From the NCBI GenBank assembly GCA_902515405.1, contig CABXUS010000006.1:1-60886 (forward strand): a stretch of DNA of 60,886 bases, written 5' to 3'. Shown piece by piece: positions 1 to 60,886 of this stretch. Both the position numbers and the translations under genes were made by a program. Source of the stretch: an uncultured Bacteroidota bacterium (GTDB lineage Bacteria; Bacteroidota; Bacteroidia; Flavobacteriales; Flavobacteriaceae). The stretch's first letter is position 1. The number at the start of each line of letters is the position of its first letter. The notes beneath the pieces were generated by a model, which was not told the origin of the DNA, searched no databases, and saw only the letters and a list, made by a program, of their open reading frames with translations.

Positions 1-1
1 A

Positions 2-3000
2 AGTTTTACAATCACAGAACCAGATCAGTTAGTTGCTTCAGGTACAATATCAGATTTTAATGGGTTTGGTATTTCTTGTAATGGTGCAGATGATGGCTCA
101 GTAGATTTGAGTGTTAGTGGAGGTACTGCTAATTATACATATGCTTGGACAAAGACTGGTGATAATTCTTTTGGCGCAACTTCTCAAGATTTAATTAATT
201 TATCACCTGGAACTTATAATGTTACAGTAACAGATGCTAATGATTGTACAACCACTAATAGCTTTACAATCACAGAGCCTACACAACTTTTAATAGATTC
301 ATCTATTCCATTAACAAATGGATTTGCTATAAGCTGTTTTGATGCAAGTGACGGCTCAATTAATATAACTCCAGCTGGTGGGACGGGATCATACATATAT
401 AATTGGTCTACTACCAATGGAAGCGGTTTAGTTCAAGATCAGCAAGATCAATCAGGATTGTCAGCAGGAAATTATTCTGTAACAATAACTGACTCAAATA
501 ATTGTTTAGTTACTCAAACCTTTACTTTAACTCAACCAAATGATTTAACACTTTCAGGTAATTTATCAAATTATAATGATTTTAATATTAGTTGTAATAG
601 TGAAGATGATGGAAGTATTGATATATCAGTTTCAGGGGGATATTTATTGCCAGGCCAGACATATACTTACCTATGGACAACATCTGATGGATCAGGTCTC
701 AATCCAAATTCTGAAGACCAAACTGGTTTAACAGCTGGAACATATATTGTCACAGTTACTGATTCTAACTCTTGTATTTTAATTGAGTCCATTACATTAA
801 ATGAATCAGAAATAATAAATATAGATGAAACAATTTCTGATTTTAATGGATTTCAAATTAGCCAAAACGGAGCTAGTGATGGCTCTATTAGTTTGGATGT
901 AAGTGGAGGCACAAATAATTATACATATTCTTGGACAAAAAATGATGATAATTCATTTTCATCAACTGGTAGCAATTTAAATAACCTGTCAGTGGGAACA
1001 TACAATGTTGTTATAACTGATTCAAACGGATGTACACAAACTGAATCATATAATTTAGCCCAACCTGCTGAACTTTTAATTGGAATTGACATATCTGCTT
1101 TTGCAACCAATGTATTGTGCTTTGGAGATAACACAGCGTCTATTAAAATTGATATTACTCAAGCTTCAGTAGGGCCATACGCCTTTGATTTGTTTGGAAT
1201 AGATTATCTTAATCAACAATACACACAAACCGCTAATAATATTAATAATTTAACGTATACATTTAATTCTATTCCCTCAGGTGAATATCAGGTTAAGGTT
1301 ACTGATGCAAATGGTTCATCTAAAACATCTCAAACAAGAGTTATTACTCAGCCTAGTGCTGCAATTACAATAACGTCAACTATTTCAGATTATGGACCTT
1401 ATAATATTAGTTGTTTTGGAGCTAATGATGCATCGATTAATTTATCAATTCAAGGTGGAATATTGAGTGGCAATAATTTTTATCAGTACCAGTGGACAAC
1501 AAATAACGGTTCAGGATTGGACACAAATTCTCTAAATCAAACTGGTTTAGGCCCTGGGGATTATACAATTTTAGTAACTGATGAAAATAATTGCACTTTA
1601 ACAGAAACTTATTCAATTACTTCTCCAGAAGCACTAAATTATGTTTTGGATGAAAAGAAAAATATAACATGTAAAGATGATGCTGATGGTTCGATTCAAA
1701 TTTCAGTTTCTGGAGGCACAGGTAACTATAATTATAATTGGACCACAGTTAATGGAACTGGATTAACCCAAGGTCAACAGGACCAAAGTGGTTTAGGACC
1801 AGGAATATATTCATTAATTATATCAGATGGCTGCCAATCTATTCAATATGAATACATAATTTCTGAACCAGATGAGTTAACTATAACTTTAGATGAAAAA
1901 ACTGATATTTTATGTCATGGAGATAGCTCTGGAGAAATTCTAATAAATGTAACTGGCGGATCAGCACCTTATGATTATGTATGGAGAGATAATTTTAATA
2001 ATGTTTATGATAGAAATGTTGGAGATGTATTCAATGATGGAGATCTTTCAAATATTCCTGCTGGAACTTATGATTTAACTGTAACAGATGCTAATAATTG
2101 TATTACTACTTTTAATATTGAATTGACCCAACCTAATGATTTACTAATTGATATTTCTAAAACAGATTTAAATTGTTATAATGGAAATGATGGGACAATT
2201 ACAGTAAATACAACCGGAGGTGTTGCTCCTTATTCTTATACTTGGAGTGATTTTGGAAATGGTAATATCAGAACTGGTCTTGAAACTGGCTCTTACACAG
2301 TTACTATAACAGATTCAAATAACTGTGTAGAAATTAGAGAAATTGAAATTGAAAATGCAGAATTGTTTGATATAAACCCAGTTGTTGTCCCTGTATCATG
2401 CTTTGGAGCTGACGATGGCTCTATAGAATTAAATTTTGCTGGTGGGTTTCCACCAGTATTAGTTACTTGGAGTGATGATTCATCAGCTGGACAAAATAGA
2501 TATAACCTTTCTCCTGGTATCTATTCTGTTTTAGTTGAAGATGCTTCAGGATGTATAATCAATCAAAGTTTTACAATAATTGAACCTCAAGAATTATCGA
2601 TTGCTGGATTGGTTACTGATTCAATCGATTGTGATAACCCTGAAAGCGGAAGCATTGATTTACAAATTTCAGGTGGGAACGCACCTTATGCTTTCCAATG
2701 GTCTAATGGTGAAACAAGCGAGGATATTTCAAATTTAATTGCAAATAATTATTTAGTTATAGTTACTGACTCTAAAGGTTGTACAAATCAAAAAGAGTTT
2801 ACAATTAATAGGCAAGAGGACTTAGAAATTAATTTAGAAACAAGTCTTTACGCTATTTGTGATACTAGAGAAGTTTATCAAAAAAATACTGTTTCTGTTT
2901 CTGGTGGAGTTGCTCCTTATATCATTGAATGGTCCAATGGAATAGTTACTGGGAACAATAATGAAATTATGGATACTAAAATTGAGGGTTCATATCAAGT

Positions 3001-3607
3001 TACTGTTACAGACACCTTAGGATGTTCAGAGTCAATTATTTTTGATGTTTCGACGCCAGAAATTGGTTTTCCTAATTTTAGTTATGATTCTTTTTATCTA
3101 TCAAGTTATGGTGCTCTCGCTGTAAATGATGTAATTACTTTCACTAATTTATCTTCAGAGGAGTATTTTGATGTTTATTGGGATTTTGGAGATGGTAATT
3201 TCTCTGAAGAAATAAATACCAATCATACATACAATAGAAGAGGTGTTTATGAAGTTACTTTAACTGTTGAGTTTATTTTAGGTTGTACTTATTCAATTAC
3301 AAAAACAATTTATGTTGGAGACTCATATGAAATCGTAATTCCTAATGCTTTTACACCGAATAATGATGGGTATAATGATACGTTTAGACCAATTTATTAT
3401 GGATTTAAGTATATTAAAATGCAAATTTTTGATACATGGGGTAATTTAATTTATTCAGAAGAATCTAGTACAAATAACTTTGTTGGTTGGACTGGAATAA
3501 TTGGAAATAAAGATGGAGAAAACGGGAATTATTTTTATCAAATTTCAGGAAATACATACACAGATGAAAAGTTTTCAAAAAATGGACCATTTACTTTAAT
3601 CAAATAA
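2..3607 (+). CDS. SprB-repeat adhesin with T9SS type B C-terminal domain (5' partial)
   Basis: The reading frame is open from the left edge of the window, so this is the last 1201 residues of a larger secreted protein. It carries about twelve SprB-type repeats of roughly 60-65 residues, each with a pattern like C-x-DDGSI-x-SGG-x-Y-x-W followed by GTYxVTVTDxxxC. After them come a PKD domain (WDFGDG near base 3180) and a gliding-motility/T9SS type B sorting domain that begins at IPNAFTPNNDG (near base 3337). SprB-family proteins are exported by the type IX system and act at the cell surface in gliding or adhesion; the exact role here is inference. A TTG at 107 is not a credible start because the repeats continue upstream of it. 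No PorP/SprF-like gene follows. Confidence 0.9.
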   Translation, partial: SFTITEPDQLVASGTISDFNGFGISCNGADDGSVDLSVSGGTANYTYAWTKTGDNSFGATSQDLINLSPGTYNVTVTDANDCTTTNSFTITEPTQLLIDSSIPLTNGFAISCFDASDGSINITPAGGTGSYIYNWSTTNGSGLVQDQQDQSGLSAGNYSVTITDSNNCLVTQTFTLTQPNDLTLSGNLSNYNDFNISCNSEDDGSIDISVSGGYLLPGQTYTYLWTTSDGSGLNPNSEDQTGLTAGTYIVTVTDSNSCILIESITLNESEIINIDETISDFNGFQISQNGASDGSISLDVSGGTNNYTYSWTKNDDNSFSSTGSNLNNLSVGTYNVVITDSNGCTQTESYNLAQPAELLIGIDISAFATNVLCFGDNTASIKIDITQASVGPYAFDLFGIDYLNQQYTQTANNINNLTYTFNSIPSGEYQVKVTDANGSSKTSQTRVITQPSAAITITSTISDYGPYNISCFGANDASINLSIQGGILSGNNFYQYQWTTNNGSGLDTNSLNQTGLGPGDYTILVTDENNCTLTETYSITSPEALNYVLDEKKNITCKDDADGSIQISVSGGTGNYNYNWTTVNGTGLTQGQQDQSGLGPGIYSLIISDGCQSIQYEYIISEPDELTITLDEKTDILCHGDSSGEILINVTGGSAPYDYVWRDNFNNVYDRNVGDVFNDGDLSNIPAGTYDLTVTDANNCITTFNIELTQPNDLLIDISKTDLNCYNGNDGTITVNTTGGVAPYSYTWSDFGNGNIRTGLETGSYTVTITDSNNCVEIREIEIENAELFDINPVVVPVSCFGADDGSIELNFAGGFPPVLVTWSDDSSAGQNRYNLSPGIYSVLVEDASGCIINQSFTIIEPQELSIAGLVTDSIDCDNPESGSIDLQISGGNAPYAFQWSNGETSEDISNLIANNYLVIVTDSKGCTNQKEFTINRQEDLEINLETSLYAICDTREVYQKNTVSVSGGVAPYIIEWSNGIVTGNNNEIMDTKIEGSYQVTVTDTLGCSESIIFDVSTPEIGFPNFSYDSFYLSSYGALAVNDVITFTNLSSEEYFDVYWDFGDGNFSEEINTNHTYNRRGVYEVTLTVEFILGCTYSITKTIYVGDSYEIVIPNAFTPNNDGYNDTFRPIYYGFKYIKMQIFDTWGNLIYSEESSTNNFVGWTGIIGNKDGENGNYFYQISGNTYTDEKFSKNGPFTLIK
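75..3050 (+). repeat. About twelve tandem SprB-type protein repeats
   Basis: Imperfect tandem repeats of about 180-215 bp encode Ig-like SprB modules. Approximate repeat starts are 77, 332, 593, 860, 1115, 1412, 1670, 1913, 2171, 2396, 2627 and 2855. The units are divergent at DNA level. Two sequence subclasses are visible: one with a YTYxWTKxxDNSF core (units 1 and 4), and one with a WTTxxGSGL...DQxGL core (units 2, 3, 6 and 7). Confidence 0.8.
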
Positions 3608-3674
3608 TTTTAAATTAAAGTACTTTTTTTTATAAAGAAATTTCATAAATTAATTGTTTACTTAAAAATTTACT

Positions 3675-4208
3675 ATGAAAAAAATCATTTTAGTATTTAT
3701 AGCAGTTTTGTTTGTTAGCTGTCAATCAACAGGTGTTCAAGTAACATTTGATGATGAAAAATCAAACACAATAAGAGAACATTTACAATATTATGTAAAT
3801 AATGATTTGGACTCATTAATGGCGCTAATTGCAGATGATGCTGAAATTTACTTAAATAGTGAAGAATCAGTTACACCTGAAGAAATTAGAACCGGACTTG
3901 AACTTCAACATTCAACTTTTAACCCCATAACTATATCTTGGTCTCAAGAAGAAGGTGGGGAGGATATAGGTGCATGGATAGAATCTACAAATTATCCGGG
4001 TGGACCTGCAAATGAGCCTGCTTCTGTTACTCAAGTATGGTTTACTTGGCACGGTACATCGAATTTAACAGGTGAAACTATATCTGTACCAGCACATATT
4101 GTTTATGTATGGAACGATGATGGTAAAGTTTCTACGCAATATCAGTATTTTGACTCTGTAAATATTAATACAGCTATTGAGGCTGCTTTAGCTGCTGCAT
4201 CTGAATAA
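3675..4208 (+). CDS. NTF2/SnoaL-like lipoprotein (tandem copy 1)
   Basis: A 177-residue protein with a lipoprotein signal (MKK, a short hydrophobic run, lipobox LFVSC with Cys16). The mature part reads like a nuclear transport factor 2/SnoaL-type fold: an N-terminal helix, then AEIYLN, then strands around VWFTWHGTSN and VPAHIVYVWNDDGKV. No catalytic residues can be assigned, and the role is unknown. It precedes a second copy by 20 bp and is probably co-transcribed with it. An 81-nt block near the 5' end (codons 5-31) is identical to the next gene, while the rest of the two proteins is much more divergent. Confidence 0.8.
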   Translation: MKKIILVFIAVLFVSCQSTGVQVTFDDEKSNTIREHLQYYVNNDLDSLMALIADDAEIYLNSEESVTPEEIRTGLELQHSTFNPITISWSQEEGGEDIGAWIESTNYPGGPANEPASVTQVWFTWHGTSNLTGETISVPAHIVYVWNDDGKVSTQYQYFDSVNINTAIEAALAAASE

Positions 4209-4228
4209 TTTAATATATATTTAATATT

Positions 4229-4735
4229 ATGAAAAAATTAATTTTAGTATTTATAGCAGTTTTGTTTGTTAGCTGTCAATCAACAGGTGTTCAAGTAACA
4301 TTTGATGATGAAAAATCAAACGCAATAAAAGAGGCTTATGTTAAATATATGAATCAGAATTTTGATGGAGATATTTGGTCTGAAGACTTACAGTTTTATG
4401 GAAATGTAACTGATCCAATTGGTTATGATGAAGCTAAATCTTTAATTGGTCTACATCATGAACTTTATGATAATATTTCTATGAGCTGGGGTGATAGTGA
4501 GGAAGTAAATGAAATTGCATTTATTCAAACAATAAATTATCCAGATTATGGTTATGTTTCACAAGCATGGTTTGTGTGGAAAGGTACTGGAAAATTTAGC
4601 GGTGAAACTGTAGAAATTCCTTGCCACATAGGATATCTTTGGGGTGAAGATGGAAAAGTTATTAATGAATGGCAACATAGTGATCAAAGTCATCTAAAAG
4701 CTGAACTTGAATTATCATTAGCTTCTGCTGAATAG
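4229..4735 (+). CDS. NTF2/SnoaL-like lipoprotein (tandem copy 2)
   Basis: A 168-residue paralogue of the gene just upstream, with the same signal peptide and lipobox (Cys16). The C-terminal half keeps the family pattern (QAWFVWKGTGK, then IPCHIGYLWGEDGKV). The pair looks like a local duplication. Codons 5-31 match copy 1 base for base, including synonymous sites, but the following domain has diverged strongly, which points to recent conversion or purifying constraint on the 5' end only. The gene is followed at once by a rho-independent terminator. Function unknown; probably anchored to a membrane on the periplasmic or outer face. Confidence 0.8.
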   Translation: MKKLILVFIAVLFVSCQSTGVQVTFDDEKSNAIKEAYVKYMNQNFDGDIWSEDLQFYGNVTDPIGYDEAKSLIGLHHELYDNISMSWGDSEEVNEIAFIQTINYPDYGYVSQAWFVWKGTGKFSGETVEIPCHIGYLWGEDGKVINEWQHSDQSHLKAELELSLASAE

Positions 4736-4767
4736 TTTTTACTCTAAAATATTTTATTTTAAAAATG

Positions 4768-4794
4768 AGGGGTTTATTTTAAGCCCCTTTTTTT
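4768..4794 (+). terminator. Rho-independent terminator after the tandem lipoproteins
   Basis: Stem AGGGG (4768-4772) pairs with CCCCT (4784-4788), with an 11-nt loop and a run of seven T (4788-4794). It sits about 30 bp after the second lipoprotein. Its loop and 3' arm also encode the last residues and stop codon of the convergent aconitase gene (stop at 4779-4781). Confidence 0.75.
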
Positions 4795-7040
4795 ATTAGA
4801 TTAAGTGCAGAACCTTCTTTATACCATTCAATTTGCGGAGCATTATAAGTATGATTTGTTTTAATTATATCAATTGAATCATCTGAATGAATAACTTCAA
4901 TAGTCAACTGTTTATTTGGTGAAAAACTATCTAAGTCAATAAAATTGAAGGTATCATCTTCAAAAATTTTATCATAATCACTTTCATTCTCAAAAGTAAT
5001 TCCAAGCATTCCTTGCTTTTTCAAGTTTGTTTCATGAATCCTAGCAAAGGATTTAACAAGAACAACTTTAACACCTAAATGTCTAGGTTCCATAGCTGCA
5101 TGTTCTCTTGATGAACCCTCGCCGTAATTATGATCACCAACTACAACCGTAGAGATTCCATTTTCTTTATAGTTTCTTTGTACATCAGGAACACCTCCAT
5201 ATTTTCCAGTTAATTGATTTTTAACAAAATTTGTTTTTTTATTAAAAGCATTCACTGCTCCGATTAAACAATTATTAGAAATATTATCTAAATGTCCCCT
5301 AAATCTTAGCCAAGGACCTGCCATAGAAATATGATCAGTAGTGCATTTTCCAAAAGCTTTAATTAATAATTTAGCTCCCAAGATATTTTTTCCATCCCAT
5401 GGGCTAAATGGTTCAAGTTTTTCAAGTCTTTTAGATTTTGGATCAATAATTACATCAATACTAGAACCATCTTTAATTGGTTCTATGTATCCATTATCTT
5501 TAACATCAAACCCTTTTGGAGGTAGTTCCCATCCTTTTGGTTCTTCTAAGCTAACTTCATTCCCTTTATTATTAATAAGTGTGTCTTTTAACGGATTAAA
5601 TGCTAAATCACCTGATATTGCAATAGCGGCTACCATTTCAGGTGATGCAACAAATGCATGAGTATTGGGGTTACCATCAGCTCTTTTAGCAAAATTTCTA
5701 TTAAATGAATGAATTATTGAGTTCTTTTTCTCTTTATCTGCATCTTTTCTTGCCCATTGACCAATACATGGACCACAAGCATTAGTGAAGATTTTCGCAT
5801 CAAGTTTTTCAAAAATATTAAGTAATCCATCTCTTTCTGCTGTAAATCTAACCTGCTCTGAACCTGGATTTATTCCAAAATCTGCTTTTGTAGAAAGATT
5901 TTTTTCTAAAGCTTGGTTGGCTATTGAAGAAGCTCTTGATAAATCTTCATATGAGGAGTTAGTACATGAACCAATTAATCCCCATTCAATTTTTCTTGGC
6001 CAATCATTATCTTTAAGTGTTTCTGCCATCTTACTTACAGGAGTTGCAATATCTGGTGAAAAAGGTCCATTAATATGAGGTTCGAGTTCAGATAAGTTAA
6101 TTTCAATTAATTCATCAAAATATTTTGCTGGATTTTGATAAACCTCTGAATCTCCTGTTAAGTATTCTTTAATTTTATTTGCTTCATCAGCAATTAAGTC
6201 TCTTCCAGTTGCTCTAAGATATTTTTCCATAGAACTATCGTAACCAAAAGTTGAAGTTGTAGCACCAACTTCAGCCCCCATATTACAAATTGTTCCTTTT
6301 CCAGTACATGAAAGTTCTTTTGCACCAGGTCCAAAATATTCAATAATTGCACCTGTTCCACCTTTTACTGTTAAAATTCCAGCAACTTTTAATATAACAT
6401 CTTTCGGCGCAGTCCATCCAGATAGTTTCCCAGTTAGTTTTACTCCTATGATCTTTGGAAACTTTAATTCCCACGCCATTCCAGCCATAACGTCAACTGC
6501 ATCTGCTCCACCAACTCCAATTGCTACCATTCCTAAACCTCCAGCATTAACTGTATGAGAGTCTGTTCCTATCATCATTCCACCAGGAAAAGCATAATTT
6601 TCTAACACAACTTGATGAATTATACCAGCTCCAGGTTTCCAAAAACCTATTCCATATTTATTTGAAACAGATTCTAAGAAGTTAAATACTTCATTACTGT
6701 TATTAATAGCACTTTGTAGATCTTCATCAGCTCCAATTCTAGCTTGAATTAAATGATCACAGTGAACTGTTGTTGGAACTGAAACCTTTTTCTTTCCAGC
6801 CTGCATGAATTGCAATAGTGCCATCTGAGCAGTAGCATCTTGGCATGCAATTCGATCTGGAGCGAAATCAACATAATCTCTACCTCTATTAAAAGGTTTA
6901 TTAATTTTTTCATTCCAAAGATGTGAATAAAGAATTTTTTCTGATAATGTTAGAGGATGTTTACAAATTTCTCTAGCACTATCAACTTTTAACCTGATAG
7001 AACCATAAACTTTTTTAATCATCTCAAAATCAAAAATCAT
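4779..7040 (-). CDS. acn: Aconitate hydratase
   Basis: Isomerises citrate to isocitrate in the TCA cycle; cytosolic 4Fe-4S enzyme. The 753-residue length and sequence fit the mitochondrial-type aconitase usual in Flavobacteriia. Cluster ligands are visible: Cys359 in GSCTNSS, and Cys422 and Cys425 in NACGPCIG. Other signatures are [11 protein letters not shown] (residues 158-168) and the swivel-domain motif [17 protein letters not shown]. The start [13 protein letters not shown] fits family N-termini. A TAnnTTTG box lies 12 bp upstream, just after the tRNA terminator, so the gene probably has its own promoter and a very short leader. Confidence 0.97.
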
Positions 7041-7051
7041 AAATCTTAGTA

Positions 7052-7059
7052 CAAATTTA
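7052..7059 (-). promoter_or_regulatory. -7 box of the aconitase promoter
   Basis: The minus strand reads TAAATTTG, a full match to the Bacteroidetes -7 consensus TAnnTTTG, ending 11 nt before the acn ATG. No well-spaced -33 TTG is seen, since that region is the tRNA terminator. A start point about 5-7 nt downstream would leave only a few bases of leader. Confidence 0.45.
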
Positions 7060-7061
7060 AT

Positions 7062-7083
7062 AAAAAACCCCCAATTAAGGGGG
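7062..7083 (-). terminator. Rho-independent terminator of tRNA-fMet
   Basis: On the minus strand CCCCC (7083-7079) and GGGGG (7072-7068) form a perfect 5-bp GC stem with a 6-nt AT loop, followed by six T. It lies 8 bp after the tRNA and separates it from acn. Confidence 0.8.
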
Positions 7084-7090
7084 AGATTAG

Positions 7091-7163
<73 letters not shown>

Positions 7164-7209
7164 AAATGGAAATCGAATTTACAATTTTTTGATTTTATAA
7201 CAAAAATTA

Positions 7210-7239
7210 TTGGGTATTACCCTTAAGCACTTAAATTTG
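7210..7239 (+). promoter_or_regulatory. era promoter, apparently leaderless
   Basis: TTG at 7210-7212, a 19-bp spacer, then TAAATTTG at 7232-7239: a complete Bacteroidetes -33/-7 promoter with optimal spacing. The expected start point, 5-7 bp after TTTG, falls on the era GTG codon (7244-7246), so the transcript would begin at or next to the start codon. Confidence 0.7.
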
Positions 7240-7243
7240 TGAG

Positions 7244-8119
7244 GTGTTTAAATCAGGCTTTGTAAATATTATAGGACTTCCAAATGCTGGTAAATCTTCT
7301 TTAATTAATAGATTTATGCAAGATAATTTCTCTATTGTTACATCCAAAGCTCAAACAACTAGACATAGAGCTCTAGGAATAGTTAATGGAAATAATTATC
7401 AACTTGTAATTTCTGATACCCCTGGATTTACTAATCCAAAAAATAGAATCCATGATTACATGAATAAAAAAATATTAGATTCTTTCAAAGATGCTGATAT
7501 AATTTTATTTATGGTCGAGCTAGGAATCGATAAAAATAGAGATGTAAAACTTATTGAAAAAGTAAAAAAATCTAAAGCTCCTGTTTTATTATTGTTAAAT
7601 AAAGTTGATAAAGTAAACCAAACCGTTTTAGAAAATGAAAGTAAGTTTTGGAAATCGGAATTTAAAAATATTGAAATTTGGATGATTTCTGTAAAAGAAA
7701 ATTTTAATATTGAAAATCTAAGGGAAAGGATAATTGAGTTGTTACCTGAAGGTCCTAAATATTTTCCTGATGATGCTTGGACTGATAAAAACGAAAGATT
7801 TTTTGTAAATGAAATTATTAGAGAAAAGATTTTTAAAAATTATTCTCAAGAGTTACCTTATATTTCAGAAGTTATCACTGAAAAATTTAAATCAAAAAAC
7901 AAGATTATTAAAATTTCTTCTTTAATTATTGTTGAAAAGGAATCTCAAAAAGGAATTATAATTGGCAACAAAGGAAATTCAATTAAAAATATAGGAACAG
8001 AATCAAGAAAAGATTTAGAAAGATTCTTTAATAAGAAAGTTTTTTTAGAATTAAATGTCAAAGTTTATAAGGATTGGAGAAAAAATAGTAATTATCTAAA
8101 AAAACTAGGATATAACTAA
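7244..8119 (+). CDS. era: GTPase Era
   Basis: Ribosome-assembly GTPase that binds the 3' end of 16S rRNA near the 30S subunit. The 291 residues have the GTPase domain first: P-loop GLPNAGKSS (residues 11-19), the switch I QTTRH, DTPG and NKVD. A C-terminal KH domain follows (residues about 190-285, with the GNKGNSIKNIG loop). The start is GTG at 7244; its frame gives the expected short lead into the P-loop. der begins one base after the stop, so the two form an operon. The promoter sits directly on the start codon. Confidence 0.97.
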   Translation: MFKSGFVNIIGLPNAGKSSLINRFMQDNFSIVTSKAQTTRHRALGIVNGNNYQLVISDTPGFTNPKNRIHDYMNKKILDSFKDADIILFMVELGIDKNRDVKLIEKVKKSKAPVLLLLNKVDKVNQTVLENESKFWKSEFKNIEIWMISVKENFNIENLRERIIELLPEGPKYFPDDAWTDKNERFFVNEIIREKIFKNYSQELPYISEVITEKFKSKNKIIKISSLIIVEKESQKGIIIGNKGNSIKNIGTESRKDLERFFNKKVFLELNVKVYKDWRKNSNYLKKLGYN

Positions 8120-8120
8120 A

Positions 8121-9425
8121 ATGAATAAGATTGTAGCTATAGTCGGAAGGCCTAATGTAGGTAAATCAACTCTTTTTAATAGGTTAATTAAAAGAAATGA
8201 AGCAATTGTTGACTCTGAAAGTGGAGTGACCAGAGATAGACATTACTCACTTTCTGATTGGAATGGAAAAGTTTTTACTTTAATTGATACTGGAGGTTAT
8301 GTGATTGGAGGTGATGATACTTATGAAAAGGAAATTGATAATCAGGTAATGATTGCATTAGAGGAATGTGATAAAGTAATTTTTGTAGTAGATGTTAATG
8401 ATGGTATTACATCAATTGATAAAGAAATAACAAAATTACTTCACAAGTCAAGTAAAGAAGTTATTATAGCTGTTAATAAGGTTGATAAAACAACGATGAC
8501 TAATGAATCGTTGGAGTTTTATTCATTAGGTTTTGATAAGCTATTTGGCATTTCAGCAATAAATGGAAGTGGAACTGGTGATTTATTAGATGAATTAGTA
8601 AAAGATTTTGAAATCAATGAAAAGAATGATAATGATGATATACCATCTTTTGCTGTTGTAGGTAGACCAAATGCAGGAAAATCTTCTTTTATAAACACTC
8701 TAATTGGAGAAGACAGAAATATTGTAAAAGATGAACCAGGAACAACTAGAGATAGTATTGATACTTATTATAATAAGTTTGGATTAAATTTTAAACTAAT
8801 TGATACAGCAGGAATTAGAAAAAAATCAAAAATTAATACTAATCTAGAGTTTTATTCAGTAGTTAGGTCAATTAAGGCAATTGAAAACTGTGATGTATGT
8901 TTATTAATTATGGATGCTACAAGAGATTTTGATTCTCAATTAAAAAATATTTTTTGGCTCGCTCATCGAAGAAATAAAGGGATTGTTATTTTGGTAAACA
9001 AGTGGGATTTGGTTGAAAAAGAAAATAAATCAACAATTGAATTTGAAAGAAAAATCAGAGATGAAATAAAGCCATTTATCGATTTACATATAATTTTTAT
9101 TTCTTGTTTAAAGAAACAAAGAATTTTGAAGTCTTTAGAATTTGCAGTTGAAACATATGAAAATAGATCTAGAAAGATAAAAACTAGTAGGTTAAATAAT
9201 GACTTATTGCCAATAATTCAAAAAAACCCGCCTCCCTCAAACAAAGGTAAATTTGTTAAGATTAAATATTGTAGCCAAATTCCATCTCATTATCCTCAAT
9301 TTGTTTTTACATCAAGCCTTCCTCAATATATGAAAGAGCCTTACAAGAGATTTTTAGAAAATAAAATAAGGAAACTCTATAACTTTACTGGTTGTCCAAT
9401 TAATATTTACAGTAGAAAGAAATAA
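8121..9425 (+). CDS. der: GTPase Der (EngA)
   Basis: Double-GTPase factor for 50S ribosome assembly. Its 434 residues contain two G domains, the first with GRPNVGKST (residues 8-16) and NKVD, the second with GRPNAGKSS (about 182-190), DTAG and NKWD. A C-terminal KH-like domain ends in the usual PINIYSRKK-type tail. It is the second gene of the era-der operon. Its TAA stop touches the convergent merR stop, and the two sit in a hairpin. Confidence 0.97.
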   Translation: MNKIVAIVGRPNVGKSTLFNRLIKRNEAIVDSESGVTRDRHYSLSDWNGKVFTLIDTGGYVIGGDDTYEKEIDNQVMIALEECDKVIFVVDVNDGITSIDKEITKLLHKSSKEVIIAVNKVDKTTMTNESLEFYSLGFDKLFGISAINGSGTGDLLDELVKDFEINEKNDNDDIPSFAVVGRPNAGKSSFINTLIGEDRNIVKDEPGTTRDSIDTYYNKFGLNFKLIDTAGIRKKSKINTNLEFYSVVRSIKAIENCDVCLLIMDATRDFDSQLKNIFWLAHRRNKGIVILVNKWDLVEKENKSTIEFERKIRDEIKPFIDLHIIFISCLKKQRILKSLEFAVETYENRSRKIKTSRLNNDLLPIIQKNPPPSNKGKFVKIKYCSQIPSHYPQFVFTSSLPQYMKEPYKRFLENKIRKLYNFTGCPINIYSRKK

Positions 9426-9439
9426 TTAAATTTCTTTTT
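9415..9439. terminator. AT-rich hairpin over the der/merR stop codons
   Basis: AAAGAAAT (9416-9423) and ATTTCTTT (9430-9437) form an 8-bp inverted repeat around a 6-nt loop, with flanking T on the plus strand. It covers the stop codons of both convergent genes. It could act as a weak bidirectional terminator, but the stem is almost all A-T. Confidence 0.3.
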
Positions 9440-9743
9440 CAATTTTAAGTAATTTCTCCTTTAATTTCTTAAGTTTTTTAATAACCTGAATAGTATTCTT
9501 GCTAGATTTTAGTTTTTTTTTAGCTCCATCCAAAGTAAAGCCTTTAATTTTTAATAAATCATAAATTAACTTAATGTTTTTTAAGTCAATTGAACTATAT
9601 TTTCTGGTTCCGCTTAAATTTTTTTTTGGATTTAATATATCAAATTCTTTTTCCCAAAATCTTAGCAAGGAGGGTTTAATATCAAAAGCCTTGGATATTT
9701 CTCCGATGTTATAATATAATTTTTCAGGAAGTTTTAATTCCAT
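9426..9743 (-). CDS. MerR-family HTH regulator (short)
   Basis: A 105-residue protein whose first 70 residues form a MerR-type winged helix: YYNIGEISKAFDIKPSLLRFWEKEF, with the wing at GTRKYSSIDL (shown here in parts). The C-terminus is a Lys-rich helix, with no effector-binding domain and no cysteines. It lies 2 bp after the M23 peptidase gene, and this pair facing alaS is a familiar arrangement in Bacteroidetes. The target genes are not evident. It may be a local regulator of the peptidase or a nucleoid-type DNA-binding protein. Confidence 0.85.
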   Translation of the reverse strand: MELKLPEKLYYNIGEISKAFDIKPSLLRFWEKEFDILNPKKNLSGTRKYSSIDLKNIKLIYDLLKIKGFTLDGAKKKLKSSKNTIQVIKKLKKLKEKLLKIEKEI

Positions 9744-9745
9744 AC

Positions 9746-10723
9746 TTAATCTAGAGATTGATTTTCTTGTACAGAAATCCTAAGAACTTCATCAAATTCT
9801 TCAGATGTTAAACTTCCATAAAAATAATTTACTGGATTTACACTTTTACCATCTTTTATAACTTCATAATGAAGGTGTAATCCTTTTGATCTACCTGTAT
9901 TGCCAACAAATCCAATGATATCTCCTTTTTTAACTGTTTGACCTCTATTTACGTTGTATGAATTAAGATGTGCATATAATGTAACAAATCCGTATCCATG
10001 ATCAATTCTAATATGTTTACCATATCCGATTGAACGACTATCAGCCCTTATAATTTTACCATTACTTGCTGCATAAACTGGAGTATTTCTAGGAGCTGAG
10101 AAATCCATTCCTTTGTGCATTTTTCTTGACTTATCAAAAGGGTCAGTTCTCATTCCAAATCCAGATGCAATTCTGCTAAGATCATTATTTTTTATAGGTT
10201 GAATTGATGGTATTGCTGCCAGCATTTTTTCTTTATCTTTAACTAATTTTTCAATATCGTCGAGAGATTTTGATTGAATTACAAGTTGCTTTGTTAGTAT
10301 ATCAATTTTTTTTGTTGTTTCAATTACAAGTTGAGAATTTTCATAGCCCTCCAAATTTGAATACCTGTTAACTCCACCAAATCCAGCTTGCCTTATATCA
10401 TCATCAATCGGATTAGCTTCAAATAAAACCCTGTAAATATTATTATCTCTTTCTTCAATATTTTCTAAGACAATTTCTAATTGATTAAGTTTTTTAGTAA
10501 GCAAATCAAATTGAAGTTTATAATTATTAAGTTCTCTAGCTTGAGTGAGTTCAGTTGGTGTGTTTACAAGTGGAGTACTTATTAAAATAAATAGACACAT
10601 TAACCCAAAGAAAAATGATGCTAAAACAAAAGATATAAAATTTAAAAAACGATTTTTTGTAGATAGTTTTATTTCTTTATATGACAAAGATTTTTTGTCG
10701 TAATAAAATTTTGTTTTACTCAT
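9746..10723 (-). CDS. M23 family membrane-anchored peptidase
   Basis: A probable LytM-type cell-wall endopeptidase of 325 residues. It has one membrane segment (about residues 27-50), a long coiled coil (about 55-170) and a C-terminal M23 domain. Zinc and catalytic residues are visible in GFGMRTDP, HKGMDFSAP, LYAHL and the HLHYEV motif, so it is probably active rather than a degenerate EnvC/NlpD-type activator. The topology suggests a periplasmic catalytic domain. It shares an operon with merR and is divergent from alaS with an 82-bp gap. Confidence 0.93.
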   Translation of the reverse strand: MSKTKFYYDKKSLSYKEIKLSTKNRFLNFISFVLASFFFGLMCLFILISTPLVNTPTELTQARELNNYKLQFDLLTKKLNQLEIVLENIEERDNNIYRVLFEANPIDDDIRQAGFGGVNRYSNLEGYENSQLVIETTKKIDILTKQLVIQSKSLDDIEKLVKDKEKMLAAIPSIQPIKNNDLSRIASGFGMRTDPFDKSRKMHKGMDFSAPRNTPVYAASNGKIIRADSRSIGYGKHIRIDHGYGFVTLYAHLNSYNVNRGQTVKKGDIIGFVGNTGRSKGLHLHYEVIKDGKSVNPVNYFYGSLTSEEFDEVLRISVQENQSLD

Positions 10724-10736
10724 AAAAGAATAACTT

Positions 10737-10770
10737 TTGTTTAAGTTCTAACTATTTATTTTTTACTTTG
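10737..10770 (+). promoter_or_regulatory. Probable alaS promoter
   Basis: TTG (10737-10739), a 23-bp spacer and TTACTTTG (10763-10770), a 7/8 match to TAnnTTTG. It would give a leader of about 30 nt before the alaS ATG at 10806. Confidence 0.4.
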
Positions 10771-10805
10771 TAAATATAAAGATTCTATTTATAAGATAAA
10801 TATCA

Positions 10806-13415
10806 ATGAATTCGAATATAATCAGATCTAATTTTATAAAGTTCTTTGAGGAAAAAAGTCACTCTTTTGTACAATCTTCCTCAATAGTTGCAAAAAATGA
10901 TCCTACATTGATGTTCACAAATGCTGGAATGAATCAGTTTAAAAATATTTTTCTTGGAAATGAAAGTGCTAAAATAAAACGTGTTGTAAATTCTCAAAAA
11001 TGTTTAAGGGTTTCTGGCAAGCATAATGATTTAGAGGAGGTAGGCATTGATCACTATCATCACACTATGTTTGAAATGTTAGGCAATTGGAGTTTTGGAG
11101 ATTATTTCAAAAAAGAAATTATCAATTGGAGTTTAGAAATTTTAACGAAGGTTTACAAACTAAGCAAAGATGATTTATATGTTACTGTTTTCGAGGGCAA
11201 TGAAGACGATAAATTAGATAAAGATTTAGAAGCATATAATTTTTGGTCTGATATTATTGATGAAGATAAAATTATTCTTGGCGACAAAAAAGATAATTTT
11301 TGGGAAATGGGGGATACCGGTCCATGTGGTCCATGCTCTGAAATTCATATAGATTTAAGATCAAAAGATGAAAAAAATAAAATATCAGGTACTGCTTTAG
11401 TTAATACCGACCATCCTGAAGTTATTGAATTATGGAATTTAGTTTTTATTCAGTTTAATAGAAAAAGTGATGGTAAGTTAGAAGAATTACCTGATAAACA
11501 TATCGATACCGGAATGGGTTTTGAAAGGTTAGCACGAATAATACAAAAAAAAGAATCTAATTATGATACCGATATTTTCGCTCCATTAATCACTGAGATA
11601 TATAATATTACAGGATTAAAATATGGCATAGATTCAAAAATTGACACAGCTTTCAGGGTAATTGTTGATCATGTTAGAGCAGTGTCATTTTGTATAGCAG
11701 ATGGTCAAATACCAGGTAATAGTGGTTCATCATATGTGATTAGGAGAATATTGAGAAGAGCTATTAGATATGGTTTTACATTCTTAAATCAATCCAAGCC
11801 TTTTATTTTTAAACTTGTAAATATACTTTCAAACCAATTTGCTGACCACTTTAATGAACTTTTAAGTCAAAAAGAACTTATTGAATCTATCATAAAAGAG
11901 GAAGAAAAATCGTTTTTAAGAACTCTTCAATCTGGAATCGAACGACTAGGAAATATGATTGAGAAATCTAATTCAAAAAAACTTTCAGGGAAAGATGTTT
12001 TTGAATTATTTGACACTTATGGATTTCCAGCTGATTTGACCTCCTTGATATTAAAAGAAAATAAAATGTCATTTGATCTAAAGGAATTTGAAATTGAACT
12101 TGAAAAGCAAAGATTGAGATCTAAAAAATCTTCTAAAACTTTCACATCTGATTGGATAGTTTTAAATAAGGATCAATCGGATATATTTTGTGGATATGAT
12201 AAATTATCAACCAAAACTAAAGTAAATCAGTATAGATATGTTAAAATTAAAGATGAAGAAATATGTCAATTGGTATTAGAAGATACTCCATTTTATCCAG
12301 AGGGTGGTGGTCAATCTGGTGATAAGGGAAAATTAGTTTTTCATAATAATTCTGAAATAATTATAACTGATACTAAGAAGGAAAATGGCAAAATTTTACA
12401 CTTTTCAAAAAAACCTAATTTTGATATTTCTTCGAATGTTACAGCAGTTGTTGATACAATGAATAGAAATGATTCTTCATCAAACCACACATCTACTCAT
12501 TTACTTCATCAAGCGCTTAGAGACATTTTAGGAAAGCATGTTGAGCAAAAAGGTTCATCAGTTTCATCTGATGGTTTAAGATTTGATTTTTCACATTTTA
12601 AAAAGATAGAGAATGATCAATTAAAAGAAATTGAAAATTATGTGAATAATCGAATTGATGATTCAATAGAATTAGAAGAGAATAATAATGAAAATTATAA
12701 TGATGCAATTAATAAAGGTGCAATTGGATTATTTGGAGAAAAATATGGAAATAAAGTTCGAACAATTAAGTATGGAAATTCTTATGAATTGTGTGGGGGA
12801 ACCCATGTTAAAAATACACTAAATATTAGAAATTTTTTAATTATCTCTGAAAGTTCAATCGCATCAGGTATAAGACGAATAGAAGCAATTTCAGGAAAAA
12901 AATCAATTAATTACTTATCAGATAGAAATAATGAAATTAACGAACTTAAAGTAATTCTCTCATCTAACAAAGATGCACTTGATTCAGTAAGAAATTTGAA
13001 AAATGAAAATTCTGAATTATCTAAAACTCTAAAGAAAAGTCAGAAAAAATTAATACAGTTTTACTCAGAATATTTTTTAAAAAAGTTTAAAAAAGTTGAG
13101 ACTACTAATCTTTTAATTGAAAATGTTGATATTGATAAAGAATTAATGCGATCCTTATCTTTTGATTTAATTAATAAGATTGATAATTCTGTAATTATTC
13201 TTTATTCAAATAATTCTAATAATTTGAATATTATTTGTAATGTTTCAAAAACTTTGAATGATAATACTATAATTGATGCATCCAGAATAGTTTCTAAAGT
13301 CTGTTCACATATTGGAGGTGCAGGAGGCGGACAAAAAACTTATGCTACTGGCTCTGGACCATTCAAAAATGATATAAAAGAAATTATTGAAAATATTCTA
13401 AAAGAAATATTATAA
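10806..13415 (+). CDS. alaS: Alanyl-tRNA synthetase
   Basis: Charges tRNA-Ala. The 869 residues match the family's usual length. Class II catalytic core at the N-terminus (KCLRVSGKHNDLEEVG and WEMGDTGPCGPCSEIH); editing domain with the zinc-site residues HTSTH (about 561-565) and CGGTH (about 662); C-terminal C-Ala domain ending in the Gly-rich GGAGGGQ motif. The start codon follows a short AT-rich leader. The last 6 bp overlap the end of the convergent DUF4136 gene. Confidence 0.98.
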   Translation: MNSNIIRSNFIKFFEEKSHSFVQSSSIVAKNDPTLMFTNAGMNQFKNIFLGNESAKIKRVVNSQKCLRVSGKHNDLEEVGIDHYHHTMFEMLGNWSFGDYFKKEIINWSLEILTKVYKLSKDDLYVTVFEGNEDDKLDKDLEAYNFWSDIIDEDKIILGDKKDNFWEMGDTGPCGPCSEIHIDLRSKDEKNKISGTALVNTDHPEVIELWNLVFIQFNRKSDGKLEELPDKHIDTGMGFERLARIIQKKESNYDTDIFAPLITEIYNITGLKYGIDSKIDTAFRVIVDHVRAVSFCIADGQIPGNSGSSYVIRRILRRAIRYGFTFLNQSKPFIFKLVNILSNQFADHFNELLSQKELIESIIKEEEKSFLRTLQSGIERLGNMIEKSNSKKLSGKDVFELFDTYGFPADLTSLILKENKMSFDLKEFEIELEKQRLRSKKSSKTFTSDWIVLNKDQSDIFCGYDKLSTKTKVNQYRYVKIKDEEICQLVLEDTPFYPEGGGQSGDKGKLVFHNNSEIIITDTKKENGKILHFSKKPNFDISSNVTAVVDTMNRNDSSSNHTSTHLLHQALRDILGKHVEQKGSSVSSDGLRFDFSHFKKIENDQLKEIENYVNNRIDDSIELEENNNENYNDAINKGAIGLFGEKYGNKVRTIKYGNSYELCGGTHVKNTLNIRNFLIISESSIASGIRRIEAISGKKSINYLSDRNNEINELKVILSSNKDALDSVRNLKNENSELSKTLKKSQKKLIQFYSEYFLKKFKKVETTNLLIENVDIDKELMRSLSFDLINKIDNSVIILYSNNSNNLNIICNVSKTLNDNTIIDASRIVSKVCSHIGGAGGGQKTYATGSGPFKNDIKEIIENILKEIL

Positions 13416-13934
13416 ATTTTTAGATGGGTAAGATTCTAAAAGTTTAGAAACAAAATTGTTTATTAATTCATCTCTTGATGATTTATTTGAACTGAGTGTT
13501 CCAGAACCATTACCTTGCCACAACAAAGATCCTGTTTTCGCATCTATAATATCAAGGTATAATAAGCCAACTATTCTTGATGATGGTCTGTAAGATGTTG
13601 ACATAGACATTCCAAAAGGATACCAACCATAATATGGGTATTCATTGTATCTATTTATATATACATCTTCTCTAGATTTAGTATCAATATTAATAATTAA
13701 ATCTGGAGTATTTGATAATGTATATCCCTTCTTTTGCATTTGATTTTCAACTGAACTTAATATTCTTTTTTTATCCAAATCAGATATTTCAATTTTATCA
13801 ATTTGAGATTTTGAAAAGGCAAATGAATTATAATTTGAGAAATTAGCTGAAGAATCATAGTCAGTAACTACTCTAACGGAGGAACAAGATGTAAATAATA
13901 AAAGAAGTAATGTAAAAAGAATAGTTTGTTTCAT
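13410..13934 (-). CDS. DUF4136 lipoprotein
   Basis: A 174-residue lipoprotein from the chosen ATG at 13934, which gives a clean signal peptide (MKQTILFTLLLLLFTSC). An in-frame ATG 11 codons upstream (13967) adds MFRHSYCNFIN before the signal and is unlikely. The mature protein has the DUF4136 pattern: VVTDYDSSANFSNYNSFAF at the start, a helix with DKKRILSSVENQM, and a C-terminal IIDAKTGSLLWQGNGSG strand pair. Function unknown; presumably envelope-located. Its 3' end overlaps alaS by 6 bp. Confidence 0.88.
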   Translation of the reverse strand: MKQTILFTLLLLLFTSCSSVRVVTDYDSSANFSNYNSFAFSKSQIDKIEISDLDKKRILSSVENQMQKKGYTLSNTPDLIINIDTKSREDVYINRYNEYPYYGWYPFGMSMSTSYRPSSRIVGLLYLDIIDAKTGSLLWQGNGSGTLSSNKSSRDELINNFVSKLLESYPSKNL

Positions 13935-14007
13935 ATTAATAAAATTACAATAACTATGCCTAAACATCGATTTATTTCAAAGTAATTAATATTTTTAATA
14001 TCTCTAA

Positions 14008-14805
14008 ATGAAACTCGTTTTAAAAAATAAGCTAGTCTTTTCATTAATATTCTTGTTAACCTTTACTAGCTGTAGTATAATAAAATTTCCATTTAAAGCT
14101 GTAAAAAAAGTAAGTAAATCTACAGCTATTAAAAAAAATAAATCTGTCCAACTTGAAAGGTTTTTGAGAAATATGTCAAGTGATGAGCTTAAGAAATGGT
14201 ACATAAAAACTTATTCAAAAATTGCAACTGATCAAATGAAAAAATATAAAATTCCTGCAAGTATTATTTTAGCACAGGGGCTTGTTGAGTCTGGATCAGG
14301 AGCTAGCAATCTCGCATTAAAATCTAATAATCATTTTGGAATAAAATGTCATCAAGAGTGGAGAGGAAAAAAGGTTTATCATGATGATGATAAAAAAAAT
14401 GAATGTTTTAGAAAATATAAAAATCCTATTGAAAGCTATAAAGACCATTCAGAATTTCTTACTACCAGGGGTAGATATTCATTTTTATTTAGACTACCAA
14501 TAAAAGATTATGTTGGTTGGTCTGAGGGATTATCTAAAGCAGGTTATGCCACTGACCCAAAATATCCAGAAAAATTAATTAATGTTATTGAAAGATATAA
14601 TTTATGGAAGTATGATGGATCAAAAAAACAAAAAACTAAAATCAAGAATAAAAAAAAGATTAATGATGATTCAAATTATACAGTAAAAAAAGGTGATACA
14701 TTGTACTCAATATCAAAAAAACAAAAAATCTCTGTAGATGAGATTATGAAAAAAAATAATCTCAAAAACAATAATTTAATAATAGGTCAAAAATTAAAAA
14801 TTTAG
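14008..14805 (+). CDS. Glucosaminidase-LysM lipoprotein
   Basis: A probable peptidoglycan N-acetylglucosaminidase of 265 residues. It has a lipoprotein signal (lipobox TFTSC), then a glucosaminidase domain (about residues 65-195) with the catalytic-glutamate region AQGLVESGSGASNLA and the NNHFGIKC and CFRKYK motifs, then a Lys-rich linker and one LysM domain (YTVKKGDTLYSISKKQ, about 222-265) for glycan binding. It probably remodels the cell wall from the outer-membrane inner face. The last four bases overlap the convergent metalloprotease, so both stops lie in TTAG. Confidence 0.92.
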   Translation: MKLVLKNKLVFSLIFLLTFTSCSIIKFPFKAVKKVSKSTAIKKNKSVQLERFLRNMSSDELKKWYIKTYSKIATDQMKKYKIPASIILAQGLVESGSGASNLALKSNNHFGIKCHQEWRGKKVYHDDDKKNECFRKYKNPIESYKDHSEFLTTRGRYSFLFRLPIKDYVGWSEGLSKAGYATDPKYPEKLINVIERYNLWKYDGSKKQKTKIKNKKKINDDSNYTVKKGDTLYSISKKQKISVDEIMKKNNLKNNNLIIGQKLKI

Positions 14806-17249
14806 CTACTCATCATTGCATCATCAATCATTGCAATACAATAGCTTAAATGACTTTTTAAAACCTTGTCTGAATATCTTTTAACTGCTTTATTTAAATC
14901 TTTCTTCAATTCTAATAGAGTACCCATTGTTATTGATCGTATATCAGAAACATCAACCTTTATAGATGTGATATATGAGCCCCATCCAGGCCTAGTAGGT
15001 GGTTGCTCATTTTTCATAATGTAGCCTAACCTTGATATAAAACTTTTTTGTAGATTTCTTCTGTAAACATCAATTGATTTATTATTTTTTAATTCAGACC
15101 AGATTCCATCTTTTAAATCAACCATCATTTCATTTAATGAATATGCATTATTTCCATTCAATGCTTCATTTTCAATCATTCTAGCCATTCTACTAAAATC
15201 AAGAACTCTACTTAAATAGCTCGATTGTACTGATCTAATTCGATTTGTTGTTCCTGCATACTCAATTTTATTTAAAATATTTTTATCGATCATCCAATAA
15301 GGAGTTTCAAATAAATGTTTATTTAAAAAGTTTATACATGCTTTTTGATGATTTTTGTCTACATGTGTATAAACTGCACCATCTTGATCAGATGTTTTAT
15401 AAAACTGATATACTCCACCAATATTTGTAGCAACATGCCCCATATATCTTCTAAATTGACTAAGTACCTGACCATATATGTATTCCATTTCATCATAAGT
15501 TTCACCATCTTCAGTTGTCCATTCGATTAGTTTTGGAAGAATTCTTTTTAAATTTTTAATTCCGTATTCACTAGCCTTTATTGCATCATCACCTAAATCC
15601 TCAGTTTGAGAACTTGGATCTATACTTCCACTAGGTCCAAATCTGTATGTCAAATCATCCTCCTTTTCTCTTATCCAACTTCTCAATATTTCTTTTTCCT
15701 CCTTTTCAGAAACACCTAGAATAGGTTTGTAGCCCCACATCACAGAATATCTATCATATATTCCGACATTTGGAGTTTCCCAATCAGATGGCATTAAAGC
15801 AACTCCTTTGTCTTCAGGTTGAGCAACATAATTAAATCTTGCATAATCCATTATTGAAGGAGAAGTACCGTATTTTTTTGTAAATGTTGCAGATCTCAAT
15901 GAATCAACTGGATATGCACTACTACTAGCCATGTTGTGAGGAAGTCCAATTGTGTGTCCAAATTCATGAGAGGATACAAATCTTATTAATTCACCCATAA
16001 CTTCATTTCTGAATTCAACTCCTCTAGCTTCGGGATCAACTGCAGAAGTTTGAACGAAGTACCAGTTTCTTAATAATTTCATGACATTATGGTACCAGTT
16101 TATATCAGATTCTATTATTTCACCTGACCTGGGATCACTGACATGAGGACCATTAGCATTTAATGTTGAAGATGCTAAATATCTTACAGTAGAATATCTA
16201 ATATCTTCTGGACTCCAATCTGGATCTTCTTCTTCATTTGGAGGGTCTTTACATATTACAGCATTTTTAAAACCGGCTTCTTCAAAAGCAGCATTCCAAT
16301 CTTCAATTCCTTGTTTAAGATATTTTCTCCATTTTTTTGGAGTTGCCCTATCGATATAATATACTATTGGTTTTTTAGGCTCAACTAATTCACCATTTTT
16401 AAACTTTTCAACATCTTCATCTTTCACTTCTAATCTCCATCTGTCAAGATATGTAACACTTTCAGCCTCTTGATTATCAATTCCATAGTCAGTTTGACTA
16501 GTTGTAAACCATCCAACTCTTTCATCAAAATATCTTCTTTTCATGGGTTTTTTTGCAAGTAATATCATTGAGTTATTAAGTAACATTGAAATTTGACCAT
16601 TCTTTGCATCTGATGATTTATAAGTTTTTATATGTTTAGACTCAATATTAAGAGGAAAACTTCTGATTGATTCGATAAATGATAATTTTGTATCAAGACT
16701 TGAAATCTTATTTCTTTTTCTGTAAGATTGTGGATATCCAAATGATTTTACATCTGTTTTGAATAAATTTGTAACATCGACTACAAAGGTGTTTTTGTCT
16801 TTATTTTCAACTTCAATTTTAAAGCTTGCTATGATCGGTTCAAAATTAGCATTAGATACTGCCTCTTTTATTGGAAGTGAATCAGATGCATAATTTGAAA
16901 ATGAAAGTTCTTTGAGTAGTAAGTTGTTATCAAATTTTTGCCAACTTAAAACTTGTTCACTCAATTTGTGAGCACCCAATGGAATTTCCTTTGCCATCTT
17001 AGCAATTCTAGTTACCATTAGCATATCCCTATTAAGTAAACTGTCATGAATTTCATAGTAATATTTTTCACCAATCTTATGAACTTCAAATAAACCTTTA
17101 TCGGTTACAGCTTTGTTGGTTATAATATCTGTGTATGTGTTCTCTTTTTTATCCTTATCAGATTTTTCAGGTTTTTTTTGTGAATATGTATTAGGGCTTA
17201 ATAATAATAAAGCTAAAATTAGTACAAGAACAAAATTAGTTGTTTTCAT
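14802..17249 (-). CDS. Zinc metalloprotease with DUF5117-like N-terminus
   Basis: An 815-residue secreted protein with a signal peptide (MKTTNFVLVLILALLLLSP). A long N-terminal beta domain of the DUF5117/5118 type is followed by a metzincin-like catalytic region with HEFGHTIGLPH (about residues 426-436), where the three His bind zinc and the Glu is the general base. VSDPRSGEIIESDI just upstream is also typical of this family. Such proteases are common in Bacteroidetes; the substrate is unknown, and the location is probably periplasm or outer membrane. It starts 50 bp after lysS ends on the other side of a short AT gap and overlaps the glucosaminidase gene by 4 bp. Confidence 0.9.
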   Translation of the reverse strand: MKTTNFVLVLILALLLLSPNTYSQKKPEKSDKDKKENTYTDIITNKAVTDKGLFEVHKIGEKYYYEIHDSLLNRDMLMVTRIAKMAKEIPLGAHKLSEQVLSWQKFDNNLLLKELSFSNYASDSLPIKEAVSNANFEPIIASFKIEVENKDKNTFVVDVTNLFKTDVKSFGYPQSYRKRNKISSLDTKLSFIESIRSFPLNIESKHIKTYKSSDAKNGQISMLLNNSMILLAKKPMKRRYFDERVGWFTTSQTDYGIDNQEAESVTYLDRWRLEVKDEDVEKFKNGELVEPKKPIVYYIDRATPKKWRKYLKQGIEDWNAAFEEAGFKNAVICKDPPNEEEDPDWSPEDIRYSTVRYLASSTLNANGPHVSDPRSGEIIESDINWYHNVMKLLRNWYFVQTSAVDPEARGVEFRNEVMGELIRFVSSHEFGHTIGLPHNMASSSAYPVDSLRSATFTKKYGTSPSIMDYARFNYVAQPEDKGVALMPSDWETPNVGIYDRYSVMWGYKPILGVSEKEEKEILRSWIREKEDDLTYRFGPSGSIDPSSQTEDLGDDAIKASEYGIKNLKRILPKLIEWTTEDGETYDEMEYIYGQVLSQFRRYMGHVATNIGGVYQFYKTSDQDGAVYTHVDKNHQKACINFLNKHLFETPYWMIDKNILNKIEYAGTTNRIRSVQSSYLSRVLDFSRMARMIENEALNGNNAYSLNEMMVDLKDGIWSELKNNKSIDVYRRNLQKSFISRLGYIMKNEQPPTRPGWGSYITSIKVDVSDIRSITMGTLLELKKDLNKAVKRYSDKVLKSHLSYCIAMIDDAMMSS

Positions 17250-17299
17250 AATATTAGTTGAATAGTTATATTGTAAATTACATAAAAATAATATATCAG

Positions 17300-18997
17300 T
17301 TAAATTATTTCTAGGAATAGACCTTGATTATTTTTAGAAACTTTAAGCAGGTTGTTTTTGGTAAGGTTTTTTATACTTTTATCCCATTTTTTATTACTTA
17401 AACCTGATGATGTTTTTATAGTACTAAGTTCAATCTTTTGATGATTCTTAACTTCTTCAAGAATATATTTTTCATTTTCATTTAAATAAATTTTTGATTC
17501 ATTGTTTTCAGGCTTCATTTGGGGGAAAAATATAACTTCTTGAATTGACTTGTGATTTGTTAGTAGCATTACCAACCTATCAATTCCAATTCCAATTCCA
17601 GATGTAGGAGGCATTCCGTACTCTAAAGATCTGACAAAATCATGATCAATAAACATAGCTTCTTCATCTCCTTTTTCAGAAAGTTTAAGTTGATCTTCAA
17701 ATCTTTCAAGTTGATCAATAGGATCATTTAGCTCTGAATATGCATTTGCAATCTCACTTCCATTAATTAAAAGCTCAAATCTTTCAGTTAGTTTTGGATT
17801 AGTTCTGTGTTCTTTTGTAAGTGGACTCATCTCTTTTGGATAATCAATAATAAATGTAGGCTGAATAAAATTTAATTCACACTTTTTACCAAAAATTTCA
17901 TCAATTATTTTACCCTTTCCCATAGTATCATCAATTTCAATTCCTATTTTTTTAGCAGCTTCTGCTAATTCTTTTTCACTTAAAGTCAAGGCATCAATTC
18001 CAGTTTGATTTTTTATAGCATCTATAATACCAATTTTTTTATATGGTCCTTTAAAATCAATTTCATTATTACCGTAACTAACTTTTGAGCTACCATATGT
18101 ATCTAATGCAACTTTTTCTAATAACCTTTCAGTAAAATCCATCATCCAATTGTAGTCTTTGTAAGCAACATAAAACTCAAGATTTGTAAACTCAGGGTTA
18201 TGAGTTCTATCCATTCCCTCATTTCTAAAATCTTTAGCGAATTCAAAAACACCATCAAATCCACCTACAATAAGTCTTTTTAGATATAGCTCATTTGCAA
18301 TTCTCATATATAAAGGAATATTTAAAGAATTATGATGAGTAATAAATGGTTTTGCAGCTGCGCCACCAGGGATAGGCTGTAAAATAGGTGTTTCTACTTC
18401 AATAAAACTTTCATTCTCAAGTGTTGTTCTTATAGAAGAAATAATTTTAGATCTTTTTAAAAATGTATCCTTCACACTATCATTAACAATTAAATCAACA
18501 TATCGTTGTCGATATCTAAGTTCTGGCGAACTAAATTCATCATAAACATTTCCTTCGCTGTCAGTTTTTGGAAGAGGTAAAGGTTTTAGTGATTTTGATA
18601 ATAATTTAAAATCTTTTACTAGCACTGTCATTTCACCAACTTTCGTTTTGAAAAGCTCCCCATCAATTCCAATAATATCCCCTATATCTAAGAGTTTCTT
18701 GTATAAATCATTGTATTTTGATTTGTCATCACCTAAACAGATTTCATCCCTGTTAAAGTATATCTGTATTCGTCCAGAACTGTCCTGTAATTCTGCAAAG
18801 CTTGCATTCCCCTGAATTCTTCTTGACATTAATCTTCCAGCAATTATAACTTTTTGTCCTATAATAAAATTAGATTTAATTGTTTTTGAATTATGAGATA
18901 TATTAAATAAATCTGCTGGATAAGGGTTTATCCCAAGCTCACGAATTTTTTTGAGCTTTTCTCGTCTAATTATTTCTTGTTCAGAAAGATTTGACAT
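17300..18997 (-). CDS. lysS: Lysyl-tRNA synthetase, class II
   Basis: Charges tRNA-Lys. It has 565 residues: an OB-fold anticodon-binding domain first (about 55-160), then the class II core with motif 2 (FRNEGMDRTHNPEFTNLEFY) and motif 3 (GIGIGIDRLVML). Beyond the core is a C-terminal extension of about 65 residues (NEKYILEEVKNHQKIELS onward) that resembles a small winged helix; extensions like this occur in Bacteroidetes LysS. The start MSNLSEQEIIRREKL fits the family. A TATATTTG box ends only 5 bp before the ATG, so the message may be leaderless. It is divergent from lipB. Confidence 0.97.
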   Translation of the reverse strand: MSNLSEQEIIRREKLKKIRELGINPYPADLFNISHNSKTIKSNFIIGQKVIIAGRLMSRRIQGNASFAELQDSSGRIQIYFNRDEICLGDDKSKYNDLYKKLLDIGDIIGIDGELFKTKVGEMTVLVKDFKLLSKSLKPLPLPKTDSEGNVYDEFSSPELRYRQRYVDLIVNDSVKDTFLKRSKIISSIRTTLENESFIEVETPILQPIPGGAAAKPFITHHNSLNIPLYMRIANELYLKRLIVGGFDGVFEFAKDFRNEGMDRTHNPEFTNLEFYVAYKDYNWMMDFTERLLEKVALDTYGSSKVSYGNNEIDFKGPYKKIGIIDAIKNQTGIDALTLSEKELAEAAKKIGIEIDDTMGKGKIIDEIFGKKCELNFIQPTFIIDYPKEMSPLTKEHRTNPKLTERFELLINGSEIANAYSELNDPIDQLERFEDQLKLSEKGDEEAMFIDHDFVRSLEYGMPPTSGIGIGIDRLVMLLTNHKSIQEVIFFPQMKPENNESKIYLNENEKYILEEVKNHQKIELSTIKTSSGLSNKKWDKSIKNLTKNNLLKVSKNNQGLFLEII

Positions 18998-19002
18998 TTT
19001 AT

Positions 19003-19010
19003 CAAATATA
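19003..19010 (-). promoter_or_regulatory. -7 box of the lysS promoter
   Basis: The minus strand reads TATATTTG, a full TAnnTTTG match ending 5 nt before the lysS ATG (18997). A TTA triplet 17 bp upstream could serve as a weak -33 element. Transcription from here would start at or inside the start codon. Confidence 0.4.
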
Positions 19011-19068
19011 CGTATATAAGAGTTATTTAATGCTTATGTTTTTTAATTTTATATAAAATTTAGACTAG

Positions 19069-19773
19069 TTGAAAAACTCAAAAAAAGTTATTGTAAAAAA
19101 TTTAGGCTTCATTGATTTTGAAGAGAGTTTTAAAATCCAAAAACAAATCCAAAATGAAATAATTGATATTAAATTAAATAATAGAAAAAATAATCTCAAT
19201 TTATTTACTCCTAATTATCTGTTATTTATGGAGCATAATCATGTATACACGCTTGGTAATAGTGGAGATGATAAAAACCTATTATTTAATAAAAAAGAAT
19301 TGGATAAAAAGGGTATAAAATTTCTTAAAACCAATAGGGGAGGCGATATAACATATCATGGTCCTGGACAATTGGTGTGTTATCCAGTTTTTGATTTAGA
19401 AAACTTTTATACTGATATACACAGATATTTAAGAGATTTAGAAGACATCATTGTAGCAACATTAGATTATTTTGGTATTGCAGCATTTGGAAATTCAAAT
19501 GAAACAGGAGTTTGGTTAGATATTGGATCTAAAAATGAAAGAAAGATATGTGCTATGGGTATAAAAGTTAGTAGGTGGGTAACAATGCATGGCCTGGCAT
19601 TAAATGTTAATACTAATTTATCATATTTTAAAGGAATTATTCCATGTGGAATTAATAATAAAGGAGTGACTTCAATCTCTAATGAGTTAAATCAAACAGT
19701 AGATTTAAAAACAGTAAGAAAGATTATGATTAAAAATTTTGCAAAAAAATTTAATGTTAGTATTGATAGTTAA
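19069..19773 (+). CDS. lipB: Octanoyltransferase LipB
   Basis: Transfers octanoate from acyl carrier protein to lipoyl domains, the first step of protein lipoylation; LipA, encoded at 56777-57730, completes it. The 234 residues contain the family signatures RGGDITYHGPGQLVCYPVFD, MHGLALNV and IIPCGI, the last with the likely catalytic Cys (about 193). The start is TTG at 19069, the only one that leaves a normal N-terminus. Its stop shares the palindrome TTAA with the stop of the convergent lipoprotein gene. Confidence 0.96.
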   Translation: MKNSKKVIVKNLGFIDFEESFKIQKQIQNEIIDIKLNNRKNNLNLFTPNYLLFMEHNHVYTLGNSGDDKNLLFNKKELDKKGIKFLKTNRGGDITYHGPGQLVCYPVFDLENFYTDIHRYLRDLEDIIVATLDYFGIAAFGNSNETGVWLDIGSKNERKICAMGIKVSRWVTMHGLALNVNTNLSYFKGIIPCGINNKGVTSISNELNQTVDLKTVRKIMIKNFAKKFNVSIDS

Positions 19774-22103
19774 TTCAGACTATATAAAATGACTTCATTT
19801 TCATCACCTTTTAACGTAATTAGTTCCCCGTTTTTTCCAAATATTAAATCTATTTTAGATTTAGAATAAATTGGAAATCCTGAAATCTTACCAATTTTAT
19901 TGTATAAAAATGATTGGTTATTATCTAAATTTCTAGTGTGGAAATAAGTGTCAGTATTTGAATTAAAAATTTCTATGTCAGCAAAATTTCCATATGGCAC
20001 TTTAAATTCATTATTATTTATTGTAAGCAATCCATTTGATTGAAATAAAATATTTTTATTATCAGCAGCAAATAAATTCCTTCCATCCAATAGTTGTTTT
20101 GACAATATCTTACCATCAAGTTCAATTCTAACTAATTGATTTAAGTTATTTATAGTTACCATAGCATTATTGTTTTTAAAAAAATGATTTATACCCAAAT
20201 TAAAATTTTTAGGTAACTTGATTCTTATATCTCCTCTTCTATCAAGAATTAGTGGTGTACCCAGTTTGTCAACTAAAACTAGATAATCCTTATTTAAAAT
20301 TCTTAGATGTTTAATCTTATGTTTTATTTCAGATTTAACTTTAGTTCTTTTAAAACCTTTTACTTTATTAAATTTAGAATCATACATTCTTATTGATTTT
20401 TCGTCTTGAATTATGAACCTATAATTTCTATTATTATCATAATCAAAAATTGATAAGAACTTATTAGATCCTGAATTTATAAGAGGAATTTTCTTTACTA
20501 AGTTTCCTTTAATATCCAATACAATAAAATCTTTGGAAGTTAAAAACGCGAATTGTAATCTATTGTTTTTATAGATATCAACTTGATAAATTTCACTTAT
20601 TACCTGAGAATCTAATTTTTTTTCTAGTATTTTTACTCCGTTAAGATTAAAAATAATAATGTTTAAATTTTTATCTTGGAGCATGATGTTGTTTTCTCCA
20701 GAATTGTAGTTATATATAAACTTTGGATTTGTTAAAATTTCACTATCTAACTTTTTTGAAAATATTAAATTTAATTTTTTATCAGTTTTTACATTAATAT
20801 TTGGAGTTGAAAAAATTGATTTATAATTAGTATTTTCATTTATTTCATAGTTTGAAAACCAATAGGGATATTCAATATTATTTTTTAAATTGCTTTGGTT
20901 TAAAATTTCAAAAAAGGTTGTTTTTTTTGGAACTGAATTCAAAAAATTTAAAAAACTTTCGTCGTTTATTACAACTGACCCATTGTTATAATTTAATATT
21001 AGATTTTGAACTGTAGCTAAATTATTTGAGAATATTATCGAATTTTCTATTAAAGTTAAAAAACCATAATTATTTGATAATTTAAAATTTAGTATGTCAA
21101 AACTTGAAATCTTAATTTCTTTAGCATCATAAATCGATTGATCTCTGTACTTGTTTAATATATTTAAATTCTCAAACTTATTCTCAAGTTCTATATTCTG
21201 AAAGTTAAGAACCAAAATTGAATCATTATCAATTTTAATTTGACCTATTTCATTAACTTCTTTAAATATTGAGTTTAGTTTTCTATCATCAATGCTCGAT
21301 GTGTTTTTGAAATTATTATAGTTATTATTTATCACGTCATAACTAAATGACATTCGTGAAAATTCAGAAAAGTTATTAGGAATTAAGCTTAAAATATTTG
21401 ATTTAGATTTATCAAGACCAGAGAGCATATTAATTTCTCTAGATTGAACATCTCTTGTTGATACACCTAATATATTTATGTCATTATTCTCAATATCAAA
21501 TTCGTACTGAACCCAATTGGAATAATTATTTATATTTTCTTTTTTATAATTGAAACTTAATTCTTTAAAATTTTCTGAAATATTTAGAGAAATATTTTTT
21601 GATTTTGAATTATGTATTTTTTGATAATTTTTATATTCATTACTTTTTGAGAAAGTAGCACCTCTTAATACATTTTCAACTAGTAATTTATTTTTAGAGA
21701 ATACTATATAATTTTCAACTTTAGAGATAAAGTATTCACTTTTATATTTGTAAATATTTGAACCATTATAATTTATTGTATCCTGTATAAAATCCTGATT
21801 AATCTGAAAATTTTCTGACTTTTGGATGACAAACTTTTTTATATTATTTTTTCCACTTTTATGAAAACTAAAAATTATTTCACTTTCTGGTTTTAAAAGG
21901 TCAATTTCTTCAAAACTTAAATTAAGTGATTTTGAAATAAAATTTAGATTACCATAATTTAAGTCATTTATGTTTTTAATACTCAGAACTACAAGAGGAC
22001 TGTCAGGAATTAAATCGGAAATTCTAGATTTTTCTTCAATTGAATTACAAGAAGAAATAAGTATATATAATAATATGTAATATTTTTTCAAAACTTTAAT
22101 CAT
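19770..22103 (-). CDS. Large lipoprotein of unknown function
   Basis: A 777-residue protein with a lipoprotein signal (lipobox ILISSC). I do not recognise a named domain. The first half has repeated short helix/strand blocks about surfaces such as SILSLIPNNFSEFSRMSF and is rich in Asn, Ser and Lys. The second half (about residues 450-770) reads as beta-propeller-like strands with KILEKKL, LVLDIKGN, LILDRRGDIRIKLP and VRIELDGKILSK, the kind of repeat seen in WD40/PQQ-like blades. It sits 15 bp downstream of rnhB and is probably co-transcribed with it. An envelope protein is likely, but its role is unknown. Confidence 0.75.
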   Translation of the reverse strand: MIKVLKKYYILLYILISSCNSIEEKSRISDLIPDSPLVVLSIKNINDLNYGNLNFISKSLNLSFEEIDLLKPESEIIFSFHKSGKNNIKKFVIQKSENFQINQDFIQDTINYNGSNIYKYKSEYFISKVENYIVFSKNKLLVENVLRGATFSKSNEYKNYQKIHNSKSKNISLNISENFKELSFNYKKENINNYSNWVQYEFDIENNDINILGVSTRDVQSREINMLSGLDKSKSNILSLIPNNFSEFSRMSFSYDVINNNYNNFKNTSSIDDRKLNSIFKEVNEIGQIKIDNDSILVLNFQNIELENKFENLNILNKYRDQSIYDAKEIKISSFDILNFKLSNNYGFLTLIENSIIFSNNLATVQNLILNYNNGSVVINDESFLNFLNSVPKKTTFFEILNQSNLKNNIEYPYWFSNYEINENTNYKSIFSTPNINVKTDKKLNLIFSKKLDSEILTNPKFIYNYNSGENNIMLQDKNLNIIIFNLNGVKILEKKLDSQVISEIYQVDIYKNNRLQFAFLTSKDFIVLDIKGNLVKKIPLINSGSNKFLSIFDYDNNRNYRFIIQDEKSIRMYDSKFNKVKGFKRTKVKSEIKHKIKHLRILNKDYLVLVDKLGTPLILDRRGDIRIKLPKNFNLGINHFFKNNNAMVTINNLNQLVRIELDGKILSKQLLDGRNLFAADNKNILFQSNGLLTINNNEFKVPYGNFADIEIFNSNTDTYFHTRNLDNNQSFLYNKIGKISGFPIYSKSKIDLIFGKNGELITLKGDENEVILYSLN

Positions 22104-22118
22104 AACAAAATTAAAAAA

Positions 22119-22715
22119 TCAAATGTTAATTTTTAATTGTTTTGATTTTAGATTAAAAGTTTTTCTGTGATATTCTGAAATCCCATAAGTTTCTATTATA
22201 CTTTTATGTTTGAATGTTCCATAACCTTTATTGTTAATCCAATCATATTCTGGATATTTTTTATGTAAATCTCTCATAATATTATCTCTGTGAACCTTAG
22301 CTAAAATAGAAGCTGCAGCTATACTTTGAAACTTATCATCACCTTTTACAATACATTCAAATCTAATTTTATTATTAGTCTTGAATCTATTTCCATCAAT
22401 TAAAATATAATCAGGTTTTTTATTTAATCTAGATATAGCCTTATTCATTGCTAAAAAAGTAGATTCAAGGATATTTATTGTATCTATAGTTTTATTTGAT
22501 ATATCTATAATTGCATAAGCAACTGATATATTGACTATTTCTTTAAACAACTTCAATCTAGTCGGTTTATTAATTTTTTTTGAATCTCTTATCTCTTCAT
22601 TTACATAATTTTTTGGTAGAATAACTGCAGCCGCAGTCACAGGACCAGCCAGACTTCCTCTGCCAGCTTCATCAATTCCACAAACAAAAAGATCATTATC
22701 GAAGACTTTTAACAT
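22119..22715 (-). CDS. rnhB: Ribonuclease HII
   Basis: Removes ribonucleotides and RNA from RNA-DNA hybrids. The 198 residues fit the usual RNase HII length. Catalytic acidic residues are visible: Asp15 and Glu16 in CGIDEAGRG, Asp in YILIDGNRF (about 109), and the Asp of KVHRDNIM. It heads an operon with the large lipoprotein and is divergent from a putative porin, a neighbourhood seen in other Flavobacteriia. Confidence 0.97.
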   Translation of the reverse strand: MLKVFDNDLFVCGIDEAGRGSLAGPVTAAAVILPKNYVNEEIRDSKKINKPTRLKLFKEIVNISVAYAIIDISNKTIDTINILESTFLAMNKAISRLNKKPDYILIDGNRFKTNNKIRFECIVKGDDKFQSIAAASILAKVHRDNIMRDLHKKYPEYDWINNKGYGTFKHKSIIETYGISEYHRKTFNLKSKQLKINI

Positions 22716-22770
22716 ATAATAATCAATTTAATGTATAAATTATTTTAAATCAATAACTTTAATAAAAATA

Positions 22771-24675
22771 ATGAGACATTTTATTTTATTAATTTGCATT
22801 TTTAAATCTTTTTTTAGTTTTTCTCAGGACGTTCCAACTAATAACAATTCAAATTCACTTAGTTTTTTTAATAAGGTTAAGGATAGTATGTCTATAGAAA
22901 ATTTTCAATTTGATGTTAAAAAGCTAAAATACTACGGGATTAATAATGATACTGTTCTAATTGACACATCATTAACTGTAAAAAAATTCTATAAATTTAA
23001 TTATAGAAAAAAAGACAATTTTGAATTATTAAAGCCTAATAATGTTGGTCAAGTTTATAATAAATTATCCTTAAATAAATATGAAACCATATTTACAAGT
23101 ATTGGATATAATGCAAACAGTTCAATTTTGATAAATCAAAATGATTATAAGTTTTATAATGTAGCATACCCTGTAACCGAACTTTTTTTTAAATCTGTTT
23201 TTTCTCAAGGTCAACTTACGGACGCTTTATTTACAACTAATATTAATAAAAAAATAAATTTCTCATTAGCTTTTAAAGCTTTAAGAAGTTTAGGAAAATA
23301 TCAGAATAGTTTATCTGGCTCAAAACAATTTAGATTTTCATTTTCATTTTCAAATGAAAAGTTTGATTCAAAGATTTTTTTTGTAAGTCAAAAACTAGAA
23401 AAACATGAAAATGGAGGATTAAATAGCACATCATTAATTGATTTTGAATCTGGAGATGATGAGTTTAAAGAGAGGTCAAAGTTGAATGTTAATTTTGAAG
23501 ATGCCATAAATATTTATCAAACTAGAAATTTTTATTTACACAATAAGTTTACCTTAATCAATAAAAATGATAATTTAGTTTTTATTGGATACAATTTAAA
23601 TTATGAAACTACTAATAATAAATTTAAGCAGAATCAAGCAAGTTTTCTTTATGGCACCATTGATTCTGGAAAAAATGAAATTGATGATCATTACAAATTT
23701 CGTTCATTAAAAAACACCTTGTCTTTAAATACAAATACTAAATTTTTTAATGATTTAAGTTTTAGTTTTATAAACTACAATTATAATTTTTTTAGTGTAA
23801 ACGACGTATTAGAAAAATTAGATGGGGAAAATAATAATCTTTTTTCAGGAAATTTATCTAAAATATTTGGCAATTTTAAAATACATTTAAACATTAATCA
23901 AAAAATTTCTGGAGAAAGAATTGGAAATAAATATAATTTTAATTTATCATATGCGAGAGAAAAATTTAATTATGAAATAAATTTCAAACTTAAGCAATCC
24001 CATCCAGGTTTGATATATGATATTTATGACAGTGACTATTCTGAAATTAATTTTACTACCAGAAATAAATTATCTGAGACTAAATCAGTCAATTTAAAAT
24101 TAAAAAAAGAGAACTTAGGGACTTTAGACATAAGTTTTTCAAATATTATTAATCACTTTTATTTAACAATAAACAATAATCAACAAAGTAAATTAATACC
24201 TCGTGTAAATCAGTTTAGTGATGATATTAATTACATAAAATTAAAGTATAATAAAGAACTTAAGTTTGGAAGCTTCTCATTAGATAACTCAATTTTATTT
24301 CAAAATGTTACTCAAAGTCAAGAAGTAATAAATCTCCCCAAATTACTGATAAGAAATACCTTATATCTTTCTGAAAAAATATTTAACAATGTTTTAGATA
24401 TTCAAACTGGAATAAGTTTAAAGATTTTTTCTAAGTTTTATGCTGATGAATATAATCCATTACTTTCTACTTTTCATGTACAAACATTAAAGAAAATTGG
24501 AGGGTTTCCAATATTAGATTTTTTTGTTAATGCTAAAATTAGACAAACACGTATCTTTTTGATTGCAGAGCACTTTAATTCATCTTTTTCGTCAGGCAAG
24601 TTTTTTTCTTCACCAAACACCCCATATAGAGATAGTAATATAAGATTTGGTTTGAGTTGGAATTTATTTAACTAA
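22771..24675 (+). CDS. Putative outer-membrane beta-barrel protein (Porin_10-like)
   Basis: A 634-residue protein with a Sec signal (MRHFILLICIFKSFFSFSQ) and a mature part made of alternating amphipathic strands ending in an aromatic-rich tail (IRFGLSWNLFN). This fits the Bacteroidetes 'putative porin' family that is commonly encoded next to rnhB. It probably forms a barrel in the outer membrane; the substrate is unknown. The last 12 bp overlap the convergent gltD end. Confidence 0.8.
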   Translation: MRHFILLICIFKSFFSFSQDVPTNNNSNSLSFFNKVKDSMSIENFQFDVKKLKYYGINNDTVLIDTSLTVKKFYKFNYRKKDNFELLKPNNVGQVYNKLSLNKYETIFTSIGYNANSSILINQNDYKFYNVAYPVTELFFKSVFSQGQLTDALFTTNINKKINFSLAFKALRSLGKYQNSLSGSKQFRFSFSFSNEKFDSKIFFVSQKLEKHENGGLNSTSLIDFESGDDEFKERSKLNVNFEDAINIYQTRNFYLHNKFTLINKNDNLVFIGYNLNYETTNNKFKQNQASFLYGTIDSGKNEIDDHYKFRSLKNTLSLNTNTKFFNDLSFSFINYNYNFFSVNDVLEKLDGENNNLFSGNLSKIFGNFKIHLNINQKISGERIGNKYNFNLSYAREKFNYEINFKLKQSHPGLIYDIYDSDYSEINFTTRNKLSETKSVNLKLKKENLGTLDISFSNIINHFYLTINNNQQSKLIPRVNQFSDDINYIKLKYNKELKFGSFSLDNSILFQNVTQSQEVINLPKLLIRNTLYLSEKIFNNVLDIQTGISLKIFSKFYADEYNPLLSTFHVQTLKKIGGFPILDFFVNAKIRQTRIFLIAEHFNSSFSSGKFFSSPNTPYRDSNIRFGLSWNLFN

Positions 24676-26127
24676 TGGAAGATCTCCTTTAGTTTTTGTT
24701 GGAAGGTTAGAGCTTCCCATCAAAAATTCATCAATTTTATATGCTGCTTCTCTTCCTTCTGAAATTGCCCAAACAATAAGTGATTGACCTCTTCTTATGT
24801 CACCAGCCGCAAAGACCTTACTGTCATTAGTTTTATACTCATTTGTTTTGGGTTTATTAGAAGAGTCCATTTTTAACTTTAATTTTTGAAGAATATTTTT
24901 TTCTGGTCCAGTAAAACCTAAAGCAAGTAAAACCAAATCACAAGGCCATACTTTTTCGGAACCTTCAATTTCAATAAGTTTTGGTCTTTCATTTATTGAT
25001 TTTTCCCATTCAACTTTGACAGTCTTCAAACCAGTTAATTTACCACTATCGTCTTTAATAAATTCTTTTGTTAATATAGACCAATTCCTATTGCTTCCTT
25101 CTTCATGAGAGGAACTACTTTTAAGAGTAAATGGCCAATATGGCCATGGATTTTCTAATGATCTTTCTTTTGGTGGTTTTGGTAAAATTTCAAAATTTAC
25201 TACTGATTTTGCACCTTGTCTATTAGAGGTGCCAATGCAATCTGATCCAGTATCACCACCTCCAATAACAATGACATTTTTGTCATTTGCATTTAAACCT
25301 GGGATCATAGTTTTTTTGTTATCAATAATTTCATTTTGATTTTTGAGAAAATCCATTGCTTGGATAATTCCTACTGCATCAAAACCAGGAATTGGAAGGT
25401 CTCTTTTAATTGTAGCACCTCCGCATAGTAAAACCACGTCATTATTTTTATAAAGCTCATTTATTGAAATATCTTTACCTATTTCCGTGGATGTAATAAA
25501 AGTTATTCCTTCTTCAATCAATATATTGACTCGTCTGTCAATTATAGATTTTTCTAACTTAAAATCTGGTATTCCATATCTTAATAAACCTCCAATTTTT
25601 TCATCACGTTCATATACAACTACTTTATGTCCAGCAAAATTTAACTGTTGTGCAGCAGCTAAACCAGCTGGCCCTGAACCAACAACAGCAATTTTTTTTC
25701 CAGTTCTTTTCTTTGGTTTATTTGCTTTAATCCATCCTTCACTAAATCCTCGTTCGACAATATATTTTTCAATCATTTCAATTGAAACAGGAGGGCTTAC
25801 TAAACCAAGAACACATGCCGACTCGCATGGTGCTGGGCATAATCTTCCTGTAAATTCTGGAAAGTTATTTGTTGAATGTAAAATATTTAATGCTTCTTTC
25901 CAACTTCTTCTGTGAACCGCATCATTAAAGTCTGGAATTAGATTTCCTAAAGGACAACCACTGTGGCAGAAAGGAACTCCGCAATCCATACATCTTGAAC
26001 CTTGTTTTTCAAGCTCTTTATCATCTGGTTTTATCGTAAATTCTTTAAAATTTTTTAATCTTTTATAAACTGGAATATTTTTCTCAGTTTTTCTATCATA
26101 TTCAATAAAACCTCTAAGTTTTCCCAA
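24664..26127 (-). CDS. gltD: Glutamate synthase small subunit
   Basis: The NADPH-oxidising beta subunit of glutamate synthase; passes electrons to GltB for ammonia assimilation. Its 487 residues hold an N-terminal cysteine-rich 4Fe-4S region (CMDCGVPFCHSGCP, then CPAPCESAC), an FAD Rossmann motif (VVGSGPAGLAAAQ, about residue 147) and a second, NADPH-binding dinucleotide fold (VIGGGDTGSD). It starts 3 bp after the gltB stop, so gltB-gltD is one operon. It overlaps the porin gene by 12 bp. Confidence 0.97.
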   Translation of the reverse strand: MGKLRGFIEYDRKTEKNIPVYKRLKNFKEFTIKPDDKELEKQGSRCMDCGVPFCHSGCPLGNLIPDFNDAVHRRSWKEALNILHSTNNFPEFTGRLCPAPCESACVLGLVSPPVSIEMIEKYIVERGFSEGWIKANKPKKRTGKKIAVVGSGPAGLAAAQQLNFAGHKVVVYERDEKIGGLLRYGIPDFKLEKSIIDRRVNILIEEGITFITSTEIGKDISINELYKNNDVVLLCGGATIKRDLPIPGFDAVGIIQAMDFLKNQNEIIDNKKTMIPGLNANDKNVIVIGGGDTGSDCIGTSNRQGAKSVVNFEILPKPPKERSLENPWPYWPFTLKSSSSHEEGSNRNWSILTKEFIKDDSGKLTGLKTVKVEWEKSINERPKLIEIEGSEKVWPCDLVLLALGFTGPEKNILQKLKLKMDSSNKPKTNEYKTNDSKVFAAGDIRRGQSLIVWAISEGREAAYKIDEFLMGSSNLPTKTKGDLPLVK

Positions 26128-26130
26128 AAT

Positions 26131-29100
26131 TTAATTAATTATCTGATTAATATTTTCCTTAGCTAATTTCTCTAAAGCAAGTTTATACTCTGTTGGCATA
26201 ATTTTAACAAACATCTTTTTTGATAATTCCCAATTAGTAATAATTTGTTTAGCAATGTTGCTAAACGTATTTGCGTAATGTTTTTCAATTAAATCCTTTA
26301 TTATATCTAAGTCCTGTTTCTCTGTTTTTTCAATTTCAATTGATTCCATATTAAAATTTCTCGAATCATATAGCTCTGAATCTTTAAATATGTATGCAAT
26401 GCCACCACTCATTCCAGCTGCAAAATTTCTACCAATACAGCCTAAAATTAAAGCAATTCCGCCAGTCATATATTCACATCCATGATCTCCTATTCCTTCA
26501 ACTACTGCAGAAGCTCCAGAATTCCTAACGCAAAATCTTTCACCTGCAATACCACCAATATATGCTTCACCAGACGTGGCGCCATATAATGCAACATTTC
26601 CTGTAATTATGTTTTTATGAGATTCAAATGTTGCTTTTTTTGGTTTTCTGACTATGATTGTTGCTCCAGAAAGACCTTTACCAAAGTAATCATTTGTATT
26701 TCCATCAACTATCATTTTTAAACCTTTAACTGAGAAAGCACCAAAACTTTGACCAGCTGATCCATTAAAATTAAGAGTTAATGTATCTTTCGGAAGAGCC
26801 TTAGAGCCATATTTTTTTGATATTTCATTGCTAATAATTGCACCAACAGTACGGTCTGTATTTTTAATATTAAAATCAAGTGACATCTTAACTTTTTTAT
26901 CTATTGAAAACTGAGACTCCTTTAATATTTCAAAGTCGAGGACATTTTTAAGATTATGATCTTGCTTTTCAGTATTTCTTAATACAGAGTTTTTATCAGT
27001 GTTAGGCTTATATAATATTTTAGAAAGGTCTATTCCTTTAATTTTATAATAATTCAATGCATCTTTGGTATCTAGTTTTTCACTTTTTCCAATCATTTCA
27101 TCAATTGTTCTAAGACCTAAGTTTGCCATTATTTCTCTTAACTCTTGAGCAACAAAGTACATGTAATTAATTACATGTTCTGGTTTACCTTTGAAATTTC
27201 TTCTCAATTCAGGATCCTGAGTTGCAATTCCAACAGGGCAAGTATTTAAATGACATGCTCTCATCATTATGCAACCAGAAGCAACTAATGGGGCTGTTGA
27301 AAACCCAAATTCTTCTGCACCAAGTAAACAAGCAACCGCAACATCTCTGCCAGTTTTAAGTTGTCCATCACATTCAACTACAACACGACTTCTGAGATTA
27401 TTTAAAACTAGTGTTTGCTGAGCCTCTGCTATTCCTAATTCCCAAGGCAGTCCAGCATGTTTTAATGATGTTAGAGGAGATGCACCAGTTCCTCCATCAA
27501 AACCAGAAATTAAAATTACATCCGCTTTAGCCTTAGCAACTCCAGCGGCAATTGTACCAACACCAACTTCAGACACTAATTTTACATTTATACGTGCCTT
27601 TCTGTTAGCATTTTTTAAATCATATATTAATTGAGCTAAATCTTCAATTGAATATATATCATGATGTGGAGGAGGTGAAATTAAACCAACATATGGAGTT
27701 GAATTACGAACCTTTGCAATCATTGGGTTAACCTTTGGTCCTGGTAACTGACCTCCCTCACCTGGTTTAGCTCCTTGTGCCATTTTTATTTGTATTTCAG
27801 TAGCATTAGTGAGATAGTGAGAACTAACACCAAATCTACCTGATGCTACTTGTTTGATAGAGCTATTTCTTGAATCACCATTATTATCAGCTTTAAATCT
27901 ATTTGGATCCTCTCCTCCTTCACCAGAATTACTCTTTCCACCAATTCTATTCATAGCAATAGCAAGATTTTCATGAGCTTCTTTACTAAGTGAGCCATAT
28001 GACATAGCCCCAGTCTTAAATCTTTTAACAATTTCTGTCCAAGGCTCTACCTCTTCAATTGGAATAGGGTCAAATTTGGAAAACTTAAACATTCCTCTTA
28101 AAGTCATGAATTGTTCATTTTGCTTATTAATACTATCAGAATAAATTTTATATGTTTCATAACTTTCATCTCTAACAGATTGTTGAAGCTTAGAAATTGT
28201 AAAAGGATTTAGCATATGTGCTTCTCCATTTCTTCTCCATTTATATTCTCCTCCTAATTCAATATTTATAAATTCATCTTCAGATTTAAAAGCCTTTTTT
28301 AATCTTGTGGAAATTTCTTTTTCTAAAACATACAACCCTACACCTTCAATTCTGGAGGGAGTATTATTAAAATATTTTTTAACAAATTTTGAGCGCAAGC
28401 CTAAAGCTTCAAAAATTTGTGCACCACGGTATGAATGAAGTGTTGAAATTCCAATTTTATTCATAACCTTTAAAATACCTTTTGCTGTAGCATTATTATA
28501 ATTTGTTATTGCTTGGTCTAAACTAATATCATTTATAAGCCCAGTTTCATGATGATAATTAATAATTTCATTAACCAAATATGGGTTAATAGCGCTAGCA
28601 CCATATCCAAAAAGCATGGAAAAATGATGTGGTTCCCTTGGTTCAGCAGATTCAATAATAATTCCAAATTTTGATCTTTTTTTTCTTTTAATCATTGAAT
28701 GATGGATGAAAGAACATGCAAGAAGAATTGGAATTGGGGCTAATTTTTTATTTACATTTCTATCACTAATTATGATTATATTACTTCCTTTATCAACTTT
28801 CTTTTCTACATCATTTACTAAATTTTCTAAAGCTTCCTCCAAACCATTATGACCTTTAGATAATTTATATAAAGCTTTGACAGATGAAGATTTAAAGTCA
28901 TCGTGATCTATATATTTAATTTTATCTAAATCCTCATTTGATATAATTGGGTTTTGAATTTTTAATTTTTTTGCATGTTCTGGTATTAAACTAAATATAT
29001 TATAATCACTTCCCACTGAAAGACTTATATCTGTTACAATTTCTTCTCTAATCCCATCTAATGGAGGGTTTGTAACTTGAGCAAATAGTTGCTTAAAATA

Positions 29101-30633
29101 ATTGTATAAAAGTTGAGGGCGTTTAGATAAAATTGCAAGTGGAGTATCTGAGCCCATAGATCCAATAGACTCTTTACCTTTTTTACACATTGGAATAATT
29201 ATGGTATTGAAATCCTCTTTTGTGTATCCAAAAATTTTAAGTCGAGTTTCAAAATTTATTTTTTCTTCAGGTGTTCTATTTCCAGTGTATGGAATTTTAC
29301 TTAATGGGAGAACATTCTCTTTTACCCACTTTCTATATGGATGTTTACTCACTATCTCTTTTTTAATTTCTTCATCTTCAATAATTCTACCAGCATTCAT
29401 ATCAACTAAAAACATTTTTCCTGGTTCAAGTCTACCATGTTTTTCAATATTTTCAGGTTTAATTTCAATTACTCCTGTTTCAGATGACATTACAACATAT
29501 CCATCTTTAGTTACTGTGTATCTAGATGGTCTTAAACCGTTACGATCTAAAAGAGCACCAATGTATTTGCCATCTGTAAATGGTATTGATGCAGGACCAT
29601 CCCAAGGCTCCATTAAACAACTATTAAACTCATAGAAGGCTTTCTTAGAATCATTCATTGATTTATGTTTCTCCCAAGCCTCTGGCACTAAAATCATCAT
29701 AATTTCAGGTAGAGATCTGCCAGTCATTAAAAGTAATTCAAGAACCATATCCATTGAAGCAGAATCAGATTTTCCAGGGATTATTATTGGAAAAATCTTA
29801 TCCAGAAACTCTTTACTGATTAATTTTGAATTAATTAATTCTTCCCTAGAAATCATTCTGCTTACGTTTCCACGTAAAGTATTTATTTCTCCATTATGAC
29901 ACATATACCTGAATGGTTGAGCAAGGTCCCATGTAGGAAATGTATTAGTAGAAAATCTTTGGTGAACTAATGCTAAGCTTGTAACTAATAATGGATTAGA
30001 TAAGTCGATATAAAATCTTTCAATATCTTCAGGAATTAATAATCCTTTATATATTATTGTTCGGGTGTGAAGACTTGAGAAATAAAAAAAGTCTGATTGT
30101 GTAAGAGGTGAAGTATAAATAGTATTTTCTGAAATTTTTCTTGCTAAATATAATTTCAAATTAAAATCTTCCTCTGGTTGGTCTGATGTTTCTTTACCAA
30201 TAAAAACTTGTTTAATAATTGGTTGGGATTTTGCAGCTATGGATCCAACAACTTTTGAGTTAACAGGAACATCTCTCCATCCAATAATTTTTAAATTTTG
30301 TTTATTGATTTCATCTTCAAAAATTTTAATACAAAAATTAGATTGATTTAATTTTTGAGGCAGAAAAAGCATTCCAACTGCATATTCTGTTGGGTCAGGG
30401 ATTTCAAAATCACATTCTTTTACAAAAAATTCATGAGGAATCTGAATTAAAATACCTGCTCCATCACCTGTTCTTCCATCAGAACTGACAGCTCCTCTAT
30501 GTTCTAAACACGTAAGGATATTTAATGCTCTATGAATAATTCCATTAGTTTTCTTTCCCTCAAGACTGCATATAAATCCAGCTCCGCAGTTTTCGTGTTC
30601 AAAAATGGGATTATATAGACCTTGTTTTTTCAT
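26131..30633 (-). CDS. gltB: Glutamate synthase large subunit
   Basis: Transfers the amide of glutamine to 2-oxoglutarate, giving two glutamates. From the ATG at 30633 the protein has 1500 residues. That start is preferred over the one 15 codons upstream (30678) because family members begin close to MKKQGLYNPIFEHENC and because it leaves Cys16 as the N-terminal nucleophile after removal of a 15-residue propeptide. Domains in order: Ntn-type amidotransferase, central domain, FMN-binding synthase domain with the cysteine cluster CIMMRACHLNTCPVG, and the C-terminal GXGXG beta-helix. Confidence 0.96.
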   Translation of the reverse strand: MKKQGLYNPIFEHENCGAGFICSLEGKKTNGIIHRALNILTCLEHRGAVSSDGRTGDGAGILIQIPHEFFVKECDFEIPDPTEYAVGMLFLPQKLNQSNFCIKIFEDEINKQNLKIIGWRDVPVNSKVVGSIAAKSQPIIKQVFIGKETSDQPEEDFNLKLYLARKISENTIYTSPLTQSDFFYFSSLHTRTIIYKGLLIPEDIERFYIDLSNPLLVTSLALVHQRFSTNTFPTWDLAQPFRYMCHNGEINTLRGNVSRMISREELINSKLISKEFLDKIFPIIIPGKSDSASMDMVLELLLMTGRSLPEIMMILVPEAWEKHKSMNDSKKAFYEFNSCLMEPWDGPASIPFTDGKYIGALLDRNGLRPSRYTVTKDGYVVMSSETGVIEIKPENIEKHGRLEPGKMFLVDMNAGRIIEDEEIKKEIVSKHPYRKWVKENVLPLSKIPYTGNRTPEEKINFETRLKIFGYTKEDFNTIIIPMCKKGKESIGSMGSDTPLAILSKRPQLLYNYFKQLFAQVTNPPLDGIREEIVTDISLSVGSDYNIFSLIPEHAKKLKIQNPIISNEDLDKIKYIDHDDFKSSSVKALYKLSKGHNGLEEALENLVNDVEKKVDKGSNIIIISDRNVNKKLAPIPILLACSFIHHSMIKRKKRSKFGIIIESAEPREPHHFSMLFGYGASAINPYLVNEIINYHHETGLINDISLDQAITNYNNATAKGILKVMNKIGISTLHSYRGAQIFEALGLRSKFVKKYFNNTPSRIEGVGLYVLEKEISTRLKKAFKSEDEFINIELGGEYKWRRNGEAHMLNPFTISKLQQSVRDESYETYKIYSDSINKQNEQFMTLRGMFKFSKFDPIPIEEVEPWTEIVKRFKTGAMSYGSLSKEAHENLAIAMNRIGGKSNSGEGGEDPNRFKADNNGDSRNSSIKQVASGRFGVSSHYLTNATEIQIKMAQGAKPGEGGQLPGPKVNPMIAKVRNSTPYVGLISPPPHHDIYSIEDLAQLIYDLKNANRKARINVKLVSEVGVGTIAAGVAKAKADVILISGFDGGTGASPLTSLKHAGLPWELGIAEAQQTLVLNNLRSRVVVECDGQLKTGRDVAVACLLGAEEFGFSTAPLVASGCIMMRACHLNTCPVGIATQDPELRRNFKGKPEHVINYMYFVAQELREIMANLGLRTIDEMIGKSEKLDTKDALNYYKIKGIDLSKILYKPNTDKNSVLRNTEKQDHNLKNVLDFEILKESQFSIDKKVKMSLDFNIKNTDRTVGAIISNEISKKYGSKALPKDTLTLNFNGSAGQSFGAFSVKGLKMIVDGNTNDYFGKGLSGATIIVRKPKKATFESHKNIITGNVALYGATSGEAYIGGIAGERFCVRNSGASAVVEGIGDHGCEYMTGGIALILGCIGRNFAAGMSGGIAYIFKDSELYDSRNFNMESIEIEKTEKQDLDIIKDLIEKHYANTFSNIAKQIITNWELSKKMFVKIMPTEYKLALEKLAKENINQIIN

Positions 30634-30796
30634 TTTAATAGTTCGTGTAACTTGCCAAATTAATGAAACATTATTCAATTATCATGCCTACCATAAATTA
30701 TTTACCCATTTATATCAAGTTTTCATCATTTAATACTATTTTTTGATTTTTTTATATAAATTGGCTGTAAAATTGAGAATTTAAAAAACTAAAAAA

Positions 30797-32140
30797 GTGA
30801 GTTTAGAAGTAGCTATAATTATAGTTTTTGTTTTAGGTTATTTAGGAATTGCCTTTGAACATAGTTTAAAAATTGATAAGCTGATACCAGCATTAATAAT
30901 GATGGCTGTCATGTGGGGAATTATCTCATATTTTGATATGACAGTCTTTGAAATTGACACCAAGAACAAAGAGTTAATTCCGTACAAACTTAAATCAGTT
31001 ATGAACTACTTTTTAGGTCATACAGCTGAGATTTTAATTTTCTTAATTGGAGCTATGACGATAGTTGAGACCGTAGACTTTTTCAATGGTTTTTCTACAA
31101 TAAAAAGATTAATTAAAACTAAAAGTAAAGTTAGAATTCTTTGGATCATATGTTTTTTAGCATTCATTCTTTCAGCAATTATTGATAATCTAACTGCAAC
31201 CATTGTTTTAATTACTATACTTCAAAAACTTGTTCAAGACAGAACACTTAAGCTTTGGTATGCAGGTATGATTATAGTAGCAGCCAATGCAGGCGGTGCA
31301 TGGTCTCCTATTGGCGATATAACCACTACCATGCTTTGGATTGGAGAAAAGGTTTCCATTGTAGCCTTAATAAAATACTTAATAATCCCTTCATTGGTTT
31401 GTATGATTATACCCACATATGTGGCTTCTAAGTATAAAATTTTTCAAGGTGAGATAGTTCCACCAAAGAGCTCTGAAAAAGAAAATCCTTATGGTTCATT
31501 AATTTTAAAAATTGGACTTATATCAATAGTATTTGTTCCCATATTTAAAATTTTTACTGGGTTACCACCCTATGTTGGTATGATGTTGTCGTTAGCTGTT
31601 GTTGCTACAATTGCAGAATTCTTTAATTACAAATTAATTTCTGCTGAAGCCAATTCAAATATTGTTCATCATAGTCCTGTCCACCATGCGCTAACTAAAA
31701 TCGAGATGCCCAGTATTTTATTTTTCTTAGGAATCTTAATGGCAGTTGGAGCGCTTGAAGCTTTAGGAATTGTTTTTGGTGTTGGACAGTGGATGGTTTC
31801 AACTTTTGAAAATGTTGACTGGATCATTTTTGGAGGATTAGATATTGTTGTATTTATCCTTGGTTTCTTATCAGCTGCTATTGATAATGTTCCATTAGTT
31901 GCTGCATCTATGGGAATGTTTGGTGAATCTATAGATGATCCCCTATGGCATGGAATTGCTTATGCTGCAGGTACAGGTGGTAGTATGATAATTATTGGTT
32001 CAGCTGCTGGAGTTGTTGCAATGGGTATGGAAAAAATTGATTTCTTGTGGTATCTTAAGAAAATCGCCTTCTTAGCTTTTATTGGTTATATAGCAGGTTT
32101 TTTAACCTTCATTTTACTTCGTGACTTTGTCCTTATTTAA
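30797..32140 (+). CDS. nhaD: Na+/H+ antiporter NhaD
   Basis: An inner-membrane sodium/proton antiporter of the NhaD family, useful for sodium homeostasis in a marine cell. The 447 residues form about 11-12 hydrophobic segments. Two inverted-repeat signatures are clear: IDNLTATIVLITIL with AANAGGAWSPIGDITTTMLW, and AIDNVPLVAASMGMF with AAGTGGSMIIIGSAAG. The start is GTG at 30797, the first codon that leaves a full first membrane segment. The stop overlaps the folC ATG by one base (TAATG), so the two are coupled. Confidence 0.93.
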   Translation: MSLEVAIIIVFVLGYLGIAFEHSLKIDKLIPALIMMAVMWGIISYFDMTVFEIDTKNKELIPYKLKSVMNYFLGHTAEILIFLIGAMTIVETVDFFNGFSTIKRLIKTKSKVRILWIICFLAFILSAIIDNLTATIVLITILQKLVQDRTLKLWYAGMIIVAANAGGAWSPIGDITTTMLWIGEKVSIVALIKYLIIPSLVCMIIPTYVASKYKIFQGEIVPPKSSEKENPYGSLILKIGLISIVFVPIFKIFTGLPPYVGMMLSLAVVATIAEFFNYKLISAEANSNIVHHSPVHHALTKIEMPSILFFLGILMAVGALEALGIVFGVGQWMVSTFENVDWIIFGGLDIVVFILGFLSAAIDNVPLVAASMGMFGESIDDPLWHGIAYAAGTGGSMIIIGSAAGVVAMGMEKIDFLWYLKKIAFLAFIGYIAGFLTFILLRDFVLI

Positions 32141-33354
32141 TGAATTATAGTGAGACGATTGATTGGCTAGAAAATATACCAACTTCGTTTGATTCAAATT
32201 ATAATAACTACGAATTAAAATTAAATTCAATTAAATCTTTTCTGGATTTTTTAGGAAATCCTCAAGACAACTTAAAGACTATTCATGTTGGAGGCACTAA
32301 TGGTAAAGGATCTACATGTCATATAATTTCTTCTATTTTACAAGAACATGGATTTTCAACTGGAATTTTTTCATCACCTCACTTATACGATTTTAAAGAA
32401 AGAATAAAAATAAATTCAAATTATATAGATGAAAATTTTATTGTTGATTTTATAAATGATAATTATGAATATATATTAAAAAGTGACTTGTCTTTTTTTG
32501 AAATTAGTTTTGCAATTTCTCTTTGTTATTTTCGATTAAAAAAACCAGAATATTCAATTATCGAAGTAGGACTTGGAGGAAGACTTGATGCAACGAATAT
32601 TATAAAACCTTTAATTTCTATTATTACTAACATAGGGTATGATCATAAAAAATTTTTGGGAGATAATTTAGTTGATATTGCCAAAGAAAAAGCAGGAATT
32701 ATCAAGACACAAACCCCGATTATAGTTGGTGAATCTAATAACATAATAAATAAAGTTTTTGAAGGTATAGCATCAAAATTAAACTCTAAATTGTATTATG
32801 CTAATCAAAGAAAACAGAAATACAAGAGTGATTTAAAAGGATTATATCAAAGTAAAAATATCAATACAGCTATTGAAGCTATTCAAAAAATAAATTCATT
32901 AGAAATTAACGAAGAAAAGCTATTAAAAGGAATAAAAAATGTGAGTATTAATACCAAATTAATTGGAAGATGGCAAATTATTAAAAAAAATCCTAATATA
33001 ATTTTTGATGTTGCTCACAATTTAAATTCCTTAAAATTAATTTTTGAACAATTAAAAAATATTGATGGTGAAATAAGAGTTGTTTTTGGAACTTTGAATA
33101 AAAGGCATCAGCTTAAATGTCTTGAAATATTTCCTAAATCATATAAATATTATTTATGTTCCCCAAATGTAAAAAGGGCATTGAGCATAAATATTCTAAG
33201 AAATCATTCAAATAAATTAGGTTTAAAAAATCAAAGTTTTGATACTGTAAAACAAGCATTTGATAAGGCCTTAAAAGATTCTAGTCAAAATGATACTATT
33301 ATTGTAACAGGCTCCTTTTTTGTTATTTCAGATCTCAAGAATAATTTCTTTTAA
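32140..33354 (+). CDS. folC: Folylpolyglutamate/dihydrofolate synthase
   Basis: Adds glutamate to dihydropteroate and to folates. The 404 residues show the Mur-ligase-like P-loop GGTNGKGSTCH (about residues 51-61), FSSPHLYDFKERI, EVGLGGRLDATNI and the C-terminal FDVAHN motif. It is translationally coupled to nhaD. Its last 27 bp are antisense to the end of thrC, the longest convergent overlap in the window. Confidence 0.95.
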   Translation: MNYSETIDWLENIPTSFDSNYNNYELKLNSIKSFLDFLGNPQDNLKTIHVGGTNGKGSTCHIISSILQEHGFSTGIFSSPHLYDFKERIKINSNYIDENFIVDFINDNYEYILKSDLSFFEISFAISLCYFRLKKPEYSIIEVGLGGRLDATNIIKPLISIITNIGYDHKKFLGDNLVDIAKEKAGIIKTQTPIIVGESNNIINKVFEGIASKLNSKLYYANQRKQKYKSDLKGLYQSKNINTAIEAIQKINSLEINEEKLLKGIKNVSINTKLIGRWQIIKKNPNIIFDVAHNLNSLKLIFEQLKNIDGEIRVVFGTLNKRHQLKCLEIFPKSYKYYLCSPNVKRALSINILRNHSNKLGLKNQSFDTVKQAFDKALKDSSQNDTIIVTGSFFVISDLKNNFF

Positions 33355-34617
33355 TATTTTAAAATTATTGATTATACTAATTGTATTTATTTTTCTTTTA
33401 TTGGTTTTTATAGATGTACCAAATGGACTATTAATAATAGACTTGATAGTTTTCTCAAATTTTATAGGATGTGCAGTTTCAAGAAAAACTCCAGTATATT
33501 TTTTTTTCTCTAAATCAAAAAACTTTTTTAATCCTAACAAACCAACTGAGCCGTGTGGGTCTAATAAATAATTAAATGAATTATAATTTAGCAGAATTTC
33601 ATCTCTTGTTTGCTTATCCTTAAATGAATATGAAACAAACTTATTTTTTAAATCTTTAAAATTATTATTAAATAATTTCATAATTCTAGGAAAATTACTA
33701 GGATCATTTACGTCCATTGCATTTGAAATCGTCCTTTTCGTTTTATAAGGCTTGTAAACTTGATTAACCAAAAACCTAGGTATTGTATCATTAATATTAG
33801 TTGATGCTATATACTTTTCTACAGGTAATCCCATTTTATTTGCTACAATTCCCGCACAAATATTACCAAAATTTCCACTAGGAACAGAAATTGCTAATTT
33901 TTCATTTATGTTATTATTTAATAATTCTCTAAACATTATAAAATAGTAAATAATTTGAGGAAGCCATCTTCCTATATTGATTGAATTAGCAGAATTTATA
34001 TTCAATTCTTTAAGAACATCATGATCAATGAGTAATCTTTTGACTAAACTTTGACAATCATCAAAACTTCCATCAATTTCAATAGGGTATATGTTTTCTC
34101 CCAAACTTGTGATTTGTTCTTCTTGAAATTTTGTGATTTTATTTTTCGGATATAATATCACAACATTAAATTTATGCATACGAAAAAAACTTTTGGCTAC
34201 AGCTGCGCCGGTATCTCCGGATGTAGCAACAATAATTGTAGATTTTTTCTTATTATTTGAATTAAAAAGATTTAAGGAATTTGCAAGAAAACTTGCACCT
34301 ACATCCTTAAAAGCTAAAGTTGGTCCATGAAAAAGTTCAAAAGAATAAAAATTACCTAATGGAACTAAATTAAATTCAAATGAAATGGATTTTTCTAATA
34401 TTTTTATTAAGTCTGAATTTTTAATTTCATCTCCAATGAAATCTTTCATAACCAAAAATCCTATTTCAATATTACTTAAACTTTTTACACTTTCTAAAGC
34501 ATTTTTATCAAGTTTAGTAATTTTTTTAGGAAAAAATAATGAACCATCTTTTGCAATACCTTTACTTACTGCATTACGAAAGTTTGATTTTAAATTATTT
34601 TTTAAGCTATAATACAT
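33328..34617 (-). CDS. thrC: Threonine synthase
   Basis: PLP enzyme that converts phosphohomoserine to threonine. The 429 residues include the PLP-lysine motif GPTLAFKDVGASF (Lys104), IIVATSGDTGAA and the SVPSGNFGNICAG phosphate loop. It is the last gene of the metY-metX-thrA-thrB-thrC operon, starting 1 bp after the thrB stop. Its 3' end overlaps folC by 27 bp. Confidence 0.96.
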   Translation of the reverse strand: MYYSLKNNLKSNFRNAVSKGIAKDGSLFFPKKITKLDKNALESVKSLSNIEIGFLVMKDFIGDEIKNSDLIKILEKSISFEFNLVPLGNFYSFELFHGPTLAFKDVGASFLANSLNLFNSNNKKKSTIIVATSGDTGAAVAKSFFRMHKFNVVILYPKNKITKFQEEQITSLGENIYPIEIDGSFDDCQSLVKRLLIDHDVLKELNINSANSINIGRWLPQIIYYFIMFRELLNNNINEKLAISVPSGNFGNICAGIVANKMGLPVEKYIASTNINDTIPRFLVNQVYKPYKTKRTISNAMDVNDPSNFPRIMKLFNNNFKDLKNKFVSYSFKDKQTRDEILLNYNSFNYLLDPHGSVGLLGLKKFFDLEKKKYTGVFLETAHPIKFEKTIKSIINSPFGTSIKTNKRKINTISIINNFKILKEIILEI

Positions 34618-34618
34618 T

Positions 34619-35545
34619 CTAAATTATTACTTTGACACCTTCATTATTGATTTTTGAAATATAATACTTTACTAGTATTCTTTTTCTTTCGTAATGTTTT
34701 TGTATTTCTTTTTCAATACAAATTGCATCCTCAAAGTTCTTAGTTAATGAAAACATCGATGGTCCTGAACCAGATATACCAAATCCAATAGAATTATTTG
34801 AATATGCAATTCTTTTTAATTTATCGAATTCAGGAATTAAAACAGATCTGTATGGTTCAATTAATAAATCATTACAAGACCTTTTAATTAAATCATAATC
34901 ATCATGAAAAAGACCAGTTATTAAGCCAGCTAGGTTTGCTGATTGTTGAATGGCTTCTGAAAAATCAACTTTGCGCTTAATTAATTTTCTAGAATCTTTG
35001 GTTTTAATTTCAATTTGTGGATGTATAATTGAAATAAATAAACTATTAGATGTATTGATTCTAATTATATCAAGTGTTTTATTATCCCTAACAATTGTTA
35101 TACCACCATAAATAAGGGGAGAGATATTATCAGCGTGCGCGGTATCACTACAAATTTTTTCTCCTTCTAATGCAAACTGAATCAGTTGTTTTTTAGTCAA
35201 TGGATTTCCCAATAGTTTATTTACCCCAAAAACACTCCCAGCTGAGCTTGCAGCACTACTCCCAATTCCGCTACCAGGTTTTATTTTTTTATCAATTTGA
35301 ATTCTAAATCCACATTCATTAAAATTTAAAAATTCAAGCATTTTAATTACTGAAATACCTGCAGCATTTTTTTGAGGATTTTCAGTTAAATCATATTCTG
35401 AATTGATTTTTATGATAATTTTTTTTTCTTCAATTTTAGTTATAATCATTTCATCTCCAATACTCTCTAAACAAAGACCTAGTATATCAAACCCACATGA
35501 TAAATTTGCCACACTTGCTGGACAGAAAATTTTTATTGAATTCAT
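34619..35545 (-). CDS. thrB: Homoserine kinase
   Basis: A GHMP-family kinase that phosphorylates homoserine for threonine synthesis. The 308 residues start with FCPASVANLSCGFD, and the ATP-binding motif PGSGIGSSAASSAG lies at about 91-104. The C-terminal GHMP glycine loop GFGISGSGPSMF is present. Only 6 bp separate it from thrA and 1 bp from thrC. Confidence 0.97.
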   Translation of the reverse strand: MNSIKIFCPASVANLSCGFDILGLCLESIGDEMIITKIEEKKIIIKINSEYDLTENPQKNAAGISVIKMLEFLNFNECGFRIQIDKKIKPGSGIGSSAASSAGSVFGVNKLLGNPLTKKQLIQFALEGEKICSDTAHADNISPLIYGGITIVRDNKTLDIIRINTSNSLFISIIHPQIEIKTKDSRKLIKRKVDFSEAIQQSANLAGLITGLFHDDYDLIKRSCNDLLIEPYRSVLIPEFDKLKRIAYSNNSIGFGISGSGPSMFSLTKNFEDAICIEKEIQKHYERKRILVKYYISKINNEGVKVII

Positions 35546-35551
35546 TTTATT

Positions 35552-38008
35552 TTAATGATGATATCTATAATTTGATATTCTAATTATATCACCGAAAATA
35601 CCAGATGCTGTTACTTCAGCGCCTGCTCCTGCTCCTTTTACTATCAATGGTTGATTAAAATACCGGTCAGTATAAAATAGTACAATATTATCACTTCCCT
35701 CTAAATTGTAAAAACTATGATTTTTATCAACCTCTTTTAAAGATACTTTTGCTTTACCATTTTTATATTCAGCAATATATTTTAATCTTTTTTCTTTTGA
35801 TTTTGCACTTTCTAAAATCTTATTAAAAAAACTATTATTTTTTTCAATTGAATTAAATAGTTCCAAATTATTTTTTGTTTTAAAACATTCTTTAGGGAGA
35901 AATTGTTTATTTTTTATATCATCTAATTCAAATTTTAACCCACTCTCTCTACATAAAATTAAAATTTTTCTTGCAACATCAATTCCACTTAAATCAATTT
36001 TTGGATCGGGCTCTGTATATCCTAAGTTAGATGCTTGCTTTACTACATCACAAAATGTATTTTTTCTTTTAAAAGTATTAAAAATAAAATTTAAACTTCC
36101 GGACAAGACAGCTTGGATTGATAAAATCTTATCACCAGAAGCTCTAAGATTTTTTAGTGTATCTATTATGGGTAAACCTGCACCAACATTTGTCTCAAAT
36201 AAAAAGGGAGCATCATATTTTTTTGATAAATTTTTAAGATTTAAATATTCCTTTAATGAACCAGAACATGCAATTTTATTACAAGTAACAACTCCAATAC
36301 TTTCAAGCAAGTATTTATCATATTCTTTAGAAATCGATATAGATGCAGTATTATCAACAAAAATACTATTCCTGAAATTTAATTTTAAAACTTTTTTATA
36401 AAATTTTTCACTATTGGCATTTTCTCCTTTTTTTAATGCACTTTTCCATTTGCTTAAGTCTATACCATTAGAATTAAAAACCATTTTTCTTGAATTTGAA
36501 AGAGCTCTAACTCTAATTCTAAGACTTAAATTATTTTCTAAATAAGATTTTTGTTTTCTGATTTGCTCAATTAATGAACTACCAACATTTCCAACTCCAA
36601 CTATAAATAAATTTAACTCTTTTATGTTTTTTTCAAAAAACCTTTCATGAAGTGTATTTACAGCTTTTTTAATATCTTTCTTTTCAATAGCAGCAGTAAT
36701 ATTTCTTTCTGAGGAGCCTTGTAGTATTGCTTTAACATTTATATTATTACTACCTAACACACTAAACATTTTACCACTAATACCTTGGTGTTTTTTCATT
36801 TTATCTCCAACAAGAGTTATTAGACATTGGTTTTTTTCAACATTAATTTCTTTTAAAATATTATTTCTAATTTCATTTTCAAATTCTTCATTTATTAACT
36901 TCTCAGCTTTTGAATAATCATACATATTAATTCCTAAACAAATTGAGTGCTCTGATGAAGCTTGAGTAGCCATCACAATATTTATTCGATTATGATATAA
37001 TATTTCATATAATCTTTTCAAGTATCCTGGTTCACCAATCATTCCACTTCCTTCAATATTTAACAATGCAATATCTTCAATATGACTAATACCTTTTACT
37101 ATAGAATTAGATAAATTGTTTACTAATCCAATCTTCGTTCCCTTGTATTTAGAATTAAAAGTATTTTTTATAAAAATTGGAATTTTTTTATCCATTGCGG
37201 GTTGAATAGTTGGAGGATAAATAACTTTTGCTCCAAAATGAGATAATTCCATTGCTTCTTCATAGCTTAAATTATCAATTGGAACAGCTTGTTTAACAAT
37301 TTTTGGATTTGCTGTATATAACCCATTCACATCGGTCCATAGAGTTATTTTTTTTGAATTTGTGATATTTGCAATAATACTAGCGGTGAAATCTGAGCCA
37401 CCCCTTCCAAGATTTGTTATTTTATTGTTCTGATCAGATGCAATAAAGCCTGGCATAATTAGTCTTAAAAAGTTATTTTCATTACTAAATTTTTCCCAGT
37501 TTTTATAAGTTTTTTTATAGTTTATTAAAACTTTAATAAAGCTATTTTTTTCAACACTAATAATTTTTGAGGAATCTAAGTAGTTAATATTTAATTTATA
37601 ATTTTTTGATATTTCATAGATAATGTATGATGATAATTTTTCACCAAATGCTAAAATTTTATCACTTATATTTTGATTAAATTCACCTAAATTATAGATA
37701 CCATCCAAAATATTTTCAAGGTCAATAAATAGTTTTTGAACCTCAGTTAATATTTTTACTTGAAAATTAATGTCAGATAAATTTCTAATAATAGTAAAAT
37801 GATTAGATTTTATTTTTTTAAATACTTCTTTGTATTTAAGATTTTTAATTGATGCAAGTTTACCCGATTGTGAAATTAAATCGGTAGTTTTTCCAATAGC
37901 TGAAACTACAATTATTGTTTTATCATCAAAAGTCTCAATTAGTTTTAAAACTTTTTTTATGTTCTTTGAATTTGATATGGATGAACCTCCAAACTTTATA
38001 ACATTCAT
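35552..38008 (-). CDS. thrA: Bifunctional aspartokinase / homoserine dehydrogenase
   Basis: Catalyses the first and third steps from aspartate to homoserine. The 818 residues contain an aspartokinase domain (VIKFGGSSISN at residues 3-13; GRGGSDFTASI), a central ACT regulatory region (about 310-460) and a homoserine dehydrogenase domain from about residue 465 (FIVGVGNVGSSLIEQ), with FETNVGAGLPI and the active-site DLSGIDVARK. It starts 8 bp after the metX stop. Homoserine made here feeds both MetX and ThrB. ACT-based feedback by threonine is likely from the family. Confidence 0.97.
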   Translation of the reverse strand: MNVIKFGGSSISNSKNIKKVLKLIETFDDKTIIVVSAIGKTTDLISQSGKLASIKNLKYKEVFKKIKSNHFTIIRNLSDINFQVKILTEVQKLFIDLENILDGIYNLGEFNQNISDKILAFGEKLSSYIIYEISKNYKLNINYLDSSKIISVEKNSFIKVLINYKKTYKNWEKFSNENNFLRLIMPGFIASDQNNKITNLGRGGSDFTASIIANITNSKKITLWTDVNGLYTANPKIVKQAVPIDNLSYEEAMELSHFGAKVIYPPTIQPAMDKKIPIFIKNTFNSKYKGTKIGLVNNLSNSIVKGISHIEDIALLNIEGSGMIGEPGYLKRLYEILYHNRINIVMATQASSEHSICLGINMYDYSKAEKLINEEFENEIRNNILKEINVEKNQCLITLVGDKMKKHQGISGKMFSVLGSNNINVKAILQGSSERNITAAIEKKDIKKAVNTLHERFFEKNIKELNLFIVGVGNVGSSLIEQIRKQKSYLENNLSLRIRVRALSNSRKMVFNSNGIDLSKWKSALKKGENANSEKFYKKVLKLNFRNSIFVDNTASISISKEYDKYLLESIGVVTCNKIACSGSLKEYLNLKNLSKKYDAPFLFETNVGAGLPIIDTLKNLRASGDKILSIQAVLSGSLNFIFNTFKRKNTFCDVVKQASNLGYTEPDPKIDLSGIDVARKILILCRESGLKFELDDIKNKQFLPKECFKTKNNLELFNSIEKNNSFFNKILESAKSKEKRLKYIAEYKNGKAKVSLKEVDKNHSFYNLEGSDNIVLFYTDRYFNQPLIVKGAGAGAEVTASGIFGDIIRISNYRYHH

Positions 38009-38016
38009 AATGATAA

Positions 38017-38976
38017 TTATTTAAATATTTTTGAAATTGCTTTTTCTATTTTATTGAACTCTATAAGAAAAGCATCATGTCCATGATCTGATTTTATTTC
38101 ATAATAATAAATATCTTTTTTAATTTTTGAAAAGTAATCATAGCTTTTTTTTATATCAAAGTTTGGAAATAGTAAATCAGAGTCAATTCCTACAAGATGA
38201 ATTACACTAGTAATTTTTTTTATTAAACTTTGAAAATCTTTTCGATTTTTGTGTGTTACTCCAATAGTTGATAAAAGATTATTCATATGAAAGTATGAAT
38301 TTAGAGAAAAATTCTTTTTTAGTTTATTACCATGAAATTCGAGCCAATTAATGACTTCCATTTTATTATTTTTGGGATTGATATTAAAATTAAATCTTTT
38401 ATTTAATGATTTGGGGTTTCTGTATGTTAGCATGGCATGAACCCTGGCATCATTAATAGGATTTTTTGAATTAATAAGAATTAAATTTTGAAGGTAGGTA
38501 TTTGATATTAACCAATCAGACGATTTATAATCAGCTGCTAAAGGCACTAAATTCTTAAAATAATTTGGCTCTAATATTCCCATTTCCCAAACTAAACCGC
38601 CACCAATTGACCCACCAATTAAAGAATGAACTTTTTTAATTTTAAGTTTTTTTAACGTTTTGATAAATATTCTTGCAACATCATTTAAAACCCAATTTTG
38701 ATTAAAATCAAAGTCTTCCATACCATTTCCAGGTATATTAATACATATTACGCAAAATTTATTAGTGCATATCATTTTACTAGGACCAATTAAATTTTTC
38801 CACCAACCTTTGTCATTACCAGCTACGTTTGAGTTTCCTGTAAGTGAGTGATTAACAATAACTGTAGGACCTTCATTGATATCTAATCCAAATATTTGAA
38901 ATGATATATTAACTGAAATAATTTCACCCGATAAAAGCTCAAAATTTTTATGAAGAATATTTTTTAATTTGTTCAT
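38017..38976 (-). CDS. metX: Homoserine O-acetyltransferase
   Basis: An alpha/beta hydrolase-fold enzyme that acetylates homoserine for methionine synthesis. In 319 residues the nucleophile Ser123 lies in LIGGSIGGGLVW, the acid in VGIDSDLLFP, and the base His in SDHGHDAFL. NHSLTGNSNVAG is the oxyanion-side motif of the family. The protein is shorter than the about 370 residues of many MetX but in line with Flavobacteriia. It lies 19 bp downstream of metY. Confidence 0.93.
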   Translation of the reverse strand: MNKLKNILHKNFELLSGEIISVNISFQIFGLDINEGPTVIVNHSLTGNSNVAGNDKGWWKNLIGPSKMICTNKFCVICINIPGNGMEDFDFNQNWVLNDVARIFIKTLKKLKIKKVHSLIGGSIGGGLVWEMGILEPNYFKNLVPLAADYKSSDWLISNTYLQNLILINSKNPINDARVHAMLTYRNPKSLNKRFNFNINPKNNKMEVINWLEFHGNKLKKNFSLNSYFHMNNLLSTIGVTHKNRKDFQSLIKKITSVIHLVGIDSDLLFPNFDIKKSYDYFSKIKKDIYYYEIKSDHGHDAFLIEFNKIEKAISKIFK

Positions 38977-38995
38977 TAAAATGTAATATTCTAAT

Positions 38996-40270
38996 TTATA
39001 TATTTTCGAAAGCTTTAATCAAATCTTGTTTTAAATCCTCAATATTTTCTAACCCAACTGAAAGTCTTACTAAATCTTGTGAAACCCCAGTGTTTAATTG
39101 CTCACTTTCAGAAAGCTGAGAATGTGTTGTACTTGCTGGATGAATAATTAAAGATTTTGAATCGCCAATATTTGCTAGCAAAGAAAAAATAGTTGTATTA
39201 TCAGCAATTTTTTTTGCACTACTAAATCCACCTTTTGGCCCAAAAGTGATTAATCCGCTTTGCCCATTTGGAAGATATTTTTTTGATAGTGAATTATATG
39301 GACTTGATTTTAAACCAGGATAATTAACCCAAGAAATTTCTTCTCTTGATTCAAGCCAAGCAGCAAGCTCAAGTGCATTCTCACTATGTTTTTTCATCCT
39401 AACATCAAGTGTTTCAAGTCCTTGGATAATTTGAAATGAGTTAAATGGGCTTATAGCAGCTCCTATATCTCTCAATCCCTCAACTCTTACTTTTGCAATA
39501 AATGCAGCAGGTCCTAACGCATCATGATAGATTAGACCGTGATATCCAGCAGATGGATTTGTAAATTCAGGAAATTTACCGCTAGACCAGTCAAAGTTAC
39601 CAGCATCAATAATAGCTCCACCCAATGCAGTACCATTTCCATTTATATATTTAGTCAAAGAATATATAACTATGTTAGCTCCATGTTTTATTGGATTTAA
39701 AAGCGCAGGTGTTGCAACTGTATTATCAACCATTAATGGAAGATGATTTTTTTTCGATTCATCAGATATTTTTTCAATATCTAAAACATCTAACTTTGGA
39801 TTACCCATTGATTCAATAAAAAATAATTTAGTATTTTCTTTAACTGCCTTAGTAAAATTTTCTGGTTTACTTGGGTCTACAAAAGTTGTATGTATATCTA
39901 ATCTAGGTAGCATAACTTTAAACATGTTATAAGTTCCACCATACAAGCTATTAGATGCAACAATATGATCTCCACTTTTTAATAATGTTAATATTGCTGT
40001 TGATATTGCAGCTGTTCCTCCTGCAGTTGCAACAGCTCCAATACCTCCGTCCATTGCTGCTAATCGTTGCTCTAATACATCATTTGTTGGATTATTTAAT
40101 CTTGTGTAAATGTAACCGGGCTCAGATAATGCAAATAAATTAGCTGCATGATCTGAATCATTAAAAACATATGATGTAGATTGATACAGAGGAACAGCTC
40201 TTGTTCCTTGAGTTAAGTTTGTGTCATGACCAGCATGAAGAGCTTTTGTTGATAATTTAGTTTCTTCCAT
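38996..40270 (-). CDS. metY: O-acetylhomoserine sulfhydrylase
   Basis: PLP enzyme that makes homocysteine directly from O-acetylhomoserine and sulfide. The 424 residues show the Cys/Met-metabolism family motifs: YTRLNNPTNDVLEQRLAAMD, SLYGGTYNMF, VDNTVATP, and the PLP-lysine motif SLTKYINGNG (Lys about 206). It is the first gene of the metY-metX-thrABC operon, with a SAM-II riboswitch in its leader, so low SAM should raise expression. Confidence 0.97.
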   Translation of the reverse strand: MEETKLSTKALHAGHDTNLTQGTRAVPLYQSTSYVFNDSDHAANLFALSEPGYIYTRLNNPTNDVLEQRLAAMDGGIGAVATAGGTAAISTAILTLLKSGDHIVASNSLYGGTYNMFKVMLPRLDIHTTFVDPSKPENFTKAVKENTKLFFIESMGNPKLDVLDIEKISDESKKNHLPLMVDNTVATPALLNPIKHGANIVIYSLTKYINGNGTALGGAIIDAGNFDWSSGKFPEFTNPSAGYHGLIYHDALGPAAFIAKVRVEGLRDIGAAISPFNSFQIIQGLETLDVRMKKHSENALELAAWLESREEISWVNYPGLKSSPYNSLSKKYLPNGQSGLITFGPKGGFSSAKKIADNTTIFSLLANIGDSKSLIIHPASTTHSQLSESEQLNTGVSQDLVRLSVGLENIEDLKQDLIKAFENI

Positions 40271-40316
40271 AATATTTATATTTATACGTTTTCGGAAGAT
40301 TTGACAGTATATATTT

Positions 40317-40340
40317 GTGAAAAGCTATCTGCTTTAGCAC
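40317..40340 (-). promoter_or_regulatory. Alternative hairpin overlapping the SAM-II 3' strand
   Basis: On the minus strand GTG and CAC, then AAAGC and GCTTT, pair around the loop AGATA, with a small internal loop between the two helices. The 5' arm is the same GCTAAAGC segment that closes the SAM-II pseudoknot, so the two structures cannot coexist. It may be part of the expression platform. There is no T-run, so it is not an intrinsic terminator. Confidence 0.4.
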
Positions 40341-40380
40341 TTTTTTAATGAGGTTGCAATCAGTCAAATCGTTCCTCAAT
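40329..40380 (-). promoter_or_regulatory. SAM-II riboswitch upstream of metY
   Basis: On the minus strand, stem P1 is TGAGG (40378-40374) with CCTCA (40353-40349). The P1 loop holds the conserved GATTTGACTGATTGCAA, followed by an A-rich linker and the conserved GCTAAAGCAG 3' strand, which can form the H-type pseudoknot with the loop. This order and these conserved bases match the SAM-II (metA-type) class, known to bind S-adenosylmethionine and repress methionine genes. It lies about 58 nt before the metY ATG. Confidence 0.88.
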
Positions 40381-40387
40381 CGGGTTA

Positions 40388-40395
40388 CAAAAATA
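40388..40395 (-). promoter_or_regulatory. -7 box of the metY operon promoter
   Basis: The minus strand reads TATTTTTG, matching TAnnTTTG. A start point 5-7 nt downstream would place the 5' end of the message at the first bases of the SAM-II aptamer. No clear -33 TTG is visible. Confidence 0.5.
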
Positions 40396-40425
40396 AAATT
40401 ATTTTAATATTTATAAAATTTTTTA

Positions 40426-41709
40426 TTAAAAATTTTGATTCATTTTATTTTTTATTTGCTCTAAACATAAATTATCAATCCCCCCAACTAAAGTTTGTTT
40501 AACTCTTTTTTTGGATTTATATGATTTTTTCTTAATTGATTTGGATATTTCATTATATGCATCCCTAAATGATAACCCTTTCTCAATCATAAGGCTATTA
40601 AGATTGTCAACAGAAAAAATATATTTATAATTATTATTATTAAGAATATCATTCTTAATTTTAATTTTTTTAATTGATGATGAAAATATTTCTATACAGT
40701 TTTTAATTGTTTGTATAGCATCTATTATTTTACTTTTATAGATTTGCATATCTCTATGATATCCACTTGTCATATTTGTAGAGATAACATTAAACTCATT
40801 TGATAATGATTTAATTGTATTACATTTTGCCCTAATTAATTCAAATAGATCTGGATTTTTTTTATGAGGCATAATACTAGAGCCTGTCATTAAATCATTA
40901 GGAAATGAAATAAAATTAAGTTCAGTAGTCATATAAAAACATATATCTGAACAAAATTTTGATAAGGTTTCAGCTACTGATCCAATAGCAATTGCAACAG
41001 ATTTTTCCACCCTTCCTCTGCTCATTTGTGCAGAAACAACATTGTACTTTAAGGTTTCAAACCCTAATTCTTTAGTAGTAAAATTTCTATCGATATTGAA
41101 TGAACTACCATAGCCAGCTGCACTTCCAAGTGGATTTTGATTATTAATTTTGTAAGCCGTATTTAAATATAATATATCATCAATTAAGGATTCAGCATAA
41201 GCAGAAAACCATATCCCAAAAGATGAAGGCATAGCAACTTGTAAATGAGTATATCCTGGTAGTAATTTATTTTTATTTTTATTTGCAAGCATCATTAAAG
41301 TATCAAATAAATCTTTAATCAATTCTTTTATTATTAAAATTTCATCTTTAAGATAAAGCTGAGTAGCAACTAAAACTTGGTCATTTCTTGATCTTCCAGT
41401 GTGTATTTTTTTACCTACTTCCCCTAATTTTTCTGTTAAAATAAATTCGAGCTTAGAATGAATATCTTCAAATTGTTCTTCAATTTTAAATTCATTTTTT
41501 AAAATTTTATTTTTAATTGATTTAAGTTCTTTAATTAAAAGCTGACTCTCGTTTTTACTTATGATTTTTGTTTTGCTAAGCATTTTTGCATGTGCAATCG
41601 AAGCTGTTACATCATATTTAGCTAAGAATATATCACAGTTTCTATCATCTCCAACAGTAAATTCTTCAACTTTTTTATTCAAGATGTCTTCTTTATTCCA
41701 GAGTTTCAT
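40426..41709 (-). CDS. argH: Argininosuccinate lyase
   Basis: Splits argininosuccinate into arginine and fumarate, the last step of arginine synthesis. The 427 residues carry the fumarase/aspartase-superfamily signature GSSIMPHKKNPD (about residues 272-283), HTGRSRNDQV and GYTHLQVAMPSSFG. It is the last gene of the seven-gene arginine operon, 10 bp after argB. The upstream gene is argB rather than an argE-type deacylase. Confidence 0.97.
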   Translation of the reverse strand: MKLWNKEDILNKKVEEFTVGDDRNCDIFLAKYDVTASIAHAKMLSKTKIISKNESQLLIKELKSIKNKILKNEFKIEEQFEDIHSKLEFILTEKLGEVGKKIHTGRSRNDQVLVATQLYLKDEILIIKELIKDLFDTLMMLANKNKNKLLPGYTHLQVAMPSSFGIWFSAYAESLIDDILYLNTAYKINNQNPLGSAAGYGSSFNIDRNFTTKELGFETLKYNVVSAQMSRGRVEKSVAIAIGSVAETLSKFCSDICFYMTTELNFISFPNDLMTGSSIMPHKKNPDLFELIRAKCNTIKSLSNEFNVISTNMTSGYHRDMQIYKSKIIDAIQTIKNCIEIFSSSIKKIKIKNDILNNNNYKYIFSVDNLNSLMIEKGLSFRDAYNEISKSIKKKSYKSKKRVKQTLVGGIDNLCLEQIKNKMNQNF

Positions 41710-41719
41710 AATTATTTAT

Positions 41720-42484
41720 TTATAATGTTAATGTTGTGCAATTTTTTATGCTTTTAATAATATTATGATTACCAATAAAAATTTCATTAACTCCATTTTT
41801 AAGTGCATAAAAACAGTTATCAATTTTTGGTATCATACCGTCTTTTATAATATTTTTTTCAATTAAATTTTTATAATCACTTGTATTTATACTATTTATT
41901 AAATTATTATTGCTTAGTAAGCCAGGCTTATCAAAACAATACTTCAATGTAACATCAAACCTTTTTGAAAGTTCAATCGATATTTTTGATGCAATGCTAT
42001 CTGCATTTGTATTGAAGATTTGACCTTTTTTATCATGAGATAAAGAACAAATAATTGGACATATTTTCATATTTATTATTTCATCTAATAAATTTGTATT
42101 TATCTTTTCTATATCTCCTACAAATCCATAATCAATTTTTTCAACCCGTCTTTTTTTAGCAAGGATTAGATTTCCATCTGAACCTGATAGACCTAAAGAA
42201 TTACAATTATATTTCTGAAGTGTTGATACTATTTTTTTATTTAATAACCCTGCATAGGTCATTATAACTACATCTAATGTGTTTTTATCTGTAATTCTTC
42301 TTCCTTCTATTAATTTTGGAACTATTCCAATTTTTTTTAAAAAACTTGAAGCTATTTTTCCTCCACCATGAACCAAAATCTTTCTGCCTTTAATTTTAGA
42401 AAAAGATTTTAAAAAATCATTTAATATTGAATCATTTTCTATAATACTTCCCCCAATTTTGACAACTAACAACTTATCTTTCAT
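41720..42484 (-). CDS. argB: N-acetylglutamate kinase
   Basis: Phosphorylates N-acylglutamate in the second step of arginine synthesis. The 254 residues form a single amino-acid-kinase domain with VVKIGGSIIEN at the N-terminus, LVHGGGKIASSFLKK and GLSGSDGNLILA. It has no N-terminal extension of the arginine-feedback-sensitive hexameric type, which suggests the arginine-insensitive form (inference). The start overlaps the argF' end by 11 bp. Confidence 0.95.
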   Translation of the reverse strand: MKDKLLVVKIGGSIIENDSILNDFLKSFSKIKGRKILVHGGGKIASSFLKKIGIVPKLIEGRRITDKNTLDVVIMTYAGLLNKKIVSTLQKYNCNSLGLSGSDGNLILAKKRRVEKIDYGFVGDIEKINTNLLDEIINMKICPIICSLSHDKKGQIFNTNADSIASKISIELSKRFDVTLKYCFDKPGLLSNNNLINSINTSDYKNLIEKNIIKDGMIPKIDNCFYALKNGVNEIFIGNHNIIKSIKNCTTLTL

Positions 42485-43424
42485 TTTCTATTAATTTTTT
42501 TAAAATTATTAATGCAGAATAAATTCTATTTTCAGCCTGGCTTATTACTAATGAGTTTTCAGAGTCTATTACATCATCATCAACTACCACATTTCTTCTA
42601 ACTGGTAAGCAGTGCATAAACTTTGCATTATTTGTAAGAGACATTTTATTTTTATCAATTTTCCAAGATGAATCGTTAATTAAAACCTTACCATAATTTT
42701 CATAGCTAGACCAATTTTTTGCATAAATAAAATCAGCATTTATAAAAGCTTCTTTCTGATCATGAATTATATTTATTCCTTTGGTTATTTCGGGATTTAA
42801 GTCATATCCAATTGGATTGGAAATTATTAATTCAAAATTATTTTTTTTAGCCATTTTAATAAATGAGTTAGAAACAGCGTGTGGCAGAGATTTAGGATGT
42901 GGAGCCCAACTTAAAACAATTTTAGGCCTAGCTTTATTTTTTGTTTCATCTATTGTTATTGCATCTGCTAATCCTTGAAGAGGATGAAAGGTAGAACTTT
43001 CTAAATTTAGAATTGGTACAGTAGAATATTTAAGGAATGATGATAAAACAATCTCTTTTTCATCATCAATTTTATTATTTAAGTCAGCAAATTTTCTGAT
43101 AGCAATAATATCACAATATTCAGAAAGAACTTTAGCAGCATCCTTAACATGTTCTGCTTTATCTTCTGACATAATAGTATTATTTTCAAATTCAAGTTGC
43201 CATCCTTCACTGTTAAAATTCATTACAAAAGTCTTAAGACCTAAAATCATAGAAGCTTTTTGAGTACTTATTCTCGTTCTTAAGCTTGGGTTAAAAAAAA
43301 GTAAACCAATTGACTTATTTTTTCCGATATCCTTCAGTTCATTAGGATTACTTTTAAGTTGAATTGCTTCTTCAACTATTTTTTTATAATCTGATATATC
43401 GTCACTATTTATAAAATTTTTCAT
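42474..43424 (-). CDS. argF': N-acylornithine carbamoyltransferase (ArgF')
   Basis: Carbamoylates N-acetyl- or N-succinylornithine to acylcitrulline, the Bacteroidetes/Xanthomonas variant of arginine synthesis. The carbamoyl-phosphate site reads FFNPSLRTRIS (residues 43-53), and MNFNSEGWQLEF (68-79) is typical of the acylornithine rather than the ornithine enzymes. Later motifs are HPLQGLADA, MHCLPVRRNV. The residue before Glu91-His92 is Ala90, where I recall Pro in succinyl-specific and Glu in acetyl-specific enzymes. It has 316 residues and overlaps both neighbours. Confidence 0.93.
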   Translation of the reverse strand: MKNFINSDDISDYKKIVEEAIQLKSNPNELKDIGKNKSIGLLFFNPSLRTRISTQKASMILGLKTFVMNFNSEGWQLEFENNTIMSEDKAEHVKDAAKVLSEYCDIIAIRKFADLNNKIDDEKEIVLSSFLKYSTVPILNLESSTFHPLQGLADAITIDETKNKARPKIVLSWAPHPKSLPHAVSNSFIKMAKKNNFELIISNPIGYDLNPEITKGINIIHDQKEAFINADFIYAKNWSSYENYGKVLINDSSWKIDKNKMSLTNNAKFMHCLPVRRNVVVDDDVIDSENSLVISQAENRIYSALIILKKLIENER

Positions 43425-44548
43425 TCCAATTCTTTTTCTAATGCATCATATAAAATATTTATATGACTCTTTTTAATATTTAATGGAGGAAGAATTCTTA
43501 AAATATTTTTTTTTGAACTTCCACCTGTAAAAATACCATGCTTATAAATTAAGTTTTCTCTTAGCTTTGAGGCATCAAAGTCAAACTCTAAACCTAGCAT
43601 TAGCCCTCTACCCTTAATGAGTTTTATTTCAGAAATATTTTTCATTTTATCTTTAAAATAAATTTCTAATTCTTTACAATTATTTAGAAGCTTCTCTTCA
43701 TTAATAGTATCAATAACTGATATCACTGCTGAGCAAGCTAAATGGTTTCCGCCGAAGGTAGTTCCTAGCATACTATACTTGGACTTTATTCTTTTATTAA
43801 TTAGAACTCCACCAACTGGAAATCCGTTTCCCATGCCTTTAGCCATAGGAATTATATCTGGTTCAATACCATGTTTTTGAAAAGCAAAAAAATCACCTGT
43901 TCTACCAAACCCTGACTGTACCTCATCAGCAATTAAGCATGCATTATGTTTTTTACATAATTCACTCATTAATCTTACAAAATCAGTTGTTGGTTCATCA
44001 AGCCCTCCTACACCCTGAACTGATTCAAAAATAATTGAACTTACATCATTTTTAGACATTTCTTTTTTTAAACCTTCATGATCATTAAATTCTAAAAAAG
44101 TAACATTTATCTGCTTGTTCATTTCTGATTTTATTTTTTTGAAATCAGTTGCGCTTAAAGCCGCATTACTTCTTCCATGAAATGAATTCCTAAATGCTAT
44201 TATTCTAGACTTTTTTGTGTGAAAAGATGCCAATTGCAGTGAATTCTCATTAGCTTCTGCACCAGAATTACACATAAAAAGCTCATAATCGTTACAGTTA
44301 GAAGATTCCTTTATTTTTTTTGCTGCTTTTCCCTGTAAATCATTAATTATGAAGTTTGAGTAAAATCCAATTTTATTTAATTGATTATTTATGCTTTTAA
44401 CATATTTAGGATGACTATGTCCAATTGAAATAACTGCATGCCCACCATATAGATCTAAGTATTTCTTCCCATTTTTATCATATACAAAGCATCCTTTTGC
44501 ATAGGTTGGGGTAATTTCGTAAAGTGGATAAACTTTAAATAAATGCAT
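43421..44548 (-). CDS. argD: Acetylornithine aminotransferase
   Basis: A class III PLP aminotransferase that makes N-acylornithine from the semialdehyde. The 375 residues contain DLYGGHAVISIGHSHP near the N-terminus, SGAEANENSLQLA, FHGRSNAALSAT, the LIADEVQSGFGRTG motif with the PLP Asp, and the PLP lysine in AKGMGNGFPVGG. It lies 2 bp after argC and overlaps argF' by 4 bp, so it is within the operon. A role on other omega-amino acids cannot be excluded. Confidence 0.95.
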   Translation of the reverse strand: MHLFKVYPLYEITPTYAKGCFVYDKNGKKYLDLYGGHAVISIGHSHPKYVKSINNQLNKIGFYSNFIINDLQGKAAKKIKESSNCNDYELFMCNSGAEANENSLQLASFHTKKSRIIAFRNSFHGRSNAALSATDFKKIKSEMNKQINVTFLEFNDHEGLKKEMSKNDVSSIIFESVQGVGGLDEPTTDFVRLMSELCKKHNACLIADEVQSGFGRTGDFFAFQKHGIEPDIIPMAKGMGNGFPVGGVLINKRIKSKYSMLGTTFGGNHLACSAVISVIDTINEEKLLNNCKELEIYFKDKMKNISEIKLIKGRGLMLGLEFDFDASKLRENLIYKHGIFTGGSSKKNILRILPPLNIKKSHINILYDALEKELE

Positions 44549-44550
44549 TT

Positions 44551-45537
44551 TTAAAAAATTGAGCTTTTTAATTTCAAACCTTTGGTCTCGTCTATTCTAA
44601 ACATTAAATTCATGTTTTGTATTGCTTGTCCTGATGCACCTTTAACTAAATTATCTAAAACTGATGTAATCAATAAAATATCTTTTTCTTTTCTTAAGTG
44701 AATTAAACATTTATTAGTATTTATAACTTGTTTTAAATAAATTTCATTTTTTGATAGAATCGTGAATGGATCATTTTTATAAAACTCTGTATATAACTGT
44801 TGAATCTTATTAAAACTCATTTTAATTTTAAAATAGCTTGTGCAAAAAATTCCTCTTGTAAAATTTCCTCTAACTGGAAGAAAATTTATTTTTACTTTAT
44901 TACAAAGTAGTTTATTAAAATTATTATTTACTTCATCTAAATGTTGATGATTAAATGGTTTATACCATGAAATATTATTATTTCTCCAACTAAAGTGTGA
45001 TGTGTCATTCAATTTAACACCTGCACCAGTACTTCCAGTTATTGCATTTGTATGAACTTCATCAATTTTATATCCTAATGAAACTATTGGTAATAATCCT
45101 AATTGAATTGCAGTAGCAAAACATCCTGGGTTTGCAATATATGATGACTTTGAAATTATTTCTTTTTGCATTTCAGGCAACCCATACTTAAAATCCATTT
45201 TCTTAAATGATTTTTCTAATCTAAAGTCTTGACTTAAATCAATTATTTTAATTTTTTTATCAAGTTTTATTTTTTTTAAAAAACTTTCAGAGTTACCGTG
45301 CCCAAGGCATAAAAAAAGAACATCTATTTTCTTATTTAAGTTATTTTCAAATTTAATTTTACACTCCCCAACTAAATCTTGATGAATGTCGGTAATTAAT
45401 TTTCCATAATTTGATTCACTTCCAGCATAAATCAACTCACAATTTGGGTGTTTTAAAATTAATCTTATTAATTCACCACCTGTATATCCTGATGCACCCT
45501 GAATACCTACTTTAATTTTATTTTGATTTTGTGACAT
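44551..45537 (-). CDS. argC: N-acetyl-gamma-glutamyl-phosphate reductase
   Basis: The NADPH-dependent third step of arginine synthesis. The 328 residues begin with the Rossmann motif GIQGASGYTGGELIRL, and the active-site Cys is in IANPGCFATAIQLGLLP. GSTGAGVKLNDTSHFSWR and KVNFLPVRGNFTRGI (here KINFLPVRGNF) are family motifs. Its first 20 bp overlap the end of argG, indicating translational coupling. Confidence 0.96.
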   Translation of the reverse strand: MSQNQNKIKVGIQGASGYTGGELIRLILKHPNCELIYAGSESNYGKLITDIHQDLVGECKIKFENNLNKKIDVLFLCLGHGNSESFLKKIKLDKKIKIIDLSQDFRLEKSFKKMDFKYGLPEMQKEIISKSSYIANPGCFATAIQLGLLPIVSLGYKIDEVHTNAITGSTGAGVKLNDTSHFSWRNNNISWYKPFNHQHLDEVNNNFNKLLCNKVKINFLPVRGNFTRGIFCTSYFKIKMSFNKIQQLYTEFYKNDPFTILSKNEIYLKQVINTNKCLIHLRKEKDILLITSVLDNLVKGASGQAIQNMNLMFRIDETKGLKLKSSIF

Positions 45538-46702
45538 TTTGATATATTTTATTTTGATTAGATATTATTTTAATAAAACCCTTTGCATCATCAGCATTCC
45601 ATTTTTTATTTAATTCACCATAGGAACCAAACTGTGGATTCATTAAATCATTATCAGATTCAACTCCATTTAATATATACCTGTAAGGGCTAAGTGTTAA
45701 ATAAACATCTCCGGAAACATTTATTTGGCTACTTTTTAAAAATGATTCAATATCTCTCATTACAGGATCTAAATAATTACCCTCGTGAAGTTGCATACCA
45801 TAAAATTTTGATAATTGTTCTTTTTGATATTGTTGCCATTTTGTTAAAACATGTTTTTCTAATAAATGATGAGCTTTAATAATTACCATTGGACCCCCAG
45901 CTTCAAAGCCAACTCTTCCTTTAATTCCAATAATTGTATCTCCCACATGAATATCCCTTCCAATGCAATATTTATTACAAATCAAACTTAATTTTTTAAT
46001 GCATTCAACTGGACTATGTTTTTTACCATTAATTCCACAAATTTCACCTTTATAAAAACTCAAAGAAATATCAAACTCATCTTGTTTTAAAAGCTTAGAT
46101 GGATAAGCATCAGATGGAAGTTTTTTATTAGATGTTAATGTTTCATCACCTCCAACACTTGTACCCCATAATCCTTTATTAATGGAGTATTTAGCTTTGC
46201 TCCATTTTAAATTAACTCCATTATTTTTTAAATATTTTATTTCTTCTTCTCTTGATAATGAATTATCTCTTATTGGTGTTAGTATTTTAATTTCTGGAGC
46301 TAGTATTTGAAAAATCATATCAAATCTAACTTGATCATTACCTGCACCTGTACTTCCATGCGAAATATGTGTTGCATTATTTTTAATTGCATAATTAACT
46401 ATTTCGATAGCTTGAATTACCCTTTCTGAACTTACCGAAAGTGGGTATGTATTATTTTTTAAAACATTTCCATATACTAAATACTTAATTATTTTTTCAT
46501 AAAATAAATCAACTGCTTCAATTGACTTAAAACAATAAGCTCCCATTTCAATTGCTTTTTTATTCATTGAAATAATTTCTTTTTTTGAAAAACCTCCGGT
46601 GTTTATAGAGACAGCATGAACCTGATGTCCTTCATTTGAAAGTTTCTTTAAACAATATGAGGTGTCCAAACCTCCACTATACGCTAATACTATTTTTTTC
46701 AT
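45518..46702 (-). CDS. argG: Argininosuccinate synthase
   Basis: Condenses citrulline and aspartate using ATP. From the ATG at 46702 it has 394 residues, starting MKKIVLAYSGGLDTSY with the ATP-PPase P-loop. HGSTGAGNDQVRFD and WGTSVGGDETL are the substrate-binding motifs. An ATG 15 codons upstream (46747) would overlap the GNAT gene by 40 bp and add a non-family N-terminus, so it is rejected. A 5-bp gap follows the GNAT gene; the end overlaps argC by 20 bp. Confidence 0.96.
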   Translation of the reverse strand: MKKIVLAYSGGLDTSYCLKKLSNEGHQVHAVSINTGGFSKKEIISMNKKAIEMGAYCFKSIEAVDLFYEKIIKYLVYGNVLKNNTYPLSVSSERVIQAIEIVNYAIKNNATHISHGSTGAGNDQVRFDMIFQILAPEIKILTPIRDNSLSREEEIKYLKNNGVNLKWSKAKYSINKGLWGTSVGGDETLTSNKKLPSDAYPSKLLKQDEFDISLSFYKGEICGINGKKHSPVECIKKLSLICNKYCIGRDIHVGDTIIGIKGRVGFEAGGPMVIIKAHHLLEKHVLTKWQQYQKEQLSKFYGMQLHEGNYLDPVMRDIESFLKSSQINVSGDVYLTLSPYRYILNGVESDNDLMNPQFGSYGELNKKWNADDAKGFIKIISNQNKIYQNVTKSK

Positions 46703-46707
46703 TTTAT

Positions 46708-47232
46708 TTATTTTTTTGGTTCGTATAACATTCCTGTACACAAACACATTTCTCTTTTAGTTCTGGTTAAAACATCATAATTTTTACATGTCTTACATCC
46801 AATCCAGAATTCATTATCATCTGTTAGTTCCGAAAAAGTTACTGGTTTATAACCTAACTCATAATTTATTTTCATAACTGGAAGCGCTGTAGTTATTCCA
46901 AAGATTTTAGCTTTTGGATATTTTGATTTTGAATGATTAAACGTTAATCTTTTGATTTTTTTTGCTAATCCAGCACCTCTAAAGTTAGGAGAAACAATTA
47001 ATCCAGAATGTGCTACATATTTACCGTGCCCCCATATTTCTATATAACAAAATCCTGCAAAAAGCCCATATTCAGTTGCAATAATAGCATTATTATTTTC
47101 AATTTTTTTTCTAATATATTTAGGAGACCTTAATGCAATACCAGTTCCTCTTAACTTAGCTGAAGAACTAATAGTTTCTGAGATAATTTGACAATATTTT
47201 ATATGCTTTTTTTCAGCAATTTGTATTTCCAA
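46708..47232 (-). CDS. GNAT acetyltransferase heading the arginine operon
   Basis: A 174-residue GNAT-fold protein. SPNFRGAGLAKKIKRLTF (about residues 88-106) is the acetyl-CoA pyrophosphate-binding motif A. The C-terminus has C-x2-C (GCKTCKNY) and C-x-C (EMCLCTG) that could bind a metal. It is the first gene of an arginine operon that has no argA or argJ, so it is the natural candidate for the N-acylglutamate synthase; this is inference from context. The start is TTG at 47232; no better upstream start is seen. argG follows after 5 bp. Confidence 0.85.
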   Translation of the reverse strand: MEIQIAEKKHIKYCQIISETISSSAKLRGTGIALRSPKYIRKKIENNNAIIATEYGLFAGFCYIEIWGHGKYVAHSGLIVSPNFRGAGLAKKIKRLTFNHSKSKYPKAKIFGITTALPVMKINYELGYKPVTFSELTDDNEFWIGCKTCKNYDVLTRTKREMCLCTGMLYEPKK

Positions 47233-47623
47233 ACTTTTAAAGTTTAATTAATTTAATTATATATGATATTAGAGGGAAATCAGTAAAACCTGATTTCTTA
47301 AATAGAAACAACCCATAAAGGGCGGACACCACGATTGATACGTAGAGAAGAATATATATTTAATGTTTCTTTAAAGCTAACCACATTGCAAATATTAATT
47401 AAAAAAAAACTAAAAAAAAAATATTTTCCATTTTTTATTAGTTTCAACTAAAAGTTATTAATTGTTAATTAGGAAGATATGAAGATATTTAAAAGTTAAT
47501 TTAAAAGATATTATATTTGCCTACCGAATTGCTAAAATAAGGGTTAAATAATGACCCATACAATGACCAAAATTATTTATGCAATTTGTAAAAGATATTT
47601 AAGTAATTGAATATCAGCCTTTA
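47233..47623. other. Intergenic region between the arginine operon and tRNA-Val
   Basis: A 391-bp gap without a convincing ORF on either strand. It holds an 8-bp inverted repeat (47276-47297), a short GC-richer segment (about 47318-47350, GGCGGACACCACG) that I cannot assign, two A-rich runs near 47400-47430, a TATATTTG box (47512-47519, plus strand) that could drive tRNA-Val, and repeated AAAGATATT words. Otherwise nothing is recognisable. Confidence 0.6.
47276..47297 (-). promoter_or_regulatory. Inverted repeat upstream of the arginine operon
   Basis: GAAATCAG (47276-47283) and CTGATTTC (47290-47297) are perfect 8-bp arms around a 6-bp spacer, 44 bp upstream of the first arginine-operon gene. 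This could be an operator or an mRNA leader hairpin. It has no T-run on either strand, so it is not a standard terminator. Confidence 0.4.
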
Positions 47624-47698
47624 GGGCGCTTAGCTCAGTTGGTTCAGAGCACTTGGTTTACACCCAAGGGGTCGGGGGTTCGAATCCCTCAGCGCCCA
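47624..47698 (+). tRNA. tRNA-Val (TAC)
   Basis: A 75-nt cloverleaf: acceptor GGGCGCT/AGCGCCC fully paired, D arm AGCTCAGTTGGTTCAGAGC, anticodon stem CTTGG/CCAAG with loop TTTACAC (anticodon TAC), T arm with GGTTCGAATCC. CCA is not encoded in full (ACA follows). Confidence 0.96.
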
Positions 47699-47707
47699 CA
47701 ATTTTAG

Positions 47708-47762
47708 ACCTTCGGTGAAGCAAAAAGCTAAAAATTAGTAAATAGTAATCGGAGGTTTTTTT
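47708..47762 (+). terminator. Possible terminator after tRNA-Val
   Basis: ACCTTCG (47708-47714) can pair with CGGAGGT (47750-47756), including one G-U pair, and is followed by seven T. The loop is long (35 nt) with a small inner AGC/GCT helix, so confidence is limited. Confidence 0.35.
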
Positions 47763-48234
47763 ATGGAGTACTTCTTTGATATGCAAAACCACCATTTTTA
47801 CCTTGTGACCAAGATATGAACTTTACACTTAGGTAAATATCATCATCTACCAAATGCATTACCAAGCTTTTACCTACAACCTCTTTAGGTTTTCCAACAG
47901 CTGATCTAAAATTTGTAAAAGATAAGCTATTAATGTTATTAATACTTCCTATTGACCATCTCGTACCAGCAGGACTAGAGTTTTCATTGGCTGAACTCTC
48001 TTTAACAATATTAAAAATTTGACCACCATTATTCCCTCTTGTAATTGATACATTAGATGTAAGTTGATCTTGATTACTTAATTGTGTATAATCCGCACCA
48101 TCTGCTTTTGTAAATGTTAAATTGGTTCCAGTCCAAACAGTTGATGATGTTGTATCACCTGGTACTTCATCTTCGCTATTAGAACAGGAACTAAGCGTAA
48201 AAATTATTATCAATAAGTATATTGTTTTCCTCAT
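47761..48234 (-). CDS. Surface lipoprotein of unknown function
   Basis: A 157-residue lipoprotein: MRKTIYLLIIIFTLSSC then SNSEDE. Acidic residues soon after the lipid Cys resemble the Bacteroidetes lipoprotein export signal, so the protein may face outside. The mature part is one domain beginning VWTGTNLTFTKADGADYT, with ITRGNNGGQIFN, SPAGTRWSIG, FRSAVGKP, and LVMHLVDDDIYLSVKF. I recall this domain as recurrent in marine Flavobacteriia but do not know a function. Its stop lies against the T-run after tRNA-Val. Confidence 0.75.
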   Translation of the reverse strand: MRKTIYLLIIIFTLSSCSNSEDEVPGDTTSSTVWTGTNLTFTKADGADYTQLSNQDQLTSNVSITRGNNGGQIFNIVKESSANENSSPAGTRWSIGSINNINSLSFTNFRSAVGKPKEVVGKSLVMHLVDDDIYLSVKFISWSQGKNGGFAYQRSTP

Positions 48235-48264
48235 AAAATTAATTTTATTTTAAAGTTAGTAATT

Positions 48265-49443
48265 TTAATTTGAAAATTTAAATTGTGTTTCAATTGGGAC
48301 ACCATAAAGGGATTCCAACTCTTTTATGTTTTTTTTAAAATAACTAGTTTTTGGTGGTAAACTTATATTCTTCCAAAAAAACTCATTAAAAGGAATTTTA
48401 TATAAAGCCATATCTTTTCTTTCTAAAGATTGTTGAAACTTAGTAAATTGTGATTTGTTTTCTTTCAAGCTAATTACATAAAATTCATGTCTAAATTCAA
48501 CAGGCACAAAGTCTGGAACAGATTCACCTTTACTTTTTAAAATATTCACAACATTATCTGGAAGTTTTCTTGATCCTTTCCAATCCCTTTTATGATAACT
48601 TAAATAGAGTTTTCCATTTGAATTTTTCTTGTATAACCAAATACCATTTTGTGATTTACCAACAGTAGGCACCCAAGAACGTTCAGCTCTGTATATTTTA
48701 CCTGTATCAAAACCTATGTATAATTTTAATCTTTCAGAATTACTTTTTCCCTCATAAACCATAACATCTTCACCATCATAAAAGGTGTTTTCAGTTTTTT
48801 TCCAATTAAATGAATTCAAATTAGTTTCTCTTCTAATTGGATTCATCCAAACTGTACTTTGCATTGGGTGTACTTTTGCCATATTTTTAACATATCTGTA
48901 ATCAGCGGAATTTCTAGATTCTTTTACATTAAATTTAATTGATGAATGGGAGGGCCCCCTGTCAATAACGTTAATAAAATGTTCTATAAAAAATCTACAA
49001 ATATTTTCTTCAACATCCCATCGTCTATATAAAATATCTAATTGATGATTTTTATTTATTGTATTTTCTTTTAACTTTTTAAATGCATTTTTTATATAGT
49101 GTAAGGGAGAATAAACAACCGTTTCAGTTAATTGAGTTGTTTTTTCTTTTAGACTAATTTTTTTATCAATAGAATTAATAAAGGCTCTAACATTAATTTT
49201 AAATGTTTCAAAACCAATTGATGAAATTTCTAAATCATCATCAAGTTCATCAGTTGTTACTAAAAATGAGAAAGTACCTTCACCAGTACTTGTTGTGCCT
49301 AGATTTTTTTTTATAATTCCAACTGCTGCATATGGGATTTCAAAATCACTTTCACTTACAACAGAACCCTCAATTAAAATTTTATCTTGTGAAAAAGAAA
49401 AAACAGAAAAAAATAAAAATAAAAACAATACAATTTTTTTCAT
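48265..49443 (-). CDS. Carboxypeptidase-regulatory-like domain protein
   Basis: A 392-residue secreted protein with a signal peptide (MKKIVLFLFLFFSVFSFSQ). Residues about 23-98 form a CarboxypepD-regulatory-like (Ig-type) domain: ILIEGSVVSESDFEIPYAAV, GTTSTGEGTFSF, ISSIGFETFKI. After KKISLKEKTTQLTETVV the rest is a beta-rich domain of unknown function with YIGFDTGKIYRAER. Proteins of this type without a TonB barrel are common in Bacteroidetes; location is probably the periplasm or outer membrane. It may share a transcript with the lipoprotein gene 30 bp downstream. Confidence 0.78.
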   Translation of the reverse strand: MKKIVLFLFLFFSVFSFSQDKILIEGSVVSESDFEIPYAAVGIIKKNLGTTSTGEGTFSFLVTTDELDDDLEISSIGFETFKINVRAFINSIDKKISLKEKTTQLTETVVYSPLHYIKNAFKKLKENTINKNHQLDILYRRWDVEENICRFFIEHFINVIDRGPSHSSIKFNVKESRNSADYRYVKNMAKVHPMQSTVWMNPIRRETNLNSFNWKKTENTFYDGEDVMVYEGKSNSERLKLYIGFDTGKIYRAERSWVPTVGKSQNGIWLYKKNSNGKLYLSYHKRDWKGSRKLPDNVVNILKSKGESVPDFVPVEFRHEFYVISLKENKSQFTKFQQSLERKDMALYKIPFNEFFWKNISLPPKTSYFKKNIKELESLYGVPIETQFKFSN

Positions 49444-49498
49444 TTACCTAAATATAAGAATTTAGAACTTTTTAATTTTAGTACATTTAATAAACAGA

Positions 49499-49948
49499 TT
49501 GAAAAAAATAAAAATATTAACAATTTATATTTTAGGCATATTTTACCTTAACGTAGGTATTTTACATTTTACCAATCCTGACTTTTTCCTAGTTATAATG
49601 CCGCCTTATTTACATTATCAAGAATTTTTTGTGTACTTAAGTGGGTTATTTGAGGCTCTATTTGGATTGATGATTTTTTTTAAAAAAACTAGATTTTATA
49701 GTGCATGGGGGATTTTTCTCTTATTAATAGCAGTTTTTCCAGCAAATATATATTTGTACAGTTCGTATGAGGCGCAAGAAATACTTTCAATAACAAAGGA
49801 GGAATCTCTTATAAGATTATTTTATCAAATACCATTACTTATTTTAGCCTATTGGCATTCTAGAGAAAATTCTTCAAAACATTTTGATTTGGTTTGTACA
49901 TTAATATTTATACCAACAATAATTTATTTTTTATCACTTTCTTTTTAA
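49499..49948 (+). CDS. DoxX-like membrane protein
   Basis: A 149-residue protein with four predicted membrane segments and the DoxX-like N-terminal pattern (YLNVGILHFTNPDFFLVIMPP, shown in part, then LSGLFEALFGLMIFFKKTR and a third segment at WGIFLLLIAVFPANIYLY). DoxX-like proteins are small redox-linked membrane proteins, but the role here is unknown. The start is TTG at 49499, which leaves the first membrane segment complete. It is divergent from the carboxypeptidase-regulatory-like gene. Confidence 0.75.
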   Translation: MKKIKILTIYILGIFYLNVGILHFTNPDFFLVIMPPYLHYQEFFVYLSGLFEALFGLMIFFKKTRFYSAWGIFLLLIAVFPANIYLYSSYEAQEILSITKEESLIRLFYQIPLLILAYWHSRENSSKHFDLVCTLIFIPTIIYFLSLSF

Positions 49949-50112
49949 AAATTTATGAAGAACCTTTTTATAACATCTACAATACTATTTTCCTAAATAT
50001 AATATTTACAGATTTTTTAAAAATTAAAAATGTTCTTTATGCGCCAGCAATTGGAATTGTTGATAAATATAATAAAGGAATATTAGAATTTATAAATGAT
50101 AATTTAAATTAA
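49949..50112 (+). pseudogene. Possible remnant ORF of unknown origin
   Basis: A frame open from 49894 to a TAA at 50112 runs past the DoxX-like stop. The part after 49949 reads like normal protein (FTDFLKIKNVLYAPAIGIVD, KYNKGILEFINDNLN) but has no good start of its own, since the frame's ATG lies inside the upstream gene in another register. It may be a decayed 3' fragment or a chance ORF. Confidence 0.2.
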
Positions 50113-50114
50113 AA

Positions 50115-51056
50115 TCACTTTTTCCAATTTGAATTCCAAAACCCTAAAAACATAGGAACATTCTTTTGGTAAATTTTATAATTAGGATATTTTGCTGAGC
50201 TAATCTGTTCACTAAATTTAGCACTATTATAAAATAAAATGACTAAAAGAATACAACCAATTATAGACCAGTTAAAAACATTACCAGTGGCTGAAATACT
50301 AAAAAGATAGAAAATAATCCAAATAAGTTGTTCAGATGTAAAATTAGGATGTCTAGATATAGACCATAATCCGTTAGATACAAATCCTCTTTTGTAATCA
50401 CCACTAAGCTTCACACCAGATTGTATTTTTCTATATTTCTTTGATTGAAAATTATATTGTTGCTGGTCAGCAACCGTTTCAATAATAATAAAAAAAAGCA
50501 TCAATAATGCTATCACATAATCGTAATTATTTATGTCATTTGTTCCTTGCCATGCTGCCAAAATTGGCAAAGTCATAAGAAATATTAAGCCCATTTGATA
50601 TAAACAAATAAAAAACAAGTTAAAAACAGCCCAATTAAATCTTGGTCTTAAAAATGGTGTTATTCTCTTTAATTCTTTCCACCTGTAATCTTCTTCTCCT
50701 AACCATAGATAAATACTATAGCCACCTTTTCTTCCAAAGTTGTAACTTAATCTAAGTCCCCAAATTGAAGCTACAATTGACATTAAAACCATCCTTGGTT
50801 CATAACCTGACTCGGCTGTAAAATACCAAACATAAAATATGGGTATGGTACTCCACAATTTGTCTACTTGACTATAATTATTAAAGATTTCACTAATTAT
50901 AAAAGATATAAATGATGAAGCTAAATAAACTTTAAATAGTAAAGTAAAAGTTTGAAGCTGATCCTCAGTAAAATTAAGATTGAAATAATTTCCAAAGAAT
51001 ATAAAATAGACAAATATTATTAAAGAGGATATTAGTATTATAATCTTTTTAAACAT
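50115..51056 (-). CDS. DUF1295 / steroid reductase-like membrane protein
   Basis: A 313-residue integral membrane protein with about 7-8 hydrophobic segments. The C-terminal motif NGLWSISRHPNFTSEQLIW with YNSAKFSEQISSAKYPNY is typical of DUF1295 and steroid 5-alpha-reductase-like enzymes, where this region binds NADPH. The substrate is unknown; family members act on lipids or enones. It is divergent from the DUF1800 gene with a 62-bp gap. Confidence 0.88.
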   Translation of the reverse strand: MFKKIIILISSLIIFVYFIFFGNYFNLNFTEDQLQTFTLLFKVYLASSFISFIISEIFNNYSQVDKLWSTIPIFYVWYFTAESGYEPRMVLMSIVASIWGLRLSYNFGRKGGYSIYLWLGEEDYRWKELKRITPFLRPRFNWAVFNLFFICLYQMGLIFLMTLPILAAWQGTNDINNYDYVIALLMLFFIIIETVADQQQYNFQSKKYRKIQSGVKLSGDYKRGFVSNGLWSISRHPNFTSEQLIWIIFYLFSISATGNVFNWSIIGCILLVILFYNSAKFSEQISSAKYPNYKIYQKNVPMFLGFWNSNWKK

Positions 51057-51083
51057 AAAATGTATTTCTAAATTAGGAAAAAT

Positions 51084-51114
51084 TTGCTAGATGGAATGAT
51101 ATTTGCGATATTTG
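51084..51114 (+). promoter_or_regulatory. Promoter of the DUF1800-DUF1501 pair
   Basis: TTG (51084-51086), a 20-bp spacer and GATATTTG (51107-51114), a 7/8 match to TAnnTTTG. The box ends 4 bp before the ATG at 51119, so the message would be leaderless or nearly so. The same TATTTG word occurs 10 bp upstream. Confidence 0.45.
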
Positions 51115-51118
51115 AATT

Positions 51119-52573
51119 ATGGCTTTGAACTGTAATAATGGAACGTTAAGTCTCTATGTGCCAGACCAAAACAATCCTTGGGATATTCCTAAGGTTCTAT
51201 TTATTTTTAGAAGGCTTGGATTTAGTATAAAGTTTACAGACGTTAAAGATCAATTAAATAAAAATCCAAATGAGTTGATTGATCAATTATTTGATGATGC
51301 ATTAAATACTCCGTTAACTCCTAATCCTGGTTGGGCTAATTTTAATAATTCAGACTTTCAAGCATCAGGAATAAATAGAGGAGCTTTTTTTAGAGATCAT
51401 CAAAAAATAGTATTTAATGATTTTTTAAATAATGGATTAAGGGAGAGATTAACCCTTTTTTGGAGTAATCACTTTGTTACAGAATATTACATGTATAATC
51501 ATCCTGCTTATGCATTTAGATATTATAATAATTTACAAGAAAATGTTCTTGGAAATTTTAAGGAATTCGTTAGAAAAATAGGTTTAGACGATGCGATGTT
51601 AATGTATTTAAATGGTTTTGATAATAAAAATAATGCCCCAAATGAAAATTATTCTAGAGAACTTTTCGAATTATTTACTCTTGGAGAAGGAAATGGTTAC
51701 ACTCAATATGATATTACAGAAACATCTCGTTCATTAACTGGATATAACTCTAGACAAAATGGAGGTCCTATTAACTTTAATCCAAATAGATTTGATGATG
51801 GTGAAAAAACAATTTTTGGAAGAACTGGTAATTGGGATTATGATGATGTTATAAACATATTATTTGAAGAAAAAAGTGATTTAATTTCCTCTTTTATCTG
51901 TACTAAGATTTATAAACATTTTGTAAGTCCTGTAATAGACAATCAAATAATTACTGAACTTTCATCATATTTCATTCAAAATAATTTTGAATTATTACCA
52001 TTATTTAAAAAGTTATTTAAAAGTGAACACTTTTTCAACTCTGATGCTAGCAATGTAATTATTAAGAGTCCTATCGATTTAATGGTTTTTATTGAAAAGG
52101 AATTTGCTTTTACAAAGCCAAATAATTTTACGGATAATTTAAATAATTATCTAAGAGCTAGAACTATGGATATGGGACAACAAATTTTGAATCCAGTTGA
52201 TGTTGCAGGTTGGCAGGAAAATCAAGATTGGATATCAACTGGTACCTTACCTATGAGATGGGAATTTGGGGATTATCTTTTAAATAGATACTATGCTGGT
52301 GATAAAAATCAATTTCGATCCCTATTAAGTTATATGATTGGAGATAACGATGATAATCCTGAAAGTATCGTAAGAACTGTTAAAAAATATATGTTTTGTA
52401 ATTATGAAATTCTCCAAGATGAATTAAATGATGCTATTTCAATATTTAAAGGTGATATACCTGACAACTATTTTGATGGTGGAGGATGGTCAATTAAAGA
52501 TAACACAGTACCAAAGCAGTTTTATGATTTGTTAAGATTTTTTGTAACGCTACCTGAATTTCAATTAAAATGA
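51119..52573 (+). CDS. DUF1800 domain protein
   Basis: A 484-residue protein with the DUF1800 signatures WSNHFVTE, then NENYSRELFELFTLGEG and, near the C-terminus, a helical region with NPVDVAGWQENQDW. No signal peptide is visible at the chosen ATG, nor in the short upstream sequence. DUF1800 genes nearly always pair with DUF1501 genes, as here with a 4-bp overlap (ATGA). The biochemical function is not known to me; export together with its partner is possible. Confidence 0.9.
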   Translation: MALNCNNGTLSLYVPDQNNPWDIPKVLFIFRRLGFSIKFTDVKDQLNKNPNELIDQLFDDALNTPLTPNPGWANFNNSDFQASGINRGAFFRDHQKIVFNDFLNNGLRERLTLFWSNHFVTEYYMYNHPAYAFRYYNNLQENVLGNFKEFVRKIGLDDAMLMYLNGFDNKNNAPNENYSRELFELFTLGEGNGYTQYDITETSRSLTGYNSRQNGGPINFNPNRFDDGEKTIFGRTGNWDYDDVINILFEEKSDLISSFICTKIYKHFVSPVIDNQIITELSSYFIQNNFELLPLFKKLFKSEHFFNSDASNVIIKSPIDLMVFIEKEFAFTKPNNFTDNLNNYLRARTMDMGQQILNPVDVAGWQENQDWISTGTLPMRWEFGDYLLNRYYAGDKNQFRSLLSYMIGDNDDNPESIVRTVKKYMFCNYEILQDELNDAISIFKGDIPDNYFDGGGWSIKDNTVPKQFYDLLRFFVTLPEFQLK

Positions 52574-54177
52574 GTAAGAAATATATAAATTCTGAAAAGC
52601 ATAGAAAAGAACACTCCAAATGGGATAGAAGAGGTTTTATGAGAGTATTAGGATTAGCCGGTGCTGGATCTATATCCTTAGGAACTACAAATCTTTCTGT
52701 TTTAAATTCAAATTTCTTATCAAATGCACTATCTGACTCAATCTCTGATAGAGTTCTTGTTTTAGTCAGATTAAAAGGTGGTAATGATGGTCTAAATACC
52801 ATTATTCCGCTATCACAATATGATACTTATGTGTCAAAAAGACCAACTCTTCATATTCCGAATAACAAGATTATCAAATTAGATGATAACCATGGGATTC
52901 CTAATTACATGTCTAACTTAATGCCTTTTTGGAATGACGGACAAATGAAAGTAGTTAACGGTGTTGGATATGAAAATCAAAACTTGTCCCATTTTACCTC
53001 CTCTGATTATTGGGCTACTGGTTCCACCAATAAAAGTGATATGGTTTCTACAGGATGGCTTGGAAGATATTATGATGAAAAGCATTTTGATTACAGCATG
53101 AATCCACCTGAGAAACCGATTGCGGTTCAAATTGGTAGTAATGCCAACCTAATTTTTAGTGGTGCCCAAAGATCATATGCGTTTGCTGTTGCAAATGAAT
53201 CAAGACTTGAAAGAGTTGCTGAAAGAGGAGAGTTTTTTGGATTAGATAATCTCCCAGATTGTACTCACGGTGATCAATTAGAATATCTCAGAAGGGTTAC
53301 TAATACCACTTATGATTATGCAAAAGTTATTAATGAAGCTTTTAAAAACTCTAATGATTCTAATACATATGATAATGGAATTGGATTGGAAAAACAGTTG
53401 AGATTGGTTGCTAGACTAATAAAAGGTGGACTAGGATCTAAAATATACATGGTCTCAATTGGTGGTTTTGATACCCATGGAAATCAATCATTAACACATG
53501 AAGTTTTACTCACATATGTTGCTGATGCTATCAAGAAATTTTATAATGATTTAAATTATGAAGGATTAGACTCTAAGGTTCTTTCAATGACATTTTCAGA
53601 ATTTGGTCGAAGAGTTAAAGAAAACGGTTCCCAAGGAACTGACCATGGATCGGCTGCACCAACTTTATTATTTGGCCCTCCATTAAAAGGAAGTGGAATA
53701 ATTGGTGAATGGCCAAGTTTAGATAATTTAAATAACAGAGGAAATATTTATAATAGTATAGATTTTAGATCTATATATCAAGCAATTTTAAAGGATTGGC
53801 TTTGTGGTGATCCTGATTATATTGATAAAGCCTTACTAGGTGATGAGTATGATGTTCTAGGTTTAGGTTTTGGATGTAATGATTTAGAAACTGTAGATTA
53901 TAATGATTTATTTAATTACCACCATCCAATTTATACAAATTCAGTTAACGCAGTAAATTTAAATCTTAGAATTAAGCAAACTCACAAGGTAAATATTAGA
54001 ATTTACGATATTTTAGGTAGACATGTTAGTACTGTATTTGAAGGTGACTTGAATGGTGGAGAACATACATTCCCCTTAAGTCATAACCCAAGCGGTAAAA
54101 TTTCTTCAGGTCAATATTTCTACAGAATAGGAATATCTGGAGGACAATCTTTAAGTAAGTCTTTTGTAGTTAGATAG
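52570..54177 (+). CDS. DUF1501 protein with T9SS type A tail
   Basis: A 535-residue protein. It starts with a twin-arginine-like segment (KWDRRGFMRVLGLAGAGSIS), then the DUF1501 domain, related to sulfatase/phosphatase folds (LVLVRLKGGNDGLNTIIPL; SIGGFDTHGNQ; FSEFGRRVKENGSQGTDHGS). The last 75 residues are a T9SS type A sorting domain (NIRIYDILGRHV, GQYFYRIGISGGQ, KSFVVR), so it is expected at the cell surface. It overlaps DUF1800 by 4 bp and the convergent zinc-ribbon-like gene by 8 bp. Confidence 0.9.
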   Translation: MSKKYINSEKHRKEHSKWDRRGFMRVLGLAGAGSISLGTTNLSVLNSNFLSNALSDSISDRVLVLVRLKGGNDGLNTIIPLSQYDTYVSKRPTLHIPNNKIIKLDDNHGIPNYMSNLMPFWNDGQMKVVNGVGYENQNLSHFTSSDYWATGSTNKSDMVSTGWLGRYYDEKHFDYSMNPPEKPIAVQIGSNANLIFSGAQRSYAFAVANESRLERVAERGEFFGLDNLPDCTHGDQLEYLRRVTNTTYDYAKVINEAFKNSNDSNTYDNGIGLEKQLRLVARLIKGGLGSKIYMVSIGGFDTHGNQSLTHEVLLTYVADAIKKFYNDLNYEGLDSKVLSMTFSEFGRRVKENGSQGTDHGSAAPTLLFGPPLKGSGIIGEWPSLDNLNNRGNIYNSIDFRSIYQAILKDWLCGDPDYIDKALLGDEYDVLGLGFGCNDLETVDYNDLFNYHHPIYTNSVNAVNLNLRIKQTHKVNIRIYDILGRHVSTVFEGDLNGGEHTFPLSHNPSGKISSGQYFYRIGISGGQSLSKSFVVR

Positions 54178-54949
54178 AGCTAAATATACCTTCCATTTTT
54201 AACCCTTCCTCTTCAGCTAAATCCTTGTCAACTAAAATTCTTCCACTATGCTCATCTGTAATGAGTTTTTTTCTAGATGCTATATCTAATTGAACTTGAG
54301 GAGGTATAACAAAAAAAGATCCAGCTGAAGCACCTCTTTCAACAGGCACAACTGCAAGACCATTTCTAACACTAGATCTTATTTTTTTATAGGAATTTAA
54401 TAATGATTCATCAATTTTAGATTCAAATTCAGTTGATTTTTTAATCAAACTACTTTCTTCTTTTTCAGTTTCTTTCATTATTGCATCAAGTTCATCTTTC
54501 TTATGTTTTAAATGACCATTTCTATTATTTTTTAATTCAGTTATTTCAGATAAACTATCACCTTTTTGTTCAATTTGAGCCTTTAATTCATTAATTTGTT
54601 TTTCACTGTACTCAATTTCCAGTTCCTGATATTCAATTTCTTTGCTTAGTGATTCAAAAGCCCTATTATTTCTAACATTTTTTTGTTGTTCATTATATTT
54701 TTTAATCATGGCTTTAGATTCCTCAATTTTGTTCAGCTTTTCCTTTATTAAGTTTTCTAAATCTTTAATTTCATTATTAATTTTTTCTAATCTTACTGTA
54801 AGACCTGATATTTCATCTTCAAGATCTTGAACCTCAAGGGGAAGTTCTCCTCTAACATTTCTTAGTTTATCAATTCTAGAATGTACTAATTGTAAATCAT
54901 AAAGCGCTCTTAACTTATCTTCTACTGAGTATTCAACTTTTTTTGCCAT
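54170..54949 (-). CDS. Coiled-coil protein of the C4 zinc-ribbon family, cysteines lost
   Basis: A 259-residue protein: a long antiparallel-type coiled coil (about residues 10-180) and a short C-terminal domain. In the family this end is a C4 zinc ribbon, but here the expected Cys positions read RGASAGSFFVIPPQVQ and KLITDEHSGRIL, with no cysteine in the whole protein. I recall Flavobacteriia members being like this, so the loss is probably lineage-wide. The partner gene nif3 is 1 bp upstream, a common pairing. A role in translation or RNA handling has been suggested for relatives. Confidence 0.85.
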   Translation of the reverse strand: MAKKVEYSVEDKLRALYDLQLVHSRIDKLRNVRGELPLEVQDLEDEISGLTVRLEKINNEIKDLENLIKEKLNKIEESKAMIKKYNEQQKNVRNNRAFESLSKEIEYQELEIEYSEKQINELKAQIEQKGDSLSEITELKNNRNGHLKHKKDELDAIMKETEKEESSLIKKSTEFESKIDESLLNSYKKIRSSVRNGLAVVPVERGASAGSFFVIPPQVQLDIASRKKLITDEHSGRILVDKDLAEEEGLKMEGIFSSI

Positions 54950-54950
54950 A

Positions 54951-55733
54951 TTAAAAATAATTTACTGGGTTTGTTATAGTATTTGCAATAATGCATGCAA
55001 ACTTAGGGATTTTTTTATTAAGATAATTCAGAATGAGATTCTTTGTATATTTTTCACTTTCGTAGTGACCAATGTCAACTAGCAATAGCTTTTCATTCGA
55101 TTTAAAAAAGTCATGGTATTTCAAATCAGCGGTAACATAGCAGTCAACTTTTTTTGTTAAAGCCTCTTCAATAGCAAAACTTCCAGAACCACCCAGTACA
55201 GCTACTTTTTTTATTTTTTTACCTAAAAACGCACTGTGTCTAATATTTGAAATTTCCATTTTTTCTTTGACATATTTTAAAAAATCTGATTCTAGTTTAT
55301 AATCCATTAATTCACCTATTATTCCCATTCCAAGATTTTTGCTTTCTTGCTTTTGAATAAGTAAGCTAGTATTTATAAGGTTTAATTTTTGTGCTATTTT
55401 AAAACTCACTCCCTCAGGATTATTATCCAAATTAGTATGAATTGCGTAAATATTTATATTATTTTTTATTGCTTTAATAATACATTTATTCACATAGTTT
55501 TCTGATTTTAATGATTTAATTCCTTTAAATATTAATGGATGAAAAGTTATAATTAAATTACAATTTTTACTTATAGCTTCATCAATTATTTTTTCTGTTG
55601 TATCAATTGTAATTAATGCTTTATTTATCTCAGAATTAGGATTCCCAACTAATAAACCAACATTATCAAAATCTTCTGCATTTTGTAAAGGACACCATTC
55701 TTCTAAAATATTTTGGATATCAATTAATTTCAT
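54951..55733 (-). CDS. Nif3-like dinuclear metal-centre protein
   Basis: A 260-residue NIF3/YbgI-family protein. Metal-ligand motifs are visible: IITFHPLIFKG and AIHTNLDN in the first half, then DIGHYESE in the second. The length matches the short YbgI-type form; many Flavobacteriia have a longer version with a central insert. The family forms toroidal hexamers; activity is uncertain (GTP cyclohydrolase-like or hydrolase roles have been proposed). It is co-transcribed with the zinc-ribbon-like gene and has a TAnnTTTG promoter upstream. Confidence 0.92.
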   Translation of the reverse strand: MKLIDIQNILEEWCPLQNAEDFDNVGLLVGNPNSEINKALITIDTTEKIIDEAISKNCNLIITFHPLIFKGIKSLKSENYVNKCIIKAIKNNINIYAIHTNLDNNPEGVSFKIAQKLNLINTSLLIQKQESKNLGMGIIGELMDYKLESDFLKYVKEKMEISNIRHSAFLGKKIKKVAVLGGSGSFAIEEALTKKVDCYVTADLKYHDFFKSNEKLLLVDIGHYESEKYTKNLILNYLNKKIPKFACIIANTITNPVNYF

Positions 55734-55746
55734 TGAAATTTTTTAT

Positions 55747-55773
55747 CAAATATAAAATTTATATTTTCGTCAA
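55747..55773 (-). promoter_or_regulatory. Promoter of nif3 operon
   Basis: On the minus strand TTG (55773-55771), a 16-bp spacer, then TATATTTG (55754-55747), a full match to TAnnTTTG. The spacer is one base below the usual range. The box ends 13 nt before the ATG at 55733. Confidence 0.45.
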
Positions 55774-56784
55774 ATGTCTCAATTGAGAAAATTACTTTTT
55801 CCAATATCAATTATCTATTTTATTTTTCAATTGATTAAAAATAAACTTTATGATTTAAGATTTTTAAAAGTAACTGAATTTGAAATTCCTACATTGTGTA
55901 TTGGTAATTTATCAATGGGTGGATCGGGTAAAACACCCTTAGTTAATTACATAATTAAAAACTTTAAAAATGAATATAAAATAGCATTTTTAAGTAGAGG
56001 TTATAATAGAAATAACTCTGGATATATTTTAGCTAACGATAAAAATAGTGCACAAGAAATTGGGGATGAACCATATTTAATAAAAAAAAATCATAAAAAA
56101 TTAATTGTTTCAGTTTCAGAAAATAGAGTTTATGGAATACAAAAAATCATTAAAAGTTTTAAGGGAGTACAAATGCTTGTTTTAGATGATGCTTTTCAAC
56201 ACAGAAGATTAAAATGTTCTCTTAATATAGTACTTTCAAAATTTGATAGTCCTTTTTATAATGATTATATAATTCCGGTTGGAAATTTAAGAGAACCAAA
56301 ATCTGGTATAAAAAGAGCGAATATTATAATTATTACTAAATGTCCTCTTGAATTAAAAGATGAAAAAAAAACAAATATTATTAACAAGATTAACCCTTCA
56401 ATAAATCAAAAAGTTTTTTTTAGTTCGATTATCTATGATAATTTTTTAATAGGAACTAATAAAATTCATATTGATAAATTGATTGGATCAACAGTTATTT
56501 TAATAACTGGAATATCTGATAGTTCAAGCTTAGAAAAATATTTACTAGAAAAAGAAATATTTTTTAATCATATAAAATTTAATGATCATCATAAATATGA
56601 TAATTCAGATCTTGATAAGATAAAATTGAAATCTACTAATAAACTTATAATTACAACTGAAAAAGATTATTATAAAATAATTGCAATTGAAAAACTAAGT
56701 AATATTTATTATCAAGGAATAAATATAAAATTTCATAAAGGCAGCGAAGATTTTAATTTGGAAATTAAAAAATGTATTAAGTAA
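55774..56784 (+). CDS. lpxK: Tetraacyldisaccharide 4'-kinase
   Basis: Phosphorylates the lipid A disaccharide at the inner membrane. It has 336 residues: an N-terminal membrane-associated helix (FPISIIYFIFQLIKN), the P-loop region GNLSMGGSGKTPLVNY (about 43-58), LSRGYNR, and VLDDAFQHRRL with the catalytic Asp. TTEKDYYK near the end is also conserved. The gene is divergent from nif3 and overlaps the convergent lipA by 8 bp. Confidence 0.95.
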   Translation: MSQLRKLLFPISIIYFIFQLIKNKLYDLRFLKVTEFEIPTLCIGNLSMGGSGKTPLVNYIIKNFKNEYKIAFLSRGYNRNNSGYILANDKNSAQEIGDEPYLIKKNHKKLIVSVSENRVYGIQKIIKSFKGVQMLVLDDAFQHRRLKCSLNIVLSKFDSPFYNDYIIPVGNLREPKSGIKRANIIIITKCPLELKDEKKTNIINKINPSINQKVFFSSIIYDNFLIGTNKIHIDKLIGSTVILITGISDSSSLEKYLLEKEIFFNHIKFNDHHKYDNSDLDKIKLKSTNKLIITTEKDYYKIIAIEKLSNIYYQGINIKFHKGSEDFNLEIKKCIK

Positions 56785-57730
56785 TATGTTTTTGAGCCTT
56801 ATATGATGATCTAACAAGTGGGCCACTTTCCACATGAATAAAGCCTAAATTTTCAGCAAGTTCTTTGTAAAATTTAAATTCTGCTGGATTAACAAAATTT
56901 TTAACTGGTAGATGTTTTTTCGAAGGTTGTAAGTATTGTCCTATGGTAACTACATCTACATTAGCTTGTCTTAGATCTTTGATTGTTTGAATAACCTCAT
57001 CTTTTGTCTCCCCAAATCCTAACATAATTCCTGATTTTGTTCTGTTAACACCTTTTGATTTTAAATATCTAAGAACATCAAGACTTCTTTCGTATCTAGC
57101 TTGAATTCTAACTTCTCTTGTTAACCTTTTAACAGTTTCGATATTATGTGAAATTACCTCAGGCATAACCTCAATGATTCGATCAAGGTGTTTATGAATT
57201 CCTTGAAAATCTGGAATTAGAGTTTCTAAAGTTATTCCAGGGTTAATTCTTCTAATACTTTTAATAGTTTCAGCCCAAATTATTGAGCCCATATCAGTTA
57301 AATCGTCTCTATCAACAGATGTAATTACGGCATGTTTAATTCCCATTACGGAGATTGATTTAGCAACTTTTTCTGGCTCTTCCCAATCTATATTTTCTGG
57401 TCTCCCAGTTTTAACTCCACAAAAACCACATGATCTAGTACAAATATTTCCTAATATCATAAAGGTTGCAGTACCTTCTCCCCAACATTCTCCCATATTA
57501 GGACAACTTCCAGATGAGCAAATAGTATTAAGCTTATATTTATCAACTAAACCTCGAAGATTAGAGTATTTTTTTCCAGTTGGAAGCTTAACCCTTATCC
57601 AGTCAGGCTTTTTTTTAAAATCAAGTTTATTTTTTATTGATTTTTGTTGATGATTAGCCCTATTACCAACATCTAATTTAACCCAATTGTTAGCTTTATT
57701 TTTTTTATGTTCAATTAATTTAGTTTCCAA
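56777..57730 (-). CDS. lipA: Lipoyl synthase
   Basis: Radical-SAM enzyme that inserts two sulfurs into protein-bound octanoate. Both 4Fe-4S sites are intact: the auxiliary cluster motif CSSGSCPNMGEC and the radical-SAM motif CTRSCGFC. The C-terminal auxiliary-cluster serine lies in GPLVRSSYKA. It has 317 residues, with a Lys-rich N-terminal stretch of about 25 before the core. The start is TTG at 57730, with a well-formed promoter just upstream. Its partner lipB is elsewhere in the window (19069-19773). Confidence 0.96.
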   Translation of the reverse strand: METKLIEHKKNKANNWVKLDVGNRANHQQKSIKNKLDFKKKPDWIRVKLPTGKKYSNLRGLVDKYKLNTICSSGSCPNMGECWGEGTATFMILGNICTRSCGFCGVKTGRPENIDWEEPEKVAKSISVMGIKHAVITSVDRDDLTDMGSIIWAETIKSIRRINPGITLETLIPDFQGIHKHLDRIIEVMPEVISHNIETVKRLTREVRIQARYERSLDVLRYLKSKGVNRTKSGIMLGFGETKDEVIQTIKDLRQANVDVVTIGQYLQPSKKHLPVKNFVNPAEFKFYKELAENLGFIHVESGPLVRSSYKAQKHIT

Positions 57731-57747
57731 TTGATTTTAAACTGATA

Positions 57748-57779
57748 CAAATATACTATTATAAAGTAATTTATATCAA
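57748..57779 (-). promoter_or_regulatory. lipA promoter
   Basis: On the minus strand TTG (57779-57777), a 21-bp spacer and TATATTTG (57755-57748). Both elements and spacing fit the Bacteroidetes consensus. The lipA TTG start lies 17 nt after the box, giving a leader of about 10-12 nt. Confidence 0.6.
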
Positions 57780-58982
57780 TGTTATATACCAAATTGAGAA
57801 TGATGAAAGAAAAATAATTCCAATGATAGAGTAAACTTTCATTTTAATGCTTAAATGAAAGTTTGATGGCATGAATTTACTAGTAATAAGTGTATAATTT
57901 AATATAGCATAAATAGGAGCAGTAATAAATGAAAGTATAGTAGCAATTTTAACCAAGGAACCCATTTCTGACATAAAAAAAATAAAAATTAAAATAGTTC
58001 CAGCTGAAAGAATTACTAGCCAAAAATTATACCCAGATAACCTTCTAAATCCTAATAATTCAAAAGACTTATCCATTGCTCTAGGTGAAGCATCCAGACA
58101 TGTAATGGTAGTGCTAAACATTGTGGTAAAAGCTGCAATTGCTATAATTAAAAACATATTTTCTCCAATACTTGAGGTATAAAGATTTATAAGTTGACCG
58201 GCAAATTCACCGCCTTGATCAGAAAACTTTTCTCCAGAATTATACATAACAAAAGCGCCAAGAGAAATAAAACATATCCCTAGAACAACAGTGGTAATAT
58301 AGCCAATGTTAAAGTCATAAAGAGCAGTCTTATAATCAATAGTTTTATTTATTGAAATTTTTTCTTTTGTCCAAATTGATTGCCAAATTGATACATCAAG
58401 AGGAGCTGGCATCCAACCCATAAATGCTACTAGAAATATTATTCCTTCAAAATTTGATGGAATAATTTGATTGATGTCAATTATCATGTCTGAGTTAATT
58501 TTAGCGTAGAAAACCGCTAAAACTGTACAAATTCCTAAAACCAAAATTATAATTTTAATTAGATTATCAAGTAAACTATATTTTCCAATCAATAATAATA
58601 GTAGACATCCTAATATAATTATAATAGCCCATATAGTTATATCAGTTGAAAACCCAAATAATTCAATCGCTAATCCTGCTGTAACAATTGTGACAGCAGC
58701 TTGAATAGTGAAAATTGTAACAAAAGAGAGTATTAAATAAATAATTAGAACATAATCCCCAATTTTTTTATAACCATCTAAAAGTGTTTCACCAGTTGCA
58801 TGTGCATATTTTGTTCCAAATAAAAAAAAAGGATACTTAAAAAAATTACATAATATAAGAGCCCAAATAAGACCAAATCCAAATTCTGCTCCCGCTTTTG
58901 TTGATTGTACAAGATGTGAAACCCCAATAGCAGCACCTGCAAATAAAAGCCCTGGACCTAATTTTTTTAAAAAATTAATCAT
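57771..58982 (-). CDS. Nramp-like transporter with atypical metal site
   Basis: A 403-residue inner-membrane protein with about 11 hydrophobic segments, of the Nramp superfamily (LGPGLLFAGAAIGVSHLVQS at the first segment). The canonical DPGN motif of segment 1 is replaced by IGVSH, and the segment 6 MPH motif reads MPA (GWMPAPLDVSIWQ). Classical Mn/Fe-binding residues are therefore missing, which leaves the substrate open: another cation, or an Nramp-related branch. The start overlaps the sigma factor gene by 4 bp, so the two are coupled. Confidence 0.85.
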   Translation of the reverse strand: MINFLKKLGPGLLFAGAAIGVSHLVQSTKAGAEFGFGLIWALILCNFFKYPFFLFGTKYAHATGETLLDGYKKIGDYVLIIYLILSFVTIFTIQAAVTIVTAGLAIELFGFSTDITIWAIIIILGCLLLLLIGKYSLLDNLIKIIILVLGICTVLAVFYAKINSDMIIDINQIIPSNFEGIIFLVAFMGWMPAPLDVSIWQSIWTKEKISINKTIDYKTALYDFNIGYITTVVLGICFISLGAFVMYNSGEKFSDQGGEFAGQLINLYTSSIGENMFLIIAIAAFTTMFSTTITCLDASPRAMDKSFELLGFRRLSGYNFWLVILSAGTILIFIFFMSEMGSLVKIATILSFITAPIYAILNYTLITSKFMPSNFHLSIKMKVYSIIGIIFLSSFSIWYITLI

Positions 58983-59485
58983 TTTTCATTTAGTTTTTCG
59001 CTTAAAAGTTTTTTTGCTCTAAATATTTTAATTTTTATTGTATTTACTGGTTGATTTAATTTTTTTGAAATTTCTAAAATTGATAAATCTTCAATATATC
59101 TGTATTTTATCATATCTCTGTAAATAGGCTTTAGTTCATCAATTTTTAAATTAAGATTATCATAATCTTCCATGTTTATCATACTTTGCTCTGGATTGAA
59201 TTCAGAAACAAAATTTTCAATTCTTTGATTATCTAAATCTTTGAATGATAATTTTTTCTTTCTTAAATAGTCAGAGTAACTGTTTTTAGCAATCGAGATT
59301 ATCCAGGTTTTAAAATTATATTTTGGATTGAATAAATGAATCTTTTCAAATGCTTTTGAAAAAGATTGAATTGTAATTTCTTCCGAAATATATTCGTTAG
59401 AAGTTTTTTTTAATAAATAATTAAATACATATTCCCAATTTGAGTTTAATAAATTATCAAATGAAGGCAATTTTTCTTTAGGCAT
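58979..59485 (-). CDS. ECF-type RNA polymerase sigma factor
   Basis: A 168-residue sigma-70-family protein with region 2 (about residues 13-78; ITIQSFSKAFEKI, FKTWIISIAKNSYSDYLRKK) and region 4 (about 112-165; YRYIEDLSILEISKKLNQ, NTIKIKIFRAKKLL). No anti-sigma gene is adjacent. It overlaps the transporter downstream by 4 bp and lies 4 bp after the small Cys-containing protein gene, so it is in the murB cluster. Its regulon is unknown. Confidence 0.92.
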   Translation of the reverse strand: MPKEKLPSFDNLLNSNWEYVFNYLLKKTSNEYISEEITIQSFSKAFEKIHLFNPKYNFKTWIISIAKNSYSDYLRKKKLSFKDLDNQRIENFVSEFNPEQSMINMEDYDNLNLKIDELKPIYRDMIKYRYIEDLSILEISKKLNQPVNTIKIKIFRAKKLLSEKLNEK

Positions 59486-59489
59486 ATAA

Positions 59490-59699
59490 TCAATTGAGAT
59501 TCAATGAAGATTTTTTACACTCATTTTCTTCAGGAAGCTTTCCACATATCCCACATGGTTTATCATTATCCTTGTTAAGAAATGGACTGTTACTTGCACA
59601 TGTACCGGAAAATTTACCATCTTTTTTTAAAATAATTTTAATTGAAATTCCAGCGAATGCAACGGCTAAAAGAATTATTGTTATTAGATAGAGTTCCAT
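59490..59699 (-). CDS. Small membrane protein with cysteine motif
   Basis: A 69-residue protein with one N-terminal membrane segment (LYLITIILLAVAFAGISIKI), then GTCASNSPFLN, CGICGK and NECK. The four-cysteine pattern suggests metal binding or disulfides, facing either the cytosol or periplasm. I recognise it as a small protein conserved in Flavobacteriia next to a sigma factor gene, with no known function. It lies between murB (2 bp) and the sigma factor (4 bp). Confidence 0.8.
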   Translation of the reverse strand: MELYLITIILLAVAFAGISIKIILKKDGKFSGTCASNSPFLNKDNDKPCGICGKLPEENECKKSSLNLN

Positions 59700-59701
59700 T
59701 T

Positions 59702-60706
59702 TTATAAAATATTAACTTCTTCTTCAAGCAATATATCAAATTTTTCTCTAACAGTTTTTTTGATTTTTTGAGAAAAATTATAAATATCTATTCCTTTTGC
59801 ATTACCACTATTAATTATCACTAATGCTTGTTTTTTATGAACAGTTACATTATTTACTTCAATCTTTTTGAAACCACAATTTTCTATCAACCAAGCAGCT
59901 GAAATTTTATATTCAGATCCTTTTGTTTTGTGGCTAACTATATCAGGACAAGAGAGTCGAATTTCTTTTAATTTATCTTTCTTGATTAAAGGATTTTTAA
60001 AAAAACTTCCTGCGTTACCAATTTTCTTATAATTAGGTAATTTATTCGATCTGATTGAATGCACAAATTCCGCAATATTTTTAATGGATGGATTAGTATC
60101 TCCTCTTTGAATTAAAGTATTTTGTAATGATTTATATTCTGTATTTATTTTATGATTTCTTTTTGTAAGTCTAAGAGTTACATTTGATATTATAAATTTA
60201 TCTTTTAATTCTTCTTTAAAAATTGAACTTCTGTATGAAAATTTACATTCATCTTTATTGAAAATTTTCATTGTACTATTTTTAATAAAAATACCTCTAC
60301 AATTTTCTATGACTTCATTGATTTCTTTTCCATATGCACCAATATTTTGAATCGGTGCACTTCCAACATTTCCTGGAATTGAAACAAGATTTTCTAATCC
60401 ACCAAAATTATTTTCAATAGACCACCATACTAGGTCATTCCAATTCTCTCCTGCACCAACAGAAACTAAAACTTCATCTTCATCTTCATTTATAATTTCT
60501 ATTCCTTTAATTTCAATTTTTAAAATTGGATAATCAATATCTTTTGTAAAAAGTATATTTGTGCCTCCACCTAATATTAAGATTTTATCATTCTTTTTTT
60601 TTTCTAAGAAATTGATAATGTCTATTTCAGATTCTATAGATATTAAATTTGTGGCTTTAACGTCTATGCCAAATGAATTATATTGCTTAAGTGATATTTT
60701 CTTCAA
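59702..60706 (-). CDS. murB: UDP-N-acetylenolpyruvoylglucosamine reductase
   Basis: Reduces UDP-GlcNAc-enolpyruvate to UDP-MurNAc in peptidoglycan synthesis; FAD enzyme. The 334 residues match the E. coli-type (type I) MurB. FAD-binding motifs are ILGGGTNILF (about 43-52) and SIPGNVGSAPIQNIGAYG. The catalytic Ser lies in IGNAGSFFKNP and the Glu near the C-terminus. It starts 24 bp after the DUF1573 gene ends, so the two may be co-transcribed. Confidence 0.96.
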   Translation of the reverse strand: MKKISLKQYNSFGIDVKATNLISIESEIDIINFLEKKKNDKILILGGGTNILFTKDIDYPILKIEIKGIEIINEDEDEVLVSVGAGENWNDLVWWSIENNFGGLENLVSIPGNVGSAPIQNIGAYGKEINEVIENCRGIFIKNSTMKIFNKDECKFSYRSSIFKEELKDKFIISNVTLRLTKRNHKINTEYKSLQNTLIQRGDTNPSIKNIAEFVHSIRSNKLPNYKKIGNAGSFFKNPLIKKDKLKEIRLSCPDIVSHKTKGSEYKISAAWLIENCGFKKIEVNNVTVHKKQALVIINSGNAKGIDIYNFSQKIKKTVREKFDILLEEEVNIL

Positions 60707-60730
60707 TGGAGTTTTATAAAGTTAGAAAGA

Positions 60731-60886
60731 TTAATTTTTTTCTTCATCTTCCTCTTCCTCCTCAGGAAGAACTTCACCTTTTATCCTTAATACCGTGGAC
60801 GGGTTTTTAGAATTAGAGATGACAGAAATAGCTTTCATAAATAATCCAACTCTTTTTGTGTCATATTCAACCTCAATCTCACCTGT
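60731..60886 (-). CDS. DUF1573 domain protein (5' partial)
   Basis: The frame is open to the right edge and ends at a TAA (60731-60733), giving the last 51 residues. TGEIEVEYDTKRVG, AISVISNSKNPSTVLRIKG match the end of a DUF1573 (Ig-like, envelope) domain. A run of Glu and Asp (PEEEEEDEEKN) closes the protein. The rest of the gene lies beyond the window. Confidence 0.85.
   Translation of the reverse strand, partial: TGEIEVEYDTKRVGLFMKAISVISNSKNPSTVLRIKGEVLPEEEEEDEEKN

Follow-up and report, generated by a model that had tools for sequence, protein, structure and literature searches.

Can a single SAM-sensing RNA stand over threonine as well as methionine synthesis? The question is raised by a 60,886-nucleotide stretch of DNA (hereafter the window) from an uncultured Flavobacteriaceae bacterium, in which a preliminary description placed a SAM-II aptamer before metY, metX, thrA, thrB and thrC. 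Covariance model search bore out the aptamer class, with a match to RF01726 over its full length (40383–40324, minus strand, E 7e-12) that scores well above the gathering threshold (Table 1). The element lies 53 bp upstream of metY, and thus 5′ of a methionine/SAM gene, and of the three matches that reach gathering level in the window it alone is a riboswitch. RF01726 is the SAM-II long loop riboswitch of marine Bacteroidetes (PMC2864571), a family to which the aptamer belongs at full length and with a high score. We also looked in the leader for SAM-V or another tandem aptamer and rejected this possibility: of nine matches at E ≤5 in 39000–41000, only two fall at the leader, RF01726 itself and a weak SAM_alpha hit (17.7 bits) that covers the same element. 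RF01726 matches nowhere else in the window's genome (1.12 Mb, 72% complete), and no SAM-II element was found on its metK, which overlaps the preceding gene by 1 base.

Gene order and spacing were as first described, open reading frames and NCBIfam families being in agreement. The five genes lie on one strand with gaps of 19, 8, 6 and 1 bp from metY to thrC, and MetY, ThrA (class I), ThrB and ThrC exceed the curated NCBIfam cut-offs, which MetX does not. ThrA contains AA_kinase, ACT_9 (two stretches) and Homoserine_dh domains. Adjacent, on the same strand and each above its curated cut-off, thrA, thrB and thrC constitute a thrABC operon. No second aspartokinase-homoserine dehydrogenase or thrC was found in the window's genome, in which the clpC contig ends inside clpC; the clpC neighbourhood, where other members keep thrABC, lies beyond that contig end. 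Viral contigs were considered as a source of metX relatives, and no relative was found among 33 pattern stretches.

Table 1. Features of the metY-thrC locus (positions in the window).
Feature	Positions	Strand	Evidence or remark
SAM-II aptamer (RF01726)	40324..40383	-	71.5 bits, gathering 44, model 1-60 of 60
Promoter -7 box TATTTTTG, Bacteroidota type TAnnTTTG	40388..40395	-	adjoins aptamer
5′ aptamer strand GAUUUGAC	40363..40370	-	predicted to pair with anti-aptamer
Alternative hairpin GUGCUAAAGC...GCUUUUCAC	40317..40340	-	minimum-energy fold; would break pseudoknot 3′ strand
Anti-aptamer strand GUCAAAUCUUCC	40294..40305	-	window pairing -15.4 kcal/mol, p 0.003
metY, O-acetylhomoserine sulfhydrylase	38996..40270	-	TIGR01326, 619.5 bits (cut-off 495.1)
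metX-like homoserine O-acyltransferase	38017..38976	-	best family TIGR01392, 173.7 bits, below equivalog cut-off 500
thrA, bifunctional aspartokinase/homoserine dehydrogenase I	35552..38008	-	PRK09436, 957.5 bits (cut-off 726)
thrB, homoserine kinase	34619..35545	-	NF002288, 347.7 bits (cut-off 194)
thrC, threonine synthase	33328..34617	-	TIGR00260, 255.7 bits (cut-off 167.1)
Low-identity block against closest relative found, MED-G61	32650..40480	.	promoter to mid folC; likely allelic replacement

What drives the unit? We take TAnnTTTG to be the Bacteroidota-type -7 promoter consensus. Among 110 distinct SAM-II leaders, collected with SAM-II places set by a sequence pattern (≤3 substitutions) and not by covariance model, metK follows in 73 and metY in 25. 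A TAnnTTTG box occurs no more than 50 nt ahead of the aptamer in 69 of the 73 metK leaders (3.7 expected), in 10 of 24 metY leaders (1.6 expected; one leader with <40 nt upstream was left out) and in 5/5 metH leaders.

How might SAM binding be read out? Downstream of the aptamer, the linker contains a strand complementary to the aptamer's 5′ half, and several features of the metY leaders point to a conserved pairing: (i) GTCAAA of this anti-aptamer strand is invariant in 23/23 aligned leaders (L135 and L143, which contain N, were left out); (ii) 24 of 25 metY leaders pair better than their shuffled linkers do (p<0.05); and (iii) 98.4% of cells are paired in the proposed register, against at most 50.3% after a slide of 1–3 columns. 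The helix shows no covariation, 6 of its 8 pairs never varying, and L143, with GTC for GAC in the aptamer strand and no compensation in the linker, counts against the pairing. In metK leaders the pairing is weaker (p<0.05 in 39/73). The pattern TAAAGCAG..GCTT of the alternative hairpin (Table 1) is found in 22/25 metY leaders versus only 12/73 metK leaders.

We computed the cost of opening the metY start with the aptamer masked. The average rise was 2.9 kcal/mol, compared with 0.02 for shuffled linkers (40 per leader), and the effect reached p<0.05 in 16 of 25 metY leaders; in the window the cost went from 4.0 to 7.6 kcal/mol. Taken alone, the masked state showed no clear excess of closure over shuffles (median p 0.098). 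Among 72 metK leaders (one was left out), masking raised the start cost by >0.5 kcal/mol in 46 and lowered it in 13. The idea that the released linker generally pairs directly with the start region was rejected (p<0.05 in 2/25 metY leaders; window p 0.056). Folded without constraint, a window leader extended further into the coding sequence keeps aptamer stem P1 together with a start hairpin at its minimum (-23.1 kcal/mol); the two leader folds thus lie close, and the SAM-free state is proposed only tentatively.

The conserved anti-aptamer strand suggests control at metY translation. We propose that a promoter of its own and the SAM-II element head a single transcription unit, metY-metX-thrA-thrB-thrC. 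Without SAM, GUCAAAUCUUCC would pair with the aptamer 5′ half and leave the metY start open; with SAM, the aptamer pseudoknot would form and the freed linker would fold onto the start region, so that metY translation falls. metX and thrABC would respond at least partly through the shared message, by translational coupling or polarity across gaps of 1–19 bp. Together with the exchange of a gene block discussed below, we give this reading an even chance.

Does SAM reach the threonine genes? Because the leader looks translational and appears to act at the metY start, distal genes would respond only through coupling or polarity. The same property would suit a switch that governs metY, and perhaps metX, with thrABC co-transcribed, translated independently and hardly SAM-responsive. 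Each of thrA, thrB and thrC has an ATG of its own, and thrA has kept its ACT domains, which in class I aspartokinase/homoserine dehydrogenases allow threonine control at the protein level. Gaps as small as those ahead of thrA (8 bp), thrB (6 bp) and thrC (1 bp) are compatible with translational coupling, if short of proving it, and we consider control confined to metY, or to metY and metX, rather unlikely. Could thrABC instead be driven, independently of the riboswitch, from a promoter within metX? The DNA is AT-rich, with many promoter-like sites, and in two of three inspected stand-alone thrABC copies of relatives (L150 and L151) a TAnnTTTG box lies just ahead of thrA. A separate promoter before thrA had been named at the outset as evidence against a common unit, but no TAnnTTTG box was found in metX, ahead of thrA, those on the operon strand lying at the aptamer and inside metY, thrA and thrC; moreover, only 8 bp separate metX from thrA. 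A sigma-70-type scan returned 64 sites versus 56.1 expected, which leaves room for an internal promoter, and we regard one that drives thrABC as unlikely. It is less probable still that SAM-II terminates transcription and switches off the whole unit. SAM-II elements of Alpha- and Betaproteobacteria are often predicted with terminators (PMC2258182), as is that of S. meliloti metZ (PMC9373788), but a simple pattern scan of 33000–41000 found nothing resembling a terminator in the leader or in the intergenic gaps, as first noted by eye. Its sole hit lies inside thrC (33958–33973, both strands), and the count is what chance would give (2 found versus 1.9 expected).

How unusual is the arrangement? 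The preliminary description considered the link of threonine supply to SAM unusual, which proved right for thrB and thrC and not for the aspartokinase/homoserine dehydrogenase gene. In 11 of 60 family loci the latter follows SAM-II, metK and metX on one strand; these loci are a hand-chosen set (top scorers, small genomes, spread) that yields no random-sample rate. thrC was found downstream of SAM-II on the same strand in the window's genome only, among 114 family genomes with both placed. Six further family genomes have thrC within 30 kb of SAM-II, all on the other strand and upstream, among the places listed (147 of 187 SAM-II genomes and 150 of 160 thrC genomes). At class level, 11 genomes have both and only the window's genome (G000) has them close, as read by eye. 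The order metY-metX behind SAM-II recurs in relatives, but metY-metX-thrABC is known from one genome, 72% complete.

How did the threonine genes come to this site? In G204, G207 and G217, the same site reads argH-SAM-II-metY-metX-hom-folC, with no thrC match in these genomes (61, 82 and 57% complete). The window shares argH and folC as neighbours with three same-genus genomes, and it shares the switch and metY-metX with MED-G61 and relatives (L195 to L200), whose loci encode only a homoserine dehydrogenase domain and no adjacent aspartokinase, thrB or thrC. In L198, the SAM-II element is at 8585–8644. DNA identity to G204, taken in 300-bp windows with ≥250 aligned bases, is 93–99% in the flanks and 63–86% inside a block of ~7.8 kb; background identity elsewhere is 94.0% over 5285 bases and 98.5% over 4074 bases. 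This drop suggests that the unit was exchanged as an allelic block, a feature beyond the preliminary description. A shorter metY-metX-hom version seems to have given way to metYX-thrABC as a single block, which would have placed threonine synthesis under the methionine switch.

The order of events could be the reverse, with thrABC ancestral in the slot and MED-G61 carrying the exchanged allele. On this view hom could be an eroded thrA, since the hom proteins of the slot share 49–60% identity with the window's ThrA across its homoserine dehydrogenase domain. However, MED-G61 metX and hom are 65–71% identical to those of G207/G217, whereas the window's metX and ThrA domain reach only 49–65%, and hom from the two genera clusters separately from the ThrA of the window (support 88/76, below starred level); we therefore doubt the reversed order. 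That the junctions are an assembly artefact is very improbable: the arrangement comes from a single, incomplete genome, but both ends run into MED-G61-syntenic sequence (argH on one side, folC-nhaD-gltB on the other), thrC and folC converge cleanly and the reading frames are uninterrupted. If a block did replace metY-metX-hom, the leader may mark the edge of an exchangeable unit. Homologous recombination among genus members would then exchange complete amino-acid units, one end of the exchange falling within ~160 bp of the aptamer (two genome pairs), and this genome would have passed from a layout without threonine genes to a SAM-controlled threonine unit; we offer this as a speculation with little probability of its own.

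If SAM lowers thrABC, a streamlined marine bacterium would adjust both its threonine supply and the common aspartate pathway through a single sensor of methionine status, and at high SAM it would have to depend on leaky repression or threonine uptake. Three layouts in one genus (metYX-thrABC, metYX-hom, and metYX alone with thrABC elsewhere) provide a natural experiment on operon gain or loss of a riboswitch, and the likely block exchange would be a way to acquire an amino-acid pathway together with its control.

MetJ uses SAM as co-repressor. Control of thrABC by MetJ is predicted in Alteromonadales (PMC4239095), so that a SAM-responsive regulator over threonine genes, like hom under SAM_alpha or SAM-I, is already in print; theirs is a protein repressor at DNA, here it would be an RNA switch. 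In Alphaproteobacteria, SAM_alpha precedes metY, metX, metA or hom-metXC, which shares with our locus SAM-II control of homocysteine formation and homoserine dehydrogenase; that is another phylum, and the part of PMC4239095 considered gives no aspartokinase, thrB or thrC under SAM_alpha. Bacillota also place the homoserine/threonine branch under riboswitch control, where SAM-I governs hom1 alone and hom1-thrC-thrB is under T-boxes (in the parts of PMC12452182 and PMC11477304 considered), whereas here one SAM element heads both branches. Relative to RF01726 as far as PMC2864571 presents it, the locus differs in having metY downstream with thrABC behind, and in an anti-aptamer strand recognised from sequence alone.

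A covariance-model search placed a SAM-II riboswitch (RF01726) in front of metY, and metX, thrA, thrB and thrC follow it on the same strand. A terminator scan found no site in the leader and none between the operon genes. Thus, the preliminary description of a SAM-II aptamer heading closely packed methionine and threonine genes with no visible terminator holds at the sequence level. NCBIfam and Pfam back the gene names, with MetX scoring under its curated cut-off, and the end of thrC overlaps the convergent folC by 27 bp. The source genome spans 1.12 Mb in 48 contigs and is 72% complete. SAM regulation of its threonine genes is plausible.

Coordinates of riboswitch and operon features in the window and in loci (L) of other genomes
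Feature	Source	Coordinates	Strand	Remark
TAnnTTTG box	window	40395-40388	-	ends 4 bp ahead of aptamer
SAM-II	window	40383-40324	-	71.5 bits
metY, metX, thrA, thrB, thrC	window		-	3' of SAM-II; successive gaps 19, 8, 6, 1 bp
SAM-II	L198	8585-8644		identity drops from 8621
SAM-I	L232	8389-8505		in gap ahead of metY-metX-thrA
SAM-I	L214	14803-14908		ahead of metH, judged by position
SAM-I	L230	14777-14881		ahead of metH, judged by position

Are these genes one transcription unit? TAnnTTTG is the promoter box of the Bacteroidota type; one lies no more than 50 nt ahead of the aptamer in 69/73 metK leaders (3.7 expected), 10/24 metY leaders (1.6 expected) and 5/5 metH leaders. Other boxes on the operon strand lie within metY, thrA and thrC, and the box scan found none in metX. 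Among three stand-alone thrABC copies inspected behind clpC, two (L150, L151) carry the box directly ahead of thrA and the third (L154) a variant box only. A sigma-70-type promoter scan was close to chance (64 sites vs 56.1 expected). The box positions and the terminator scan fit a single metY-to-thrC unit, without being proof of it.

SAM-II is present in 187/199 family genomes, and 110 distinct leaders, gathered by sequence pattern, precede metK (73), metY (25) or metH (5), with 7 left unassigned by the script. The linkage to threonine genes had been called unusual, which stands for thrB and thrC and fails for thrA. Among 60 family loci hand-chosen from the SAM-II genome list, 11 have a full-length thrA of another type (30–35% identical) downstream on the same strand (L037, L042, L045, L053, L054, L056, L070, L080, L081, L083, L084); it sits behind metK and metX, with metY in between in 9/11, and is in some cases fused to metX. 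Of 114 family genomes with both SAM-II and thrC placed, seven have them within 30 kb and only the window genome (G000) has thrC downstream on the same strand. Neither thrB nor thrC was found within six features after metX at 66 named metX loci; contig ends truncate several of these loci, and the set may lack records very close to the window. A class-wide sample of 159 genomes contained SAM-II in 23 and a thrC match in 39, and in the 11 with both, the two are close together, as read by eye, in the window genome only. The threonine branch behind SAM-II is thus a single case within the genomes and loci searched, and the literature searched, open-licence papers only, yielded no report of SAM-II over thrABC. 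As far as excerpts of the sources go, SAM_alpha lies over hom-metXC and MetJ, by prediction, over thrABC (PMC4239095), and hom1 is under SAM-I and hom1-thrC-thrB under T-boxes (PMC12452182, PMC11477304).

The genus is represented by 23 genomes, none of which reaches 90% completeness; SAM-II occurs in 13 of the 23, in 10 above cut-off, and thrC in seven. Looking for the same gene order behind these ten strong elements, we found metY-metX to be shared and thrABC to follow in the window genome only. Instead, a homoserine dehydrogenase gene (hom) follows in MED-G61 (G204), G207 and G217, unrelated genes in G201, G202, G205, G211 and G213, and the contig end in G200. Six genus genomes carry thrABC behind clpC, and in G200 thrA there runs to the contig end; in G204, G207, G215, G217 and G219, clpC is directly followed by the gene that elsewhere comes after thrC, and in G149 by gcvT. 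No thrC match was found in G149, G207, G208, G214, G215, G219 and, from another genus, G004 (82–93% complete), nor in G204 (61%) and G217 (57%). These genomes are possibly threonine auxotrophs; hom is kept behind metX in G004, G204, G207 and G217. In G202 (L153), thrC falls into two segments that lie in different open frames, which may reflect a broken gene or an error in the sequence.

How did the threonine branch come to lie behind SAM-II? In 300-bp windows, the window and MED-G61, the closest relative found, are 93–99% identical on both flanks (elsewhere, gyrA-clpC 94.0%, lysC locus 98.5%) vs 63–86% from about 40.48 to 32.65 kb (at least 250 aligned bases). Because identity falls there, the promoter, riboswitch, metY, metX, thrABC and half of folC were probably acquired together, the threonine branch thus being gained as a block; for thrB, thrC and most of the kinase portion of thrA, MED-G61 has no counterpart. 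As to direction, MED-G61 metX and hom are closer to the G207/G217 versions than the window's genes are, and in a homoserine dehydrogenase domain tree the window ThrA clusters with the ThrA proteins of stand-alone copies (91/85) and separately from the hom proteins encoded behind metX (88/76), with neither support at the tool's starred level and a long-branch warning. Entry of the block into the window's lineage is therefore likely, not certain. A second pair, G207/G217 (L198, L200), is mostly 92–97% identical in an arginine gene block and 66–88% behind the SAM-II aptamer; the edge lies in the 3' part of the aptamer or just behind, blurred because the aptamer itself is conserved.

What is the mechanism of the switch? 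In one fold of the window leader, aptamer GGAACGAUUUGAC pairs with linker GUCAAAUCUUCC, while the aptamer's 3' strand pairs with GCUUUUCAC right behind it (-24.7 kcal/mol, z -2.69, 3/200 shuffles equally good); with more coding sequence included, stem P1 and a start hairpin are retained at -23.1 kcal/mol, so the two folds are close. Anti-aptamer pairing was better than with dinucleotide-shuffled linkers (p<0.05) in 24/25 metY and 39/73 metK leaders, counts that are not independent because the leaders are partly related. GTCAAA of the linker is invariant in 23/23 aligned leaders (two containing N omitted), and the helix register is 98.4% paired vs at most 50.3% when shifted 1–3 columns; no covariation was found in this helix. 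Masking the aptamer as if bound raised the cost of opening the metY start by 2.9 kcal/mol on average vs 0.02 with shuffled linkers (p<0.05 in 16/25 metY leaders), and from 4.0 to 7.6 kcal/mol in the window. The masked state by itself was not clearly higher than in shuffles (median p 0.098), and in metK leaders the masked cost rose by >0.5 kcal/mol in 46/72 and fell in 13/72. A general rule that the freed strand pairs straight with the start region was rejected (p<0.05 in 2/25 metY leaders; window p 0.056). We favour translational OFF control, in which SAM would shut off metY translation and thrABC would respond via translational coupling or polarity. In the portions of the papers available, S. 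meliloti SAM-II acts through a terminator at metZ and translationally at metA (PMC9373788), Pelagibacter SAM-II is said to act on transcription (PMC5069961), and SAM-II long loop elements form a class of Bacteroidetes and marine sequences (PMC2864571). In three metK leaders (L032, L033, L035), an inverted repeat TTGCTTT...AAAGCAA flanks the anti-aptamer strand and ends directly before the start codon, possibly a sequestering hairpin.

SAM-I (RF00162) and SAM-II occur together in Flavobacterium odoriferum, F. saliperosum and Aquimarina sp. (L214, L230, L232), where SAM-II stands before metK; a 2007 survey, in the part available, reported no species with both (PMC2258182). Weak SAM-II-like elements (34–42 bits, under cut-off) lie at the metH start of L144-L149 (G215, G212, G201, G214, G205, G211), and their core is altered (GCTGCCTC; TAAAACAG in 5/6); an ATG stands at the element's 3' end. 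Methionine synthase is encoded by two adjacent genes (about 340 and 884–911 residues) in L144, L146, L147, L148 and L032, and by one gene of 1221 residues in L043.
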